DNA from: Primulina eburnea
Lineage: Eukaryota; Streptophyta; Magnoliopsida; Lamiales; Gesneriaceae
Reading direction: 5' to 3'
NCBI RefSeq assembly: GCF_022965805.1
Contig: NW_027331399.1
Location: forward strand, 99,192-163,191
Length of the DNA: 64,000 bases
Below are positions 1 to 64,000 of the stretch, piece by piece (positions within the stretch are counted from its first letter, which is position 1; every line of letters starts with the position of its first letter). The translations under genes were made by a program, and so were the position numbers. The notes beneath the pieces are model-generated. The model worked only from the letters and a program-made list of their open reading frames with translations. It was not told the DNA's origin and did not search any database.

Positions 1-1368
1 TATCATGGCAGTGCCCTATTTGCTATTTTATATGTTAATATGATTATTTTCAAGGATTATGGATGTCTATATGTTAATATGTCAATTTTAAATGTTCATG
101 AATTTTTAAGACGTTAATATGTTTAATGTTTTATGATTTAACATGCTAAAACGTTTATTTTAAATGTTTATGACCTAAATGTTTATTTTAAACGTTTATT
201 AAATTAAAATGTTTATTTTAAAACTGTTCATATATGTTTATGATTTTTAATATGTTAAGTTATGATTTTTAAATGTCTATGATTTTTATGATTTAAATAT
301 GGGCATTTAAAAAATATGTTGCATGCTTGGTTTCAAAAATAAAAATGATATTATATGCATGTTTTTATTAAGTGATGATAACATGTTGAAGGATGTGAAG
401 GGATTGTGACTACTGAATATGTTGGAAATATCGTGAGGGTTATGGTCCCAGTGGGAGCCCGACGATCGTGTTTACGTTGATACGAATACGAATACGATGA
501 AATGATTGGAGATGTCGTGAGGGGAGAAGGCCCCAGAGGGAGCCCATTTATGGGAAAAGGCCCAGAGGGAGCCCCAACGATCGTATTTCGAATGACACGA
601 ATATGTTAATATGTAGTCCAAGGCCTAGTTGACCGGTGAGAGTGCTGCTGGTGTCCCCGCCGTCCAGTACTGTGGTTTTCTTTAGATGGATCTATCGCCC
701 AATACGTTTAAGAATACGAGTCACAATCACGAGAATTCAACAAACACGAACATGAACATGAATATGAATATGAATATGAATATGGACACAAATATGGATA
801 TGGATATGAATATGTTTATGGGATATGTGTATGTTTATATGAAAACGTTTTTATGAAAATGTTTTATGCATCATGAAAATGTTTACGAAAATATTTATGT
901 TTATGCATCTTCATGAAAATGATATTTTAAGTATAAATATTTTTCACTGTTATATGTTAACTGTATTATGTATTACTCGTTATCAAGGACATGACGTGTT
1001 GAGTCTTTAGACTCACTAGGTGTGATTGATGCAGGTGATATTGATTATGAATATGATAATAGAGGTCTTGATGGTTGATCTGACTGGACTGGAGGTGCAC
1101 ATAACCCGAGGACCGACGCTAGTTTTCCGCACTAGTCATGATTTATGATTTTAAATGATGTTAAAGATATTTTTTTACGACAATTTATTCATGAGTGGTT
1201 TTTGAGAGGTTATAGTATGGGCGATGCTTTTCAAATGTTAGTTGGTTGATTTATTTTAAAATGATATCAAAAATATTTTATGCTTGTGTATGCAATTCAG
1301 CTGATGCTATGTGAGGTTTAAAAAAAAAATCTAGTACTTTTTAAGAAAACGAATAAGCAGACGTTTCA
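1..1368 (+). repeat. Chromovirus LTR, 3' portion, cut by window start
   Basis: Non-coding, AT-rich. It shares the R-region signature found in other LTRs here: a 7-bp inverted repeat TGAGTCT-TT-AGACTCA at 1000-1015, then GCAGGTGA and an 'ACCCGAGGACC' block. It ends in GACGTTTCA at 1368, the same terminus as the LTR ending at 60829 and, inverted, the solo LTRs starting at 12112 and 30010. Its 5' end lies outside the window. Short imperfect repeats of 'aatatgaatatg' occur near 760-800. No coding potential seen. Confidence 0.8.
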
Positions 1369-1708
1369 GTATCTTTCAAAATAAGCATTTTAACATTCAT
1401 TATAACATTCAGGGGATTGCCAGTACGTCTAACATTTTTCAGTTGTAAAATAAACATTTTGCTCCTAAACCTTAACTTTCCCAATTTACCCTTAATCTTT
1501 ATTTTGGCCAATTAGTGCATAATTAACTATTTAAAAAACCCACTAAGCTAACCATATACCTAATTCCTCCACTAGAAGCCGCCCCCCTCCATCATTTGTA
1601 GCATTACCACGCCTGTTTTAGCAGCAAGAAAAGCAACCTTCAGCCCCTCCCCTTTTCTTGCAAGAAAACCCTTCCCCGCTCCTCCGTTGTTCATCCTACG
1701 TGCGTATC
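1369..1708. other. Mosaic of LTR-derived fragments beside the E1 insertion
   Basis: Bases 1380-1480 match the reverse-oriented LTR sequence near 13200-13290 (the 'acgtctaacattttt...tgtaaaa' stretch). About 1490-1708 instead resembles the forward U3 of the Del-0 LTR around 48480-48660 and continues after E1 at 8426. The boundary between the two parts cannot be placed by eye. Bases 1704-1708 (GTATC) are the left target-site copy of E1. No gene. Confidence 0.5.
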
Positions 1709-2942
1709 TGATAGGCTTATAATAGTTATTATTTTTAGTTTCATATTTCCCATTATTTCAACCTCCGATATGTTTAATTGACACATTTTTGTTCAATTTT
1801 ATTGTAGGAGAAACTTTTACGATCTTGGAGCAAATTTTGAGCTAAAAAGGTGATGTTTATCACACTTGAAGTTTCCAATGATAGAGTTTGAAAGAGAATG
1901 GCCAAACCAGAAGAGCTCCTGAAACAAGGCGTGGCCACGCCTTATGATGATGCTTCAGCTGCCAAAGAAATTACAAAGAGGGAAAATATAGATAAAATAT
2001 TATCTATTATATTATATTTTAATAATTAGGTTAATTAGAGTTAGTGGGCTTTTAGCAAAAAAATTAGACCCAAACTAATCTACTACTCAAGGAGAAATAG
2101 CCGCCGCATAGGAGATTCACCAATCAATTTTGGTAAAACTCTCTCCAATTTCATTCCATCACACTTGGAGTGAAGTGAAGAGAATTTTCATGTCACGTCA
2201 GCCCAAATATTCGTTGATTTATGAATTAATTATATGAATGTTATACGTCAATTAATCTGACAATTTATTTTGATGTATGATTTTCTAATGCTAACCATGA
2301 ATTCAGTGATCCGTAATTGTCATGAACGATTGGTACGTGAGTAGCAATAGGTTAGATGTGTTGTTCTATCATAACATGTGTAATTTAAATAAATCGACGG
2401 AACCAGATCTTTCAATTGCAGCTATCTCGGTTGTTAGATTTAGGATTAACTGTTTTCTCAAAACGAAAATGATATTTTTAATTAATATGGAACGCTATCG
2501 TGCCCAGTTAATTATTGATAAGTTTTGACTGGATGCTGGGTTTGGTCAATTAAATTAGGAAAACGCAAGGATTTTAGCTGATATCCCTATAATTCTAAGG
2601 TTAATTGTTTGGAATAACATGAATAAATGATTGGTTAACCGATGAACAGTGAGATAATTAAATAGTGGACTCCTCTTGAATCAGTATTTTTCTCGTATTA
2701 AATTCTTCAATTTATTATTGTTGATTAATTTTCAATTATAGATTCAACATTCTTTCTTGCTTGGTAATTTTAGTTTAGATTATTTTATTTAGTAATTATC
2801 AAAACAAATCCCCCCTTTTTTTATTTTTATTATCAAAAGAAATAAATCTACTGTTCCCTGTGGATTCGACCCTACTCACCATTACACTCGTTTTTTAATT
2901 CAAAGGGTAGGAATTAATTTGGTGGTCAACGACAGCACACCA
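1709..2942 (+). repeat. E1 5' LTR
   Basis: Starts TGATAGGC at 1709 and ends CACACCA at 2942, 1234 bp. The distal 740 bp (2201-2942) match the 3' LTR (7679-8420) with few differences. After the first ~60 bp the proximal part does not match: this LTR has ~430 bp of private sequence (about 1770-2200), including one GGCGTGGCCACGCC palindrome near 1928, where the 3' LTR has ~140 bp of different sequence. Confidence 0.85.
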
Positions 2943-2947
2943 AATTT

Positions 2948-2965
2948 TGGCGCCGTTGCCGGGGA
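2948..2965 (+). promoter_or_regulatory. E1 primer binding site
   Basis: TGGCGCCGTTGCCGGGGA begins five bases after the 5' LTR. This sequence is typical of Athila/Tat-lineage elements, where it is usually assigned to tRNA-Asp. It marks where minus-strand synthesis would start and excludes the upstream TTG as the gag start. Confidence 0.75.
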
Positions 2966-3006
2966 ACAGTGTAAGGTTAATTTCTTTTGATTATTTTCTA
3001 TTTTTT

Positions 3007-5535
3007 ATGCCTCGTTCTTCTCGTACAGGTGAACTCGAATACAATCCAGAAATCGAGAAGACATCTAAGAGATTGAGAAAAGAAGCAAAATTAAGACGTG
3101 AAAAGCAACCATCATCATCATCTCCTTATTTGGACGTATCATTGGACTCAGACGATACAGAAAAAGAATCTGACATTGATCTTGAGATTGAAAGAAGTGA
3201 AAGTGACCAAGAAGAAATGGCAGGACAAGCTCAAAGAACACTCAGGGAGTTAGCTAACCCTAATGTTATTCAACAACCATTATGCATTCAATTCCCTTCT
3301 ACTGATGCTACTTTTGAATTAAAATCTGGCTTGATTCATTTATTGCCTACTTTTCGTGGTCTTGCAGGTGAAGATCCCCATAAACATATGAAAGAGTTTC
3401 ATATTGTTTGCACATCCATGAAACCGCAAGGGATCACAGAGGAACAAATTTCACTGCGAGCTTTTCCATTCTCTCTAGCCGACAAGGCTAAGGATTGGCT
3501 CTACTATTTACCTTCTGGATCCATAACAACCTGGGACAATATGAAACAACAATTTTTGGAGAAGTTCTTCCCAGCTTCGCGAGCAGCCAACATCAGGAAG
3601 GACATTTGTGGGATTAGACAGTTACAAGGAGAGTCATTATATGAATATTGGGAGAGATTTAAGCAGTTATGTGCCAGTTGCCCTCAACATTAGATTCCAG
3701 AACAGCTCCTAGTCCAATATTTCTACGAGGGTCTCTCACTTTTTGATAGGAACATGATTGATGCTGCAAGTGGAGGTGCATTGGTAAACAAAACGCCTCA
3801 AGAGGCACGAGCTCTAATCTCCAACATGGCCGCCAATGCACAACAGTTTGTAACTAGACAAGTTAACCCTCCACGACAAGTCAATGAGGTAAGTGTTACT
3901 CCTATCAATCAAAAGTTAGATTCTTTGACATCTCTTTTGGAAAAGTTGGTTGTAGGGCAGGTACAACAGGCCAAAGCTTGTGGCACATGTGCGATGGTTG
4001 GACATTCGACGGACACGTGCCCTACATTACAGGAAGATCCAACGCAGCAGGTTAATGCAATCGGTGGATTTCCTGGACAGCCTCAACACCGGTATGATCC
4101 GTATTCTAATAGCTACAATCCAGGATGGAAAGATCACCCAAATTTCAGCTACAGGAATCAAGGAGGTCAACAAGGATATCCACAACAAATTTTTCACAAA
4201 TATCCATCACCTGCGCAAGCCTCTAACTCAGGTATGTCCCTAGATGAAATTGTGAAGGCCTTAGCAGAGAACACTCAAAAATTTCAACAGGAAACGAGGG
4301 CTAGCATTCAGAATTTGAGCACTCAAGTGGAACAGTTGGCGACTTCAATTCACAAGTTGGAAGCAAAAAATTTAGGTAATATACCTTCTCAGACAGTGGT
4401 GATTCCAAGAGAGAATGTGAGTGCAATTACTTTGAGAAATTGTAAAGAATTGGATGCTCAAGAAATTGGGGTACAAGCATCAATCAAGCAAAAGGAAGAG
4501 AATGAGATAAAGGTTGAGGATAAAATAATCAATCAAGATGATGCTCCGAAAGGTAAGTTTTCTCCTCTATTTGAGTATAAACCTATTCCCCCATTCCCTC
4601 TTGCATTGAACAGGAAATGTGAAAGTATTAAGGAGTTGAATGACACTCTTTGTAGAGGCGAGGTAAATATTCCTTCATTAGATGTTATTAAACCAGTACC
4701 TCATTGTGCTAAAATTTTAAAGGAATTTTGTACTACAAAAAAGAGACATAAGTTGAAGGGGTGTAAAAAGGAAAAGATAGGAGAACATGTTTCTGCTGTT
4801 ATTCAAAAAACTATTCCTATCAAATGCAATGATTCAGGTATGTTTTATATCCCTTGTACTATTGGCGATATTAGAATTGAAAAGGCTATGTTGGATTTAG
4901 GTGCTTCTATCAATGTCATGCCTTATTCTGTTTATAATTATTTAGAACTTGGACCTCTGACTGAAACCGGCATTGTGATTCAATTGGCTGATAGGTCCAC
5001 TGTTTATCCTAGAGGTGTAATTGAAGATGTTCTTGTGAAAGTTGAAAATTTGGTTTTTCCTGCTGACTTTTATGTGCTTGACATGGAAAATGATGATTTA
5101 AACAGTCAAATTTTGCTAGGAAGACCATTTTTGAAAACTTCAAAATCTGTCATAAATGTTAATAGTGGTACCATTACTATGGAATTTGATGGTGAGATTG
5201 CAAAGTTTAATATTTATGATACCATGAAATATCCTTTTAATGAAAGCACTATTAATACTCTTTATATCGCTAATCACTTGTCACAAGAAAATTCAAAATT
5301 TGTGGATAAGAATGATTTAGAGGAGATTATTGAAAGACATGTTGAGAATTCTAATACTATATTTTCTCTCTCTCCTTCACAGATATCTAAAATTGCGCAA
5401 AAAACTTCCTCCAGATCGACCCAAGCATGTACTCATAAAAAAGGGAGGAAATATCCAAGGGATAGAGATTTCCAAGAAATTCAAAGAAAACAAGCATTTG
5501 CTGAAATTTGCTATGAAAATATTCAAGCGGAATAA
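3007..5535 (+). pseudogene. E1 gag-protease polyprotein, one in-frame stop
   Basis: One frame from ATG 3007 to TAA 5533-5535 (842 codons) is broken only by TAG at 3691-3693 (codon 229), where relatives have a glutamine-type residue after CP(H/Q)H; a CAG-to-TAG change would explain it. Residues ~90-250 form an Athila-type retrotransposon gag domain (PTFRGLAGEDPHKH, FLEKFFPASRAANIRKDI). A zinc knuckle CX2CX4HX4C spans residues 325-338. The aspartic protease motif DLGAS has its Asp at residue 630 (4894-4896), with ILLGRPFL further on. Gag would form the particle and protease would process it. The last ~45 codons, and an overlapping frame to 5569 ending in EPP, loosely resemble the end of an integrase, which fits a deletion from protease to the pol tail. 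Confidence 0.85.
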
Positions 5536-5668
5536 CGTGGACAAATTGACCATTTATGAACCACCATGAGCAACAAGAAAGAATGAATGTCGAGCATAAC
5601 GACTTAAAAAAATTGCGCTTTTGGGAGGCAGCCCAAATTTTAGTTCTTGATATTTTTTTATTTTGTTC
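5536..5668 (+). other. E1 post-coding segment
   Basis: Short stretch after the protease frame. It contains 'cgcttttgggaggcagccca', which resembles the block that often follows pol in Athila-type elements. This supports loss of RT-integrase sequence upstream. No ORF of its own is supported. Confidence 0.45.
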
Positions 5669-5991
5669 CAGTAGAGGTCTTGGCACAAGGCGTGGGCACG
5701 CCTTGTTGAAACACATCTACTGTAATTTTTTTTTTAAAAAAAAAAAATTACAGCAGAGGTCTTCGCATAAGGCGTGGCCACGCCTTGTTGAAACACCTCT
5801 ACTGTTAAAAAAAAAATTAAAAAAATTTTAAATTTTTTTTTTTACAGCAGAGGTCTTCGCACAAGGCGTGGCCACGCCTTGTTGAAACATCTCTCCTGAT
5901 TTATAAAAAAAAAATAAATAAAAATTTCTTTTTTTACAGCAAAGGTCTTCGAACAAGGCGTGGCCACGCCTTGTTGAAACACCTCTACTGT
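5669..5991 (+). repeat. Four-unit array of nested palindromes in the E1 3' region
   Basis: Four ~55-bp units at 5669-5723, 5751-5805, 5845-5899 and 5937-5991 (spacing 82, 94, 92 bp). Each reads outward arm AGAGGT, then a ~22-bp palindrome centred on GGCGTGGCCACGCC, then GTTGAAAC and a return arm ACCTCT or similar. Unit 1 has one change (GTGGGCAC). Spacers are A/T runs that can themselves pair. A fifth core copy lies in the E1 5' LTR near 1928. As RNA each unit would fold into a two-tier hairpin. Confidence 0.85.
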
Positions 5992-7480
5992 TTAAAAAAA
6001 AAATTAACCTATTTTTTTTCTTTCTCTCTCTCAGAGCAGCGTCCACTACAACAATAGGACACCTTGCTCTATGATGCTCAACAATTTTCAGGGGAGTTCT
6101 CTAACTTCCTTTGCTTGCTTTTACTGTCTATGTTGTGCATCTAATTTTTTGTCATTGAGGACATTGCCACATTTAGGTGTGGGAGGGTATATTGCCTTAT
6201 TTCTCGTTTTAATTTCTTTTTTTTCTCATTTTTTGCATAAAAGTAAAAAAAAAAATAGTGACGTTGTTAGTTCCTCCGATGCGAATAAATTTAAAAAAAA
6301 TGATGTTTTATTTGCGTGCAAATTGTTTTTGCATTCTCATTTTTGCATTATGAATAAATTGCTCTTGATGATAGTTAGAGAGGACAAGTGTGTGGGATTT
6401 AACACAATTGCTATATTTTTTCTTTGGTGATCTTTGAGCCTATGAGCAATCATGATATCATGCTCCAATTTCTTCTTGATCGTGTGTTGTCATTGCATTG
6501 TTAATTTTTCTAGAACTTGCATTGATATACATGTCTTTGTCAACACTTTATAGTGGATTAGGTGCATAGACAAAATGATAAGGGCATTAGGTTTAAACCA
6601 TTTTCTTTCGCATCATCTAAGCCGTTCTTTGAGCCTACACTGATTCATAGACCCCTAGTGAACCAAGTTTGAGCCTCAGCCTTTTTCTTTGAATAAAAAA
6701 TAACCACATTACAAGCCGTGATAAATCTTTTTTGTTGGTTATCCCCCTTTTTTGAACCTTGAATTGGAGAATCATGTAAAATTTTCGCATTTAGCATCGC
6801 TTTGAGCCAAGAAAGTGCAAATTGTTGAGATCGAATGATTAATGCTCGAAATCGTTGTCTCGGAAAAAAAAAACTCCTTATGAAAAAAAAAAGAAAAAAG
6901 AAAAAAATATTTATAATGAAAAAAAAAGGAGTGAGAAGGAAAATAAGAACAACGAAGAAAAAAAAATTTTGCTCTTGATGTTATTACGAGGTTGAAGATG
7001 TTATTATTTGGATGCAATTGTTTTTGTGAAAAGTGCATACGATTTCTCCAATTCCATAGCTCATTGTTTCCTTTTATCCTACCTTACCCCTAGCCACATT
7101 ACAACCCATTTATAGCCCTTTTTGTTTGTGTATTTTAATTCATTAATTTAGTGGAAGGATGTGATATATTTGCAAGCCTATGGTAAAACTTTTCAATGCA
7201 TTTGACGTGAGAGTTTGTTGATGTATATCCTAGACACTAATGAGCGGAATGAGCGAACCTTGTGAAGAGTTGTTAAATCCCATGCATTTTAATTTCTACA
7301 CATTCTGATTGCAGTGATTGTTCATGATGTTATTTTGTGAGATGCTCTGAAATTAAAATGTCTTCCTGCATGAAAAATGTTTTGGATAAGTAGAGGAAGC
7401 AGAAGGAGGACGAAAAATTGAGATAATGAGTTGATCTATTTTATGCTTGAGGACAAGCATCGTTTAGGTGTGGGAGATTT
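5992..7480 (+). other. E1 3' untranslated region with two PPT-like tracts
   Basis: AT-rich, no supportable gene. A purine-rich tract TTAGGTGTGGGAGGG at 6173-6187 follows 'gaggacattgcc'. A second, TTAGGTGTGGGAGATTT at 7464-7480, follows 'gaggacaagcat' and abuts the 3' LTR, so it is the functional polypurine tract position. Between them lie A-rich runs (6870-6970). Confidence 0.7.
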
Positions 7481-8420
7481 TGATAGTCTTATAATAGTTA
7501 TTATTTTTAGTTTCATATTACTCATTATTGCATTTTCTTTATGTTTTATTATTTATTTTTTATGGATATTTTATATCAAACAATGTTAGGCTAATTTTCT
7601 TAGTCTGATTCAAGGGATAGTCTACTGTTTAATTTTATCACTGTGAGGTTTTTGCACTTTAATTTAATATTCTTGTTTGCCCAAATATTCGTTGATTTAT
7701 GAATTAATTATATGAGTGTTATACGTCAATTAATCTGACAATTTATTTTGATGTATGATTTTCTAATGCTAACCATGAATTCAGTGATCCGTAATTGTCA
7801 TGAACGATTGGTACGTGAGTAGCAATAGGTTAGATGTGTTGTGCTATCATAACATGTGTAATTTAAATAAATCGACGGAACCAGATCTTTCAATTGCAGC
7901 TATCTCGGTTCTTAGATTTAGGATTAACTGTTTTCTCAAAACGAAAATGTTATTTTTAATTAATATGGAACACTATCGTGCCCAGTTAATTATTGATAAT
8001 TTTTGACTGGATGCTGGGTTTGGTCAATTAAATTAGGAAAACGCAAGGATTTTAGCGGCTATCCCTATAATTCTAAGGTTAATTGTTTGGAATAACATGA
8101 ATAAATGATTGGTTAACCGGTGAACAGTGAGATAATTAAATAGTGGACTCCCCTTGAATCAGTATTTTTCTCGTATTAAATTCTTCAATTTATTATTGTT
8201 GATTAATTTTCAATTATAGATTCAACATTCTTTCTTGCTTGGTAATTTTAGTTTAGATTATTTTATTTAGTAATTATCAAAACAAATCCCCCTTTTTTTT
8301 ATTTTTATTATCAAAAGAAATAAATCTATTGTTCCATGTGGATTCGAACTTACTCACCATTACACTCGTTTTTTAATTCAAAGGGTAGGAATTAATTTGG
8401 TGGTCAACGACAGCATACCA
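7481..8420 (+). repeat. E1 3' LTR
   Basis: Starts TGATAGTC at 7481, ends CATACCA at 8420, 940 bp, followed by the target-site copy GTATC. The distal 740 bp match the 5' LTR closely. Bases ~7540-7678 have no counterpart in the 5' LTR. Confidence 0.85.
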
Positions 8421-8425
8421 GTATC

Positions 8426-10365
8426 TTCAAGTTTTCTAGCGTAAAAACATCAAGACACGCTTTTATTTTCATTTTCTCCTCATACACGCCATAACTATGC
8501 TGAAATTTATGTATTTGTATGAACATTTTATGATCTACATCATGCATACGTTTTTGAATCAGTTTCACATGAAAACCTTGTATTGTTTTGAGTCCATCCC
8601 ACGTTTTCTTGTACGGTTGCAAGGGGCTGCTTTTTTTGGGCATTATAAAGGCTGCTCAAGGCATTAGGATCGTGTCTTAAGGCTGGTGTCGAGTTATGGT
8701 GTAGATGAGTGTGGGACCGTGTGATTTATGGTTGAGGTATGATCGGTTTGGTGTAGCTCGTGTGTTTGAGTGAAGCTGGCGATGTGATGAGATATCCCAG
8801 GCTGCGGACCAGACCCTGGTGGGTCTCAGTCGTGGCCTAGAGTGGTCCCACGTTGCTGGGCTTGGCTTGAGATTCTGGTGGAGTCGTGAATTCGAGGAGT
8901 GCCGCGGGTGAGGGTTTGAGATGAGTCTCGGCTGTTGGTATTATGCCGCTATTATGAGGTTGTGAGTTAGGGTTAAGTAGGTACATTAGGGTCCTAAAGT
9001 GGGCTAGGGGGGGCTGGTGCTTGGCTGGTCCCGTCGGTTGTAGGCTAGGATCGAAAATATGGAAAGTGGGCGTCTAGGGTTTGGAGGGGTGATCATGCAA
9101 ATTTTTCCAGCAGCTTTTGGTCATGTTTATAGAGTCATAGTGGGCTGGAATGTGAGGTTTAAGGGCTGTTAGAGTGTGATTTAGGTATGGTAAAAGTTTA
9201 GGAAAAATTGGGATAAGTTTCGGGTCAATTCAAGTAAAAATCGGGACCCCAGTCCAAGTTTTAAAATGAATCGTTAAAGTTTTGAAACAAGCTCGAGTTT
9301 AAATCTAAGGAATGCATATAAATATTTTTTGGGATGTTTTAAGAAGTTTGGTAAGCTTCGAGTCGAAATTTAGAGGTTTAGGGGTAAAACGGTAATTTTG
9401 TGTTTTCAAGGGCAAAATAGTCATTTTTCACCCGAGGTGAGTTTTTAGTCCTGGTAGCGCCATGAGCACCAATTTATCATGTTTATAAATGTTTATGCAT
9501 CATTTATATGATTTTTACGTAGCTATGAAAATTACGGTGCATGCTTGGTTTTAAGGAAAATTTATGTATATACATGATTTTATTAAGTGATGAATAAGTT
9601 GAAACGTTTTGAAGGATGAAATTTGGTTGTGACTAACACGATTATATGATATATTATGAGCTGAGGCCAAGGCTCAATGGACGGGTAATGATGTCGTTGA
9701 TGTTCCCGCCGCCGGGTACCGCGGTTATATTAGATGGATCAATCGAATAGAGTTGATACGAAAGTCACAACTAATAAATTGAATTAAATTAAAGGAAATA
9801 TGTATATGTATATGATGATATGATGATACATGTTTTGACACGTTATGATTTTTACATGTTTACGTTTATGCTTTTAAGTGCATGAAATGTATGTTGATTA
9901 CATTATTTTTCACTATTGTGTGCTATGTATGTATTTGTTATCACGGTACAGGTGTGTTGAGTCTTTAGACTCACTAAACGTGTGTTATGCAGGTGAGCAT
10001 TTGGATAAGGAGACTGGAGGTGCCGAAATCTAAGTAGGCAGGGCTGGATGTGCGCACACGATCCAAGGACAACACTTTTCCGCACATCACGATTTTATGA
10101 GCTTTGAGTATACATGATCAATTTTACACAATATTATGTTATGATGTGGATTTTCAATATTTTACTCGTTTTAATTTCGTTCATGTATTGTTAAGAGCCG
10201 AGTTGGAAATTTTAAACTACAATATTTCTTTTGTCGATTGTTTACGATTATTTTTAAATGATATATTTTCAGTAGGGTTACATGCATTCAAAATATTTAA
10301 ATATTTATTTTTGAATAATGAGCTTGTAAAAAAAATAAAAAAATTTAGCAGCATTTTAAATTAGT
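8426..10365 (+). repeat. Chromovirus LTR (continuation of 1490-1708), forward
   Basis: Collinear with the Del-0 LTR: 8426-8650 matches the style of 48655-48860, 9180-9470 matches 56990-57330 ('gggacccc', 'tttaaaatgaatcg'), and 9660-10090 matches 57540-57815 plus 60433-60540. The TGAGTCT-TT-AGACTCA hairpin is at 9958-9973, followed by GCAGGTGAG. The terminal GACGTTTCA is missing; the sequence switches to an inverted LTR at about 10365. Confidence 0.75.
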
Positions 10366-11921
10366 AGAAATTACAATAACACCTTACATTACACCCATAA
10401 ATATTTCTTAGATGTGAAATTAAGCACCTCGGCTAAATTCGTAATTCATTTTAAAACTTGAACCGAAGTCCTAGTTTTAACCCGAATTAACTCGAAACTT
10501 AACCAAACTTTAACCATAGCTTATCAATACCTAACCACATTTCATCCCAAATCAAGCCATTTGAGGCCTATAGAAAAGCCTAGACACCTGCTACAAATTC
10601 TTGCCCTTGTTCGAAATCCCTAACCCCTAACCAACTTCAAGTCTTTCGAGCCTAGTCCTTAACCAAAATGTCTAGACCCTATGCAACCATCCTAGGACCT
10701 TGCCTGGACCCTTAGGACTCTACTGGACCAGCCCTAGATAGCCATGCCTGCACAGCCACCAACCCGTGCACCTACATGATTTGCGTGACCAAGCCCAACA
10801 GTTCCAACCCTTTTCCTTGCACCAGCTACCCCTTACTCCATCTAAGACCATGACTCAACCCTCTTAGGACCCTGGACGTGACCTAAATGCAGCACGCAGC
10901 CTGCACCTTCCAAGAACCAAAATCAAAAACCTATTTCCCCTTGGAACCCAATTTTTGTTCAACCCACGTCCCTTCTTTTCCAGCCTTGAACCGTGCCCCT
11001 TTAGACCCTTAAACTTGCTATAAAACACCCCTTCTAGTAGCCCTACCTTGACAACCCCTTTGTGCATCAATAACATGAATTTAAAAGCATGAAAAATCAA
11101 GTTTTATCATGTTTATGGCACAAAAATTAAAATAAATAGAGGGTAACATATTTTCATGTAAACATGTGTATTCACACATAATATGGTATCAACGATGAGA
11201 AAAGAAAGATTAAGGCATACCTTTGCATGATTCACGCATGAAAATCAATTTTAGACGTGAAGAATGTTGGGGAGAGACGGGGGAGAACTTGCTGCATTTT
11301 TCCTCTTCAAAAGTGACGTGAAATGCCTTGAAAGTAAGGGTGTGCTGGAGTGTGAGGTGAGGAGAGAAAAAACCCTAGGATTCTAGGTTGAGGCGTGGAT
11401 GGTGTGTGTTGATTTAGGCTTAAAAACCTTGTTTTGATATAAAATATTATGGTGGAAAGATAGACCCAATAACCTTAGTATGATAGGACCATTAGACCCA
11501 TTATAATGTAGTTAAAATATTTCGTTTAGTAAAGTTTTCGAAAATATTAGCCGAGTTCTCAAAAAGTCATTATTTTCATCCAGAATCGATTAAATGTTTA
11601 AAATATGACTCGACATGTAAAAAAAGCTCAAAAGATACCATTTTCAAAAATTACATATAAAATATAACATATATTAAATAATTAAAATTAATAATTTAAT
11701 AAAATTATTTTTCCTTTACGGTCCCCGGTCTCCATTCCTCGATCGTGTCTTAAATACCCCTTAAAAATACAGTTTTATGCATTCTAATAGAAAACTATAA
11801 TTTAAACATATAAACATGTCAACCACATTTAATTAATGCAATTAAAATAATTTAATTATGTATTTTTCGTTTTTCTTAGACTTGCATGCAGGGGTTATGT
11901 TATCGCATTTTAGACCTTACA
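10366..11921 (-). repeat. Rev 3' LTR, 5' part only, reverse strand
   Basis: On the reverse strand the LTR begins TGTAAGG at 11921, directly after a purine tract. Its body matches 13330-14582 ('acacccataaatatttcttag' at both 10388 and 13370). No R-region hairpin is present, so the LTR is truncated at about 10365 where it meets a forward LTR head to head. Confidence 0.75.
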
Positions 11922-12111
11922 ATTTCTCTCTCCCTTAAATGAAATTACGTCCTCGAAATTAAAACTTACGAATAAATCTGGGTAGTGACTTCTCATGTTA
12001 GTCTCGATCCAAGTAGCTTCCGCATAATGATTTAGCCACTTGAATTTACCATTTTAATAACCTCATTCCGGAACCTTCTTTTTTGTCTATCCAGAATTTA
12101 TATAGGACTTT
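11922..12111 (-). pseudogene. Rev chromodomain end of pol plus PPT
   Basis: Read on the reverse strand, 12111 down to ~11960 encodes the pol C-terminus of a Tekay-type chromovirus: PIQILDRQKRRFRN then a degraded WLNH...RSHYPDLF-like end. A GAGGACG-containing stretch and the purine tract AGGGAGAGAGAAAT (11922-11935) follow, then the LTR. The chromodomain would guide integration to heterochromatin. The frame is broken. Its upstream continuation is at 14583-14848, displaced by a solo LTR; 12107-12111 (ACTTT) is a target-site copy. Confidence 0.75.
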
Positions 12112-12196
12112 TGAAACGTCCACTACTCATTTTTTTTAAAATATACTAGAAATTTTTTTTTCTCTTCCCTCTCCTTTTCGGCCGAATCATATATGC

Positions 12197-12271
<75 letters not shown>

Positions 12272-14582
12272 TTACACCATTTTAAAATAAAACATATAAA
12301 CTATATCTGAAAGTTCAAAAGAAAGTAATTTGTAACATAGAGTCATAAATCTTTCCCAAACCTAACTAACCAATATTTCAAAATCAACCTAACTTTAACA
12401 TCCTCTCCAACACCACTCAAAATCATTTAAAAGTCTTAAAAATATTTAGCGTAAACTTAAATTTAAATCATAATCATAAGCATAAGCATAATCATAATGA
12501 TAAAAATCTAGTGCTGGTCCTCGGGTTGTGTTCACCTTCAGTCCAGCAAGATCATCCACCAAAAACCTCCATCAACATGAATATCATGCTCACCGGCATC
12601 CATCATACCTAGTGAATCTAATGACTCAACAAACCATAATCTTGATAACAAGTTGTACATATACAATCGCATGCAACAACGAAAATAATTTTACTTAAAA
12701 TAACTTTCCATGACATGCATAACATAACCATTTTTCCTTTCATCATTTCATAGCATAAACAATTTCAACATAAACATTTTTCCTTTTCATCATAAACATA
12801 TATGTTTTCTTTTTATTGAATTCAGATCATCAACTGTGACTTTCGTTTCATCTTTAAGATCGATGTATCCATCTACATGTAACCATAGTACTGGACGACA
12901 GGGACATTAGCGACACTCTCACCCGTCAACTGAGCGTTGGCCTATCATATCATCATATGGAAATACGATCGCCGGGCTCCCCCTGGGGCCTTCTCCCATA
13001 AATGAGCTCCCTCTAGGTCCTTTTCCCTCACGATATCCCCGATCATATCATCGTAATAGTCACAATTACTTCACCTCCTCCAATGTTTCATATTTTCATC
13101 ACTTATAAAAATAATGCATATAAATATCATTTTTCTTTTAAACCAAGCATACAACATATCTTTTAGCTTTAACGTTTTATCATACAATTCCTTAAACATT
13201 TAAAATAAAATTTTTAACATTTATTATAGCATTTATGATACTGCCAAGACGTCTAACATTTTTCTGGTGTAAAATGACTGTTTTACCCCTAGAAACAAAT
13301 TTTTTCGTATTTGTCCTTAGACCTCTAAACGACGATCCAAATCATTCCAAAAATTAACATATCGCCTCGGAATACACCCATAAATATTTCTTAGTCTTAA
13401 ACTTATGCCCTAGATTAATTTCCCAAATCGTTTTTAAAACTTAGACGTACATCCCCGTTTTGACTCGTATGGACTCGAAACTTAACCAAAACTTACCAAA
13501 CTTGAACCAAAGCTTAATAACACCTAAATAAACAATATTAAACCTAAACTAAACCCATTAGGACCTTCTATCATGCCTAGGAAGCTGCTGTATTTTTCTG
13601 CACAAGAGTCCTAGTTTTAGTGTGCTTCGAACCTAGGCTAGCTTCGACCCCAGCCCTTTTGCCCCATGACCACACCCTTAGCTACCCTCATAGGAACCTA
13701 ACCGAACCCTAGGTAATCTTTTGGACAGTAGCTAACCCCTCGACATCAGCCCTTCCTTTGCCCTTACACGAACAAGCGATGCGCAGCTTCCGTGGAGCAA
13801 CTCATGTGTAGCCTTCGCTCCAACCCTCTTGTGGTCAACCTAGGATCATGGTTAGCCTCTCTTGAGGCCTTTGGACGAGATATAACCCAAGATTGCAGCC
13901 ACCTGCCCATAAGAAGCAAAACCGAAACCCTAGTTTACCCTTGACTCCAAATTTTCGTTCATCTTGGTTGACCTAATTTTACAGCCTTCAAACATGAACC
14001 TAAGGATCATTAAACATGTGGAAAATCATCCATTCAAGTTCCCCTACCATTGCAGCCCCTTTGTGACTCATTAGGAAGAGTTTTAAAAGAAGAAAACACT
14101 AGTTTAGAAACATGGTGTAAGCCAAGGCCCATTAGTCTAGTATATTAGGTCCATCAAGCCTATTAATTAATTTTTAAAATATTTTGTTTAGAAAAATTTG
14201 TGAAAATAATAGCCGAGTTCTCAAAACGTCCCAATTTTTCTCGAAAATCGAATATCGTTTAAAAATACGACTCGGCGTATCAAAACACCTCATTTTCAAA
14301 ATTTCCATTTGATATACATCACACCTTAACCAATTAAAAATAATTATTTAATAAAAATATTTTCCCTTATGTGGTCCAAGGTCTCCGTTCGTTGATCGCG
14401 TCTCGAATAACCTTTAAAACATAGTTTTATGCATTCTAGTATAAAACCATCTTTTAAACATGTAAACATGCCTACCATATTTACTAGATGCAATTAAAAC
14501 AATTTAATTTAAATACATAAGAAATTTGATAATCTTGCATGCATGTAGTTTACGTGGACCTTCAAATTTTCGAGACCTTACA
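12112..14582 (-). repeat. Solo LTR in Rev pol, reverse strand
   Basis: Reverse-strand LTR beginning TGTAAGG (14582) and ending GACGTTTCA (12112), 2.47 kb. Flanking 5-mers ACTTT (12107-12111) and CCTTT (14583-14587) are a one-mismatch target duplication. Removing the LTR rejoins Rev pol reading from an SYEER-type residue run into PIQILDR, which independently proves the boundaries. It carries the R-region block (12490-13330) including a decayed TGAGTC inverted repeat near 12618. Confidence 0.88.
12194..12270. repeat. (TA)n microsatellite
   Basis: About 75 bp of nearly pure TA dinucleotides with a few AA interruptions, inside the solo LTR close to its 3' end on the reverse strand. It is absent from the sister LTR at 30010-33103, so it expanded after the copies separated. 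Confidence 0.95.
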
Positions 14583-14848
14583 CCTTTCCTCATATGACAT
14601 ATTTGGAGTTAACTACAGAGGTTAATAATTCAGTACATGTGAAGGAATACACATGTACTTTCGCATCATCGAGAAAGATATGGAACACGTTATGCACTCC
14701 AGCCAACATTGGTGGCAACGCCACTCTATAAGCTAATGTTCCAATCTTCTCTAGAATTTCAAACGGTTCTAAGAACCTCCGACTAAATTTTCTCTTCTTG
14801 CCAAATCTCATAACATCCTTCATAAGTGCTAATTTCACGAATACATTG
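14583..14848 (-). pseudogene. Rev integrase C-terminal fragment
   Basis: Reverse-strand reading gives VKLALMKDVMRFGKKRKF, FLEPFEILEKIGTLAYRVAL and LPPMLAGVHNVFH, the GPF/Y-type C-terminal module that precedes the chromodomain in chromoviruses (compare Tek-1 around 27240-27380). After HNVFH a frameshift follows; the other frame continues through RKYMCIPSHVLNY to the solo LTR at 14582. The upstream part of integrase is missing here and abuts a second reverse LTR at 14849. The matching integrase core is at 60830-61300. Confidence 0.8.
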
Positions 14849-15888
14849 TGAAACGTCCACTAATTTTTAACTTTAATTTGCGCTAGTTTATTTTTTTCTT
14901 CTAAACCGTGCATAGTTAATTCATCATAAATATGCTAGCATAAATAATCAAATAAACAGAATTCCATAATATTCAAAACCATTCATATGGAATAAGCAAA
15001 TAAAGAAATAAAAGTCTAAAATTCAACTCAATAAATTCTAGCAGCCTAACAGTCTATAAATAAAATAGATAATCCATAAAATCATCAAAAGTCTTTAACG
15101 TATGCAGAATTTCTAAGTTCTCGGGTATGAACTGAGACCCCGGATGACTCGATAATCCACACCTCATGACTTAACATCATAATCACATGCAACCATTCAA
15201 ACCTAGTGAGTCTAATGACCTAGCATGCTCAAACCGAATATAGAAAATCCGTAGATATACCCTTAAATGCATAAAAATTATTTTTACTAAAAAAAGATTT
15301 TCCATGCAATCATGAAACCTTCGAAATATGTAATTTTTTAAACCATGCATATATATATGAACATTTTCCATTTAAAATTATCATATTTAGGTGAAGTTCG
15401 ATCCTCGAAAGTGAAAACATTCATTCGATTGTTCAATCTGTAAACCATAGTACTAGGCCGCCGGGTTCAACGTCTACTTCTTAGACGATTCCATCGACTA
15501 TCATAAAACTAACTTCACCATTCAGTTCTTCAATGGATCCATTATCAATGAGATTATCGCCTCCGATTTCTACGGTTCACTCCCTTTTCATTGCAAGTTC
15601 ACCATTACCATTTTCAACGGATCTCTTACTAATATTTTTTGTCACAATCGATTCACATTCCTCAAAAATATTTCCTTAACTTTATCATTTCATAAAACAT
15701 TAATAAATTTAAATATTATTTTAAAAATTCCCAAAAATATGCTTTATATCATTCATATACATCGAGATTTCTAAAAATAACAAATACATGCAAATACGTT
15801 AAAACCTCTAAAAATAGCATATATCATGCATATAATTTACAAATTCTAAAAATAACATCTAACATGATATGAAATTTTTTTAGGAAGT
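14849..15888 (-). repeat. Reverse-strand LTR, distal half, left of Cop-3
   Basis: Begins in plus orientation with TGAAACGTCCACT, the inverted LTR terminus seen at 12112 and 30010. It carries a degraded R block at 15110-15240 ('cctagtgagtctaatgacct'). It is interrupted at 15888 by Cop-3 and resumes at 19759. Diverged from the other LTRs and probably a separate subfamily. No gene; the AT-rich reading frames here are short. Confidence 0.7.
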
Positions 15889-17331
15889 TGAAGGATCGTT
15901 TGCAGAGAACCTTGGGGTGCTTCAAACAAAATATTCTCCAAGAGCTGAAATAGCCCGTGTTCTAAGAATGTGTACACCGATGAATTAGATCGAATTTGGA
16001 GTAGAACTAAGAGGAACTCGAAAGTATCCTTCGTTAAGAAACACTGATATGTTTTGTATATCCTGTGTAACTGAATAACTGAAAAATAAATAGATTAGTT
16101 TTTGCGTTTACCAGTTCAGTTATGGTGAGAACTGAACCAATGGATGCTCTAACTAGTTAAATCAGTTTGAAAACAATATTTAAATAGTTAGATACATAAG
16201 ATATGTTTATGAATGTTCGAAGACTTCAACTACTCCTACGTCACCACTTCTACCACATCGAGTATGATTCACTAGAACACTTTGATTAATTACAGCAAGT
16301 GTAATAATCCACCCAGCTTAGGACTTACCCACTGCCTAACTGAACTCCTAGACTAGACTGAAGGCATCACCTACCTATCAACACTTCTTTAAAGTTTATT
16401 TGAGAAAGACTACATACACAAGTTTATTGTCTTTGTGCAAGACTGTATTTGAGTGGTGGGGGGTGTGTGTGTGTGTGAACTGATATTTGAAAACTACCCG
16501 AAAGTGTTCTCACACACTGAGAGAAGTATGCTTCTAAGCTGATAACATAACGAAGTGTTACCTCCGGGATGATTGCTTCTTGTAAGAAGATATGAAATAT
16601 GTGTGCCCTTTCTTTTTATCTTTACACACTCAAGTATGTTCTCTCTCTTGTGTTTTTTGTTGATGGTCTTGAGCTTATATATATAGAGGTATTGAGATCG
16701 TACTTCAAGACTCATCACATGTGATCGTTGCAGCTTTGAAAGCGTTCTTTGGTCTATGTGTCTTGAATTTTATTACAAACCACCAGGAATCTCTCGACTT
16801 TAATCTTTTCTGCAACGTCCATTATTGTACCTTTGATCATACAGAAGTTTGTATCTTTGTGTGTAGCTGGAATCCACTAAGATAAGTTTGTCTTGATCTG
16901 CAACTGAATAATTACTAACTGATGTTCCTAACTGATCATCTGAACTGATCCTCAGTTGGGCTGGTGAAATCATTTGACTCGTCAGTTGAACTGATTTCAA
17001 TCTTTCAGTTGAACTGATCAGCTGTGTTCTTCATCAGTTGAACTCTTCATCAGCTGGTCGGGCTTCTGAAGATCTTCTACTTAATCATCCATCAGCTGGA
17101 CAGTCAGTTAAACCGATCTTTCATCATATGTCAGTTGAACTGATTCAGTTTGGTCGATCAGTTGGTCTTTTAATTTGACGTTTTGATAGCTTCAGTTTTA
17201 CCTTACTTAACTGATCAGTTCGAAGCCTGATCAGTTCTAGCTATCTGCGCACTAAGGTAAATTATTAGAAACAAAAAAGGCAAGTTTTGTTATCATCAAA
17301 TTCAAGATTGCGAACATGAAATGTTCCAACA
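15889..17331 (-). repeat. Cop-3 3' LTR
   Basis: 1443 bp. A cluster of TCAGTTG/TCAGCTG motifs lies at 16950-17170, upstream (reverse direction) of a TATATATATAG box at about 16676-16688. A short GT repeat is at 16458-16478. Differs from the 5' LTR by scattered substitutions and small indels. Confidence 0.85.
16950..17170 (-). promoter_or_regulatory. TCAGTTGAACTGA motif array in Cop-3 U3
   Basis: At least eight TCAGTTG or TCAGCTG cores in ~220 bp, several extended to the near-palindrome TCAGTTGAACTGA (16982, 17005, 17130). The same array recurs in the other LTR (about 19380-19600). CAGTTG fits the plant MYB core CNGTTR. It lies upstream of the TATA-like box on the reverse strand, where U3 enhancers are expected. 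Confidence 0.6.
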
Positions 17332-18332
17332 ATCTCCCCTTTTTTGATGATCACAAAACTTGGAGAGTTAAAACAATGTTAGAAAAAGTTAGGAGGAAAT
17401 TCTCAGTTTGTGGGATAGCAGAAATAAAAGCTCCCCATCAAAAACTGAATGAAAAGATTTGAAAACAGTTTTTCAGTTCAAGGAACAATTCTAAACAAAA
17501 CTCCGCCTCAGAAACTGAAATAAAGACCCCCCTTCAAAAATATAATCATTTACTCTATTAATGAAGTTTTTGGATCAATCAAGCATTTTGGGCAACAAAT
17601 CTTAAGATAGCAGTTCAGTTATGTAAATGGTAACTAGATGAACAAGATTTTTATTTAATCAAACAAGCGTCCCTTGTATTATACTTTTTTGCACATCAAC
17701 AAGTTTAAGGGAAATTACCACTCCACTAGTAGACTTTAAATAACATCAAACATCAGTTAGTTTACACATAATAGAACTGAATATAATAACAACTGGTAGC
17801 CTTGAATGCTTTGAATTCTGCAAAGATTTTTAGTCTCTTTTACCAGAAGATAAGCTAATTTGCCTTTGGACTTGATCTCTGTGTTGGCTAACTAGTCGAG
17901 CTGACTCAAATTGGACTCAACTGGTGCTGAAGCGCATTGCTCATCTATATTTGATCTGATATGGTAATGAAACGACGACAATTTTGATGATTAATCTCTA
18001 CTTAACTCATCAGTTTCAGCTTGTAGTTGGGTTTCGTTTGTTGATCAGTTGGACTGGTAGACTTGCAACTAAATTTTTGTCCGTTGAGCAGTTTAACTAA
18101 ACTGCTGTCAGCTGAAATCTAAACCCTGCAAGCTACTTAAAACAACAAAGTTAATGAGTCGAGAGAAATAACTATAATGTTAGTTGCTAAGCCAAGAACC
18201 TTCTCTCTCCTCATGACAAACACATAAAATATTTAAGAGGATTTTGAAATCCATTTTAAATAACATTTTGCAATATATTTTAAAATATCAGTTTTCAAAT
18301 GTCCTTCTTAGAACAGCTGGCTCTGATACCAT
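17332..18332 (-). other. Cop-3 internal region, non-coding
   Basis: A PPT (reverse AAAAAGGGGAGAT) at 17332-17348 and a PBS at 18320-18331 bound 1.0 kb of AT-rich sequence. No reading frame resembling gag, protease, integrase or RT was found on either strand. CAGTTG-type motifs continue at 18000-18110. Confidence 0.8.
18320..18331 (-). promoter_or_regulatory. Cop-3 primer binding site (initiator tRNA-Met)
   Basis: Reverse complement reads TGGTATCAGAGC, one base after the end of the 5' LTR (18333). It is the standard initiator-methionine primer site of plant copia elements. Confidence 0.9.
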
Positions 18333-19758
18333 TGAAGGATCGTTTGCAGAGCACCTTGGGGTGCTTCGAACAAAATATTCTCCAAGAGCTGCAATAGTCC
18401 GTGTTCTAAAAATGTGTACACCAATGAATTAGATCGAGTTTGGAGTAGGCCAAGCGGAAAACACTCGAAATAATCTTTCATTGAGAAACACTGATATGTT
18501 TTGTATATCATGTGCAACTGAATAATTGAAAAAGAAATAGATTAATTTTTGCATTTATCAGTTCAGTTATGGTGAGAACTGAATTGACGGATGGTCTAAC
18601 TAGTTAAATCAGTTTGAAAAATATAGTTAAATAATTAAATACACAATATATGTTTATGAATTTTCGGATACTTCAACTGCTCCTACATCACCCCTTGTAC
18701 GACCTCGAGTAGGATTCACTAGAAAACTTTGATTAATTACAACAAGTGTAATAACCCACCCAACTTAGGACTTATCCACTGCCTAACTAAACTCCTAGAC
18801 TAGACTAAATGCAGCACCTTCTTTTCAACAATTTTTTAACATTTATGTGAGAAAGACTACATACATAAGTTTATTGTCTTTGTGCAAGACTGTATTTGAG
18901 TGGTGGTGGGTGTGTGGTGTGAGAGAACTGATCTCGAAAAACTACCTGAAAGTGTTCTCATACACTGAGGGAAATATGCTTCGAAGCTGATAACACGTGA
19001 AGTGTTCCCTCTGAGCTGATTGCTTCTTGTAATCTCATATGCAATATGCATGCCCTTTCTTTTTATCTTTACACACTCTAATATGTGCTCTCTCTTGTGG
19101 TTTTTGCTGATGGTCTTGAGCTTGTATATATTGCCATTGAGACCGAACTTCAAGACTCGTCACATGTGATTGTTGCAGCTTTGAATGCGTTCCTTGGTAT
19201 ATGTGTCTAGACTTTTCTGACAAATCTCCAGGAATCTCTCGACTTTAATCTTTGCTGCAACGTCCATTATTGTACCTTTGATCGTACAGAAGTTTGTATC
19301 TTTGTGTGTAGTTGGAGTCCACTAATAAGCTTGTCTTGATCTGCAACTGAATGATTCCTAACTGATCATCTGAACTGATCCTTATTTGGGCTGGTGAAAT
19401 CAGTTGACTCGTCAGTTGAACTGATTTCACTCTTTCAGTTGAACTGATCAGCTGGGTTCTTCATCAGTTGAACTCTTCATCAGCTGGCAGGACTTCTGAA
19501 GATCTTCTGCTGAATCATCCATCAGCTGGACAGTCAGTAAAACTGATCTTTCATATGTCAGTTGAACTGATTCAATTTGGTCGATCAGTTGGTCTTTTCA
19601 GTTGACGTTTCAATAGCTTCAGTTTTACCTTGCTTAACTAATCAGTTCGAAGCCTGATCAGTTCTAGCAATCTGCGGACAAAGGTAAATTATTAGAAACA
19701 AAAAATACAAGTTTTATTTAAATCAAAATTAAAATTGCGAACATGAAATGTTCCAACA
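18333..19758 (-). repeat. Cop-3 5' LTR
   Basis: 1426 bp, bounded by TGAAGGATC at 18333 and CCAACA at 19758 in plus orientation. Same TCAGTTG cluster (about 19380-19600) and TATATAT-like box (about 19123-19132) as its partner. Confidence 0.85.
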
Positions 19759-20640
19759 TTAGTTTCAAACCGCCCTTGACTTTCCTTGAACCAACCCCTC
19801 ACGATTCAATGCTATACGTACCCGGACGACCTTAAACTTTGAATCAAGGATATGAATCGATTTAAAAACTTTAAAAACACCAAAGAATTCTAAAAATAAC
19901 ATTTAACATGATATGTAATTGTTTTAGGAAGTTGAAAACCTCCCATGACTTCCCTCGAACCAACCGCTCACGATTCAACGTTATACGTACCCAGATGACC
20001 TTAAACTTTGACTCAAGAAGATGACTCGATTTAAAAACTTTAAAAACCCCCAAAAATATCTAGTAGCATTCTGTAAATTCAATCTTAGGACCTACGTTTA
20101 AAAAACGACTCGATTCGCCTACTGGATGACTCGTTTACTACCTTTTTCGCGTTTTTGGTTAAACAAATGACGAAACTACCTTTTTGACTGGAACCAACCC
20201 ATGACCAGACCTTTATTAACATCCTAAAACTCAATATAAGTTTCTGGAAGTCCTCAAGCCCAAGCCAAAAACGAAAACATGGATTTAAAATTTAACCTAG
20301 GCTCAATTCACTCTTTTTTTGACACTTTCAGGCAATTTACGACCCTGAACAGACCATGGCTCAAAGAGACCCCAAACCAAGCCGTAGACCCCTTCCTTAG
20401 ACAATAAATAAGACCATGTTCAGGCCCTTTTGGACACAGACCAGACTCTCAAGGCTCCAAATCCTTCACAACCGCAGCCCTCTGTATGGCTCTTTACGTG
20501 CAGTCGATGAAAAAACTCTCCAGCGACTGTGGCTGCCCTTGGCTCAACTCTTGGCTCAAACTAGACCCTCAGCAGGACCCTAAGGCATGTCCCTAGCCCC
20601 TAGACCATTCCTTTACACAAACCCTTAGCCCATAGAACCG
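19759..20640 (-). repeat. Reverse-strand LTR, continuation right of Cop-3, with internal duplication
   Basis: Resumes the LTR interrupted at 15888. A ~169-bp imperfect tandem duplication is visible: 19763-19930 and 19932-20060 share 'acgattcaa.g.tatacgtaccc' and 'gaccttaaactttga'. The LTR does not reach its TGTAAGG end; it runs into the Del-0 gag at roughly 20640, so its proximal part is deleted. Confidence 0.65.
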
Positions 20641-20915
20641 TGACACAGCAGAAGCGCCCTAGGGTCAGTTCAGGAATCCCAGACAGCAGAGGCAATCACA
20701 GGCACTAAGGGCTTATAAGCCGGAGGATAGGCATCCCTAAAAGCAGTGCAACCGGTTCCACTTTGGTAAGTGCATGTGGGGGACATTCAAATGCTTCATA
20801 TGCAAGGAAAAGGGCCACAAGGCAGTTGATCGCCCTAGAAATAAGGGCCCCACTACTGGAATGGCCTATTTGATGCACGCAGAGGAGGCGGAGCCAAAAT
20901 CTACCCTGATCACCG
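20640..20915 (+). pseudogene. Del-0 gag C-terminus, first exon end
   Basis: Forward frame gives a nucleocapsid-like end: FHFGKCMWGTFKCFICKEKG, then HKAVDRPRNKGP, then EPKSTLITG. The zinc knuckle reads CX2CX4HX4 with Asp where the last Cys is expected. An in-frame stop lies near 20737. The N-terminal gag, leader, PBS and 5' LTR are missing, replaced by the truncated LTR to the left. The exon ends ...atcaccg at 20915, followed by GTAAC. Confidence 0.7.
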
Positions 20916-21263
20916 GTAACCTTTATATTTAAGAATTTTTATTTACAGCCTCGATTGCATGGATTATTTTGTCGGTTGGGGGAATCATTTTTGGGATTGA
21001 GAACCTAAAATAAATTAGGTTGCATCTCTTAATAGGTGGAATTAAGGGTTGAATTGATTTAATTTAGATTTTTGAGGACCAAAATGCAGTAACCGATATT
21101 TTAGGGACCTAATCGGAAAAATTCAAATTTGGGGGACTGTTTCTTATTTTTTGAAATCCTCGGGATAAAATAATAAATTTCAAAAATTTTAAGACCCAAA
21201 TTGACTAAACTCGAAATTTCATAAGGACTAAGATGCAATTTTCAAAAAATTGAAGGGCAAAAT

Positions 21264-22868
21264 TGTAAGGCCCGAGATTATATCATTTTAATCCGAGATT
21301 ATTTAATTTACGAATTTTGGAAGTATGAATTAAATTCCATAAATTTTGTGATTAATTAGGATTGAAATGGAATTAAAAAGAGTTTTGAGGACTGAATTGC
21401 AAATAGTGAAGAATTCAGGGGCTAAAGTGCAATTATGACTTGAGTGGGACACTTGTCACCACCATGCATTTGGATATATAAAAATACCATTCTTCCTTTA
21501 GATGAAACAGCAAGAACGAAAGAAAGCTTCAAGGAATTCTCAAATTTCTTAATTTGCTTCGAATTTGATTTTATAAGCTCCGTTTATCAGAATTTTGATC
21601 TGAACACCGTTCTGTGATTCCCTCGTCGACAGCTACTACAGGACGTAAGTTTTATTGAGTTCTATTATCATTTGAAATTATGATATTGGAGGAATTATTA
21701 TTTGATCATTATTATGTGTTTTGGGAATACTAGACATTGCATAATCGAAGTCAGATCGAAAAACAGACCGATTATGGAATTGTTATGATTTTCTAATTAT
21801 ATTGATTGGAGATTGGTCAGATTTGGATTATTGATTGATTACAGATTGTATCGGACATGAGTTATGATATGTAATTGATGTCTGTTGATTTGGTATTGAC
21901 GGAGATACTGAGATTGTGCCGTTATGCCGTTGATTTGACTTAAATTTAGATTAATCAGATTCAGTGTTGAATTGAGAATAGAACATTGATATTATGATTC
22001 TCGATATGTCGTTTCAGATTTACAGAGACAGTCTTGATTTCAGAACTGATATTGCTTCAGACCGGGACTACAAACGAAAGGTATAAATAAATGTTGATTC
22101 GGGATTGCACAACTCGAGTTAGGTTTGACTTGAGTTTCCCTAAATCACATACTTTACTTAATTGCATTGATATTTGCAGATTATCAGATTGATATGTTAA
22201 TGTGTTGACTTAGAACAGAGTCAGAGTCCGAGTCTAGGGCAGATCAGCCTAGCTAGGGCAGAACCGCCGAGTCTTTCTCAGAACCGATAAGACTCTAGAC
22301 TTACGGTGTATCGAAGAGCCTTAGATGTAGATCGACGTCTTTCTCAGACACTCGATACAGAATACCAGAGTCTAAATTAGATCGGGATCCCGAGATTTGA
22401 GATAAGATAAGATTAGATCACGAGTCATTGATTCATGTAGTCAGATTGGATACATGTTTTGATGTTTGTTTATGCTTTTATATATGTTTTATATGAATGC
22501 ATTTAATACATTGTTTATACTGGGATATTTATATCTCACCGGAGTTATCCGGCTGTTGTCTTGTTTGTATGTGTGCATGACAACAGGTGGGACAGGTACA
22601 GGGTCACATAGGTGAAGACAGATCGAGATTAGAGTGGTGATACCGGACTTGGATTAGAGCTAGGGTTTGAACACTCGATAGTAGTTGTTGAACCTGAGTA
22701 TGTATGATTGTATATTTTATCAGATTTATACTTTTATACTGATATGTATAGGAGTTTGATTCAATTACCTTCCGTGTTTTAAAAAAAAAATTTAGACCCT
22801 GTTTATTATAATTGATTAATTAGTCCCAATCACGATTAAAGAAGATGATTAGCGTCCGGGTCCCCACA
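21264..22868 (+). repeat. Tek-1 5' LTR
   Basis: 1605 bp. TATA-like GATATATAAAAATA at 21473-21486. Near the 3' end are two hairpins shared with Tek-2 and Tek-3: CCGGA-GTTA-TCCGG (22539-22552) and CTGTTGTC/GACAACAG (22553-22560 with 22579-22586), followed by GTGGG. Ends CCCCACA. Confidence 0.92.
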
Positions 22869-22873
22869 ACAGG

Positions 22874-22885
22874 TGGTATCAGAGC
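22874..22885 (+). promoter_or_regulatory. Tek-1 primer binding site (initiator tRNA-Met)
   Basis: TGGTATCAGAGC, five bases after the LTR end. Followed by ~240 bp of untranslated leader before the gag ATG at 23129. Confidence 0.92.
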
Positions 22886-23128
22886 GATAGATCCTTTAGA
22901 TTGAGATAGAAGAGGCTAGTGAGCGGGGTAGATTGAGGTTTTCTTTCCTGCTTTTGAATACTAGCATGTCTTACTGCTTTATTACATGTTACTTGTTTAT
23001 CTGATTTGATATAGTAATATGTTTTATTGAGATTGGATCAGTACTGATTCTAGATCAGCAGTAAGATGATCAGAGAAGGATTGAAACAGAATTGTGGTAC
23101 TTGTTACTAATCTATTTGATTATAAGAC

Positions 23129-24195
23129 ATGCCTCCGAGACGAGTACCAGAACAGGGAAGTACATCAAATCCTATAATGGATGTCACACCGACTCCAATG
23201 AAAACGTTACTGAAGCGATTTCAATCATTTCATCCGCCGACCTTGAAAGGCACAGAGAACGCTGTAGAGTGTGAGAGTTGGCTTGATGATATTGAGATGC
23301 TGTTCGAATCCTTGGAGTATACAGATGAGAAGAGAGTGAAATTAATTGGACACCAGTTACACGACGTTGCCAAGGACTGGTGGATCATGAGAAAGAGAGC
23401 CATGGAGCATAGAGGTACGAATATTACCTGGAATATATTTAGAACTGAATTTTATCAACGATTCTTTCTAGTGTCGTACCGGAAGGACAAGGGGGCGGAG
23501 TTTGCCAACCTCAAGCAGGGACAGATGAACATAGAGGAGTACGTGTCAAAGTTCTCCTCTCCTCCTTGCTGAAATTTGCTCCACATGTGGCTGACAGCGA
23601 AGAAGCTACTGCTGATCAGTTCATCAATGGCCTGAACCCCGATATTTTCACATTGGTGAACACAGGGCGACCGAATAATTTTGCTGATGCCCTGAATAGA
23701 GTCAAGGGAGCAGAAGCCGGTCTGATGAGACAGAAAGGGGCTTCATTTGTGCCTCCAGCACCGAGACCACAGCAACCACCTCCCTGATTTGAAGGTGGCG
23801 GCAGTAGTGGAGGAAAGAAAGAATTTTTGAAAGCCAGGGGAAAACAATTCAAGAAATCTGGCAGTAGTTATTCCAGCTCCGGTGGTTCCAGACCGAGCCA
23901 GAGTTACACTGGAGTTTATTGCAAGACTTGCGGAGGAAGACATGCTACTGAGCAATGCCAGGGAGTGACTGGTAGTTGCAATTTCTGTAAACAGCCGGGA
24001 CACTTTGCTAAAGTGTGTCCACAGAGAGGTTCGCAGAGAACTCAGGGGGCCGAGTCATCGGGATCAGCAGCACAGACTGAGAGACGATCAGCTGCTGTTC
24101 ATACATTCCAGCCAGCGCCAGCTCAGTCACAGTAGAGGCCAGGAGGAAGCCAGACAGTTGGCCAGCCTCTGAGACAGCAGGCCAGAGTCTTCGCT
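23129..24195 (+). pseudogene. Tek-1 gag
   Basis: Starts MPPRRVPEQGS at 23129, as in Tek-3. The capsid-like domain (ESWLDDIEMLFESLEY, FYQRFF, YRKDKGAEFANL) is followed by a frameshift near 23555-23563, where TCTCC is present twice against once in the other copies (a 5-bp tandem duplication). Reading resumes at LKFAPHV. A TGA at 23785-23787 stands where Tek-3 has CGA (Pro-Arg-Phe), and a TAG at 24133-24135 where Tek-3 has CAG. Two zinc knuckles follow (CKTCGGRHATEQC and [14 protein letters not shown]). Both nonsense changes are C to T in CG and CHG contexts, as expected from deamination of methylated cytosine. Confidence 0.9.
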
Positions 24196-27100
24196 TTGAC
24201 AGAAGAGCAGGCCCAGGAAGCACCAGATGACGTTGTGGCAGGTAAATGTTCTTTATGTGGTTATCCTGCTTGCGTATTAATTGATACCGGTGCTTCACAC
24301 ACATTTATTTCTGAACGATTTGCATTGAGTCATGCATTGCCTGTAGAGTCTTTAGCTACTGTAGTGTCAGTATCTTCGCCTTTGGGGATAGGTTTGATAT
24401 CCGTGAATTCGGTTAAACGTTGTGTACTACAGTATGACGGGCATGAGATTGAGTTAGATTGCATCGTACTTGGATTGTCTGACTTTGACTGTATTATCGG
24501 TATTGATATGCTGACCAAGTACAGAGCGACTGTTGATTGCTTCCACAAGATAGTGAGATTCAGACCAGATATGGCTGAAGAGTGGAAATTTTACGGTAAG
24601 GGTTCTAGATCGAGAATTCCTTTAGTATCCGTATTATCTATGACTCGATTATTACAGAAAGGAGCAGAAGGATTCCTTGTATATTCAGTAGATTTACTGA
24701 AGTCGAATCCAGCATTGGCAGATCTGCCAGTGGTACGTGAGTTTGCTGACGTCTTCCCAAATGAGATCCCGGGATTACCTCCAGTTAGAGAGATAGACTT
24801 CAGCATTGAACTGATGCAAGGTACAGTACCGATTTCTAGAGCTCGGTACAGAATGGCACCAGTTGAATTAAAAGAATTGAAATATCAGTTGGAAGATTTA
24901 CTGGCCAAGGAGTACATCAGACCGAGTGTGTCTCCTTGGGGTGCTCCAGTACTATTCGTAAGAAAGAAAGATGGTTCGATGAGACTCTGCATCGACTATC
25001 GGCAACTGAACAAGGCAACGATAAAGAATAAATATCATTTGCCTTGTATAGATGATTTATTCGATCAGTTGCAGGGTTCTTCAGTATATTCCAAGATCGA
25101 TTTGAGATCGGGATATCATCAGCTGAGAGTCAGAGATTCTGATATCTCAAAGACGTCATTCAGAACCAGGTATGGACACTATGAATTTATTGTCATGCCG
25201 TTTGGTCTGACGAATGCTCCAGCTGTATTCATGGGATTGATGAACCGTATCTTCCAGAAATATCTCGATGATTTTGTGATTATTTTCATCGATGATATTT
25301 TGATTTATTCAAAGAATACGAGTGAGCATGCTGAGCATTTAAGAACTGTGTTGCGAATTCTAAGGGCTGAGAAGTTATATGCTAAACTGTCGAAATGTGA
25401 GTTTTGGCTAAGACAGGTAGTATTTCTGGGTCATATTATATATGGAGATGGGATATCAGTTGATCCCAGTAAAGTGGAAGCCGTGATTTCTTGGCCAAGA
25501 CCGACATCAGTACCCGAAATTCGCAGTTTCATGGGTTTAGCGGGATATTACCGTCGTTTCATTAAAGATTTCTCGAGTATAGCTAAACCAATTACTCAGC
25601 TGACTCAGAATAATGCTCCATTTGTTTGGTCTGAAGAATGTGAGACCAGTTTTCTGGAGTTGAAGAAGAGGTTGACCAATGCACCGGTGTTGACTATTCC
25701 ATCCGGTACTGGTAATTTTGTGGTTTATTGCGACGCTTCTCACAGAGGGTTGGGATGTGTACTGATGCAACGAGGGCATGTTATCGCTTATGCCTCAAGA
25801 CAGCTTAAACCACATGAGACCCGTTATCCAATTCATGATCTAGAATTGGCAGCCATTGTCTTTGCATTAAAGATATGGCGACACTATCTTTATGGTGAAA
25901 AGTTTGAGATATATTCTGATCATAAGAGTTTGAAATATTTGTTTTCACAATCTGAATTGAATATGAGGCAGCGAAGATGGATTGATTTGCTTAAAGATTT
26001 TGATTGTGAAATCAAATACTATCCAGGAAAGTCTAATGCAGCAGCTGATGCACTGAGTCGAAAGGTATGTTCTTTATCTTTGTCGACGATTGGTGTTTCA
26101 AATTTGATAGAGGACTGCTGTTTGTCTGGATTAGCATTTGAAACAGATTATAGACCGTTGAGACTTTATACGGTGCAAGTAGAACCAGAGCTGATTATGA
26201 GAATTAAGGCAGCTCAACGAGGTGATCAGAATGTACAGAAGTCAGTATCGATGGTTAGAACAGGACATCGATCTGAATATCAGGTACGTGATAACGTCTT
26301 GTATGTGAATAATCGTCTGGTTGTGCCGAATGTTTCAGATTTGAGACGACAGATATTGTCAGAAGCGCACAACAGTCGATTTAGTATTCATCCTGGTGGC
26401 AGAAAGATGTATAACGATTTGAAAAGACCGTTCTGGTGGAAACAAATGAAGACTGATATCGCCGAATTTATTTCCAAATGTCTGAATTGCCAGCAGGTGA
26501 AAGCAGAAAGAAAGAAACCAGGAGGATTATTACAGAGCTTGTCCATTCCTGAATGGAAATGGGATCACATTTCCATGGATTTTGTGACACTGTTGCCACG
26601 TTCCTCCCGAGGTTGTGATGCGATTTGGGTCGTGATTGACAGATTGACCAAATCCGCATGTTTTATTCCGTACAAGATGACGTACAGATTCGACCAGTGG
26701 CAGAGATCTATGTCAGAGAAGTGGTCAGATTGCATGGAGTGCCGAAGTCAATCGTATCAGATCGTGATCCTCGATTTACTTCGCACTTCTGGCAGAGTTT
26801 GCAGCAAGCTCTCGGTACTAAGTTACATCTGAGTACCGCATATCATCTACAGACCGACGGACAGTCAGAGCGGACTATCCAGACACTGGAAGATATGCTG
26901 AGAGCAGTAGTGCTAGATTTTGGCACTAATTGGCAAGATGCATTGCCTCTTTGTGAGTTTTCGTACAACAACAGCTATCAGACGAGTATTGAGATGGCAC
27001 CATTTGAAGCGTTGTACGGAAAGAAGTATCGATCCCCTCTTTATTGGGATGATATCTCTGAAGTACCTGAGATTGGACCAGATATGATCAGAGATATGAC

Positions 27101-27614
27101 AGAAAAAGTGAAGCTAATTCAAAAGAAAATGAAGGCAGCACAAGACAGACAGGCCAAATATGCCAATGTTCGACGTAGACCGTTGGTATTTGAGGTAGGA
27201 GACCGAGTGTTTTTAAAGATTTCACCTCTCAGAGGAGTTGTCAGATTTGGCAAGAAAGGAAAACTGTCTTTACGATACATTGGGCCTTATGAGATTCTCG
27301 AGAAGATAGGAGATCGTGCCTATCGACTCGCTTTACCGCCTTCATTATCTGGGATACATGATGTCTTTCATGTATCGTTATTAAGGAAATACCTTCCTGA
27401 TGTTTCACATGCTATCCAACCAGACGAGGCCGAACTGGATGAGACGTTGAGCTATGTTGAAAAACCGATTCAGATTATTGATCGTAAAGAAAAACATCTC
27501 AGAACGAAGACAATTCCACTTGTAAAAGTTCAATGGACTCGTCATGGCACTGAAGAAGCAACATGGGAAACTGAATCAGATAGGAGACAAGAATTCCCAG
27601 AGTTATTACACTGA
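24196..27614 (+). pseudogene. Tek-1 pol: protease, RT, RNase H, integrase, chromodomain
   Basis: In the same frame as the distal gag. Protease DTGAS (Asp 24283-24285); RT with [12 protein letters not shown] and FIDDILIYS (DD at 25291-25296); RNase H with [10 protein letters not shown] and [10 protein letters not shown]; integrase with [23 protein letters not shown] and DGQSERT; then a [10 protein letters not shown] module and the chromodomain-like end (IQIIDRKEKHLRTK, VKVQWTRHG). A single-base deletion near 26696 ('gaccagtggc' for the expected 'gaccagatggc') breaks the frame inside the integrase core; 26700-27614 continues in the next frame. Apart from that the catalytic residues look intact. 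Confidence 0.92.
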
Positions 27615-27701
27615 TGGGAGTTTACTATTTAGTTTTTGTTATTTCTGATTTGATTACCTGTGATATGATTTCTTGAGATTTCGAGGACGAAATCATGTCT
27701 C

Positions 27702-27714
27702 AGAGGGGGAGAAT
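27702..27714 (+). promoter_or_regulatory. Tek-1 polypurine tract
   Basis: AGAGGGGGAGAAT immediately before the 3' LTR, preceded by TTCGAGGACGAAAT, the same context as in Tek-2, Tek-3 and Del-0. Primes plus-strand synthesis. Confidence 0.88.
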
Positions 27715-29206
27715 TGTAAGGCCCGAGATTATATCATTTTAATCCGAGATTATTTAATTTACGAATTTTGGAAGTATGAATTAAATTCCATAAATTTTGT
27801 GATTATTTAGGATTGAAATGGAATTAAAAAGAGTTTTGAGGACTGAATTGCAAATAGTGAAGAATTCAGGGGCTAAAGTGCAATTATGACTTGCGTGGGA
27901 CACTTGTCACCACCATGCATTTGGATATATAAAATACCATTCTTCCTTTAGATGAAACAGCAAGAACGAAAGAAAGCTTCAAGGAATTCTCAAATTTCTT
28001 AATTTGCTTCGAATTTGATTTTATAAGCTCCGGTTATCAGAATTTTGATCTGAACACAGTTCTGTGATTCTCTCGTCGACAGCTACTACAGGACGTAAGT
28101 TTTATTGAGTTCTATTATCATTTGAAATTATGATATTGGAGGAATTATTATTTGATCATTATTATGTGTTCTGGGAATACTAGACATTGCATAATCGAAG
28201 TCAGATCGAAAAACAGACCGATTATGGAATTGTTATGATTTTCTAATTATATTGATTGGAGATTGGTCAGATTTGGATTATTGATTGATTACAGATTGTA
28301 TCGGACATGAGTTATGATTTGTAATTGATGTCTGTTGATTTGGTATTGACGGAGACACTGAGATTGTGCCGTTATGCCGTTGATTTGACTTAAATCCAGA
28401 TTAATCAGATTCAGTGTTGAATTGAGAATAGAACATTGATATTATGATTCTCGATATGTCGTTTCAGATTTACAGAGACAGTCTTGAGTTCAGAACTGAT
28501 ATTGCTTCAGACCGGGACTACAAACGAAAGGTATAAATAAATGTTGATTCGGGATTGCACAACTCGAGTTAGGTTTGACTTGAGTTTCCCAAAATCACAT
28601 ACTTTACTTAATTGCATTGATATTTGCAGATTATCAGATTGATATGTTAATGTGTTGACTTAGAACAGAGTCAGAGTCCGAGTCTAGGGCAGATCAGCCT
28701 AGCTAGGGCAGAACCGCCGAGTCTTTCTCAGAACCGATAAGACTCTAGACTTACGGTGTATCGAAGAGCCTTAGATGTAGATCGACGTCTATCTCAGACA
28801 CTCGATACAGAATACCAGAGTCGAAATTAGATCGGGATCCCTAGATTTGAGATAAGATAAGATTAGATCACGAGTCATTGATTCATGTATTCAGATTGGA
28901 TACATGTTTTGATGTTTGTTTATGCTTTTATATATGTTTTATATGAATGCATTTAATACATTGTTTATACTGGGATATTTATATCTCACCGGAGTTATCC
29001 AGCTGTTGTCTTGTTTGTATGTGTGCATGACATCAGGTGGGACAGGTACAGGGTCACAGAGGTGAAGACAGATCGAGATTAGAGTGGTGATACCGGACTT
29101 GGATTAGAGCTAGGGTTTGAACACTTGATAGTAGTTGTTGAACTTGAGTATGTATGATTAGTCCCAATCACGATTAAAGAAGATGATTAGCGTCCGGGTC
29201 CCCACA
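27715..29206 (+). repeat. Tek-1 3' LTR with internal deletion
   Basis: 1492 bp, very similar to the 5' LTR except for ~112 bp missing near 29158. The lost segment is flanked in the 5' LTR by a short GATTA direct repeat, leaving one copy. One arm of the CTGTTGTC hairpin is mutated here (GACATCAG), as is the CCGG stem. Confidence 0.92.
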
Positions 29207-29394
29207 AAAATGGTAAGAAAATCGAAACTCTAAGGGTCAATTTGCAATTTCTGAAATTTTTTAAGGTTAAATTTTGAAATTTTTGAGGGAACACTAGAAG
29301 TTAATCAGTGAATTTCAAGGATATTTAGATAAATACTGATAGAAAATTTGTTAAGTTTCAACACGATCAGATTTGATGGTATGTTTTGTCGTAG

Positions 29395-30009
29395 GAAGGA
29401 TATATATTTCAGGTGTAGCCACGTATTCATTGCTAGATTTTAGAGCTATGTATTCATTTATATTCGAGTCTTTTGACAAGAAACTAGGAATCATACAAGA
29501 GGCTATGGATTTTGGATACATAGTTTCGATTCCGTCCAGAGATCAGATGTTTTCCTCCCAGATAGTGAAGAGATTGGAGTTTCGGTTACAGAAAAATACG
29601 GTGCAGGAAGATTAGATTGTGCTACCATTGCCGGAGTTCGACATTATTCTGGGTATGGACTGAGTTTCTTCAAATGGAGCTACCATAGATTTTTGACGTA
29701 GGTGTATCTGTCTGACCGTTCAGAGGGAAGCCGTTAATTTTTTAGGCAGCCAGATACCAGTAGATACAGCAAATCATTTCTTGCATCTGTACAAGTAATC
29801 TCATGAGGAGAGGCTGTCAGGCATTTTTGGTCAGTATTGTGACAGTGACCGAGCCAGTCAGCCAGAGGCTAGAGGAGGTCGAGGTGGTCAGGGATTTTCC
29901 CAGTGTTTTCTCGGATGATATTTCAAGCATTCCACCAGACAAAGAGGTGGACTTTTCCATCGGGCTGATGCCAGGTATAGTTCTGATCTCTATGGCTTCT
30001 TATCGTCTA
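29395..30009 (+). pseudogene. Del-0 protease and start of RT
   Basis: Continues from the intron acceptor: RIYISGVATYSLLD, then RAMYSFIFE where DSGATHSFI-type residues are expected, so the active-site motif has decayed. A TAG at 29613-29615 and a further stop within a recognisable LPEFDIILGMD follow. From 29803 MRRGCQAFLVSI leads to VVRDFPSVFSDDISSIPPDKEVDFSI, LMPGIVLIS and SYRL, the linker and N-terminus of RT. It stops at 30009 at the solo LTR and resumes at 33109. Confidence 0.85.
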
Positions 30010-33000
30010 TGAAACGTCTGCCCTTTTTATTGCTTTAAAAGTACTAGAATTTTTTTTTTATATATTTCGGCCAACTCAAATAATACTTGAAAATATTTTT
30101 ACAAAAAGCACCTTTTAGAATAAACCTCAGTCAACTAGTATTTAAAAATTCGAGTGAAATAGTCGTAAAGTGAAATCGTCTACTGTTTTACCAAACCTAA
30201 AAAGCAATAATTTGAAAAGTAAAGCTCATGCTAAACCTCTCAAAAATCTCTCAAAAGCATAAATAAATAATCTTAAAAATCTTTAACTTAAATCATAAAG
30301 CATAATGTGGAAAATGTAGCGCTGGTCCTCGGGTTGTGTGCGCCATCAGTCCAGTAGTATCACCCATCAAGTCTTCCCTCAATACCACCTGCATCCATCA
30401 CACCTAGTGAGTCTAAAGACTCAACACACCATAATCTTTATAACGAGTAATACGTAATACAGTCAACATATAACGGTGAAAAATATTTGTACTTCAAATA
30501 TCGATTTCATGAAGATGCATAAACATAAACATTTTCGTAAACATTTTCATGATGCATAAAACTTTAAACATAACCATTTTCATGACATGCATAAATAAAT
30601 CCTTAACTTTTTCCTCAACATGACATGAACATTTAACATGATCATAAAAATTTTCCTTTATCTTTAGTTGAATTCAGATCGTTAATTGTGAATTTCCTCA
30701 ACATGACATGACAGGACGATGGATCCATCTACATAAAACCACAGTACTGGGCGGCGGGTACATCAACGACACTCTCACCGGTCAACTAAGCCTTGGCCTA
30801 ACATGATCGAATAGAAATACGATCGTCGGGGCTCCCTCTGGGGCCTTCTCCCATAAATGGGCTCCCTCTGGGGCCTTCTCCCCTCACGATATTCCCATTC
30901 TTCCTCAAACCTCATAACCTCATTTTCGCAATAATGGAAACACGATCGTCGGGTTCCTCCTGGGACCATAACCCTCACGACGTCGCCATTATTAACGAAT
31001 TAGACACAATCACTTCACTTCCTACAACATTTTCCATTTACGTCACTTTATAAAAATCGTCAATAATATTTACATTTTCATTTTGAAACCAAGCATGCAA
31101 CATGTATTTTAAATTTCTTCTTAAAATCGTAAAATTCCTTAGACATTTAAAAATCGTACTTAAATCATGGGAAATTCATAAGCATAATAACATAATCATA
31201 TTTGCATGAAAACGGCATTTCGGGCACTGCCGTGACCTTTACTAATTTCCCGGTGTAAAAAGACCGTTTTACCCCTAGACTCGACATTTTACGTTTTCGA
31301 CTTATTTCTTGATTTCATGACTCTAACATGTCCCAAATAATTATTTAAGCTTACATGAATTTTTTCATAATTTTATTTGGCTTAAATGTTAGACTTTTTC
31401 AATTATCTTTAATTAACTGTTTTAACGGTGTTTTAATCCCGAAAAATACCAAACTTTAATATAAAAATTCCTAAATTCTAAATTTAGTCTTTTTATATTA
31501 ATTTAGCCCTTATGGACCACGACTCGACCCCCGTGAGCCATTTTCCAAATTTTTCTTTATTTTAAAACCCTATTTGACACCTAAACTTCGACCCCGAGCC
31601 ATCTCTTAATTTTTTGCGAGTTACCCCCGAACCATGTCGAGCCAAAAGGTGTCCAACATGTTAATTTAGCCTACTGGACTCTAAGTTTACCAATACTTCC
31701 CCCCAAACCCGAAAACAAGCCGCCCCAAGTGACACCTAATCTGGCCGAGGGTTTGGTAGTGTGAGGACTCTATGTTTGCTATGCTAATGAACCTAGCTGA
31801 CGACCCTAGCCTCGAACCATCGCACCTGGCACTCACCTAGGACCCTTAACCTTTGACCTAGCCAATGACAAGCCCTTTAAACCAAGGCCACGACCCCTGG
31901 CGATCAACTGAACTCAAGCGCGCATGGGCGCTGTCTCTCGGGTAGAGTCCTTCCTGCAAAGGACTCTTCGCCGCCTCTCCACTCGAGTCCTAGCATGGCT
32001 AGGACTCTTCCCTGTCTCCCTCACACCCCTGGCTAGCCCCTGGACAAGAGCCGAACCAAGGCCAACTCTCCTACCTGAAACCCGATCGCCCCCAACACAA
32101 GACAACCGCATGCAATTTCTGATTCTTTATTTCCTTTGGTTTCTGTCGAAATTGGGTGGGTGTGTGAGACTTAGTTTGACTTCAAACCTTTGTTTAATCA
32201 TAGTATAGCATCATGACAGCCCCATAGCATGATTGAACAATTATTTTAAACAACAAACTACAAGGAACCGAGACAAGCATGATACCTTCGATTTTTCAGA
32301 AAAAAATAAGAACATGATTTCATGCATATACCAAGCAAACAATAATATGACATGATGGATGAGAAAATGAGATTAGGGTGTGCCTTTGCGTAATATACGC
32401 TCGAATATACGTTGACGACGAAGAACGGGACGCGGCGATGGCTTCCACTTGGCTTGCTGCCTTTCGAAAAGTCCTTCTTAATGCCCAAGTGTGTGCAGCC
32501 GTGAGTTTTAGAGAGGGGAGAGGAGTTTTCAGAATTTTAAATGGGGTGGCCGATCTCTTGATTCAAAGGTAGACTAGGGTTTTGTTTTTAATTAACACAT
32601 TAAATAATAATCTAATCTCTAAGTAGGCTTTAGGCCTATTAAGCTATAAAATTAAGCCCATTAGTTAAATTAAGATTTAAATAAAATACTAACAAAGTTT
32701 TTCTTTAATTAAAAATGTGAATTTATTAGCCGGGTTGCCAAAAAAATCGTATTTTAGTTGAAAAACAAACACCGATAAAATTTACGTCCCGGCGTATAAA
32801 ATCACCTCAAAACCCTTATTTTCGAAAATACTGACAAGCATCGGCCATATTTTAAATAATTAAAAATAATCATTTAATAAAATCATTTTACATTTTTCAG
32901 CCCTCGGTCTCCGTTCCTCGATCGTCGCTTGAATATTCCTTAAAAATACAATTCTATGCATGATGACAATAAAATCATATTTAACAAATAAACATGTATG

Positions 33001-33103
33001 TCACGTAATTAATTAGCAATTAAAATAAATAAATTACTCATTTTTCATTATTTCCTAGATTCGCATGCAGTTGGATTACGTCGTCTTAATTTTGGACCTT
33101 ATA
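30010..33103 (-). repeat. 3.1-kb solo LTR in Del-0 RT, reverse strand
   Basis: Flanked by exact GTCTA copies (30005-30009 and 33104-33108). In plus orientation it starts TGAAACGTC and ends CCTTATA, where CCTTACA is expected, so the terminal TG is mutated to TA on the reverse strand. It carries the inverted R block with TGAGTCTAAAGACTCA at 30408-30423. Two GC-rich hairpins are at 31944-31967 and 31985-32007. Removing it restores SYRL|APPEMK in RT. It is the best full-length reference for this LTR family in the window. Confidence 0.93.
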
Positions 33104-33108
33104 GTCTA

Positions 33109-33440
33109 GCACCTCCAGAGATGAAATAGCTGAGGGATTATATACAAATCTTGCTGGACAAGCGATTCATTCGCCCGAGCTTTTCTCCATGGGACGCACC
33201 AGTATTGTTTGTTAAGAAAAAAGACGGCAGCATGCGGCTTTGCATTGATTACCGGGAGATGAACCGGGTCACAGTTAAGAATAAATATCCACTGCCCAGG
33301 ATCGAGGTTCTATTCGATCAGCTTCAGGGAGCATCAATATTCTCGAAAATAGATATCTGATCTGGATACCATCATCTGAAATTCAGTGAGTCGGACGTGC
33401 ATAAGACGACTTTCAAGGCGTGTTATGTGCACTATGATTT
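33109..33440 (+). pseudogene. Del-0 RT, middle segment
   Basis: Encodes [60 protein letters not shown], then a TGA where Asp-Leu-Arg is expected, and SGYHHLKFSESDVHKTTF. An upstream TAG is at 33127-33129. These are the fingers and palm motifs of Ty3/gypsy RT before the catalytic FxDD. Cut at 33440 by Cop-1; GATTT (33436-33440) is the target-site copy. The catalytic segment follows at 42750. Confidence 0.9.
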
Positions 33441-33745
33441 TGTTGGAAACTGAATTTCGGAAATTTGACAAACTGAGTGCTTATGATATTGAACTAACTA
33501 ATCAAGAACACTGATAGAAACTGATTTAAAATACGCAAAATATCGGTTGCCCAAAACTGAAGATTAGTACGTAGATTTTCAAAGGCAACATGACTAGCAA
33601 ATTGAACTACGCAGAAAACTGATTGATCAGTTGGAACTGATCAGTTACTATAAGCAGTTGTGAGCTTATCAGCTAATGCTGATCTTTCAGCAGTACATTT
33701 CATCAGTTAAGGAAAAGGACATTCAACCGACAACTATACAAAAGA

Positions 33746-35652
33746 TGTAAGGCTCGAGATTTTTAGTTTTCATTAAAATGATACTCGGAAGAGATGGGGA
33801 TGCATGACGTGCACGGAAAGGAGAAAAGACATGAGAATTAGGGTTTTGCAAGACTGCAACCGCGCTCAAAACAGGAGTGCACCCGCGGTCATGCAATTAT
33901 GGATTTTAGCAAGAAAAGCCAAAGCCATACCGCATCCATGGTGCTACATAGACCGCACCCGTGGTGCATGGACAGAAAGTTGGCACATTTTATTCGTAGC
34001 ATCACCGCACCCGCGGTGTAAGAAGACCGCACCCGCGGTCTTGCAGAGACAGCACCCGCGGTCGACATTTTTGTGAAAATGCTAGGGTTGCCGAAACATG
34101 AGCGCACCCGCGGTGCTGCAGAGACCGCAACCGCGGTGCTGCATGCGAGAAAGCCACTCTTGTTTCTTGTAATGACACATGGCAGGATATATATATAGAT
34201 GTATTGCTGATTCATTCTCTCCCATTTCCAGCAAGAGAGAACCGAGAATCCATGGAAAAGTTCCAAGTTTTCATGGCTTAAAAACTAGATTGTGCAAGAT
34301 TTAGCTGCCTGATTTCAAATCCGAGCTTAGATTATTGATCCTTGCAGTAAGAGCTTCAAAGTAATGTAAGTTTCCTTCAATTCCACCATGATGCAGATTT
34401 TATGAATTGGGGAAATTGTAATATGATAGTTATATTGTGTTCTTGACATAGTAAGCATTGTATATTTGCAAACGAATGGAAGAAATGGTATCGTTTGCAT
34501 TTGTTATGATTTTCAGCATGTCTTGAATGAGAAAGATAGAGAATTCAGAAAAGATATGAGTTTGGGATGTATAGATTATGATGAATATGAATTGAGATTA
34601 TTGATTATTGATATATGATGCGATTTAGATTGATTAGTATCGAGAAAGTACGTCGTTATGCCGTCGATTGTTACCAAGATTGAATATGGATTACATATGA
34701 GTTACTTAGAGTTGGATATTGATAGAAGATATATCAACATTGTCATTTCAGATTTGGATTGACAGATTCGATACCAACTTGAGACTTCGATTTCTGCCTA
34801 CGACACGAAAGGTATAATGCATGTTTTGTTTGGGGAGATACAACTCAAATGAGATCACATTTGAGTTTCCCAACCAAAATCACATACTAGATTTATTGTT
34901 TATCTTGAATTATGATTGTGATTTGTTTATAGAATTTGTATTCAAATATTTGAATTGATTATGCATTGTTTACAGACTGTTAATCATTGCATTTAAGATA
35001 GGGAGTCTTGACAGAACAGTCAAACTTCTAGATGTTCGGTGTATCACAGCGTAGGGGAAGATCAGTCTCCTATTGTAGATGCGGATACAGATTAGGCCGA
35101 AGTCTAGGAATAAGACGTACCGTCACCCCGATTGGGAGGTTAGGTGATAGATCGTCTTATTCACACTGGGATCCCTAGAGTTCTAGTCGAGTCGATCCAG
35201 TCATGATTTGATTCGCATTGCATGTTTATATGATTGTCATTCATAATGGCATGTTTCATATTTTAGATTGATTATATGCATGTATACATGTTTATACTGG
35301 GATTTGTTCTCACCGGAGTTTCCGGCTGTTGTTATGTTGTATGTGTGCAAAACAACAGGTGGGGCAGGATCTGGGTCGAGACAGAGATGAGATCGTGATA
35401 GCGTGGTGACTTCGGGCGCAGCAGAGGACTAGTGGTTTTTAGTAGACTTGGACTATTTATATTGGTATTGTATTAAACACTAGTTGGATTGATATAGTAG
35501 AACAAGACATGTTTGTATGTTTCTAAAATAAATAAAGAACTTATGCTTGTTTACATACATTAGAATTAATGTTGAAAAGCGAAAATTTGACCCACATTTT
35601 TTTTAAATATCCATTTAATCCCAAAGAAAAGAATAGAGCCCGGGTCCCCACA
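33746..35652 (+). repeat. Tek-2 5' LTR
   Basis: 1907 bp. Contains the GC-rich hairpin array at 33877-34137, a TATA box (TATATATATAG, 34187-34197), a TTGAC-AGAACA-GTCAA hairpin near 34998, and near its end CCGGA-GTT-TCCGG (35313-35325) and CTGTTGTT/AACAACAG (35326-35333 with 35351-35358). Ends CCCCACA. Confidence 0.92.
33877..34137 (+). repeat. GC-rich hairpin array (ACCGC-ACCC-GCGGT) in Tek-2 U3
   Basis: About nine full or partial copies: 33877, 33929, 33952, 34014, 34036, 34061, 34102, 34124, plus an imperfect one near 33860. Full copies have 5-bp arms ACCGC/GCGGT around an ACCC loop. The flanking base pair is G-C in one (34035-34050) and C-G in another (34013-34028). It ends ~50 bp upstream of the TATA box. 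The 3' LTR counterpart at about 40249-40485 lacks one unit. Confidence 0.88.
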
Positions 35653-35657
35653 ACAGG

Positions 35658-35669
35658 TGGTATCAGAGC
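35658..35669 (+). promoter_or_regulatory. Tek-2 primer binding site (initiator tRNA-Met)
   Basis: TGGTATCAGAGC, five bases after the LTR end, followed by ~245 bp of leader to the gag ATG at 35915. Confidence 0.92.
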
Positions 35670-35914
35670 GATAGATCCTTTAGATTGAGATAAGATAGAA
35701 TGAGAGGGGTAGATCGAGTCTTCTTCCTTGCTTTATGATGTGCTAGCATGATTTATTGCTTTCATTATTACATGTTGTATGGTTATCTGACTTGTATTAC
35801 AGCATGTATTAGTAAAGACTGAATCAGAACCGATTCTGGATCAGAGGTAAATGATCAGAGGAGGACTGAGACAGTTTGTATAGCTTCTACACTAACTTGT
35901 TGACTATCAGATAC

Positions 35915-36776
35915 ATGCCTCCTCAAAGAGCAGCAGTGCCATTGCGACCCACCGCACCAGAGCAGGGTAGCACATCCGGGAATCCAATGGACGTTACGGC
36001 TACACCTATGGAGACTCTGTTAAAACGATTCCAGTCCTTCAGACCACCTACCTTAAGGGGTACAGAAAACGCCATAGAATGTGAAAGCTGGTTGGAAGAT
36101 ATCGAGATGTTATTCGAGTCTCTAGAATACAGTGATGAGAAAAGTGTGAACTCATTGGCCATCAATTGCAAGACGTGGCTAAGAATTGGTGGTTGAACAT
36201 CAAAAGAGCATTGGAACAGCGTGGCATGGAGGTTACCTGGAAAGTGTTCAAGACAGAGTTTTATCAGCGGTTCTTTCCTATATCCTACCGTAAAGATAAA
36301 GGCGCTGAGTTTGCAAACTTGAGGCAAGGGCAATTGAATATTGAAGAGTACGTCGCTAAATTTTCTTCTTTGCTTTGTTTTGCACCTCATGTTTCAGGTA
36401 GTGATGAGGCCGTAGCGGATCAGTTTATAAACGGCTTAAATCCCGATATTTTTACGTTGGTAAATACTGGGAGACCCAACAATTTCGCTGAGGCATTGAA
36501 TCGTGCCAAAGGAGCAGAAGCGGGATTGCTTAGGCAACGGAGTGTTCCGTATATTGCCCCGAGTTCGAGACCGCCACTACCTCCAGTACAACCTTCCTCT
36601 AGATTTAATGGCGGCAGTAGCAGCAGCAGCGGGCGAAAAGATCAGTTGAAAGCGAAGGGGAAGCAGTTCAAAAGACCTGGGAGCAGTTCGTCGAGCTCCA
36701 GTGGATCCAGACAGAGTGGTTTTGATCAGAGTACAATATATACAGGTGTCTACTGCAATTCTTGTGGAGGTAGACA
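35915..36776 (+). pseudogene. Tek-2 gag with two single-base deletions
   Basis: Starts MPPQRAAVPLRPTAPEQGS at 35915; an upstream in-frame ATG at 35876 lies in the leader and is less likely. One base is missing near 36149 ('gtgaactcattgg', where an AAA codon is expected), after which QDVAKNWWLN, FYQRFFPISYRKDKGAEFAN and GLNPDIFTLVNTGRPNNFAE continue in the next frame. A second base is missing near 36776, inside the first zinc knuckle (CNSCGGR then shift). Serine-rich linker at 36600-36720. Otherwise very close to the Tek-3 gag. Confidence 0.88.
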
Positions 36777-39700
36777 GCGACTGAACAGTGTCAAGGAGTC
36801 ACGGGCCGATGTAATTTTTGTAGGCAACCAGGTCACTTTGCCAAAGTCTGTCCACAGAAAGGTCTACAGCAAATGCAAAGTGGAAGAGCATCTGGTCCAG
36901 TACCTCAGCTGGAAAGACAAGCATCATCGGTCCATTCCTTCCAGCCACCACAGACACAGATGCAGCCCAGAGCCAGAGGTAGCCAGACCGTGAGCCAACC
37001 TCCTCGACAGCAGGCTCAGGTGTTTGCATTGACAGAGGAGCAAGCACAAGATGCCCCAGATGATGTCATAGCAGGTAACTGTTCCCTTTGCGGTTATCCT
37101 GCTTATATACTAATAGATACGAGTGCATCGCATACATTTATCTCAGAACGATTTGCATTGTTGCATTCTCTGCCTGTTGAGTCTTTGTTGGATGTAGTGT
37201 CTATTACTTCTCCGTTCGGAAGTGGTTTGATAGCTGTGACTACGGTTAGGCATTGCATTTTACAATTTGAGGGTAATGAAATTGATCTAGACTGCATAGT
37301 ACTTGGGTTAGATGATTTTGATTGTATTGTTGGGATTGACATGTTAACTAAGTATAGAGCCACCGTGGATTGTTTCCACAAGATTGTCAGATTCAGACCC
37401 GAAATGGCAGAAGAGTGGAAGTTCTACGGTAAGGGTTCCAGATCTCGGATTCCCTTGATTTCGGCTTTGGCTATGAATAGATTGTTGCAGAGAGGAGCAG
37501 ATGGGTTCCTTGTGTATGCTGTAGATGTACAGAAATCGAGCCCGGCATTGGCATATTTGCCAGTAGTACGGGAGTTTGTAGATGTGTTTCCCGACGAGAT
37601 CCCAGGGTTACCTCCAGCTCGAGAGGTAGATTTTAGCATAGATCTTATGCCAGGTACTGTTCCTATATCCCGAGCTCCGTATAGTATGGCGCCTGTTGAA
37701 CTGAAAGAACTGAAAGCACAATTAGAAGATCTTCTGGCCAAGGGATATATCCGACCCAGTGTATCTCCTTGGGGCGCACCAGTGCTATTTGTGCGAAAGA
37801 AAGATGGATCGATGCGATTGTGTATAGATTATCGGCAATTGAACAAAGCGACAGTGAAGAATAAATATCCATTGCCACGCATCGACGATTTATTTGATCA
37901 ATTACAGGGATCCTCTGTTTATTCTAAGATTGATTTACGATCCGGATATCACCAGCTCAGAGTTAGAGATGTAGACATACCGAAGACAGCATTTCGAACC
38001 AGGTACGGACATTACGAATTTATTGTCATGCCTTTTGGTTTAACAAATGCTCCAGTGGTATTTATGAGCTTGATGAACCGAATCTTTCAGAGGTATTTAG
38101 ATGATTTTGTGATTGTGTTTATCGATGACATTTTGGTGTATTCGAAGAATAGAAATGAGCATGGAGAGCATCTCAGAACTGTACTACAGACATTGAGAAA
38201 TGAGAGGTTGTATGCTAAATTGTCAAAATGTGAATTTTGGTTGAATCGAGTTGTCTTTTTGGGACATATCATATCTGGAGATGGTATTGCTGTAGATCCA
38301 AGTAAAGTGGAAGCTGTGATTAGCTGGCCGAGACCGACTTCTGTGCCAGAGATACGCAGTTTTATGGGTCTAGCAGGATACTACCGGCGATTTATTAAAG
38401 ATTTCTCCAGTATTGCAAAACCAATCAGTCAATTGACGCAAAAGAATGCGCCATTTATATGGTCTGAGGATTGTGAGTCTAGCTTCGTGGAATTGAAAAA
38501 GAAGCTGACCACTGCTCCAGTACTGACGATACCTTCAGGTACAGGTGATTTCGTTGTATATTGTGATGCTTCTCACAGAGGTTTGGGATGTGTTCTTATG
38601 CAGCGAGGTCATGTGGTCGCATACGCCTCGAGACAATTGAAGCCACATGAAGTTCGATACCCCATTCACGATCTTGAACTGGCGGCTATCGTATTTGCAT
38701 TCAAGATATGGCGTCACTATCTCTATGGCGAGAAATTTGAGATTTATTCCGATCACAAAAGCCTGAAGTATCTATTTTCTCAATCAGAACTAAATATGAG
38801 GCAGCGTAGATGGCTTGATCTACTGAAAGACTTTGATTGCGAGATTAAATACTATCCAGGGAAGTCAAATGCAGCAGCGGATGCCTTGATTCGAAAGGTT
38901 TGTTCCCTATCCTTATCGACGATAGGTGTTACAAAGTTAGTTGAAACTTGCTGTTTGTCCAAATTAGAATTTGATACAGATAGTAGGCCACTACGACTTG
39001 CTACCATTCATGTTGAACCCGATTTGATTTGGAGGATTAAAGAAGCACAAAGAACATATCAGAATGTGCAGAAATCGATTCAGATGGTCAGATCAGGGCA
39101 TTTATCAAAATATCAGGTGCGTGATCAAGTGCTGTATGTGAATAACCGCCTTGTTGTGCCAGATGTTTCAGATTTGAGACATCAGATTCTATCAGAAGCA
39201 CGCTGTAGTCGGTTCAGCATTCATCCTGGTGGCCGAAAGATGTACAACGACTTGAAGACACAGTTCTGGTGGAAGCGGACTATCCAGACTTTAGAGGATA
39301 TGTTAAGAGCCGTAGTGCTAGATTTTGGCACTAGTTGGCAAGATTCTTTACCTCTTTGTGAATTCTCTTATAATAATAGCTATCAGACGAGCATTGAAAT
39401 GGCACCGTTTGAAGCTTTATATGGCAAGAAGTGCAGATCTCCGCTGTATTGGGATGATGTCTTCGAGGTACCAGAACTTGGGCCAGATATGATACGTGAC
39501 ATGACTAAAAAGGTGAAAATCATTCAAAAAAGAATGAAGACGGCACAGGATAGGCAAGCCAAATACGCCAACGTCAGACGTAGACCGTTGGTATTCGAGC
39601 AAGGAGACAGAGTATTTCTGAAGATTTCTCCATTCAGAGGCGTTGTCAGATTTGGCAAGCGTGGGAAATTGTCTCCTAGATACGTTGGTCCTTATGAGAT

Positions 39701-40019
39701 TCTTGAAAAGATTGGCGACCGAGCCTATCGACTTGCTCTTCCTCCTTCGTTATCCGTGATACATGATGTCTTTCATGTGTCAATGTTGCGTAAGTATATA
39801 CCAGATATTTCTCATGTCATTCAGCCTGACGAAGCTGAGCTTGATCAGACCTTGAGCTATATTGAGCAACCGATACAAATTCTGGATCGGAAAGAAAAGA
39901 AGCTCCGGACGAAGACTATTCCATTAGTGAAAGTCCAATGGAGTCGTCATGGCATCGAAGAAGTGACTTGGGAAACAGAAGCAGATATGCGCCAGAAACA
40001 TCCCGAATTATTTACATGA
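36777..40019 (+). pseudogene. Tek-2 distal gag and pol lacking the integrase catalytic core
   Basis: Uninterrupted frame to TGA 40017-40019. The protease motif reads DTSAS (Asp 37116-37118), with Ser for the usual Gly. RT has [12 protein letters not shown] and FIDDILVYS (DD 38124-38129). RNase H has [10 protein letters not shown]. After [12 protein letters not shown] (about 39274) the frame jumps to [10 protein letters not shown]: compared with Tek-1 about 144 residues are absent, including CX2C of the HHCC finger and all three DDE residues. The C-terminal module and chromodomain ([10 protein letters not shown] ... [14 protein letters not shown]) are intact. The loss is in frame, so RT and chromodomain could still be made, but the element could not integrate itself. 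Confidence 0.92.
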
Positions 40020-40104
40020 TGTAAGTAAATTTTCAGTATTGATTATATTACTTGTCATGTATAATTGATAATTACTTGTGCTTTCGAGGACGAAATCATT
40101 TCTT

Positions 40105-40117
40105 AGAGGGGGAGAAA
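40105..40117 (+). promoter_or_regulatory. Tek-2 polypurine tract
   Basis: AGAGGGGGAGAAA directly before the 3' LTR at 40118, with TTCGAGGACGAAAT upstream. Confidence 0.88.
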
Positions 40118-41998
40118 TGTAAGGCTCGAGATTTTTAGTTTTCATTAAAATGATACTCGGAAGAGATGGGGATGCATGACGTGCATGGAAAGGAGAAAAG
40201 ACATGAGAATTAGGGTTTTGCAAGACTGCAACCGCGCTCAAAACAGGAGTGCACCCGCGGTCATGCAATTATGGACTTTAGCAAGAAAAGCCGAAGCCAT
40301 ACCGCACCCGCGGTGCATGGACAGAAAGTTGGCACATTTTATTCATAGCATCACCGCACCCGCGGTGTAAGAAGACCGCACCCGCGGTGACAAGACCGCA
40401 CCCGCGGTCGACATTTTGTGAAAATGCTAGGGTTGCCGAAACATGAGCGCACTCGCGGTGCTGCAGAGACCGCACCCACGGTGCTGCATGCGAGAAAGCC
40501 ACTCTTGTTTCTTGTAATGACACATGGCAGGATATATATATAGATGTATTGCTGATCCATTCTCTCCCATTTCCAGCAAGAGAGAACCGAGAATCCATGG
40601 AAAAGTTCCAAGTTTTCATGGCTTAAAAACTAGATTGTGCAAGATTTAGCTGCCTGATTTCAAATCCGAGCTTAGATTATTGATCCTTGCAGTAAGAGCT
40701 TCAAAGTAATGTAAGTTTCCTTCAATTCCACCATGATGCAGATTTTATGAATTGGGGAAATTGTAATATGATAGTTATATTGTGTTCTTGACATAGTAAG
40801 CATTGTATATTTGCAAACGAATGGAAGAAATGGTATCGTTTGCATTTGTTATGATTTTCAGCATGTCTTGAATGAGAAAGATAGAGAATTCAGAAAAGAT
40901 ATGAGTTTGGGATGTATAGATTATGATGAATATGAATTGAGATTATTGATTATTGATATATGATGTGATTTAGATTGATTAGTATCGAGAAAGTACGTCG
41001 TTATGCCGTCGATTGTTACCAAGATTGAATATGGATTACATATGAGTTACTTAGAGTTGGATATTGATAGAAGATATATCAACATTGTCATTTCAGATTT
41101 GGATTGACAGATTCGATACCAACTTGAGACTTCGATTTCTGCCTACGACACGAAAGGTATAATGCATGTTTTGTTTGGGGAGATACAACTCAAATGAGAT
41201 CACATTTGAGTTTCCCAACCAAAATCACATACTAGATTTATTGTTTATCTTGAATTATGATTGTGATTTGTTTATAGAATTTGTATTCAAATCTTTGAAT
41301 TGATTATGCATTGTTTACAGACTATTAATCATTGCATTTAAGATAGGGAGTCTTGACAGAACAGTCAAACTTCTAGATGTTCGGTGTATCACAGCGTAGG
41401 GGAAGATCAGTCTCCTATTGTAGATGCGGATACAGATTAGGCCGAAGTCTAGGAATAAGACGTACCGTCACCCCGATTGGGAGGGTAGGTGATAGATCGT
41501 CTTATTCACACCGGGATCCCTAGAGTTCTAGTCGAGTCGATCCAGTCATGATTTGATTCGCATTGCATGTTTATATGATTGTCATTCATAATGGCATGTT
41601 TCATATTTTAGATTGATTATATGCATGTATACATGTTTATACTGGGATTTGTTCTCACCGGAGTTTCCGGCTGTTGTTATGTCTGTATGTGTGCATAACA
41701 ACAGGTGGGGCAGGATCTGGGTCGAGACAAAGATGAGATCGTGATAGCGTGGTGACTTCGGGCGCAGCAGAGGACTAGTGGTTTTTAGTAGACTTGGACT
41801 ATTTATATTGGTATTGTATTAAACACTAGTTGGATTGATATAGTAGAACAAGACATGTTTGTATGTTTGTAAAATAAATAAAGAACTTATGCTTGTTTAC
41901 ATACATTAGAATTAATGTTGAAAAGCGAAAATTTGACCCACATTTTTTTTAAAGATCCATTTAATCCCAAAGAAAAGAATAGAGCCCGGGTCCCCACA
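40118..41998 (+). repeat. Tek-2 3' LTR
   Basis: 1881 bp. Differences from the 5' LTR cluster in the GC hairpin array, where one ~23-bp unit is absent. The late hairpin reads CTGTTGTTATG with CATAACAACAG (41671-41704), a longer perfect stem than in the 5' copy. Confidence 0.92.
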
Positions 41999-42749
41999 AA
42001 AGATGACTGCAACAAGCAGTGGGATCGCTGCATTTCAGAAAAGCTGCAGTGTACGACTTTCAGAAGAATGTTGACATGACAAACAACAGATATAAAGTTT
42101 CAAATCGTATTCAATATTACTGTTGTAGGCAAAGCCTATAAATAACAGAGAAGAGCAGCTGAGAAACTCTCTGAATCAACCCGATCGATATACTATTCTA
42201 TCAACTGAGCTGTTACTCTGCTGAAATCTTTGCAAATTTCAAAGCTGATGCTTATTTTATACATTCATAGCATTCAAGGCTATACTTCTAGCATACAAGC
42301 ACAAACTGTTATTATTATAATACTTGATCTTGAAGAGATCAGTTGTGCTAAATTATTTCAATCCAATTGAGTACTGTAAACTGGTTCGTAACTAAGAATT
42401 TTAGTTTGGCATTGTTAAGTCCAAAACTGAAGTGGGTCTGTACAACTCTTTGTATCGATGAAAGTCTTTTAGTGAATATCCTATATTTGTGATAGAATGT
42501 GTGACATAGGAGTGTTTGAAATCTACGAACATCCATAAATCTTGTGTCTTCTTATTTCAGTTTTATTCTATCTATCAGTCAGTTTATTTCCGAACTTTTA
42601 TTGTTAACTGATTGATATTGACTTACAAGATTCCAGAGTATCATTTTATCACTAAATTGACACATTAAAAGATAAAAGGTTGCGAAAATTGTTGGTATTT
42701 ATTCAAACCCTATTTCTAAACAATCTTTCACCTTTACCCGATCCTATCA

Positions 42750-43211
42750 GAGTTTATGGTGATGCCTTTAGGATTAACGAACAGACCAGCGATGTTCTTG
42801 GATCTCATGAATAGCGTGTTTCAGCCGTACTTGGATCAGTTCGCCATAGTTTTCTTAGACAACATCCTGATCAATTCGAAAAGCAGAGAGGAGCACATTC
42901 AGCATCTGAGGATCGTATTACAGACTTTGCAAGACAGACGACTGTATGACAAGATCAGTAAGTGTGAGTTCTGGATAGACAGAGTGTCATTCTTGGCCAT
43001 ATCATATCTCAAGATAGAGTGGAGGTTGATCCCAGTAAGGTCAAGACAGTCCGAGATTGGCCAGCGCCTAAGAGTGTGACAGAGATCCGAAGTTTCTTAA
43101 GGTTGGTCGGGTACTACAGGAAGTCTATTCAAGGATTTTCTTCTGCCTTGACGAAGAAGTATGCCAAACTCATTTGGGGATCTGAGTGCCACGAGAGTTT
43201 TGACAAACTGA
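42750..43211 (+). pseudogene. Del-0 RT palm/thumb segment, copy 1
   Basis: Encodes [39 protein letters not shown] and [14 protein letters not shown], then in the next frame [20 protein letters not shown] and LIWGSECHESF. The catalytic FIDDIL reads FLDNIL, so the second Asp is lost. A one-base loss near 42995 shifts the frame. Residues between GFSS and LTKK are deleted. Ends at the inverted Cop-2 LTR start (43212). Confidence 0.88.
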
Positions 43212-43548
43212 TGAAAGTGAATCGGTTACGGTGCCCAGAAGCGCATCGAAATTTTGAAAAACATGTTTTACCGAGAAAAAATCGAGCACCACAAGTTTAT
43301 TGTGTAGAAAATAACAAAACATGTACAGATGTCACATAGAGTGTGTTTATATTTTCTTACCTATCAATCACAAGGATTGATGTTTTTGGCTCCAACTAAG
43401 TTGTAAAAAACTTAGCTCTTGAGGGTAGACAATCTACAAACTATCCAAGAACACTCCTTGCTCATAAAAAGAGAAAATGTTGTGAAAATTGTTATTGTTT
43501 ATTCAACCCCCCTTCTAAACTCTCTTTCACATTTACCAAATCCTATCA

Positions 43549-44010
43549 TAGTTTATGGTGATTCCCTCCGGATTGACGAACGTGTCAGCAATGTTCTTGG
43601 ATCTCATGGATCGCGTGTTTCAGCCGTACTTCGATCAGTTTGTCATATTTTTCAAAAACGACAACTTGATCAATTCGAAAAGCAGAGAGGAGCACAATCA
43701 GCATCTGAGTACCGTATTACAGACTTTGCAAGACAGACGGTTGTATGTCAAGTTCAGTAAGTGTGAGTTCTGGATAGACAGAGAGGCATTCTTGGGCCAC
43801 ATCATATCTCGAGATGAGTGGAGGTCTATCCTAGTAAGGTCGAGACAGTCCAAGATTGTCCAGGGCCTAAGAGTATGACAGAGATCCGAAGTTTCTTGGG
43901 GTTGGCTCGGTACTACAGAAAGTTTATTCAGGGATTTTCTTCTACCTTGACAAAGAAGAATTCAAAATTCATTTGGCGATCAGAGTGCCATGAGAGTTTT
44001 GACAGGCTGA
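43549..44010 (+). pseudogene. Del-0 RT palm/thumb segment, copy 2
   Basis: Second copy of the same segment: [80 protein letters not shown]. The catalytic motif has decayed further (FKNDNL). Ends with GCTGA (44006-44010), the target-site copy of Cop-2. Continuation into RNase H is at 46007. Confidence 0.88.
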
Positions 44011-46001
44011 TGAAAGTGGATCGGTTACGGTGCCCGGAACAGCAATGGAAGTTTGAAAAACATGTTTTACCGAGAAAAACCGAGCACCACAAGTATATTG
44101 TGTAGCAAATAACAAAACATACAAAAATGTCATACATAGTGTGTTTATAATTTCTTACCTATCATTCACAAGGATTGATGTTTTTGGCTCCAACTAAGTT
44201 GTAAACAACTTAGCTCTTGAGAGTAGACAATCTACAAGCTGTCCAAGAGCACTCCTTGCTCAAATCACTTCAAATTAGGTCCACCACCAACAAGGAACAT
44301 TCCCTCTAATTTTGTAGTATAAAAATTAGAGGATTTTTCTTTGAGAAGATTATGCTATCATCAACAAATTGAAGAAGCAAAAAATGAAGAATAATGGATA
44401 GAATTTTCGGCCACTTGGGATACAAGGATGAGAGAAGAAAACTTTTTTGGTGCTTGAAAAAGTAGAAAAGTGCATGTGCATGAAATGTCTTGTTTATTGA
44501 AAAATTTGCCTCCAACCCTTCTCCTCCCAAGCATGCAATTTATTTGGGCTTGTAACAATTACAAAGCCCATGGAATTTTATTTAAATATCTCAAACACAT
44601 TTGAGACCAATTAAACTTTGCTTGAATTTACTCAAGTCCACTAGTTGAATAATTATTTCCAATTGGGCTTTAAAAGACCCAATATTATTTAATTAATTCA
44701 GCACTTGAAATAATTTAATTATTTGGACTCTACTATGTCCAGTAGTGTTTAATTAATTCAATACTTGAATTAATTTAATTTAGTCCATAATAATGTTTAT
44801 GAAAATCACAATTTTCAAATACATTATTTATTTGAGCCATATTTTAAATTAGGAACACTTCCATGAATTAAAAGTTACATTCCCCATAATCCTCTTATGG
44901 AATTCATACTTCTATTTTTCTTTGCGCTTATAAACTTCTTTATAAGCCGTTCAGCACATTAAACCATTTTTCTTCTCATCGGGATCTAGAAAGTTAGCAC
45001 TTGTGCGAACCTCAATGTTTCAATGATACAACTAGCAGTGTGTTCACGTCTCAATGTGATTCTGGACTAAACATGTCCTTATTCGAGCATACCCCAGTTG
45101 CTCCATTCTTAATTATCAACTCCTTGATAATAAGAATGTCAGAACAAAGTCTGATACTACCCAACCAATCATGTTAAACGCCTAGCAGCATCGTTTACAT
45201 GATTCCCTATGTATCAAATGATAGTGCCTGCAAGAACCAATCCATTATGGTTAAGGTACAGTATGATCCATTCATCTCATATATCCCGAACGATTCGACA
45301 ACTATTGTTATATTAAAACCAACACTCTGAGAAAAGTTTTCAAACTACATACACATAAGATCACATAGGATATCCATACCCGAAGGTAAGCGGTGAATCC
45401 CTAATTACAATGCATAGACTCCTATATGTTTCGACAAAACACCCAACCTTGACACCTGATGACTCCATATAAGTCGATAAACAAGTCAAAGTGCAATGCT
45501 AGTATATGGTCACAATGTTGTCCCGGGTCATAAGGACTAATGGTGTACAACCATAAACTAGGACGTTTCCACTCGATAAGTGAGAACCACTTGGAAAGTC
45601 CTTTATGGAGGGTTGTCCAGTGCACTCTACAAGTAGCACTTATCTGCATGCTCGGACATCACAATGTCTCTTACCAATGAAACACGGTACTCACATCGCA
45701 GATACTAGTCTCAAACTCGAACAGTCTTTATCCTTCTTAGCGGCAGCTGAATCGACTAGGAATTGTGTTGAATATATAGTATTGCAATTATGAGTTTCAT
45801 TATACTCATCATATGAGCAACTCATATTCTTTCTACTATTTGTATATTCAAGGACTTTATCTATGCAACTAGCATGAGTATACAGATAAAGATGTGTCAA
45901 AACAATAATTTCAAATATAATTAAAATAAATATTGTTTATACATAGAGTTTCAATGTGAATCATCGGCCAACACTTGGCTCGACGGGGACCTACTCTAAT
46001 A
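44011..46001 (-). repeat. Cop-2 solo LTR (copia), reverse strand
   Basis: 1991 bp between exact GCTGA copies (44006-44010 and 46002-46006). In plus orientation it starts TGAAAGTGGATCGG and ends CTCTAATA; CTCTAACA would be canonical, so the terminus has one transition. AT-rich, with short TTTAATTAATTCA repeats near 44690-44760. No coding region; short reading frames within it are not supported. Confidence 0.85.
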
Positions 46002-46006
46002 GCTGA

Positions 46007-47984
46007 AGCAGAGATTGACTTCAGCACAAGTTCTAGCTATTCCATCAGGGCAAAGAGAGTTTGTGCTTTTTACAGATGCTTCAAAGCTCGGTTTGGCACA
46101 GTTTTGATGCAGCACAAACGAGGTTATAGCCTACGCGTCTAGACAATTGAAGTTCCATGAGAAGAATTATCTAACTCATAACCTCGTGCTAGTGGCAATA
46201 GTATTCGCCTTGAAGATATAGAGGCATTATCTGTACGGAGAGAAGTGCATGATTTTTTTCACCAAATACACAAGAGTCTGAATTACTTCTTCATTTAGAA
46301 AGAGCTGAATATGAGGCAGCGGAGATGGCTAGAGTTAGTGAAGGATTATGACTGCGACATTAACTACCATCCGGTAAGGCTAAAGTGGTCGCAGATGCCC
46401 TAAGCCGAAAGAATGCAGCAATCAATCAGTTGTCGGTGTAGAGGCCGCTGCAGGCAGAGATTCAAAGGTTCGTGCTTGCGATTTATGCCAATGGTGATGC
46501 CCCTAGTCTTTCTATCCTAACAGTGCAGTCGACACTGAGGGGCATGAGTCGAGCAGGGCAGACTTCTGACGAGCAGTTACAGATATGGAGACAGAGGGAT
46601 GAGTCTAAGGGCCTGAGATTGTATATAGTTGAGGACGACATAATCAGATATCGTGACCTACTATGTGTTCCTAGCAGTGATTCCCTGAGAGCAGATACAA
46701 TGAGTGAGTCCCACAAAACCCCGTACTCCATTCATCTATGAAGTACGAAGATGTATAAAGATCTGCAGTCTCTATATTGGTGGACGGGCATGAAGCGAGA
46801 TATCTTCCATTTCATGTCTGAGTGTTTGACGTGTCAGCAGGTTAAGGCCAAACATCAGAGATTGCAGGAAAGCTGAGACCACTACCTACTCTCGAGTGGA
46901 AATGGGAGAACATTACCATGGACTTTGTGACAGGGCTACCGAGGACAACTGGAGGATATAAGGCCATTTGGGTGATACTCGATCGACTCACTAAGTCAGC
47001 ACACTTTCTACTTATCAAGAAGACTTTCACAATGACTCACTATGCAGATCTGTATATTAGGGAGATATTCAGACTACATGGGATCCCAATGTCTATCGTG
47101 TCAGACAGGGATTCGAGATTCACATCTGCGTTCTGGAAGAGTCTGGATCAGGCATTAGGTACTAAAATACTATTCAGTATTGTCTTCCATCTTCAGACCG
47201 ACGGATAATTAGAGAGGGTGATTCAGATATTGGAGGATCTACTCAAAGCTTGCATGATCTACTTCCAGGACAGTTGGGATCTGAAGTTACCTCTCGTGGA
47301 ATTCACGTACAACAACAGCTATCAGACATCCATCGATATTGCTCCATATGAGGCACTATACGAAAGGATGTATAGGTCACCCGTGTATTTGGATGAGATA
47401 GGAGAGAGAGCAAAGTTGGGTCCACTTTTTCATTCAGACTACAGAGTTAATGGCCAAGATCCAAGACATGATGAAGATCGCTCAGAGCCGATAGAAGAGT
47501 TATACATAACAACGAAGCAGGGATCTAGAGTTTGCAGTTGGCGATCATGTTTTTTTGAAGGTCGCACCGATTAAAGGTGTGATGAGATTCGGAAAAAAGG
47601 TGAAGCTCAGTCCTAGATTCATAAGACCATTAGAGATCCTCGAGAGAGTTGGGACACTAGCTTACAAAGTGGCATTACCGCCAAATCTGGCGAGACTTCA
47701 TAACGTGTTCCACGTCTTGATGCTGTGGAAGTACATTTTGAACCCTTTGCATGTGTTGAACTATGAGCCATTGTAGTTAACGCCTAACTTGTATTTCTAG
47801 GAAAGACCCACTAGAATTTTGGAGAGACATGAGAGGAGGCTCCGGAACAAGGTGATCCAGATGGTCAAGGTCAAGTGGCTAAATTATTCCGAGGAGGAGG
47901 CTATTTTGGAGACCAAGACCGAGCTGAGGAGTCACTAAGTTGATTTATTCGACACGCCTTAAATTTCGAGGACGAAATTCTTTA
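46007..47984 (+). pseudogene. Del-0 RNase H, integrase and chromodomain
   Basis: RNase H begins in the thumb (LTSAQVLAIPSGQREFVLFT, then DASKLG), passes [13 protein letters not shown] and [12 protein letters not shown], and ends near DALSRK (46400). Integrase follows: GDAPSLSILT linker, WWTGMKRDI, CLTCQQVKAK, MDFVTGLPRT, LDRLTKSAHF, VSDRDSRFTSAFW (both Asp present), a TAA at 47206-47208 where DGQSE is expected, then VIQILEDLLKACM and NSYQTSIDIAPYEAL. A frameshift near 47560 leads to VAPIKGVMRFGKKVKL and FIRPLEILERVGTLAYKVAL. The chromodomain end (RILERHERRLRNKVIQ, VKVKWLNYSEEEA) reaches ~47940. Many stops; long dead. Confidence 0.9.
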
Positions 47985-47998
47985 TACGGGGGGAGAAT
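47985..47998 (+). promoter_or_regulatory. Del-0 polypurine tract
   Basis: ACGGGGGGAGAAT directly before the LTR start TGTAAAG at 47999, preceded by TTTCGAGGACGAAATTC as in the Tek elements. Confidence 0.85.
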
Positions 47999-49490
47999 TG
48001 TAAAGTCTAGGAAATTCTAACTACGTAACTTGACTGCATGCAATCTAGGATTTTGCTAAAAATATGTGTTTAATTATTTTATTGTATGATTATTGCATGA
48101 ACATGTGTTTTATTAGTTTATTAAAGTTTCATGCATAAGGGCTTTCAGTAGTTTTTCGCGCTCAAACGAGGAACGGAGACCAGAGATAATTGAGGAAGAA
48201 TATATTTATTAAATGAGTATTTTGAATTACTTCATATATGGTGTATATAAGTGAGATTTTTTGAAGTTGGGCCTTGGTGGTGTATTTTTACTCGTCGGGT
48301 CATATTTTAAACCGATACATAAATTTTAGCAAGTTGGAGGACTTTTTGAGGGTTCGGACAATATTTTAAAAAACGTACCTAAACGAAATATTTTTTGAGA
48401 GCTTTTTTGGGCTCGATGGGACTAGTTTATTTCTTAATGGGCCTAAAACCTTTTAAACCTCATTATTTTTAAACTAAGGCCCACTAACACTTAGTATTAC
48501 ACCTAAACCCTACAATAAAAACCCTAAACCTAAATTTTATATGATGGTCGCCCCCTTCCTCATTCATCAGCAGCCATCTTCGAAATTCTCCTAGGTTTTC
48601 AAAAAAATAAAAAGCTCCTTCCCTGTCTCTCCAGCGCAAGTTCTACGCATTGGTATCGAAGTTCTTCAGAGTTTATATGCAAATTCACGCCGTGAATCTT
48701 TTTTTTCTCTTCATTCACGCTATTTTATGCTGATGTGTGTGTGTGTGTGTGTTTGCATGAGTAATGCATAGATTTTTATGTTGCATCGATTTTTAACGAA
48801 ATATGCACACACGTTTACATGTAACTCACGCTTTTGTTGTCCTTGTTTAAGGGGATACTGATTTGAGATGCTATGGGTGTTTATATGTTGAGAGTGAAGG
48901 TTTCGAGGTGCTGGAGTCACGAGATGGTCGAGTCTTGGTGAGGGCTGATCGAACCTAAGGTATGCACGTGACGTATGGGACTAGTTCGGGCTTTGGGAGG
49001 AATAGCGGCTGTTGGGGAGTTGAACAGAGCCATGGTGCAGATCCTAAGGGGTCTGAGACGTTGTCCAAGATGGCTCAATCATGGCTGGCCTCAACCTAGG
49101 AGTTGGTCGAGGCGCATTAGTCGAGTAGGATCGGGATATGGCTTGTTTTTGGGTAACTCACGTAGGGCCGAGCGCATGGAGCTATAGGCGTAGCTAGGGT
49201 TGTTCCAGTAAGTCTTCCACAATCTGATCTTGGTCTTAGGTGGCGTTGGTTCAAGTCCGGTTCGAGTTGGTTAGGTCTAGGATCAAATTATGGAGGGCTT
49301 GGTGCATTAGGGTTGTAAAGGAATCTAGGTGTAAAAAATTCCAGAGGGTAGGTGTAAGGCCCGAGATGTTATTACAGTAATTTGAGATTAATCTGAAATG
49401 ATTATAGACAGAACGGATTAGCTGGAGAAAAGTAATGCCAAGATTTTAAGTTGATAAAATGAGATTGTGTAAGAGGGCATGCGAAGCGAG

Positions 49491-49701
49491 ACCGCACCTG
49501 CAGTTGAAGAAGGACCGCACCCGCGGTCGATATTAATGAAATTGTGAAGAGGAGGCCGAAGCCTCACCGCACCCGCGGTGTTAATAGGGACCGCCCCCGC
49601 GGTCTTGACATGTACCGCACCCGCGGTCATGCAATTTCAGAATAGATAAGATTGTCGAACCATGAGCGCACCCGCGGTCTTACACCTACCGCACCCGCGG
49701 T
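49491..49701 (+). repeat. GC-rich hairpin array (ACCGC-ACCC-GCGGT) in Tek-3 U3
   Basis: Seven copies: 49491 (decayed, ACCGCACCTGCAGT), 49514, 49566, 49590 (loop CCCC), 49614, 49666 (GCGC start) and 49688. The outer flanking pair is G-C at 49513/49528 and 49589/49604 and C-G at 49565/49580. It ends ~50 bp before the TATA box, as in Tek-2. Repeated at 55004-55214 in the 3' LTR. Confidence 0.9.
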
Positions 49702-50390
49702 GCGACGTGTTGTGCGAAAATGAGGACACCTCATGACATGCATGCACTGATATATATAGATGATAATTCCTTCGAAAATCATTCAGCAGAAATTGAAAAG
49801 GGTCTGAAGAAGAAAGGAGAAATCCTTACGCCTTTTTCGAGAAATCCGTCCGTCTGATTTTGAATCCGACTTCGATATCGAGTTCCTAGCGACGTAGGCT
49901 ACAACTGGACGTAAGTTTTACTACGTTTTGACATGCTTTGAAATTATGGTATTGTCAGAATTGAATGGAACTCATATATGTTGTTCTTGACATGTTAGAC
50001 AGCGTAGAATCGAAGTCAGATTAAGAAACGGACTGAATATGAACTTGTTATGATATCAGAATAAGATTGAATAAGAATTGATATCCAGTATTGATTGAGT
50101 GGTGTATTGATACTATACTCCTCGATATTGTTCTTGTCAGATCGATATTGACAGGTTTTGAGTTCGAGACTTCGACAGAGTCAGAGTATCAGAAAGAAAG
50201 GTATAAATTAATGTTGTGTTGGGACTGCACAACTCGAGGAAGGTTTGACTCGAGTTTCCCTAAATCACATACTTTGATTCTTGTAATTGATGAGATTGAT
50301 GATTGTAGTCTATTGATTTATAGCCACTGCATGTAATGACTGCTGACTCGCTAGTCATTGACTGATTTGCTTAGATAGTGACTGTATGTA

Positions 50391-50690
50391 TTGATTACTG
50401 AGTCGTTGAGTCACCGGCTGATTCGTCGGGTTATTGACTGATTCGTCTTAGTAGAGGCTGATTCGCCTAGTCACCGGCTGATTCGTCGGGTTATTGACTG
50501 ATTCGTCTTATTATAGGCTGATTCGCCTAGTCAAGGGCTGATTCGTCGGGTTATAGACTGATTCGTCTAAACTTAAGCTGATTCGCTTAATTACAGGCTG
50601 ATTCGTCTGGTTATTGGCTGATTCGCCTAAGTACTGGCTGATTCGTCAGGTTATTGACTGAGTCGTCAATTCTGTGGCTGATTCGCCCAG
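50391..50690 (+). repeat. 20-bp-period mini-hairpin array in Tek-3 LTR
   Basis: Fifteen units in strict 20-bp register, each with CTGATTCG (CTGAGTCG in two). The bases on either side of a constant 6-nt TGATTC pair with each other: for example AAGC/GCTT, TAGAC/GTCTA, ATTGAC/GTCAAT, CTGGC/GTCAG, ATAGGC/GCCTA. More decayed units may precede it from 50341. It lies downstream of the TATA box, so it should be transcribed. The identical register recurs at 55904-56203. Confidence 0.92.
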
Positions 50691-51400
50691 ACACTAATAT
50701 AAGAATTATATCGATGCCGTTTAGGGATTGATCCATTCCTATCGACTGAGATTCGATATAATACCTATATTCAGACATCGGGATCCCTAGGTTAGAGTTG
50801 AGTCGAGTCTGAGACGACGCGTCAGTGGAGTCGAGTCTGACATGACGTGTCGGTTGAGTTGAGTCTGATATGACATGTTGATTTACATTGTTTATGCCAT
50901 TCATGATTATTGAATGTTTGATGTGAATTTATGTTTCTGATTTGAGACATGTTATGAATACTTCTTATATATGCTTTCGTATATGCTTTTATATGACTGC
51001 ATGTTTACATTGTTTATACTGGGATATTTATATCTCACCGGAGTTATCCGGCTGTTGTCTTGTTTTGTATGTGTGCATGACAACAGGTGGGGCTGGATCA
51101 GGGTCAAGAAGAGGATGAGAGATGACGAGTTTAGCGTGGTGATTCCGGACTTGGTAGAGATAGGGTTAGACACATGATATTAGTTGTTAAACCCTAGTTG
51201 AATAAATGTATGTTGTACAGGACTTGTACTTTTATACTGAGATGTATGTTCATGTTTAATATGTAATTTGAGTAAATTACATTACGTTTCCGCTGGGTAT
51301 TTAAAAAAATAAAAAATTAAATTAGACCTTGTTTTATAATTGATTAATTAGTCCCAAATATGATTAAGAACTTGATTAGCGTCCGGGTCCCCACAACAGG

Positions 51401-51412
51401 TGGTATCAGAGC
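51401..51412 (+). promoter_or_regulatory. Tek-3 primer binding site (initiator tRNA-Met)
   Basis: TGGTATCAGAGC, five bases after the LTR end; gag ATG follows at 51683 after a ~270-bp leader. Confidence 0.92.
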
Positions 51413-51682
51413 TGTAGGTACCAGAACTGTAGATTCTTGAGATTGAGATAGAAGAGGCTAGTGAGCGGGGTAGATTGAGTTTTCTTTCCTTGCTTGTGAT
51501 TGCTAGCATGACTTACTGCTTTAAATAATACATGTTACTTGATTTATCTGATTTGATTTTGTAATATGTATTATTGGGAACGAATCTGAATTGATTCTCG
51601 ATCAGCAGTAAGATGATCGGAGGAGAGATTGAATTGAAACAGATGTGTTGGATTGGGTTACTAATCCTTTTGAGTTTCAGAT

Positions 51683-52792
51683 ATGCCTCCTAGACGAATC
51701 CCAGAACAGGGTAGTACATCGAATCCTCCAATGGATGTAACACCGACTCCAATGGAAACCTTGCTGAAGAGGTTTCAGTCATTCAAACCACCCACTCTGA
51801 AAGGTACTGAGACATCAGTCGAGTGTGAGAGTTGGTTAGGAAGCATTGAGTTGCTGTTTGATTCACTGGAGTACAGTGATGAGCGCCGGATTAAATTGAT
51901 TGGGCACCAGTTGCTGGATGTTGCACAAAGCTGGTGGGTTACAATGAAGAGGGCCTTGGAGCAACGAGGTACGATTATTACTTGGGATGTATTTAAAACT
52001 GAATTTTATCAGAGATTTTTCCCAATATCGTACAGAAAGGACAAGGGGGCGGAGTTTGCCAATTTGAGACAGGGTCAGCTGAACATTGAAGAATATGTGA
52101 CCAAGTTCTCTACCTTGTTGAAGTTTGCTCCACATGTGTCCGAAAATGACGAAGCCGTTGCCGATCAGTTCATCAATGGCTTGAATCCCGATATTTTTAC
52201 ATTGGTGAACACAGGGCGACCCAATAACTTTGCTGATGCCATGAATAGAGCAAAGGGCGCTGAAGCAGGCCTGATAAGGCAGAGAGGAGCTGAATTTGTT
52301 CCTCCAGTGTCGAGACCACAGCAACCACTTCCCCGATTCGAGAGTGGTAGTAGCAGTGGTGGAACGAAAGATTTTCTGAAAGCTAGAGGAAAGCAATTTA
52401 AGAAGTCTGGCGGCAGTTCTTCTAGCTCTAGTGGTTCTCAGCAGAGTTATACGGGAGTGTACTGCGGAAATTGTGGAGGGAGACATTCCACTGAACAATG
52501 CCACGGAGTACTTGGTAGCTGCCACTTCTGCCAGCAACAGGGACATTTTTCTAGAGTGTGTCCACAGAGGGGTTCCCAAAGATCCCAGGGAACCGAAGCA
52601 TCTGGATCAGCGGCCCAGTGGAGTAGACGATCAGCTGCCGTTCCTTCATTTCAGCCAGCACCATCTCAGTCACAGCAGAGGCCAGGAGGAAGCCAGACAG
52701 TGGGCCAGCCTCCTAGACAGCAGGCCAGAGTATTTGCTTTGACCGAGGAGCAGGCTCAGGAAGCACCAGATGATGATGTTGCAGGTAACTGA
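51683..52792 (+). CDS. Tek-3 Gag, intact
   Basis: Uninterrupted 369-residue frame, the only complete retroelement protein in the window. MPPRRIPEQGSTSNPPMDVT start; capsid-like domain at residues ~50-155 (ESWLGSIELLFDSLEY, FYQRFFPISYRKDKGAEFAN, GLNPDIFTLVNTGRPNNFAD); serine/glycine linker ~225-250; two zinc knuckles at residues ~261-273 (CGNCGGRHSTEQC) and 280-293 (CHFCQQQGHFSRVC); Q/P-rich tail ending [15 protein letters not shown]. It would assemble particles and bind the element RNA. The stop falls exactly at the gag-protease border, where Tek-1 and Tek-2 read on into pol, so Gag is uncoupled from pol. The ATG is the first after the PBS in this frame and matches Tek-1. Confidence 0.93.
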   Translation: MPPRRIPEQGSTSNPPMDVTPTPMETLLKRFQSFKPPTLKGTETSVECESWLGSIELLFDSLEYSDERRIKLIGHQLLDVAQSWWVTMKRALEQRGTIITWDVFKTEFYQRFFPISYRKDKGAEFANLRQGQLNIEEYVTKFSTLLKFAPHVSENDEAVADQFINGLNPDIFTLVNTGRPNNFADAMNRAKGAEAGLIRQRGAEFVPPVSRPQQPLPRFESGSSSGGTKDFLKARGKQFKKSGGSSSSSSGSQQSYTGVYCGNCGGRHSTEQCHGVLGSCHFCQQQGHFSRVCPQRGSQRSQGTEASGSAAQWSRRSAAVPSFQPAPSQSQQRPGGSQTVGQPPRQQARVFALTEEQAQEAPDDDVAGN

Positions 52793-54840
52793 TTTGTTTG
52801 ATTATCCTGCATATGTATTGAGGGATATCGGTGCTTCACATGCTTTTAGTTCTGAGAGATTTGCATTGATGCATGCATTATCTGTTGAGTCTTTATTTAC
52901 TGTAGTAGTGTTTCTTTCCTTGAGAAAAGATCTTGTATCAGTGATTTCTGTTAGATCTTGTATACTACAGTAGGATGAGAATGAGATCGAGTTAGATTGT
53001 GTGGTAGATGGTATTGTACTGGTGTTCTATGATTTTAGAACTGCATTACTGATATTGATATGCTGATCAAGTACATAGCTACCATAGATTAATTCCAGAA
53101 GATGGTGAGAATTAAACCTGAGATGATCAAGAAATGAATATTGTACGATAAGAATTCTAGACTGAGAATTCCTTTGATATTCGTACTAGCTATGACTCGA
53201 TTATTACAGAAAGGAGCAGAGTGACTGCTTATGTATTCAGTTGATTTACTGAAGTTGAGTCTATCATAGGCTGATTTACCAATGATAAGAAAGTTCTTGA
53301 TGTTTTCCCAGATAAGATTTCAGACCTAATTTCAATCAGAGAGATTGATTTTAGTCTTGAACTGATATGAGAACCTGTTGATATAGTACATCCTGGTTGA
53401 GACAGATTGCATTCAGGATGTGTTATATCTGAAGATGATATATTCGTTGATTTTCACGGAATTAAACCGTGATTAGTCAGCTGAGGTTGACATCAGTATT
53501 AGACAGTTGCGGTTTATGAGTTTAATATGTTTTGAATTCTGATTGAATATTGATGTTATTCTGAATATGTGCTTGAGATAGATTATAGACAATGGAGATT
53601 ATATTGTACAGTCCGAACCAGAGTTGATTTCGAATCGATAGCAGTTTAAAAAGCTGATTAGAATATTTAGAACTCAATATCGATAGTCAGAACAGAGTGT
53701 CGATCAGAGTAACAGATACGTGATTTTGTATTTTGTATGAGATTGATTATTCTGTGATGTCAGATGTGTCAGAATTGTACAGCAAAGATTGATAGTGATA
53801 GTCAGAGCCGAATACCAGGTAGGTATTTCCTCTTTACTTTATGTTATTAACTGATTTGTGTATATCAAATAGTTCGAATCAGAAAGAACAGATATTGTTA
53901 GAAGCTTACAGTCATGGATTCAGTGTTCAGTCTGATGACTGAGACTGTATTATATTCGAACAGATAGTGGTGATATAGACAGATGAGATCAGTTATAACA
54001 GAATTGTATTGAAATGTTGGCAGAAATTGTACTGATATGTCTAAATTGCTAACAGAAAAGATAGAAAGATAGAAATCAGAAGATTATTACAGATTTTGTA
54101 TAGTTCTGAATGGAAATGGGAGTACATTTCTATGGCTTTCGTAATGAAATTACCGCCTTTTCTTTAGATTATGATATGATATGATTATGATTGACAGATT
54201 ATTCAATCTATATCTATCAGTTGTACCAGATTACGTACAAACAGAACCAGATGACATAGATCAATGTCAAAGAAATAGTCAGATTGACGAGAATGCAAGA
54301 ATTAGATGATATCAGATTGTGATTTTGACGGAGTTGTACTTGTGATAGATTATATCATAAGCTCTCTTGTGCAGATTTATTACAGATTGACAGATAGTCA
54401 GAGTATATTATCAGATATTGACAGATAAATGTAGAGCTTTGGTACTGGATGTTAGTACTAGTTAATATAGATTATTGTCATGACATGATTGATTGTATGA
54501 CTGTAGCTATCAAGATAGTTCAGAATGAACAGATTTAAGAAACCAACGTTGGATAATAACGATTGATAATTGAAGATGAAGATTGATTACGTTCTCGATT
54601 GGGATAAACAGATAGGATAACAACTACAGATGGTATTGTTTTGTTATAGATTGCAGATTGGCATATACGGATGATGTATAGCCAATGTTGCGAGATTTAC
54701 TTTATCAGAGCTAGTTGTAGAGATAGAATTTGATATGAGATTGAAATTTCAGAACAGATTCATTGAGATGAGTTTTTAATTTAAACTCTGTATACATTTC
54801 TTCTGATAATCTGAATTGATTACTTGCGAGTTCGAGGACG
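52793..54840 (+). pseudogene. Tek-3 pol relic, collinear but lacking RT and RNase H
   Basis: Decayed matches to Tek-1 pol appear in order: protease (YPAYVLRDIGASHAFSSERF, 52800-52860), its C-terminal part (53000-53240), the protease-RT linker (53230-53370), then the post-RNase H linker (53575-53720, like [16 protein letters not shown]), integrase finger and start (54040-54170, like [11 protein letters not shown]), and integrase core traces (54430-54480). RT and RNase H are absent between ~53400 and ~53560. Stops and indels in every frame. Decay is far beyond that seen in the flanking LTRs or gag. Confidence 0.82.
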
Positions 54841-54851
54841 AACTCAGATCT

Positions 54852-54865
54852 AAGAGGGGGAGAAA
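54852..54865 (+). promoter_or_regulatory. Tek-3 polypurine tract
   Basis: AAGAGGGGGAGAAA just before the 3' LTR, preceded by GTTCGAGGACGAACTC. Preserved despite the loss of pol, as expected if the element still replicates with borrowed RT. Confidence 0.88.
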
Positions 54866-56908
54866 TGTAAGGCCCGAGATGTTATTACAGTAATTTGAGA
54901 TTAATCTGAAATGATTATAGACAGAACGGATTAGCTGGAGAAAAGTAATGCCAAGATTTTAAGTTGATAAAATGAGATTGTGTAAGAGGGCATGCGAAGC
55001 GAGACCGCACCTGCAGTTGAAGAAGGACCGCACCCGCGGTCGATATTAATGAAATTGTGAAGAGGAGGCCGAAGCCTCACCGCACCCGCGGTGTTAATAG
55101 GGACCGCCCCCGCGGTCTTGACATGTACCGCACCCGCGGTCATGCAATTTCAGAATAGATAAGATTGTCGAACCATGAGCGCACCCGCGGTCTTACACCT
55201 ACCGCACCCGCGGTGCGACGTGTTGTGCGAAAATGAGGACACCTCATGACATGCATGCACTGATATATATAGATGATAATTCCTTCGAAAATCATTCAGC
55301 AGAAATTGAAAAGGGTCTGAAGAAGAAAGGAGAAAATCCTTACGCCTTTTTCGAGAAATCCGTCCGTCTGATTTTGAATCCGACTTCGATATCGAGTTCC
55401 TAGCGACGTAGGCTACAACTGGACGTAAGTTTTACTACGTTTTGACATGCTTTGAAATTATGGTATTGTCAGAATTGAATGGAACTCATATATGTTGTTC
55501 TTGACATGTTAGACAGCGTAGAATCGAAGTCAGATTAAGAAACGGACTGAATATGAACTTGTTATGATATCAGAATAAGATTGAATAAGAATTGATATCC
55601 AGTATTGATTGAGTGGTGTATTGATACTATACTCCTCGATATTGTTCTTGTCAGATCGATATTGACAGGTTTTGAGTTCGAGACTTCGACAGAGTCAGAG
55701 TATCAGAAAGAAAGGTATAAATTAATGTTGTGTTGGGACTGCACAACTCGAGGAAGGTTTGACTCGAGTTTCCCTAAATCACATACTTTGATTCTTGTAA
55801 TTGATGAGATTGATGATTGTAGTCTATTGATTTATAGCCACTGCATGTAATGACTGCTGACTCGCTAGTCATTGACTGATTTGCTTAGATAGTGACTGTA
55901 TGTATTGATTACTGAGTCGTTGAGTCACCGGCTGATTCGTCGGGTTATTGACTGATTCGTCTTAGTAGAGGCTGATTCGCCTAGTCACCGGCTGATTCGT
56001 CGGGTTATTGACTGATTCGTCTTATTATAGGCTGATTCGCCTAGTCACCGGCTGATTCGTCGGGTTATAGACTGATTCGTCTAAACTTAAGCTGATTCGC
56101 TTAATTACAGGCTGATTCGTCTGGTTATTGGCTGATTCGCCTAAGTACTGGCTGATTCGTCAGGTTATTGACTGAGTCGTCAATTCTGTGGCTGATTCGC
56201 CCAGACACTGATATAAGAATTATATCGATGCCGTTTAGGGATTGATCCATTCCTATCGACTGAGATTCGATATAATACCTATATTCAGACATCGGGATCC
56301 CTAGGTTAGAGTTGAGTCGAGTCTGAGACGACGCGTCAGTGGAGTCGAGTCTGAGATGACGTGTCGGTTGAGTTGAGTCTGATATGACATGTTGATTTAC
56401 ATTGTTTATGCCATTCATGATTATTGAATGTTTGATATGAATTTATGTTTCTGATTTGAGACATGTTATGAATACTTCTTATATATGCTTTCGTATATGC
56501 TTTTATATGACTGCATGTTTACATTGTTTATACTGGGATATTTATATCTCATCGGAGTTATCCGGCTGTTGTCTTGTTTTGTATGTGTGCATGACAACAG
56601 GTGGGGCTGGATCAGGGTTAAGAAGAGGATGAGAGATGACGAGTTTAGCGTGGTGATTCCGGACTTGGTAGAGATAGGGTTAGACACATGATATTAGTTG
56701 TTAAACCCTAGTTGAATAAATGTATGTTGTACAGGACTTGTACTTTTATACTGAGATGTATGCTCATGTTTAATATGTAATTTGAGTAAATTACATTACG
56801 TTTCCGCTGGGTATTTTAAAAAAAAAAAATTAAATTAGACCCTGTTTTATAATTGATTAATTAGTCCCAAATATGATTAAGAACTTGATTAGCGTCCGGG
56901 TCCCCACA
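54866..56908 (+). repeat. Tek-3 3' LTR
   Basis: 2043 bp, same length as the 5' LTR, with the hairpin array (55004-55214) and mini-hairpin array (55904-56203). One array unit differs (CCGGC here, GGGC at 50531-50540 in the 5' LTR); the 3' version pairs better. Confidence 0.93.
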
Positions 56909-57815
56909 ACAGGATTGGGTTTTAAGGGTGTTATTACGGCTGGAATCGTGTTGTTTAGGGCCTAGTAGGGTCTGTATAAGTCGTGGTTAAACTTTGGGAA
57001 ATTTTTGTTAAGTTTCGAGTTAAAACTGGGACCCCGATCCATGTTTTAAAATGAATCGTGTAAGTTATTTAACGAGCTTGAGGTTATGTCTAAGAATCGA
57101 TTATAAATATTTTTGAGGTGTTTTAAGGAGTTTGGTTGGTTTCGGGTCGAAATTTTGAGGCCCCGGGGTACAATGGTCAATTAGGGTTTCTAGGGTCAAA
57201 ATGATATGTTTTGAGGTGTTTTAAGGAGTTTGGTTGGTTTTGGGTCGAAATTTTGAGGTCCAGGAGTATAGTCAATTAGGGTTTCTAGAGGCAAAATAGT
57301 CATTTTGCACTCGGGTCGAGTTAGAAGTCCTAGCAGTGCCTTGATCACAAATTGACATGTTTTAATGTATATGTTATCACGAATATGATGTTTTATGGAA
57401 ATATGAAAAATACATTGCATGCTTGATTTTAAGAAAATTTACGTATATGCATGATTTTTATAAGTGATGAAAATGATGATATGCTTTAAAGAATGGGAGT
57501 TGGTTGTGACTAATACGAACACGAACACAAACATGTAAGGCCAAGGCTCGGTGGATGGGTAATATTGTCGCAGATGTACCCGCCGCCGGGTACCACAGTT
57601 ATAGGTAGATGGATTAATCGATTGGAGCTGATACGAAAGTCACAACTAATGATCTGATTTCAAATAAAGAAAATGAACACGTATATGTTGATATGATGAG
57701 ACATGTTTTGGACGCGTTATGCATTGACACTATGTGTTTAGGTTCATGCTTTTAAGATTATGGAGTTTATTTTAAGTACAATACTTTTCACTGTTGCATG
57801 TTATGTATATGTAAT

Positions 57816-60432
57816 TGTAAAATATCGTATTTTTTTTAACTACTTAAAATTTGCGGAAAAATTAAAACTTTCTTAAATGAAAATAAACTTTCAAATTACG
57901 ATAACATAATCTACTCGTCTAAAAATATTTGAAATAAAACAATTACCAACAAGGTTTGCGAAAAGTAATCGTTGAAACATTGTAAAAAATCTCATGAAAG
58001 TCAGAGTATTTGAAACATGCATAAAGTTCTTAAAAACGTAGGCAGTCCTCGGGTTTAGCCTCCTGCGCAGATCAAACTGGCTCATTGGTCCCCACCACTC
58101 ATCTCCTCATACTCGTCCTCACCTGCATCGATCAAGTCTAGTGAGTCTAAAGACTCAACATGTATAAACTGGAAATAACAAGTAATACATAATAAAAACA
58201 CATGCATTTTAAAGTAGAGCGTATATACTTGAAACTTAACGTACTTGCATAAACATAGACGTGCCATCAAAAATTAAAACTTTTCATGAACAAACTTGCA
58301 TCATACATAATTGGACATACATACATCATTTTGCATAGAGATGTGTTTCAAAGCAAGTGACCCATACATAAATGTTTCTGATCAGACTCAGCCACAGTAT
58401 TGGGCTGGCAAGGATGTCCACTACCACATACATGAGAACCCCTGGTCATGCTTAACCCGGTGGATTGGTCTCTGGTCATGCTTTACCGCTTTCCGATCCT
58501 GATCTAAACCTGTTCATGCTTTACTGGGGTGGAGAGGTCACCACCCACGTTCACCGGCTTCCAAACTCGTTCATATTTGGTCACAAGACATTTAGCATAT
58601 CTCAAAAATAAAACATTTTCTTTTACGAACATACTTACATGGCGTTGAGGGATTTGTTGGATCTCGCTTGAGGCTACTGCTGCACATACTAACACAATTA
58701 CATGCACTTAATTACCATAAATTAGATGTAATAGTCGTGCTCACCACCCGAAGTAACAATTTACTTATGACGTTCTAACTCACTCGAGACTTGATCTCGT
58801 TTAATCGTCGTACTAAACCATGAAATCGAACCCCGAAACAAATCTCTATATGATGTGTGAACATTTCCCCAAACATGGAAGACATGGACCTAAATAGTGG
58901 TTTAAAAGTCATGGACAAGTGCCTAGGGCGCTGAACTCTGCAGCGCTGCCTATCAATGCCGCAGGTCTAGCACTGCGGCGCCACAAGGGCAGCGAAGCTA
59001 GACTCGCGCAGAACGGGCGCTGCGGCACTCCCTGGTGAGCGCTACGGCGCTAACCCTTTGCACAACCAACATAATGAACACATTTGATGCAATTTCAAAG
59101 CCACGCTCCAACGACTCGAATCGATGCAACGAGACACATCCTAGGACGCTATGGCAATGATTCAAACTCACACAAATGCCCCAACACACGACGCACAACA
59201 TACAACACAACAAAACTCATAAACCCGAATATTGACACCAAAACGCTTTCTACAAATTCTAATGCAACCAGGTGCCTAACGACACAAAACGAAGCACCAC
59301 AAATCGTCCAAACACCATGCATATATATACTTAAACGCAGCAGAGATCACCCGACGTTTCCCAATGAAGCATGTAACAAACAATTCTCAAGAATATGTCA
59401 AGAACACATTTTCATAAAATCACAATTTGAGCAGTCCTAGAAAAACGATCACAACTCACTCATTTCTAGTCCAAAAATTACGAATTTAATGTCAAATTAA
59501 AGGTATCAAAATTTAATACGTTTTATATGTTGAAAAGTTTTCCAGTAAATCAATTGAAAATGAACAGTAAACAAAATGACAGCAACATCCGGTTTTGAGA
59601 TCGAAAGATTGTTTCATATTCAATCCAACCAATTTTGCTCAAACTCTTACTCATACATGAATTTTTACACATAATAAACATCAGAGCATATATTGTGACG
59701 AGATCGATAAAAAAACGACATAATATGCGTGCCTTTGATGAATATACTTACGAAACGACGATACAGAAGCGGAGAGAATTCGAGGTTTGATCTGAGACGA
59801 ATTGTGGCACATTTACTAGAAGAAAAGTGGACGAGAATTCACTGGAAAACCGAAGAGGGAGGTGGCTGCTGGAATAAGGCTCAAGAACCCTGGACTCCTC
59901 TCTCAAAATGAACGTGTATGTGTGTGTGTTGTGTGTTCAGCCAACTAGTGTGTGTGTGTGTGTGTTGTGTGTAACGTGTGTGTGTTGTAATTAGGGGCTA
60001 ATTAGGTTAATTAAATAAATAATAACCAATTACATAATAATTAGAATGCTAATAACCTATATGAAATAAAATACACATGTCTCAATTACAAATTTTATCT
60101 CCAACAAATCAACTTAATATTTTGAAAAGCTCAAAATCTTAAAATCACCTAATAATTAAATTAGGCTTTAAAAAAATACTAAAAACTTAATAAATCATTT
60201 AAAATGTCAATTTCTTGACTTGAAATAAAATACCACATTTTACCAATCACACAAATCGTTGTCGGTCTCATTTCCTCGATCTCGCATCGAATAATCGCCT
60301 AAAACATGAAACTCGAGAAAATATTTTAACATGCATCACATAAACATAAATATTTTAAAGTAATGCAAATTCATAAAAAATTTAAACTTAAATAAATAAC
60401 TTAATCATTTAAATAAATTCATGGGTTTTACA
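57816..60432 (-). repeat. Reverse solo LTR inside Del-0 3' LTR
   Basis: In plus orientation it starts TGTAAAATATC and ends GGTTTTACA, a 7-bp terminal inverted match. The inverted R block has TGAGTCTAAAGACTCA at 58142-58157. Flanks GTAAT and TGTGA do not match, and ~45 bp of the host LTR are missing at the junction, so a deletion or recombination accompanied the insertion. GC-rich hairpins lie at 58929-59051 and GT-rich runs at 59910-59990. The reading frame at 59084-59440 shows no protein family. Confidence 0.75.
58929..59051 (-). repeat. GC-rich hairpin cluster in solo LTR
   Basis: Three inverted repeats: CGCTG/CAGCG (58929-58945), CCGCAG/CTGCGG (58959-58978) and AGCGC-TACG-GCGCT (59038-59051), with further GGCGCTG and GCGGCGC pieces between them. 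It stands out sharply from the surrounding AT-rich sequence. Confidence 0.7.
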
Positions 60433-60829
60433 TGTGAATGATGCAGGTGAGCACATTGATGAGGAGACTGGAGGTGCCGAAGATTGAGTAGGTGGGGCTG
60501 GATGTGCGCACGCTAACCGAGACCATATTTTTCGCACATTATGTTTCTGAATTAGGAGTGAACAAGGATATTTTCATACACTTTCGTTTTTACATGTCGA
60601 TGATTTGCAAGGATTTCGGCATGCTTCACATTTTTTTATTTTACACGACAGTCTAGGGTTTGACGATTTCTCTTATTTTTAACTGCAGTATTTTAGCAGT
60701 AGTTGAATATTTTTATTTTAAAACGTGTGATTGTCAGCTGTTGTTGCATGCATGCATGCATTTAAATGCATTTTTGAGTTTTAAAAAAAATAAAAATTTA
60801 TCGCAGTATTATAAGTATTTGACGTTTCA

Positions 60830-62120
60830 CCATCAGTCTGAGGATGAAACGCTGTGTTGAACAACAACTTTGTTCCCATCGCTGCATGCAGACTCTTCCA
60901 GAAAGACGATGTGAACCTCGGATCTCTGTATGAAACAATAGAAACTGGAATTCCATGCAATCGGACTATCTCTTGGATAAACAGATCTCTGTACTGAGTC
61001 ATGGTGAATGTTGTCTTAATAGGTAGAAAGTGCGCTGATTTTGTAACACGATCAACTATCACCCAAATGGCATTAAATCCCCTGATGGTCCTTGGCAATC
61101 CCACTACAAAATCCATTGTGATATTTTCCCATTTCTACTCGGGAGTAAAAAGTGGCTTAAGCTTCCCGGCTGACCTATGATGCTTTGCCTTAACTTGCTA
61201 GCATGTCAAACATTCAGACACAAAACGCAATATGTCTCGCATCATGACTCGCCACCAATACAATGACTGCCAATCCTTATACATATTCTTACTTCCAGGA
61301 TGAATGGATTACGGAGTTTTGTGAGCTTATTTCATAACAAGCTCTCTTATTGAATCGCCACTAGGAACCCAAAGTTGATCTCGATATCGAACTATGTCAT
61401 CCTACTCGGAATACAGCTTCCGTCCTTTAGATTATCTCTCATTCTCCATTTTTGTAACTGCTCATCAGAAGACTGCCCTTCACGGATTCTATCCCTCAGA
61501 TTCGACTATACTGTCATAGTAGAAAGATTAAGGGCCTCTCCCATAGCATACACTGCAAGATCGAATCGCTAAATCTCTGCTTGAAATGATTTCTGAACTG
61601 ACAATTGAGTAATAACTGATGTCTTTCTACTCAAAGCATCCGCGACTACATTAGCATTCCTCGGATGGTAGCTAATATCGAAGTCGTAATCCTTCACCAA
61701 TCCTAACTATCTTTGTTGCCTCATATTCAACTCTTTTTGGGTGGAGTACTTCAAGATTTTATGATCAGTGAAAATCTTGCATTTCTCCCCATATAAGTAA
61801 TGTCTCCAAATCTTTAATACAAATACTACCGCTACAAGCTTGAGGTCATGAGTCGGGTAATTCTTCTCAAGAACCTTCAACTATATAGACGCATAAGATA
61901 TCACTCGGTCATTCTACATCAGGATTGCATCTAAACCAAGCTTCGAAGCATCTGTGTAGAGAATATACTCTCCTTGCCCTGATGGTATCGATAGAACCGA
62001 CGCTGAAGCCTTAAATCAAAGCTTTCGAAACTATCCTGGCAGTTTGATCCCCAAATAAACTTCACATTTTTCTTGGCGGTCGGGGGTACTGCAATAGAGG
62101 AAAACCTTGAATGAACTTCC
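60830..62120 (-). pseudogene. Rev RT end, RNase H and integrase core
   Basis: Reverse strand from 62120: FSSIAVPPTAKKNVKFIWGS (RT thumb), DASKLG (about 61950) and DYDFDISYHPRNANVVADAL (RNase H), then integrase SIHPG, CLTC, MDFVVGLPRT, VDRVTKSAHFLPIKTTFTMT and VSYRDPRFTSSFWKSL. The second catalytic Asp is Tyr. It breaks after HPQTDG at 60830, where the Del-0 LTR terminus begins. Integrase C-terminus and chromodomain at 11922-14848 are on the same strand and start ~115 residues further on, so both are probably parts of one element. Upstream RT and gag are cut off by the LTR at 62121. Confidence 0.85.
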
Positions 62121-62689
62121 TGTAACACCTTGAAAATTTGAAGGTCCACGCAAACCACATGCATTCAAGTTATTAAATTTCTTGTGTATATCAATTAATT
62201 GTTTTAATTGCATAAATTAACTATGTTGTGCATGTTAACATGTTTATAATGTACATTTCTTCATGGTTGCATTAAAATGTATTTTTAAGGGTTATTCAAG
62301 TTGCGATCGAGGAACGGAGATCAATGGCTGAAAATTGGAAAATGTTTTTATTAAATAATTGTTTTCGATTATTTAAAATATGATTGATGCTTTTTCTTAT
62401 TTTTGAAGAAAGGGTTTTGAGGTGATTTTATACGTCAATACGTAAATTTTATCGATGTCAGGTTTTTAACAAAAATATGAACGTGTTGGCAACCTGGCTA
62501 ATAAACTCATAAACGTTTTTTAGAAAATTAATTTTTAATTGCACTAAGGGACTTAATAGGCTTAATTAACGCCCGTAATGGGCCTAAGCCTTGTTAGTTT
62601 TTTAATATACAAAAAAAACCTAGCCCATGCATTCAAACCCCACACGGGCCCCTTAACCAACAAACACAAAATTCTCTCCTTCCTATTAC
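62121..62689 (+). repeat. Chromovirus LTR, 5' fragment
   Basis: Starts TGTAACACCTTG and matches the inverted LTR ending at 14582 ('aaaatttgaaggtccacg', 'catgcat.caag'). Continues with the 'cgaggaacggaga' block typical of these LTRs (compare 48170). Truncated at about 62689 by reverse copia sequence. Confidence 0.78.
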
Positions 62690-63508
62690 ACTCTGCAGTT
62701 ACGCCTCCATTGTCCAGGCTTCTTGCAGTGATGACAGATATCAGCAGTCTTGTAAGCCTTTATTGGTGTGGCTGCCACAACGCGATTCGGATCTTGCCTC
62801 TTCAACGGAACATTCTTCTTGGGACGTTGGAAAAAACGCTTCATTCCCTTCCCATGTGGACCAGTCTTCGTACCAGATAAGAACACACATAAAGAACCGG
62901 CTTCTCTTTCTTGATGGTGGACTCAAACATAACAAGCGTGTTCACCAACTCCTCAAGGGTAGGCTCTAGCTTGTTCATGTTGAAATTCACCACAAAATGA
63001 TCAAATGATCTAGGCAGTGACAAAAGAAACACGTCGGTGGTCAACTCCGAAGGCAACGTAAGATCCATGCTAATGAGCTTTTCCACAAGCCCAATCCTCT
63101 TTAGGCCATGCTCATGGACCGAAGTCCATCTCGTATGCGTAAAGTGATCAGCTCCTTGATGGTAGCATGCCTAAGAGGTCGAGTATGCTCACCAAAGAGC
63201 TCCTTGAGATGAAAATGAATGTCAGAAGCACTCTTTGCATCCTCAAAATGCCTCTGCAGCTCATCATTCATAAAAGCCTGCATATAACACTTAGCTCGCA
63301 AGTCATGGTCACACCAATCCTTGTAAGTCTGCAATTCCTCAAGAGTGCAGCTAGTCGGAGCCTCAATAGGGGGCGACTCAGTAAGTGTATATGCTAACAT
63401 TTCTGAATTCAAGACGATTTTCAGATTTCTTAGCCAATTGAGATAATTAGGTCCAGTTAAAACGTGTTTGTCGAGTATTGTAGATAACAGATTGCGAACC
63501 GAAGACAT
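62690..63508 (-). pseudogene. Cop-4 copia gag, reverse strand
   Basis: Starts MSSVRNLLSTILDKHVLTG at 63508 (the TTG six bases upstream is not a likely start). The UBN2-type copia gag includes YLNWLRNLKIVLNS, YKDWCDHDLRAKCYMQAFMN, HFHLKELFGEHTRP and LPRSFDHFVVNFNMNKLEPT. Single-base changes shift the frame near 63119 and again near 62885. A zinc knuckle CHHCKKPGQWRRNC lies at about 62710-62750, with Gln for the usual His. The frame stops at 62690 where the LTR fragment begins; protease and pol are missing. Confidence 0.85.
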
Positions 63509-64000
63509 TGTCAAAATTTGTACTGAAAAGTAAAAACAGATAAATGTTAATGACTATTTTAAAATATTTAGTAAGATATAATGTATGGGCTTTTACTTCA
63601 TAAATTTTCGCTCTCACTGTTCTGACACTTTTAACTACCCTCTAGTGAAAACGGAAAACTCTTTTCCTCAGCAGGTACGTAAGGTCCAATTAGTAAATTA
63701 TGATCCCAAATAATATCAGCCAATCATAATTTCTAAAGGGTAGTTTCGAATTACATCTCCATGCAACCCTTTACGTAAACTTTTTTCTCGCGTTTGATTA
63801 GGACCCAATAACATGACATCGTTCATCTTTGCGTGTCAAGCCTTACCCATCAATACTGAACCTTAATTGATGGTCGCCATGAGTTCCCTCAATAATATGA
63901 GTCGAAATCATGGGAGTTCCACGTAGTTCACATCACCATGTCAATTGATGTCACAGCTATTCGGTGTCCAGGGCTCCCTAATAATATGAGCCGAGCCCCG
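63509..64000 (-). other. Upstream region of Cop-4, possibly leader and LTR
   Basis: Non-coding. A ~17-bp repeat 'aataatatgag.cga' occurs twice (63891-63906 and 63981-63996) after similar text. No PBS of the TGGTATCAGAGC type was found, so the LTR boundary cannot be set and the element continues beyond the window. Confidence 0.45.

What the first reader, a model, noticed from the sequence alone, without database searches (positions are those of the whole stretch)
50391..50690. Array of ~15 mini-hairpins in exact 20-nt register, constant TGATTC loop, covarying stems
Seen directly: CTGATTCG recurs every 20 bases (at 50419, 50439, 50459 and on to 50679), and the bases flanking the constant 6-mer differ between units but usually still pair: AAGC/GCTT, AGGC/GCCT, TAGAC/GTCTA, CTGGC/GTCAG, CAGGC/GTCTG, ATTGAC/GTCAAT. 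Some units are weaker (3 bp). A plain tandem repeat would not be expected to change both arms in step. The array lies downstream of the TATA box, so it should be in element RNA, and it occurs in the one element with an intact gag and no pol. Inference: a multivalent RNA structure, perhaps Gag-binding or packaging sites, or a dimerisation element.
Basis: partly seen in the sequence, partly recalled or inferred. Interest (0 to 1): 0.9.

Follow-up and report, generated by a model that had tools for sequence, protein, structure and literature searches.

The report
Tandem RNA-hairpin array in retrotransposon LTRs
A plant jumping gene that carries only the shell-protein gene has, in each of its two end repeats, about fifteen tiny hairpins spaced 20 bases apart, whose stems change but tend to stay paired while the loop stays constant, which points to a repeated RNA docking site, perhaps for packing the element's own RNA.

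Summary
The array (50398-50690) sits in both LTRs of a gag-only Ty3/gypsy (chromovirus-like) element; the second copy is 55912-56204. The host genome holds 1,418 exact copies of an 18-nt motif of its last unit. Across 62 distinct arrays, two-arm changes are compensatory 8 times against about 1 expected (0 of 300 tree-based nulls); with a tree built without stem columns, 16 against 1.6 (0 of 500). Single-arm changes are nevertheless far commoner, and pair-breaking ones are not depleted. Relative to the rest of the unit, closing C-G pair and loop change much less on internal branches than in tips (P=1e-5; 0.006 without C>T/G>A): constraint while the element replicates. Some related LTR families carry mini-hairpins of other sequence at the same place; a strict test finds roughly 20-nt chains in 4 of 22 LTRs (0.12 expected). 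This looks like a real RNA-structure module, most likely acting in + strand leader RNA. Best reading, unproven: a multivalent protein-binding site recognised by its loop, Gag nucleocapsid the likeliest partner, for packaging. Loop dimerisation gets no support. The module may lie in an LTR intron, hence only in unspliced RNA. New variant of a known kind.

The parts
49353..51400 (+). 5' LTR of element E3
   Evidence: 99.4% identical to 54866-56913; TG..CA ends, iMet-type primer site TGGTATCAGAGC just downstream (motif recalled)
54866..56913 (+). 3' LTR of element E3
49750..49759 (+). TATA-like box 1, about 650 nt upstream of the array
   Evidence: GATATATA conserved in the 3 LTR families of the window
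49911..49916 (+). donor-like GTAAGT (GTAAGTTT in all 3 families)
   Evidence: splicing not tested
50197..50208 (+). second TATA-like box; GAAAGGTATAA is shared by all 3 families
   Evidence: alignment A3
50231..50256 (+). conserved hairpin AACTCGAG/CTCGAGTT (AACTCAAA/TTTGAGTT in E2)
   Evidence: 32 of 32 cells paired, one pair changed on both sides; covariation not beyond the shuffles (96-126 of 500 reach it)
50343..50397 (+). degenerate upstream units of the array
   Evidence: one-mismatch cores at 50343 and 50362; similar degenerate units in fetched arrays
50398..50690 (+). mini-hairpin array, 15 units of 20 nt, loop TGATTC
55912..56204 (+). same array in the 3' LTR
50694..50774 (+). long imperfect hairpin (TTATATCGA/TCGATATAA) next to the array; tip loop TGATCC
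   Evidence: z only -1.3; similar TATCGA hairpins seen by eye in other families
50780..50787 (+). GGGATCCC palindrome, in all 3 window families
51038..51086 (+). CCGG/CCGG and CTGTTGTC/GACAACAG hairpins ending in an acceptor-like ACAACAG|GTGGGG
   Evidence: 70 of 72 cells paired, one pair with two-sided change, 19 of 500 shuffles reach it; 13,020 exact genome copies of CTCACCGGAGTTNTCCGGCTGTTGTY
51683..52792 (+). intact gag ORF, 369 aa, two CCHC-type zinc knuckles
   Evidence: Retrotrans_gag 5.7e-19; knuckle pattern
52800..54860 (+). remainder: protease and integrase remnants, no significant RT/RNase H match
   Evidence: tblastn with E1 and E2 Pol

Best explanation
The array is an RNA element in the transcribed, non-coding part of the LTR of a gag-only (TR-GAG-like) Ty3/gypsy element. 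Each 20-nt unit folds into a short stem that presents nearly the same six-base loop on a C-G closing pair, so the transcript carries roughly 8-17 (degenerate first units included) near-identical binding sites in fixed register. Stem sequence is free as long as it pairs; loop and closing pair are what is recognised. Shown: stem covariation, constraint on loop and closing pair in transmitted lineages, recurrence of the design with other stems and loops in some related LTR families. Inferred: that the + strand RNA acts; that the binder is a protein; that the protein is Gag nucleocapsid; that the outcome is preferential packaging of unspliced genomic RNA.
For: Covariation: 31 common unit types: stem positions 2-5 pair in 99 cells vs 83.3, sd 2.9; positions 6 and 7 outside the stem do not; hairpin energy -129 vs -70.5, sd 7.5, kcal/mol; tree-aware. 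Loop constraint: core changes 12 internal/64 tip vs 115/159 elsewhere in the unit. Register: 941 of 960 steps exactly 20 (the chaining prefers 20). Strand: A.C cells 2 (permutation 12.9), G.T cells 16 (25.6) among common types. Other families. RNAalifold consensus shows 7 of 9 unit hairpins without a distance limit, 4 and 6 of 9 with limits of 60 and 25 nt. Gag intact with two knuckles. Large arrays sit on gag-only-sized elements: 27 of 32 neighbour spacings 4.05-6.45 kb.
Against: Pair-breaking changes are not depleted (77 vs null 70), and their internal-versus-tip depletion is only a trend (P=0.06). On the spanning tree of common unit types single-arm changes outnumber two-sided ones. Types mismatched at stem position 4 are widespread (CACCGGC/GTCTGGT in 39 of 82 arrays). 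Unit exchange between arrays can mimic same-branch double changes. The minus strand is predicted to form the hairpins slightly more often (0.55 vs 0.44) and folds as well against shuffles (z -3.2 vs -3.3), so thermodynamics does not pick the strand. Most sampled LTRs (18 of 22), including E1's own relatives L295, L299, L300, have no strict chain. No transcript, binding or packaging data exist here.
Confidence: 0.4

Rival explanations
1. RNA hairpin array bound by a host RNA-binding or splicing factor: a structured segment inside an LTR intron that controls splicing, retention or export of the element RNA.
For: Conserved GTAAGTTT upstream and acceptor-like ACAACAG|GTGGGG downstream enclose the array or its counterpart in all 3 window families; the acceptor sits in a hairpin with a two-sided change. 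CTGAT also fits the plant branch-point consensus (recalled). BARE uses splicing to separate RNA pools (PMC3735527 abstract and passages).
Against: No RNA data; the exon base before GTAAGT is C or T; the array ends about 400 nt from the acceptor-like site, far for branch points.
Confidence: 0.25
2. DNA-level array: repeated binding sites for a DNA-binding protein (enhancer or insulator, like the Su(Hw) array of Drosophila gypsy), with symmetry by chance or for dimer binding.
For: Constant 8-bp core in tandem; 12 clustered gypsy Su(Hw) sites act as an insulator (passages of PMC9917439).
Against: Flanks vary but stay complementary more than chance, which a DNA reader does not need; G.T is less depleted than A.C; other families change the core but keep hairpins.
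Confidence: 0.12
3. Mutational by-product: units spread by unequal exchange, and arms made complementary by template switching during reverse transcription, with no function.
For: Arrays differ in unit number; some both-arm changes come with a further change in the unit; breaking changes are not selected against in old copies.
Against: Template switching would turn the G.U at stem position 2 into a Watson-Crick pair, yet whole unit classes keep it; 16 of 17 two-arm events are compensatory against 0-1 of 7-11 per slid control; loop and closing pair are constrained in transmitted lineages.
Confidence: 0.15
4. Genome dimerisation element (kissing loops or extended duplex).
For: Units are quasi-palindromes; the GGGATCCC palindrome nearby is in 3 of 3 window families.
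Against: Loop UGAUUC is not self-complementary; computed dimer gain is smaller than in three control stretches.
Confidence: 0.06

Closest known systems
TR-GAG non-autonomous LTR retrotransposons of plants
   Same: Two LTRs around a single gag ORF; some are mobile although non-autonomous (PMC9784723 passages)
   Different: No hairpin array was mentioned in the passages I saw
Retroviral and retrotransposon packaging/dimerisation leaders (psi, DIS; BARE)
   Same: Structured non-coding 5' RNA with hairpin loops as protein sites (recalled; titles and abstract starts); BARE2, unable to make Gag, is packaged by BARE1 (PMC3735527 passages)
   Different: Known leaders have a few unlike stem-loops, not up to 17 copies of one mini-hairpin in 20-nt register (recalled)
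gypsy Su(Hw) insulator array
   Same: About a dozen clustered protein sites from a Ty3/gypsy element (position in the element recalled)
   Different: DNA sites; no covarying arms (recalled)
Xist A-repeat (recalled)
   Same: Tandem repeats folding into small hairpins
   Different: Host lncRNA, longer units

Membership tests
TR-GAG element | two LTRs flanking a gag-only coding region | tested here: met
   a second array-bearing element (L285) also lacks the RT/RNase H part
Chromovirus (Ty3/gypsy) | chromodomain at the integrase end | tested here: inconclusive
   E3 has no such end; relatives E1 and E2 have weak chromodomain matches (5.8e-4, 1.1e-3; below the Pfam cut-off)
Packaging signal (psi) | required in cis for RNA packaging into VLPs | not testable with these tools
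   needs an assay
Packaging signal (psi) | specific Gag/NC binding | not testable with these tools
   needs a binding assay; NC knuckles present
Dimer initiation site | self-complementary loop | tested here: not met
   UGAUUC read directly; no dimer gain above controls
Known Rfam RNA family | match above gathering score | tested here: not met
   three sub-threshold hits in 49300-57000: two snR75-like downstream, one osmY-like (E 0.99) starting at the last base of the 3'-LTR array

The most novel reading that the evidence does not exclude
A family-wide LTR RNA module in which tandem mini-hairpins with a lineage-specific loop are the recognition code between an element's RNA and its Gag, and in which gag-only elements expanded the array from 1-4 to as many as 17 sites to gain avidity for particles whose reverse transcriptase and integrase come from other elements.
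Probability: 0.2. Interest if true: 0.85.

Novelty: new variant of a known kind. Interest (0 to 1): 0.66.

Why it matters
How plant LTR retrotransposons select their own RNA, and how gag-only parasites compete for the enzymes of others, is little known (my judgement). [quoted passage not shown] A periodic, multivalent, covarying hairpin array present in over a thousand copies, with sister families that differ in loop and copy number, makes the question directly testable with short RNAs and purified nucleocapsid.

Tried and rejected
Rejected: plain tandem repeat; dimerisation; known RNA family; hammerhead or retrozyme (by eye only: no such core seen; core recalled). A search for array-derived predicted peptides in the protein database found nothing. 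Pattern scans of viral contigs (17 stretches) and genome contigs (119, capped, 80 listed, four with two matches) were not inspected and are taken as chance; the acceptor-hairpin motif gave 0 viral contigs. E1 and E2 copies were too alike to test covariation. Spanning-tree counting on unit types favours single-arm changes and is reported as evidence against. The strict chain test found chains of two or more in 4 of 22 LTRs (E1, E3, L303, L305) against 0.12 expected, 0 of 22 in the control stretch; L302's second hairpin fails only by a T.G closing pair. Counting any loop-6 hairpin in E1 is not significant (81 of 500 shuffles reach it); only the AGAWC loops are, that motif was picked after looking, and AGAWC elsewhere in the window also has somewhat more flanking pairs than average (1.07 vs 0.66). 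Mini-hairpin counts over 10 families are raised in the module (49 vs 28.7) but E3 alone gives 14, and the control stretch is raised too (35 vs 24.7).

Rows dropped or filtered: the 31 common types are those of 38 (in at least 4 arrays) that passed a core filter; one search kept 64 of 82 arrays (recognisable first unit, at least 7 units), 62 distinct; one search used 13 of 16 unit columns (at least 20 sequences). The 82 arrays are the window's 2 plus 80 from contig C1 only: 20 from the first listed places, both LTRs of some elements included, and 60 with an exact terminal motif. One search used 99 of the 100 listed places. One search used 10 cluster representatives of 22 LTRs (L288 of 23 dropped for lack of GGGATCC), at most 300 nt each, 25 approximately dinucleotide-preserving shuffles.

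Full report
WHAT IS THERE. The window holds three related LTR elements: E1 (LTRs near 21264-22873 and, aligned part, 27703-29159), E2 (33746-35658, 40117-41999) and E3 (49353-51400, 54866-56913). Their Gag/Pol domains are Ty3/gypsy type, with weak chromodomain matches in E1 and E2. The best Gag hits listed are from Gesneriaceae: Henckelia, Dorcoceras, Primulina. The own genome has 812 Mb and its contig C1 has the contig length listed for Primulina eburnea proteins, so I take it to be that species (inference). E3 has an intact gag with two CCHC-type knuckles, remnants of protease and integrase, and no significant RT/RNase H match: TR-GAG-like.

THE ARRAY. CTGATTCG recurs at 50418+20k. Each unit is stem-TGATTC-stem; the array forms a 60-bp higher-order repeat and is present in both LTRs. 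Complementarity of the arms exceeds permutation of right arms, also within repeat class; 13 two-sided cells against 5.3 expected, 0 of 500 shuffles, slid controls lower.

GENOME-WIDE. The paired core pattern has 12,949 matches in the genome and the reversed control none; an 18-nt motif of the terminal unit has 1,418 exact copies. In 82 arrays (80 from C1) there are 8-17 units per array, degenerate first ones included, and 941 of 960 steps are exactly 20 (the chaining penalises other steps). Of 32 same-strand neighbours within 25 kb, 27 lie 4.05-6.45 kb apart and 5 lie 13.8-19.4 kb apart; the former is the size of gag-only elements like E3 (5.5 kb). One further element inspected inside also lacks RT/RNase H. 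E1, which has pol, has a spacing of 6.45 kb, so spacing alone does not exclude pol in every case.

COVARIATION. Among 31 unit types found in at least 4 arrays, stem positions 2-5 are paired in 99 cells against 83.3 (sd 2.9) under permutation, while positions 6 and 7 are not above it; hairpin energy sum is -129 vs -70.5 (sd 7.5) kcal/mol. That test ignores descent. On a tree of 62 distinct arrays, 8 compensatory two-sided events occur against a null of 0.98 (0 of 300 reach it), 1 other two-sided event against 1.6, and slid pairings give 0, 0, 0 and 2. Leaving all stem columns out of the tree gives 16 compensatory and 1 other, null 1.6 and 3.5, while slid pairings give 0-1 compensatory and 7-10 other. 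Four of the 8 have no other change in the unit; four are G-C to A-T, which two deaminations could also make, but the rest alone still exceed the null (4 vs 0.41, 0 of 500). Against: single-arm changes dominate (77 breaking, 37 keeping, 27 restoring) and breaking ones are not fewer than the null; the spanning tree of common types shows the same. I read this as dead copies decaying freely, with a weaker pairing constraint in the lineages that replicate. Unit exchange remains a confounder.

LOOP CONSTRAINT. Changes in C-TGATTC-G: 12 internal, 64 terminal; elsewhere in the unit 115 and 159 (Fisher 1.4e-5); without C>T and G>A 6/26 vs 84/105 (P 0.006); transversions 4/19 vs 57/81 (P 0.036). So the core mutates in dead copies but rarely in transmitted ones.

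STRAND AND FOLD. Common types hold 16 G.T but only 2 A.C cells (permutation 25.6 and 12.9; both depleted, A.C much more), which favours the + strand as RNA; computed unit-hairpin probability does not (0.44 plus, 0.55 minus). Fold z is -3.3 on + and -3.2 on -. Unit hairpins compete with pairing between units in the global fold; the alignment consensus shows 7, 4 or 6 of 9 unit hairpins depending on the allowed pair distance. Dimer gain is not above controls.

RELATED FAMILIES. E1 has AGAWC loops with complementary flanks at the same LTR place (7 sites, mean 3.4 flanking pairs against 0.7, P 1e-5, motif chosen after looking), three of them 19 and 20 nt apart. E2 has TTGAC[AGAACA]GTCAA; its sites are not significant as a set (P 0.12). 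A 26-nt motif downstream has 13,020 genome copies; 20 such LTRs, picked by hand from the 100 places listed and not among the E3 arrays, were read. L305 has three hairpins with loops AGATGT/AGAGGT/AGAGGT spaced 20 and 20; L303 four with AGGATAT/AGGACAT/GGATAT/GGAGAT spaced 21, 15 and 20; L302 two with TGATTC spaced 20. By eye, E2-like LTRs have one hairpin whose stem differs: TTGGC/GCCAA (L292, L304), TTGAC/GTCAA (E2, L294, L298), GTTTGAC/GTCAGAC (L296). Many, not all, loops begin NGA. The stretch before GGGATCC folds better than shuffles in 10 of 10 family representatives (mean z -4.46, all below -2) against -1.90 in the following stretch, where 6 of 10 are below -1.5; in several families (L286, L287, L291) the signal comes, by eye, from other, longer hairpins. 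Strict chains of two or more: 4 of 22 LTRs (4 of 10 clusters) against 0.12 expected, 0 of 22 in the control stretch; E1's relatives L295, L299 and L300 fail it. A longer hairpin with TATCGA/TCGATA follows the array in E3 and, by eye, in other families.

TRANSCRIPT CONTEXT. All three LTR families of the window share a TATA-like box, GTAAGTTT downstream of it, and an acceptor-like hairpin CTGTTGTC/GACAACAG|GTGGGG whose innermost pair is C-G or T-A. This suggests an LTR intron enclosing the array, so that only unspliced RNA would carry it: inference, untested. A second TATA-like box lies between them; BARE uses two TATA boxes for separate RNA pools (PMC3735527 passages).

MECHANISM. Constant loop, free but mostly paired stems, fixed register and high copy number fit a multivalent RNA-protein docking array. 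Gag nucleocapsid is the likeliest partner because the element keeps only gag and because knuckle proteins read short unpaired loop bases (recalled from retroviruses). Host RNA factors, notably in splicing or export, are the main rival.

NOVELTY. The only search for 'tandem hairpins' with LTR and retrotransposon found no paper in the held library; neighbouring searches (listings and abstract starts only) showed none by title. Structured leaders, TR-GAGs and repeat-bearing LTRs are known; a covarying 20-nt hairpin array as an LTR module is, as far as I could check, not described.

Noticed in passing
49495-49703, 55010-55216, 33880-34140, 40353-40413: U3 parts of E3 and E2 carry many copies of ACCGCACCCGCGGT, itself a short palindrome (ACCGC/GCGGT) but with constant arms, so more like a DNA-binding site.
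   Followed up: no
50796-50878 and 56310-56392: Three 28-bp repeats with small hairpins such as GACA[TGACG]TGTC; sub-threshold snR75-like Rfam hits overlap them.
   Followed up: no
49911-51086: Possible LTR intron (GTAAGTTT to ACAACAG|GTGGGG) shared by three LTR families.
   Followed up: partly
50780-50787: GGGATCCC palindrome in all three window families; GGGATCC[CT] in 19 of the 20 sampled LTRs (L288 lacks it).
   Followed up: partly
49336-49352 and 56914-56930: No matching target-site duplication is evident at the two ends of E3 (by eye).
   Followed up: no
L285: Another array-bearing element has an internal duplication of the gag 3' part and lacks RT/RNase H.
   Followed up: partly
50729-50734: The tip of the long hairpin after the array is again a 6-nt loop, TGATCC, on a 7-bp stem.
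   Followed up: no
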